6,080 nt of DNA from Candidatus Parcubacteria bacterium (GTDB lineage: Bacteria; Patescibacteriota; Minisyncoccia; Phycocordibacterales; PALSA-1337). Location of the stretch: NCBI GenBank assembly GCA_023264475.1, contig JAHFMA010000033.1, positions 1-6,080 of the forward strand. Direction: 5' to 3'. The notes below the pieces were generated by a model. The model searched no databases. It saw nothing but the letters and a program-made list of their open reading frames with translations, and was not told the DNA's origin. Position 1 is the first letter of the stretch. Each line of letters starts with the position of its first letter. Shown in pieces: positions 1 through 6,080 of this stretch. The position numbers were made by a program, and so were the translations under genes.

Positions 1-2255
1 TCCTGCGCTTCGCCCATGACAATCACATCTTTACCACCACTCGCGGATCGGCCGCCGGCTCATTCGTGTCATATCTCACGGGCATCGTGAACGTCGACCC
101 GATCTATTTCAACCTGCCGTTCGAGCGCTTCCTCAACCCTGACCGCCCTTCGGCTCCCGATATCGATATGGATATCGCCGATAACCGTCGCGACGAGATG
201 ATCGCTTATGCCCGCCAGAAGTACGGCGCCGACCACGTGGCCCAGATCGGCACCTTCGGCACCATGCTCGCGCGCGGCTCTGTGCGAGACGTGGCTCGCG
301 CTATGGGCTTCGGCTTCGAAGTCGGCGACCGCATCTCCAAGCTCATCCCGCTAGGCGCCCAAGGCTTCCCCATGACGCTCGAGAGGGCCATGAAGGAAGT
401 GCCGGAGATTCAGACCATGTACGACCAAGAGCCGGACACCCGCCGGGTCATCGATATGGCCAAGAAGATCGAGGGCTGTGCCCGCCATATCAGCGTGCAT
501 GCCGCTGGCGTGGTCATCGCGCCCGCCCCGCTCGTGGAATATACCCCGCTCCAGCTCGACCCCAAGGGCGAAGGCAAGATCATCACCCAATACGATATGT
601 ACGCCATTGAGGAGGCCGGCCTCCTCAAGCTCGACTTCCTGGGCATCCGCAACCTGGCTATCCTGGCCGACGCCGTGGATCGTGTGAAGCGCATCGAAGG
701 TATCGATATTGATATCGATACGGTGCCGCTCGACGACAAGAAGACCTTCGACATGCTGGCGCGCGGCGAGACCATCGGCCTATTCCAGCTCAATGGCTCC
801 GGCATGACGCGCTACCTCATCGACCTCAAGCCGACGGTCATCCACGATATCAACCTGATGATCGCTCTGTACCGCCCGGGCCCGATGGACAACATCAACG
901 AATACATCCAGCGCAAGAATGGCCTGAAGCCCGTGACCTACCCGCACCCTTCCATGAAGAAATTCTTGGAGCCGACCTACGGCGTGATGGTGTATCAGGA
1001 CGACCTCCTCATGACCGCCATCGAAGTCGCCGGCTATACCTGGGCAGAGGTAGACAAGTTCCGCAAAGCCGTGGGCAAGAAGATCCCGGAGGAGATGGCC
1101 AAACAGCACAAGACCTTCGTGGCCGGAGCCGTTAAACACGGCGGCCTCACCGAGAAGAAGGCGGAGGCGATCTGGAACCTATTCGAGCCGTTCCAGGGCT
1201 ACGGCTTCAACAAGGCTCACGCGGCCTCGTACGGCAAAGTGGCCTATCAGACGGCCTACATGAAGGCGAACTTCCCGGAGATCTATATGTCGGCGGTCCT
1301 ATCTGCCGAATCAGGCGACACGGAGATGATCGGTGAGATCGTCACGGAATGCCGCCGCATGGGCGTGCCAGTCTTGCCGCCGGATGTTAATGAAAGTTTT
1401 AGCCAATTCACAGTAGTGAAGGGTGCGCCGGCGGGAGACGTTCCGGAGCGAGCATTGCCGGAGGCAGGTACCACGAAACCAGAACCGCTACAGAATGATG
1501 GTGCTCGCGGAGGAACGTCTCCCGCCGGCGCGCATCGTATCCGTTTTGGTCTTGTCACGATCAAGAACTTTGGCCAAGGCGTAGCGAGCGCGATCATCGA
1601 GGAGCGCAAGCGCGCCGGCGCGTTCAAGTCGCTCGCGGATTTCCTGGACCGCGTCAAAGATCGCAACCTCAACAAGAAGTCGCTTGAGGCCCTGATCAAG
1701 TCCGGCGCGCTGGATTGCTTCGGCGAAGAGCGCGGCGCTATGCTCGCCAACATGGACCTCCTGCTCGAATACAACAAGGAGGGCGAGGACCGCCACAGCG
1801 ACCAGGATTCGCTCTTCGGCGGCATGAGCGACGCTTCGAGCGTCCCTGCCCTGCACCGCGCGCCGGCGCCGGAAGCGGACATGCGCGACAAGCTGGCTTG
1901 GGAGAAGGATCTTCTAGGCCTCTACATCTCCGGCCACCCGCTCGAGAGATACCGCGAGACGATCGCCAAGAAGGATATGGACATCAAGAAAGCCAAAGAA
2001 GGCAAGGAAGGTGTGGGTGTCGTCCTAGCCATTATCGTGACCGCCGTGCGCACCGTCCAGACCAAGAATAATGAGACTATGGCCTTCCTGACCATTTCTG
2101 ATTTCTCCGGCGAATCCGATGCCGTGGTCTTCCCTAGGACCTACAAGGAATTGCACACCATCCTCGTGCCAGATGCTTGTCTCGCCATCAAAGCCACCAT
2201 GAATGTCAGAAATGGCGAGAAGAGCTTCGTGATCGAGAGGGCGAGGAAACTGTAA
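1..2255 (+). CDS. dnaE: DNA polymerase III alpha subunit, 5'-truncated by window edge
   Basis: Replicative polymerase subunit that extends DNA from dNTPs. The frame is open from base 3, so the gene starts outside the window; roughly the first 350 residues (PHP domain and the start of the palm) are missing, judging from E. coli alpha. Visible in order: RGSAAGS at the left edge; the catalytic palm motif PDIDMD (159-173), whose second and third Asp codons (165, 171) match E. coli D401 and D403; the third catalytic Asp in LDFLG (codon 633); HAAGVVIAP; ALYRPGPMD; the fingers motif FNKAHAASYG; a tandem helix-hairpin-helix region near IRFGLVTIKNFG; and an OB fold just before the stop. It ends soon after the OB fold, without the long C-terminal tau-binding region of E. 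coli. The GTG at 66 lies inside the conserved core and is not a real start. Oddity: a 36-codon in-frame block (1425-1532) bounded by inverted repeats, listed separately. Confidence 0.97.
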   Translation, partial: LRFAHDNHIFTTTRGSAAGSFVSYLTGIVNVDPIYFNLPFERFLNPDRPSAPDIDMDIADNRRDEMIAYARQKYGADHVAQIGTFGTMLARGSVRDVARAMGFGFEVGDRISKLIPLGAQGFPMTLERAMKEVPEIQTMYDQEPDTRRVIDMAKKIEGCARHISVHAAGVVIAPAPLVEYTPLQLDPKGEGKIITQYDMYAIEEAGLLKLDFLGIRNLAILADAVDRVKRIEGIDIDIDTVPLDDKKTFDMLARGETIGLFQLNGSGMTRYLIDLKPTVIHDINLMIALYRPGPMDNINEYIQRKNGLKPVTYPHPSMKKFLEPTYGVMVYQDDLLMTAIEVAGYTWAEVDKFRKAVGKKIPEEMAKQHKTFVAGAVKHGGLTEKKAEAIWNLFEPFQGYGFNKAHAASYGKVAYQTAYMKANFPEIYMSAVLSAESGDTEMIGEIVTECRRMGVPVLPPDVNESFSQFTVVKGAPAGDVPERALPEAGTTKPEPLQNDGARGGTSPAGAHRIRFGLVTIKNFGQGVASAIIEERKRAGAFKSLADFLDRVKDRNLNKKSLEALIKSGALDCFGEERGAMLANMDLLLEYNKEGEDRHSDQDSLFGGMSDASSVPALHRAPAPEADMRDKLAWEKDLLGLYISGHPLERYRETIAKKDMDIKKAKEGKEGVGVVLAIIVTAVRTVQTKNNETMAFLTISDFSGESDAVVFPRTYKELHTILVPDACLAIKATMNVRNGEKSFVIERARKL
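1425..1532. repeat. Palindromic in-frame insertion element inside dnaE
   Basis: Two 20-bp arms are perfect reverse complements: 1425-1444 (begins GCGCCGGCGGGAG) and 1512-1531 (ends CCCGCCGGCGC). After a 3x3 mismatch the pairing resumes for 7 bp (GCGAGCA 1448-1454 with TGCTCGC 1502-1508). The interior (about 1455-1501) has a small TGCC/GGCA hairpin at 1456-1466. The block is 36 codons, in frame, and adds a Pro/Gly/Ala-rich peptide (APAGDVP at the start, GTSPAGA at the end) between the segment ending FTVVKG and HRIRFGL. In DnaE proteins I know, these are joined by a short turn. The family of this element is not recognised; Rickettsia palindromic elements are a precedent for the type of event. 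It could instead be a locally expanded loop, but a 20-bp perfect inverted repeat is hard to explain that way. Confidence 0.75.
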
Positions 2256-2295
2256 TATTTTTGCATCAGCCGCGTCTCCAGTATTGCGCCTATCC

Positions 2296-2301
2296 AAGGA
2301 G
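2296..2301 (+). promoter_or_regulatory. Shine-Dalgarno site AAGGAG fixing the start at 2308
   Basis: AAGGAG lies 6 nt before ATG 2308. This supports 2308 as the start over the in-frame TTG at 2284, which has no such site and would put the Shine-Dalgarno sequence inside the coding region. Confidence 0.85.
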
Positions 2302-2307
2302 CGATAT

Positions 2308-2580
2308 ATGAAGACCAGCCGCCAATACATACTAGGTTTGCAGATAATCACGATAATGATGCTCGGATTTGGTTTCCTAGTATCGTCTTTGATACAGACT
2401 GCTCATGCCCAATCACGCCTAGTCCCAGAATTGTCCGAGAGCTACAAGGCTCCGGTGTCTACAAGCACTATCAATACCAACAAGCAGCTAGCCAACGCAC
2501 GCACAAAAACGCCCAATCCTTTTGAGTTCATAGGCCATTTCTTTTCTGGACTGATTGACGCTGTCAATAATCTACCTTAG
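2308..2580 (+). CDS. Small secreted or periplasmic protein, function unknown
   Basis: A 90-residue protein that I do not recognise. Residues 1-34 form a typical Sec signal peptide: MKTSRQY with basic residues, a hydrophobic stretch (about 8-30: ILGLQIITIMMLGFGFLVSS) and a signal peptidase I site after AHA (34), leaving QSRLVPELSES. The mature part is only about 56 residues, Ser/Thr/Asn-rich in the middle, with a short amphipathic or hydrophobic end (PFEFIGHFFSGLIDAVNNLP). There are no cysteines in the mature part and no lipobox. The gene starts 52 nt after dnaE on the same strand with no visible terminator between, so it may be read through from dnaE. Its last 4 bases overlap the end of the convergent MGMT-family gene. 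Codon use is more AT-rich than dnaE. The uncleaved form could act as a single-pass membrane protein. Confidence 0.75.
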   Translation: MKTSRQYILGLQIITIMMLGFGFLVSSLIQTAHAQSRLVPELSESYKAPVSTSTINTNKQLANARTKTPNPFEFIGHFFSGLIDAVNNLP

Positions 2581-2831
2581 AGTATCGCGCCTTCAGTCTT
2601 CAACAACGCCCTTTTCTTGGCCGTACCACCGCGATTGTAATCGCCAAGCTTGCCGTCAGAGCGGATGACACGATGACAAGGCACCTTGGGGTCATAATTG
2701 GCCGCCATGATGTTCCCTACGGCCCTAGAGGCCCCTGGGACGCCTGCCTTCTTGGCCACCCCGGCATAGGTCATGACCGAGCCGCGAGGGATCCTACGGA
2801 CGATATCGCGCACTTTTTCGGTAAAAGTCAT
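2577..2831 (-). CDS. MGMT-family protein, DNA-binding/active-site domain only
   Basis: An 84-residue protein made only of the C-terminal domain of O6-alkylguanine-DNA alkyltransferases, whose full-length members run to about 160-200 residues. Visible: Tyr22 in VMTYAGVA, the arginine-finger Arg36 in SRAVG, Asn45, the active site PCHRV with Cys52, the RSDGKLGDY loop, and Glu80 in LLKTEG. Because the alkyl-acceptor Cys is present (not replaced by Trp as in many alkyltransferase-like proteins), it could repair O6-alkylguanine by suicide transfer; lesion recognition without repair remains possible. The ATG at 2831 was chosen over the in-frame ATG at 2882: the family homology starts at 2831, AAGGAAG sits 9 nt upstream, and the upstream PIN gene stops 1 nt before it (TAA-T-ATG). 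Likely translationally coupled to that gene. Confidence 0.9.
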   Translation of the reverse strand: MTFTEKVRDIVRRIPRGSVMTYAGVAKKAGVPGASRAVGNIMAANYDPKVPCHRVIRSDGKLGDYNRGGTAKKRALLKTEGAIL

Positions 2832-2832
2832 A

Positions 2833-3366
2833 TTATTTTTCTTCCTTATTCTTGTTTGGTATTTGAGAATAATCAAACTCAAGCAAATATATGTTTATTA
2901 ATCTATTCTCTTCCCCATCCTTGTAAATGATCATTCCCTGACAAACATTTTTCCAAAATGGCATTGGAAAATGCTTTCGATTGGCCGTAAGCAGTAAGGC
3001 ACCCCTGTGGTAAACCACAGTTCCGGCAATGATAATGTCCATTGATTCAATGCTCTTGTATCCAGTGATTCCCTTATTTGAATAGACATGATAGAGGTAT
3101 GAGCCGCTCATAATGATCTCTTTGGTGATAGGAATATTATCGATATAGGTTATAAGAGAAAAACAATATTCCCGGAGCTTTTCGTCGATTGCATTCTTTA
3201 TAAGCTCAAAACAGGTAGCAAAAGATACGGCAAGATCGTTGCCGTTGTCCTTGAGGGTACGCAAAAGGCCCTTAGCTTGATGTCCAAATTCCTTGTTTCC
3301 ACAGTAAACAAGGATATTCGTATCTACAAGTACTCTAGTGTTTTTTATCGCTCTGAACTGATCCAT
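2833..3366 (-). CDS. PIN-domain ribonuclease, likely VapC-type toxin
   Basis: A 177-residue PIN-domain protein; such proteins are Mg2+-dependent ribonucleases. Visible acidic-site residues in order: Asp15 and Asn17 in LVDTNILVY, Glu54 in ATCFELIKN, Asp110 in SMDIIIAGTVVY, and the late TANRKHF motif (Thr127, Asn129). All positions expected for catalysis are present. It is longer than the usual 130-140-residue VapC, with an extra C-terminal stretch of about 40 residues ending in a charged tail (NKNKEEK). The start at 3366 overlaps the end of the upstream small gene by 32 nt, the classic layout of an antitoxin-toxin pair, and no clear Shine-Dalgarno site is present, which suggests translational coupling. 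AT-richer than dnaE and thrS, consistent with horizontal gain. A non-TA PIN nuclease remains possible because the partner is not of a recognised family. Confidence 0.85.
   Translation of the reverse strand: MDQFRAIKNTRVLVDTNILVYCGNKEFGHQAKGLLRTLKDNGNDLAVSFATCFELIKNAIDEKLREYCFSLITYIDNIPITKEIIMSGSYLYHVYSNKGITGYKSIESMDIIIAGTVVYHRGALLLTANRKHFPMPFWKNVCQGMIIYKDGEENRLINIYLLEFDYSQIPNKNKEEK
2841..2847 (-). promoter_or_regulatory. Shine-Dalgarno site AAGGAAG for the MGMT-family gene
   Basis: On the minus strand AAGGAAG lies 9 nt before ATG 2831, inside the last codons of the PIN-domain gene. It decides the start at 2831 and fits reinitiation by ribosomes finishing the PIN gene. Confidence 0.75.
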
Positions 3367-3520
3367 CGTTCTGTTTTGCTATGTATGAATCTGGCATTCT
3401 CTCGACCTTATCTGGTGTAAGCTCAATATTGTTGCCCTGAAGCAGCCTCTCAAGAGCAGGCATATCGGTGCCTTTTCCCCATGATTTATCATTAGTTTTT
3501 TCAATATATAGAGTATTCAT
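3335..3520 (-). CDS. Small protein upstream of PIN gene, candidate antitoxin
   Basis: A 61-residue, hydrophilic protein of no family I recognise. It has no visible ribbon-helix-helix, AbrB or Phd fold. Central segment: DMPALERLLQGNNIELTPDKVERMPDSYI, suggesting one helix followed by a short strand/turn region, then a polar tail (QNDGSVQSDKKH). Position is the main evidence: it is directly upstream of a PIN-domain gene, on the same strand, overlapping it by 32 nt. The likely start is ATG 3520. No Shine-Dalgarno site is visible, and a possible extended -10 box lies only 10 nt upstream, so the message may be leaderless or nearly so. It could also be an uncharacterised protein that only shares the transcript. 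Confidence 0.6.
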   Translation of the reverse strand: MNTLYIEKTNDKSWGKGTDMPALERLLQGNNIELTPDKVERMPDSYIAKQNDGSVQSDKKH

Positions 3521-3529
3521 GATGCATCA

Positions 3530-3538
3530 ATTGTATCA
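3530..3538 (-). promoter_or_regulatory. Possible extended -10 promoter of the antitoxin-PIN-MGMT operon
   Basis: On the minus strand 3538-3530 reads TGATACAAT, an extended -10 (TGn plus TACAAT). A poor -35 match (TTGTCC, 3551-3556) sits 15 nt upstream. Predicted transcription would begin within a few bases of ATG 3520. The match is short and unverified. Confidence 0.4.
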
Positions 3539-3558
3539 CCATAATGGCTAGGACAATA

Positions 3559-3589
3559 TTGACCGATTGCCAATCATATTCTTTATTAT
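3559..3589 (+). promoter_or_regulatory. thrS: Possible promoter for the T-box leader and thrS
   Basis: TTGACC (3559-3564) could be a -35 box, with TTTATT (3582-3587, 17-nt spacing) or TATTAT (3584-3589, 19-nt spacing) as -10. It is the best candidate upstream of the riboswitch but imperfect. It would place the start roughly 40 nt before the first structured element, and the region would be divergent from the operon at 3520. Confidence 0.35.
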
Positions 3590-3733
3590 TTGAGTTATGA
3601 AAAAAACATTTAACATGCTAACATTGAGGTCATCAGAGATTGCTGCGGTCACCAACCGCAACGGCCAAGAACGAGGATCCGGCCGAGGCAATAGGCCCTA
3701 ATCTGAGCAATGAGCGCCCGTAATATACGGGAA

Positions 3734-3768
3734 GTCAGGTGGAACCACGGTCTCTAGATCGCCCTGAC
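3734..3768 (+). promoter_or_regulatory. T-box antiterminator
   Basis: Helix A1: GTCAGG (3734-3739) with CCTGAC (3763-3768). The bulge TGGAACC (3740-3746) is the tRNA acceptor-end binding site. Helix A2: CGGTC (3748-3752) with GATCG (3757-3761), including one G-U pair, closed by a TCTA loop. This is the expected antiterminator layout. The 3' strand of A1 is shared with the terminator stem, so the two are mutually exclusive. Confidence 0.85.
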
Positions 3769-3810
3769 AAAGTCACGATTCACTTCGCGATTTTGTCAGG
3801 ACGATTTTTT
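3759..3810 (+). terminator. Rho-independent terminator of the T-box leader
   Basis: CCTGACAAA (3763-3771) pairs with TTTGTCAGG (3792-3800). The stem extends below by TCG/CGA after one C-A mismatch and above by TCACGA/TCGCGA with one mismatch. Six T residues follow at 3805-3810. Formation uses the 3' strands of the antiterminator, giving an off state when tRNA is charged. Confidence 0.9.
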
Positions 3811-3831
3811 ATTATTTAACTCATTATCATC

Positions 3832-5574
3832 ATGGCCTCCCTCGAACACATCCGTCACACCCTCGCCCACCTCATGGCCGCCGCCGTCTTGGAGCTCTAT
3901 CCCGAGGCCAAGCCGACCATCGGCCCCGCTATCGACAACGGCTTCTATTACGACTTCGAGTTCCCCGCCGACAAGCGCCCGACCGAGAAGGAGCTCAAGG
4001 ATATCGAGAAGAAAATGCGCAAGCTCCTCCCTTCATGGAAGGAAATGACTGGAAAGGAAGTCGCATACGACGAGGCGAAAGTTTTCTTTAAAGACAACCC
4101 CTTTAAGAATGAACTCATAAGAGACATCCGTGACAAGGGCGAAAAGATGACGTTCTACACGGCTGGCAAGTTTACTGATCTTTGTCGTGGAGGCCATGTG
4201 GAAAATCCAGCTAAAGACATTCCATCTGACTCTTTTGAGCTTTCTCACATTGCAGGAGCGTACTGGAGAGGTGATGAAAAACAACCAATGCTAACTCGCA
4301 TCTATGGTTTAGCCTTCAATTCAAAGGAGGAATTGGACTCCTACAATAAAATGATGGTTGAGGCCGAGAAGCGCGACCACAAGAAGCTCGGCAAGGAGCT
4401 CAAACTCTTCACGACTTCCCCGCTCATCGGTTCCGGCCTGCCGCTCCTCCAGCCCAATGGCATGATCATCCGCAAAGAGATCGAGGACTATCTCTGGGAG
4501 CTCCACAAGGATCATGGCTACAGCCGCGTCTGGACCCCGCATATCGCCAAGGAAGACCTATATATCACTTCCGGCCATGCCGCCAAGTTCGGCGATGAGC
4601 TCTTCCGCGTCCAAGGCAAAGAAGAGAAGTTCATCATGAAGCCCATGAATTGCCCGCACCATATGCAGATATTCGCGGACAATCAGTTCTCGTACCGCGA
4701 CATGCCGGTGCGCTATTTCGAGCCAGCCACGGTCTATCGCGACGAGAAGTCCGGCCAGCTCGCCGGCCTCACCCGCGTACGCGCTATCACGCAGGATGAC
4801 GGTCACCTCTTCTGCCGCCAGAGCCAGATCAGCGCCGAGGTCGTTACGATCATCGGCATCATCAAAGCCTTCTACACGACCATGGGCATGCTGGATGGTT
4901 ATTGGGTGCGCCTCTCCACTAGAGGCGCTGACAAGAGCGCCTATATCGGCTCTGACGAGATTTGGAGCACTGCCGAGAAGGCCCTCGAGGACACAGCTGT
5001 GGCCAACAAGCTCAACTGGAAGCCGGGACCGGGCGAAGCCGCCTTCTACGGCCCCAAGCTCGACTTTATGTTCAAGGACGCCATCGGCCGTGAATGGCAG
5101 CTTGCCACCATCCAATGCGACTTCAACCTGCCGGAGCGCTTTGACCTTTCCTTCGTGCACGAGAAGGGCGAAAAGGAGCGCCCAGTCGTCATCCACCGCG
5201 CCATCTCGGGATCACTAGAGCGATTCATGGGCGTGATGATCGAGCACTATGCCGGCAACTTCCCTCTCTGGCTCTCGCCGGTGCAGGTCAAGGTGATCCC
5301 TGTCGCTGAGGCTCACGCCGATGCCGCTGCCAAGATCCGCGAGTCTTTGCGCAAAGCCGGCATCCGCGCCACGCTCGATGACAGCAACGATAGCTTCGGC
5401 AAGAAGATAAGGAACGCCAAAACAGCCCATATCCCTTATTTCATCATTATGGGTGAAAAGGACATCTCCGCCGACAAAGTCACCCTAGAATCCCGCGATA
5501 AAGGCCAGATCGGACAGCTCTCTGCCGATGAAGTCATGAAGATGCTCGCCGAGGAGATCAAAGAGAGGAAGTAG
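3832..5574 (+). CDS. thrS: Threonyl-tRNA synthetase lacking the TGS domain
   Basis: Class II synthetase that charges tRNA-Thr with threonine in the cytoplasm. 580 residues, shorter than the roughly 640 of E. coli because the N-terminal TGS domain is absent. The editing domain starts at once: HxxxH as His9 and His13 in RHTLAH, and CRGGH with Cys118 and His122. Catalytic core: motif 1 region around 203-237; zinc ligands Cys274 (MNCPHH), His325 (QDDGHLFC) and His455 (VIHRA); motif 2 Arg303 in VYRDEKSG; motif 3 Arg464 in GSLERFMG. The anticodon-binding domain is at about 485-580 (VQVKVIPV to the end). An in-frame stop just upstream leaves ATG 3832 as the only plausible start, yet no Shine-Dalgarno site is visible before it. 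Expression is likely controlled by the T-box leader. Base composition changes abruptly within the gene (see 4040-4350). Confidence 0.97.
   Translation: MASLEHIRHTLAHLMAAAVLELYPEAKPTIGPAIDNGFYYDFEFPADKRPTEKELKDIEKKMRKLLPSWKEMTGKEVAYDEAKVFFKDNPFKNELIRDIRDKGEKMTFYTAGKFTDLCRGGHVENPAKDIPSDSFELSHIAGAYWRGDEKQPMLTRIYGLAFNSKEELDSYNKMMVEAEKRDHKKLGKELKLFTTSPLIGSGLPLLQPNGMIIRKEIEDYLWELHKDHGYSRVWTPHIAKEDLYITSGHAAKFGDELFRVQGKEEKFIMKPMNCPHHMQIFADNQFSYRDMPVRYFEPATVYRDEKSGQLAGLTRVRAITQDDGHLFCRQSQISAEVVTIIGIIKAFYTTMGMLDGYWVRLSTRGADKSAYIGSDEIWSTAEKALEDTAVANKLNWKPGPGEAAFYGPKLDFMFKDAIGREWQLATIQCDFNLPERFDLSFVHEKGEKERPVVIHRAISGSLERFMGVMIEHYAGNFPLWLSPVQVKVIPVAEAHADAAAKIRESLRKAGIRATLDDSNDSFGKKIRNAKTAHIPYFIIMGEKDISADKVTLESRDKGQIGQLSADEVMKMLAEEIKERK
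4040..4350 (+). other. AT-rich, codon-shifted patch inside thrS
   Basis: Counted 60-base blocks give 63% GC at 3841-3900, 40% at 4081-4140, 43% at 4201-4260, 40% at 4261-4320 and 58% at 4381-4440. Codons shift from C/G-ending to A/T-ending (for example TTT, AAA, GAA, TCT, CCA, CTA, TTA) and then back. The patch covers residues about 70-173, including the editing-site CRGGH. The reading frame and protein motifs are intact. The inferred explanation is homologous replacement from a lower-GC relative; selection on local mRNA properties is an alternative. Confidence 0.65.
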
Positions 5575-5584
5575 GCAAAAGAAA

Positions 5585-5612
5585 AAAGGGCTTCCTTTGA
5601 TGGAAGCCCTTT
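5585..5612 (-). terminator. Terminator between thrS and the convergent short unit
   Basis: AAAGGGCTTCC (5585-5595) pairs perfectly with GGAAGCCCTTT (5602-5612) around a 6-nt loop. On the minus strand the stem is followed by an almost uninterrupted T run (down to about 5577), so it is strongest as the end of the minus-strand unit starting near 5878. It begins 10 nt after the thrS stop and its 3' arm ends in TTT, so it may also stop thrS transcripts. Confidence 0.85.
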
Positions 5613-5642
5613 GTGAAGCTGGAACTGTATTGTGCTGTTCAG

Positions 5643-5765
5643 TTACTTCTTGTAACTGTTGACGACTTCGCGGAGCGAGCTGCCTGCCTGAGATAAGGTC
5701 GGATTGACCTTCTCAGTCAGAGTGCTCACCGAAGCGATGGTGCCGTCGGGAAGGATCGTGTACAT
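5643..5765 (-). CDS. Possible 40-residue protein in a short transcription unit
   Basis: Not recognised. The frame from ATG 5765 encodes MYTILPDGTIASVS followed by a polar segment ending REVVNSYKK. Codons are mostly C/G-ending, as in dnaE and thrS, which favours real coding. The frame stays open upstream to 5855 without another ATG; an in-frame TTG lies at 5780. No Shine-Dalgarno site precedes ATG 5765, which weakens the call. It lies between a strong promoter (5885-5914) and a strong terminator (5585-5612), so the region is very likely transcribed, but the product may be a small RNA instead. There is no signal peptide or membrane segment. Confidence 0.45.
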   Translation of the reverse strand: MYTILPDGTIASVSTLTEKVNPTLSQAGSSLREVVNSYKK

Positions 5766-5884
5766 GTGCTGTATCGCCAAACGTTGTGGTTTCTGACTAC
5801 GAGCTAATATCCTGACGAAGAGATGTTCGACATAGCGTGAACCCTCTGTGATGTCTCATACCGATATCAAAGTACTATGCTACC

Positions 5885-5914
5885 AGTATAACATACTTAG
5901 TTGCTATTTGTCAA
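5885..5914 (-). promoter_or_regulatory. Strong sigma70-type promoter of the short minus-strand unit
   Basis: On the minus strand: perfect -35 TTGACA (5914-5909), 18-nt spacer, extended -10 TGTTATACT (5893-5885). Predicted start near 5878, leaving a leader of about 110 nt before ATG 5765. The leader (5766-5878) contains a GACAT/ATGTC inverted repeat (5829-5833 with 5851-5855) but no RNA family I recognise. Confidence 0.8.
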
Positions 5915-5919
5915 GCACG

Positions 5920-5946
5920 CAAAAGGCCCCATTTTGGGGCCTTTTG
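5920..5946 (-). terminator. Terminator of the right-edge minus-strand gene
   Basis: CAAAAGGCCCC (5920-5930) pairs perfectly with GGGGCCTTTTG (5936-5946) around a 5-nt loop. It lies 36 nt past the stop of the right-edge gene and 5 bp before the -35 box of the next unit. The T run is short (part of the stem), so efficiency is uncertain; the symmetrical stem could act on either strand. Confidence 0.75.
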
Positions 5947-5982
5947 GAGACTTATATTTAGAGCGTCGCACCCGTCTCTCGG

Positions 5983-6080
5983 TTAGATCTTCGTCTTGTT
6001 GAAGAGAAGATACATGACCGTGGCGAAGAGGACGAGGATCACGAGGACCGCGACCCAACCCCACGGGACATTGTTGAGAG
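5983..6080 (-). CDS. C-terminus of a membrane protein, cut by window edge
   Basis: Only the last 31 residues are visible; the start is beyond the right edge. They read as a short polar lead (LNNVPWGW), a hydrophobic helix of about 18 residues (VAVLVILVLFATVMYLLF) and a short positive tail (NKTKI) before the TAA. This looks like a C-terminal transmembrane helix with a cytoplasmic Lys-containing end, or a complete small single-helix protein starting just outside. The family cannot be told. A terminator follows at 5920-5946. Confidence 0.7.
   Translation of the reverse strand, partial: LNNVPWGWVAVLVILVLFATVMYLLFNKTKI

Follow-up and report, generated by a model that had tools for sequence, protein, structure and literature searches.

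How does a palindrome come to lie in frame inside a DNA polymerase gene, and how do its two arms come to match each other? The best descriptions of in-frame palindromes come from Rickettsia and Wolbachia, and the way in which they insert is, to our knowledge, unsettled. Here, we analyzed a stretch of 6,080 nucleotides (the window) from a Candidatus Parcubacteria bacterium, part of contig C28 of a 463-kb assembly in 75 contigs that is 70% complete, together with related genomes. The organism belongs to a genus of small-genome Patescibacteria with many in-frame palindromes in core replication and repair genes. In-frame palindromes themselves are known; what is new here is the copy-specific arms, with a branched, covarying core as a further difference, and common cores between copy-specific arms provide a handle on the origin of such palindromes.

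The dnaE block and its core

The window opens within dnaE, the gene for DNA polymerase III alpha, whose 5' part is missing at the window edge. The remaining open frame (positions 3 to 2255, plus strand, 750 codons) matches the Pfam domains DNA_pol3_alpha, DNA_pol3_finger (residues 217 to 380), HHH_6 (454 to 579), and an OB-fold. Inside it, positions 1425 to 1532 (plus strand) form a palindromic block of 108 bp that occupies exactly codons 475 to 510, encodes the peptide APAGDVPERALPEAGTTKPEPLQNDGARGGTSPAGA, and leaves the 750-residue frame open. A sequence-only reading of this DNA had described such a block, and its geometry was borne out. The left arm (1425 to 1444) pairs perfectly over 20 nt with the right arm (1512 to 1531); there follows a 3-by-3 purine mismatch, with GGA at 1445 to 1447 opposite GGA at 1509 to 1511 (GAA in the tsaD copy described below), and then seven further pairs between the inner stem GCGAGCA (1448 to 1454) and 1502 to 1508. 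Taken whole, the arms (1425 to 1454 and 1502 to 1531) are 30 nt long, 90% complementary, and 47 nt apart. Between them lies a small hairpin, TGCC-GGA-GGCA (1456 to 1466), recognized from the sequence, the predicted folds, and the structure of model R2; the arms, left mismatch half, inner stem, and hairpin are all given on the plus strand.

The inverted-repeat score of the block is 21, compared with a maximum of 14 in 300 locally shuffled windows and of 18 in 300 synonymous-codon shuffles of the dnaE piece. Folding of the RNA, which the same reading had proposed, gave a predicted −70.8 kcal/mol, and in a scan of eight sources no Rfam family matched the block at an E value of 0.1. The 36-residue segment that the reading had recognized is there as described, although it lies inside the helix-hairpin-helix domain (HHH_6) and not just before it. 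An AlphaFold model, weak overall (mean pLDDT, 60.8) and used solely to place the block, puts it in a turn or loop between strands 469 to 473 and 511 to 515, with residues 481 to 510 (block means of 25 to 34 pLDDT) among the lowest-scoring parts.

The block is extra sequence that close relatives lack. The loop between FTVV and IRFG, measurable in 115 of the 120 DnaE homologues listed, spans 6 to 91 residues; the record names on these relatives include Candidatus Taylorbacteria, Paceibacterota, and Parcubacteria. In P0121, a homologue with 84% identity, this loop measures 13 residues, compared with 40 in the window gene. Within the genus, the dnaE loop carries an inverted repeat with a score of at least 12 in 13 of 31 rows (our genome included, one row incomplete, and rows L035 and L036 left out of the table), with arms that differ from copy to copy (for example, 33 perfect pairs in genome G022 and 30 in G011), and in three rows nothing but EGDKS or DGEKS separates FTVIK from RIRFG. 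By eye, a single DNA element, read from its two strands, accounts for both loop peptides PPRRTVSGSAEPAPRSHSPSLAPK and RLSEGAKATENEV, and homologues P0124 and P0126 resemble the window core, a likeness judged from peptides only. The Rfam scan also gave a weak microRNA hit to the dnaE palindrome of G022, which at 46.7 bits fell short of the gathering score (94) and was discounted as a chance resemblance between hairpins. Separately, the DnaE loops of P0143, P0180, P0238, and L016 hold peptides such as VIPAKAGIQ...LDPRLRGDD and PPFSKGE, which we take to be translations of widespread repeats.

A second copy of the core surfaced in the protein search for DnaE, in frame in tsaD of the same genome. 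The conserved core (1443 to 1513, plus strand) is 84.5% identical between the two copies over 71 nt, and its first 30 nt, CCGGAGCGAGCATTGCCGGAGGCAGGTACC, are the same in both. Both host frames are open and the core is common to them, but the arms are not: those of the tsaD copy (22 perfect pairs) have a sequence unlike the dnaE arms, and the 18 nt adjoining the core agree at 5 of 18 positions, which is chance level. The sequence-only reading had taken the arm as the possible mark of an element family, to be searched for in this genome and its relatives. Allowing up to three mismatches, the arm had no match in the 70%-complete assembly beyond its own two arms (a backwards control gave one match); none of the other 33 genomes of the genus contained an exact 15-base piece of it, and none of the other 52 of the family an exact 12-base piece. 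On these pattern searches, which gave no further copy, we rejected the arm as a family mark. Since the arm has no other copy while the core recurs in tsaD between other arms, the repeated part is the core. Two copies of it are found in the 70%-complete assembly; a DNA search of 383 class genomes at an E value of 0.001 returned these two only, and a covariance model built from them found no third among the 34 genus genomes.

A copy of the core exists and the segment is missing from relatives, the reverse of what had been named as telling against an inserted element. The proposed likeness to the Rickettsia palindromic elements (RPE) is supported in part: the in-frame position, the absence from close relatives, and the architecture agree with it, and the open-licence library searched gave no description of this element, whereas the arm as its family mark needed correction. 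RPE and their Wolbachia counterparts (WPE) are described as genome-repeated palindromes of about 100 to 150 bp whose in-frame insertions into conserved genes fall in solvent-exposed regions (PMC2229807, PMC3767692, PMC3733652), and one protein carrying an in-frame palindrome of this type is reported to be active (PMC2229807). Compared by architecture, the window element is alike in being palindromic (108 bp, 20-bp perfect arms), in having a core repeated in dnaE and tsaD, and in lying in frame in conserved genes from which relatives lack it; it is unlike them in that its copies share the core and not the arms, and in its Patescibacterial host. REP/RAYT elements are likewise short palindromes, some intragenic and some reported at nearly the same place in orthologous genes (PMC3733652), but they bear GTAG or CGTC tags, whereas direct reading of our two copies shows neither tag at their ends, and they differ from the present core of about 71 nt with its branched predicted fold and copy-specific arms. 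Among the open-licence papers listed, none appears to describe such elements in Patescibacteria.

The palindrome in tsaD may be older than the core now inside it, because the tsaD relatives P0003 and P0013 have AGM...IPA residues at both arm positions. Genome G018 holds another element family common to tsaD and dnaE (L067 and L034), with 70% identity over 139 nt, a pair that parallels the one in the window genome. The window genome also contains a third type of palindrome, at L073:1234-1366 and L074:213-341, with similar-looking cores that include a GC-rich hairpin and with differing arms of 16 and 23 perfect pairs.

The TPE-1 family and its arms

A larger, separate family, TPE-1, was modelled in this analysis (model R1) from the cores of six dnaE copies and is built on the same plan. 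R1 gave 110 matches at an E value of 0.01 in 24 of the 34 genus genomes, five of them in the window genome; the six source copies fall among these matches by construction. Thirteen weak matches (E values of 1.9e-4 to 8.5e-3) are outside every later count, and two duplicates (L137 and L143) were entered once. On the window's own two copies, R1 scores a weak 6.4 and 6.2 bits (E value of about 0.08 in 201 bases), so that the TPE-1 statistics reach the window by analogy only. Outside the genus, TPE-1 is rare, occurring in at least 10 of 284 other class genomes, a lower bound since the wider searches used stricter filters, and in 3 of 378 other genomes of a phylum sample, all three of the same order. 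By a looser, uncontrolled test, 14 of 20 matched loci outside the genus have an inverted repeat near their middle and 6 have none.

Coding genes hold most of these copies: 71 of 97 lie inside an open frame of at least 150 codons with at least 25 codons on each side, where the call took the longest open frame and in at least one case (L124) chose the antisense frame of dnaE. Twenty-five host frames were scanned; their matches include DnaG, UvrB, RecG, PolA, RecO, RadC, and LigA, as well as TopA, UvrA, SecA, IF-2, LeuRS, Tgt, and MnmA, and one of the 25 (L170) had no match. The window genome carries its own copies in dnaG, polA, recO, radC, and a gene for a PMT_2-domain protein. In UvrB of six species, TPE-1 lies between RPI(R/K/Q)E and Y(K/R/L)GQIFDF, where G022 has SKG only, and its orientation at this one site differs between species. 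Two copies share a single topA gene in G024 (L143:996 and 1908), and four lie within 8 kb in G018 (L190). In addition, contig C1 of G022 carries ten more palindromes (L092 to L109), with mostly perfect arms of 39 to 46 nt and loops of 38 to 39 nt; their inner arm is conserved (like GTACTCATTTTCTGTACAAGTTT), their outer 20 nt are copy-specific, and 8 of the 10 are outside open frames of at least 100 codons.

Most TPE-1 copies examined have a common covarying core, paired arms specific to the copy, and no target duplication. A flank-pairing score of at least 10 is reached by 79 of the 97 copies and by 3 of the 477 swapped controls. From 8 to 22 nt outside the core, pairing stands at about 0.8; by 25 nt it has dropped to 0.53 and by 27 nt to 0.37, near the control level of about 0.33, and the left arm ends at 22 to 26 nt in 52 of the 79. 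Of the 18 copies that fail this test, 8 contain a strong inverted repeat whose register differs, and the rest have weak or no arms; the register limit of the script is the reason that it missed several near-identical G018 copies, whose arms reach 35 to 36 nt before and 19 to 20 nt after the modelled core. Arms of copies within one genome are about 0.3 to 0.5 identical. Even in ten copy pairs with cores at least 90% identical, the outer 9 nt show identities of 0.32 and 0.31, at an own arm complementarity of 0.94 that is helped by arm ends defined through pairing. In G018, no two of six copies with cores 81 to 99% identical have the same outer 10 nt; identity there averages 0.36 and reaches 0.70 at most. 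Direct repeats of at least 3 bp outside the arms were found in 2 of 69 copies versus 1.9% expected by chance, with none above chance.

The core itself covaries. Over 97 distinct core rows, 22 of 22 pairs change on both sides, and 92.3% of core cells are paired compared with 68.3% after shuffling and at most 46% after sliding, figures from a structure-fitted alignment that leans this way. In stem P3, copies at least 90% identical differ by 16 two-sided versus 5 one-sided changes in 220 comparisons (not independent), at 0.049 changes per unpaired site; at 80 to 90% identity, there are 146 two-sided versus 67 one-sided changes in 964 comparisons, again not independent. These counts come from stem P3 of TPE-1, not from the arms in the window. 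Among standard pairs, G-T accounts for 1.5% in P3, compared with 6% in inner P1 and 15% in P2. Templating of one arm by the other at the DNA level fits the P3 changes better than stepwise compensation at the RNA level does, and P2 is less clear.

How the arms may have been written

In our reading, to which we give a probability of roughly 55%, a small mobile element probably left the dnaE block behind, and the element's arms were probably written later, one side templating the other. Mobility we infer from the scatter of the copies; the arms would have been written on the DNA itself, through strand switching templated by the hairpin. The element would insert in frame and be kept only where a loop of the host protein tolerates the insertion. 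Its hairpin would then make the polymerase switch strands during DNA synthesis, and the switched polymerase would copy one arm, along with part of the host DNA next to it, inverted, onto the other side, so that each copy would acquire perfect arms of its own and the core could flip between them. The opposite orientations at one site across species are what spacer inversion predicts and are equally expected from separate insertions. Two observations count against simple template switching: it does not predict similar arm-end distances, and the flank-copying step is not generally visible in the TPE-1 codon matches given below.

A precedent exists in yeast genes, where template switching at quasipalindromes is reported to homogenize and lengthen arms and to invert spacers within coding sequence (PMC8604942); the cases described there are short repeats, whereas here the process would act on a repeated element. 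Long, perfect inverted repeats also occur in the mitochondrial genes of Nematomorpha, with arms possibly kept by conversion, but there both arms encode conserved residues, which is not generally so here, and the accessible part of that report mentions no shared core (PMC6649704). If the arms were written by strand switching, these loci would preserve a trace of template switching over evolutionary time and would naturally supply essential enzymes with new peptide segments. A fuller scenario is possible, and we advance it tentatively: mobile palindromes without ends of their own, each landing of which would write arms from local host DNA, inverted, after which strand switching would keep the arms perfect and flip the core, with repeated in-frame settling in the same loops of polymerases, primase, repair enzymes, and tRNA-modifying enzymes throughout the genus.

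Alternatively, the target may have been copied in inverted form at the moment of insertion, a 3' end folding back, priming itself, and copying 10 to 20 nt of flank, so that arms would be made once at a set length and would afterwards only decay. The similar arm ends, the near-identical G018 copies with differing outer arms, and the lack of direct repeats agree with this, and by eye conserved host codons can be read in one arm of the uvrB copy of G007 (GAG GGG AAG GGT, where the empty G022 gene has GAG AGT AAG GGC) and likewise in the dnaE copy of G006 and the tsaD copies of G000 and G018. The script, however, gave the left arm of G007 uvrB a score of 0 of 5, contrary to the reading by eye, and outer arm codons of TPE-1 equal the orthologue consensus at 45 of 282 (left) and 56 of 281 (right) positions, compared with 125 of 285 and 123 of 285 for codons outside the arms. 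A match of at least two codons in five was found in neither arm of 35 of 57 copies, in one arm of 15, and in both arms of 7, which leaves inverted flank copying unsupported as a general rule. Because it also leaves the two-strand changes of the inner stem P3 unexplained, we consider this account unlikely on the whole, though it is a serious competitor.

We give little credence to a MITE- or RPE-like element with terminal repeats that diverge fast while selection on an RNA or DNA hairpin keeps them paired. Strong core covariation and the 15% share of G-T in P2 would suit it, and both RPE and MITEs are described as having terminal inverted repeats and in-frame members (PMC2229807). MITEs resemble the present elements as small inverted-repeat elements that lack a transposase of their own and occur in many places, but terminal inverted repeats are not common to the window copies (5 of 18 arm identity), and in TPE-1 target duplications do not exceed chance (2 of 69). 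Outer arms that are mostly unrelated at cores at least 90% identical argue against this origin, as does P3, where two-sided changes outnumber one-sided ones and G-T is rare, unlike what stepwise compensation at the RNA level would leave.

It is very improbable that the core was inserted into palindromes that already existed in host genes. By eye, the G014 tsaD gene, which lacks the core, shows a short and imperfect inverted repeat where the arms would lie, and leuS copies look native on both sides; the script, however, found no such repeat in G014 at its threshold, palindromes with arms of at least 10 and loops of at most 6 are rare (41 in 358,670 bases of G022), and none with a score of at least 7 was listed for the empty uvrB, dnaG, recG, topA, pyrD, and leuS sites shown. 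An assembly or amplification artefact (a fold-back chimera) is scarcely credible, for although the source assembly is fragmentary and whole-genome amplification yields inverted duplications, the block is in frame, sits at a loop variable in many species, and has its core in common with tsaD, and similar blocks occur in many assemblies, including on a 358-kb contig.

Other features of the window

Downstream of dnaE, positions 2577 to 2882 encode a short protein with a 6-O-methylguanine methyltransferase DNA-binding domain. A PIN-domain-like gene follows at 2833 to 3366 (Pfam match just under the cutoff), and with the small frame that adjoins it, it looks like a toxin-antitoxin pair, the pairing being judged by eye. 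A match resembling a T-box leader (3491 to 3769; 35 bits, below the gathering score of 93) lies just upstream of a threonyl-tRNA synthetase-like gene at 3832 to 5574.
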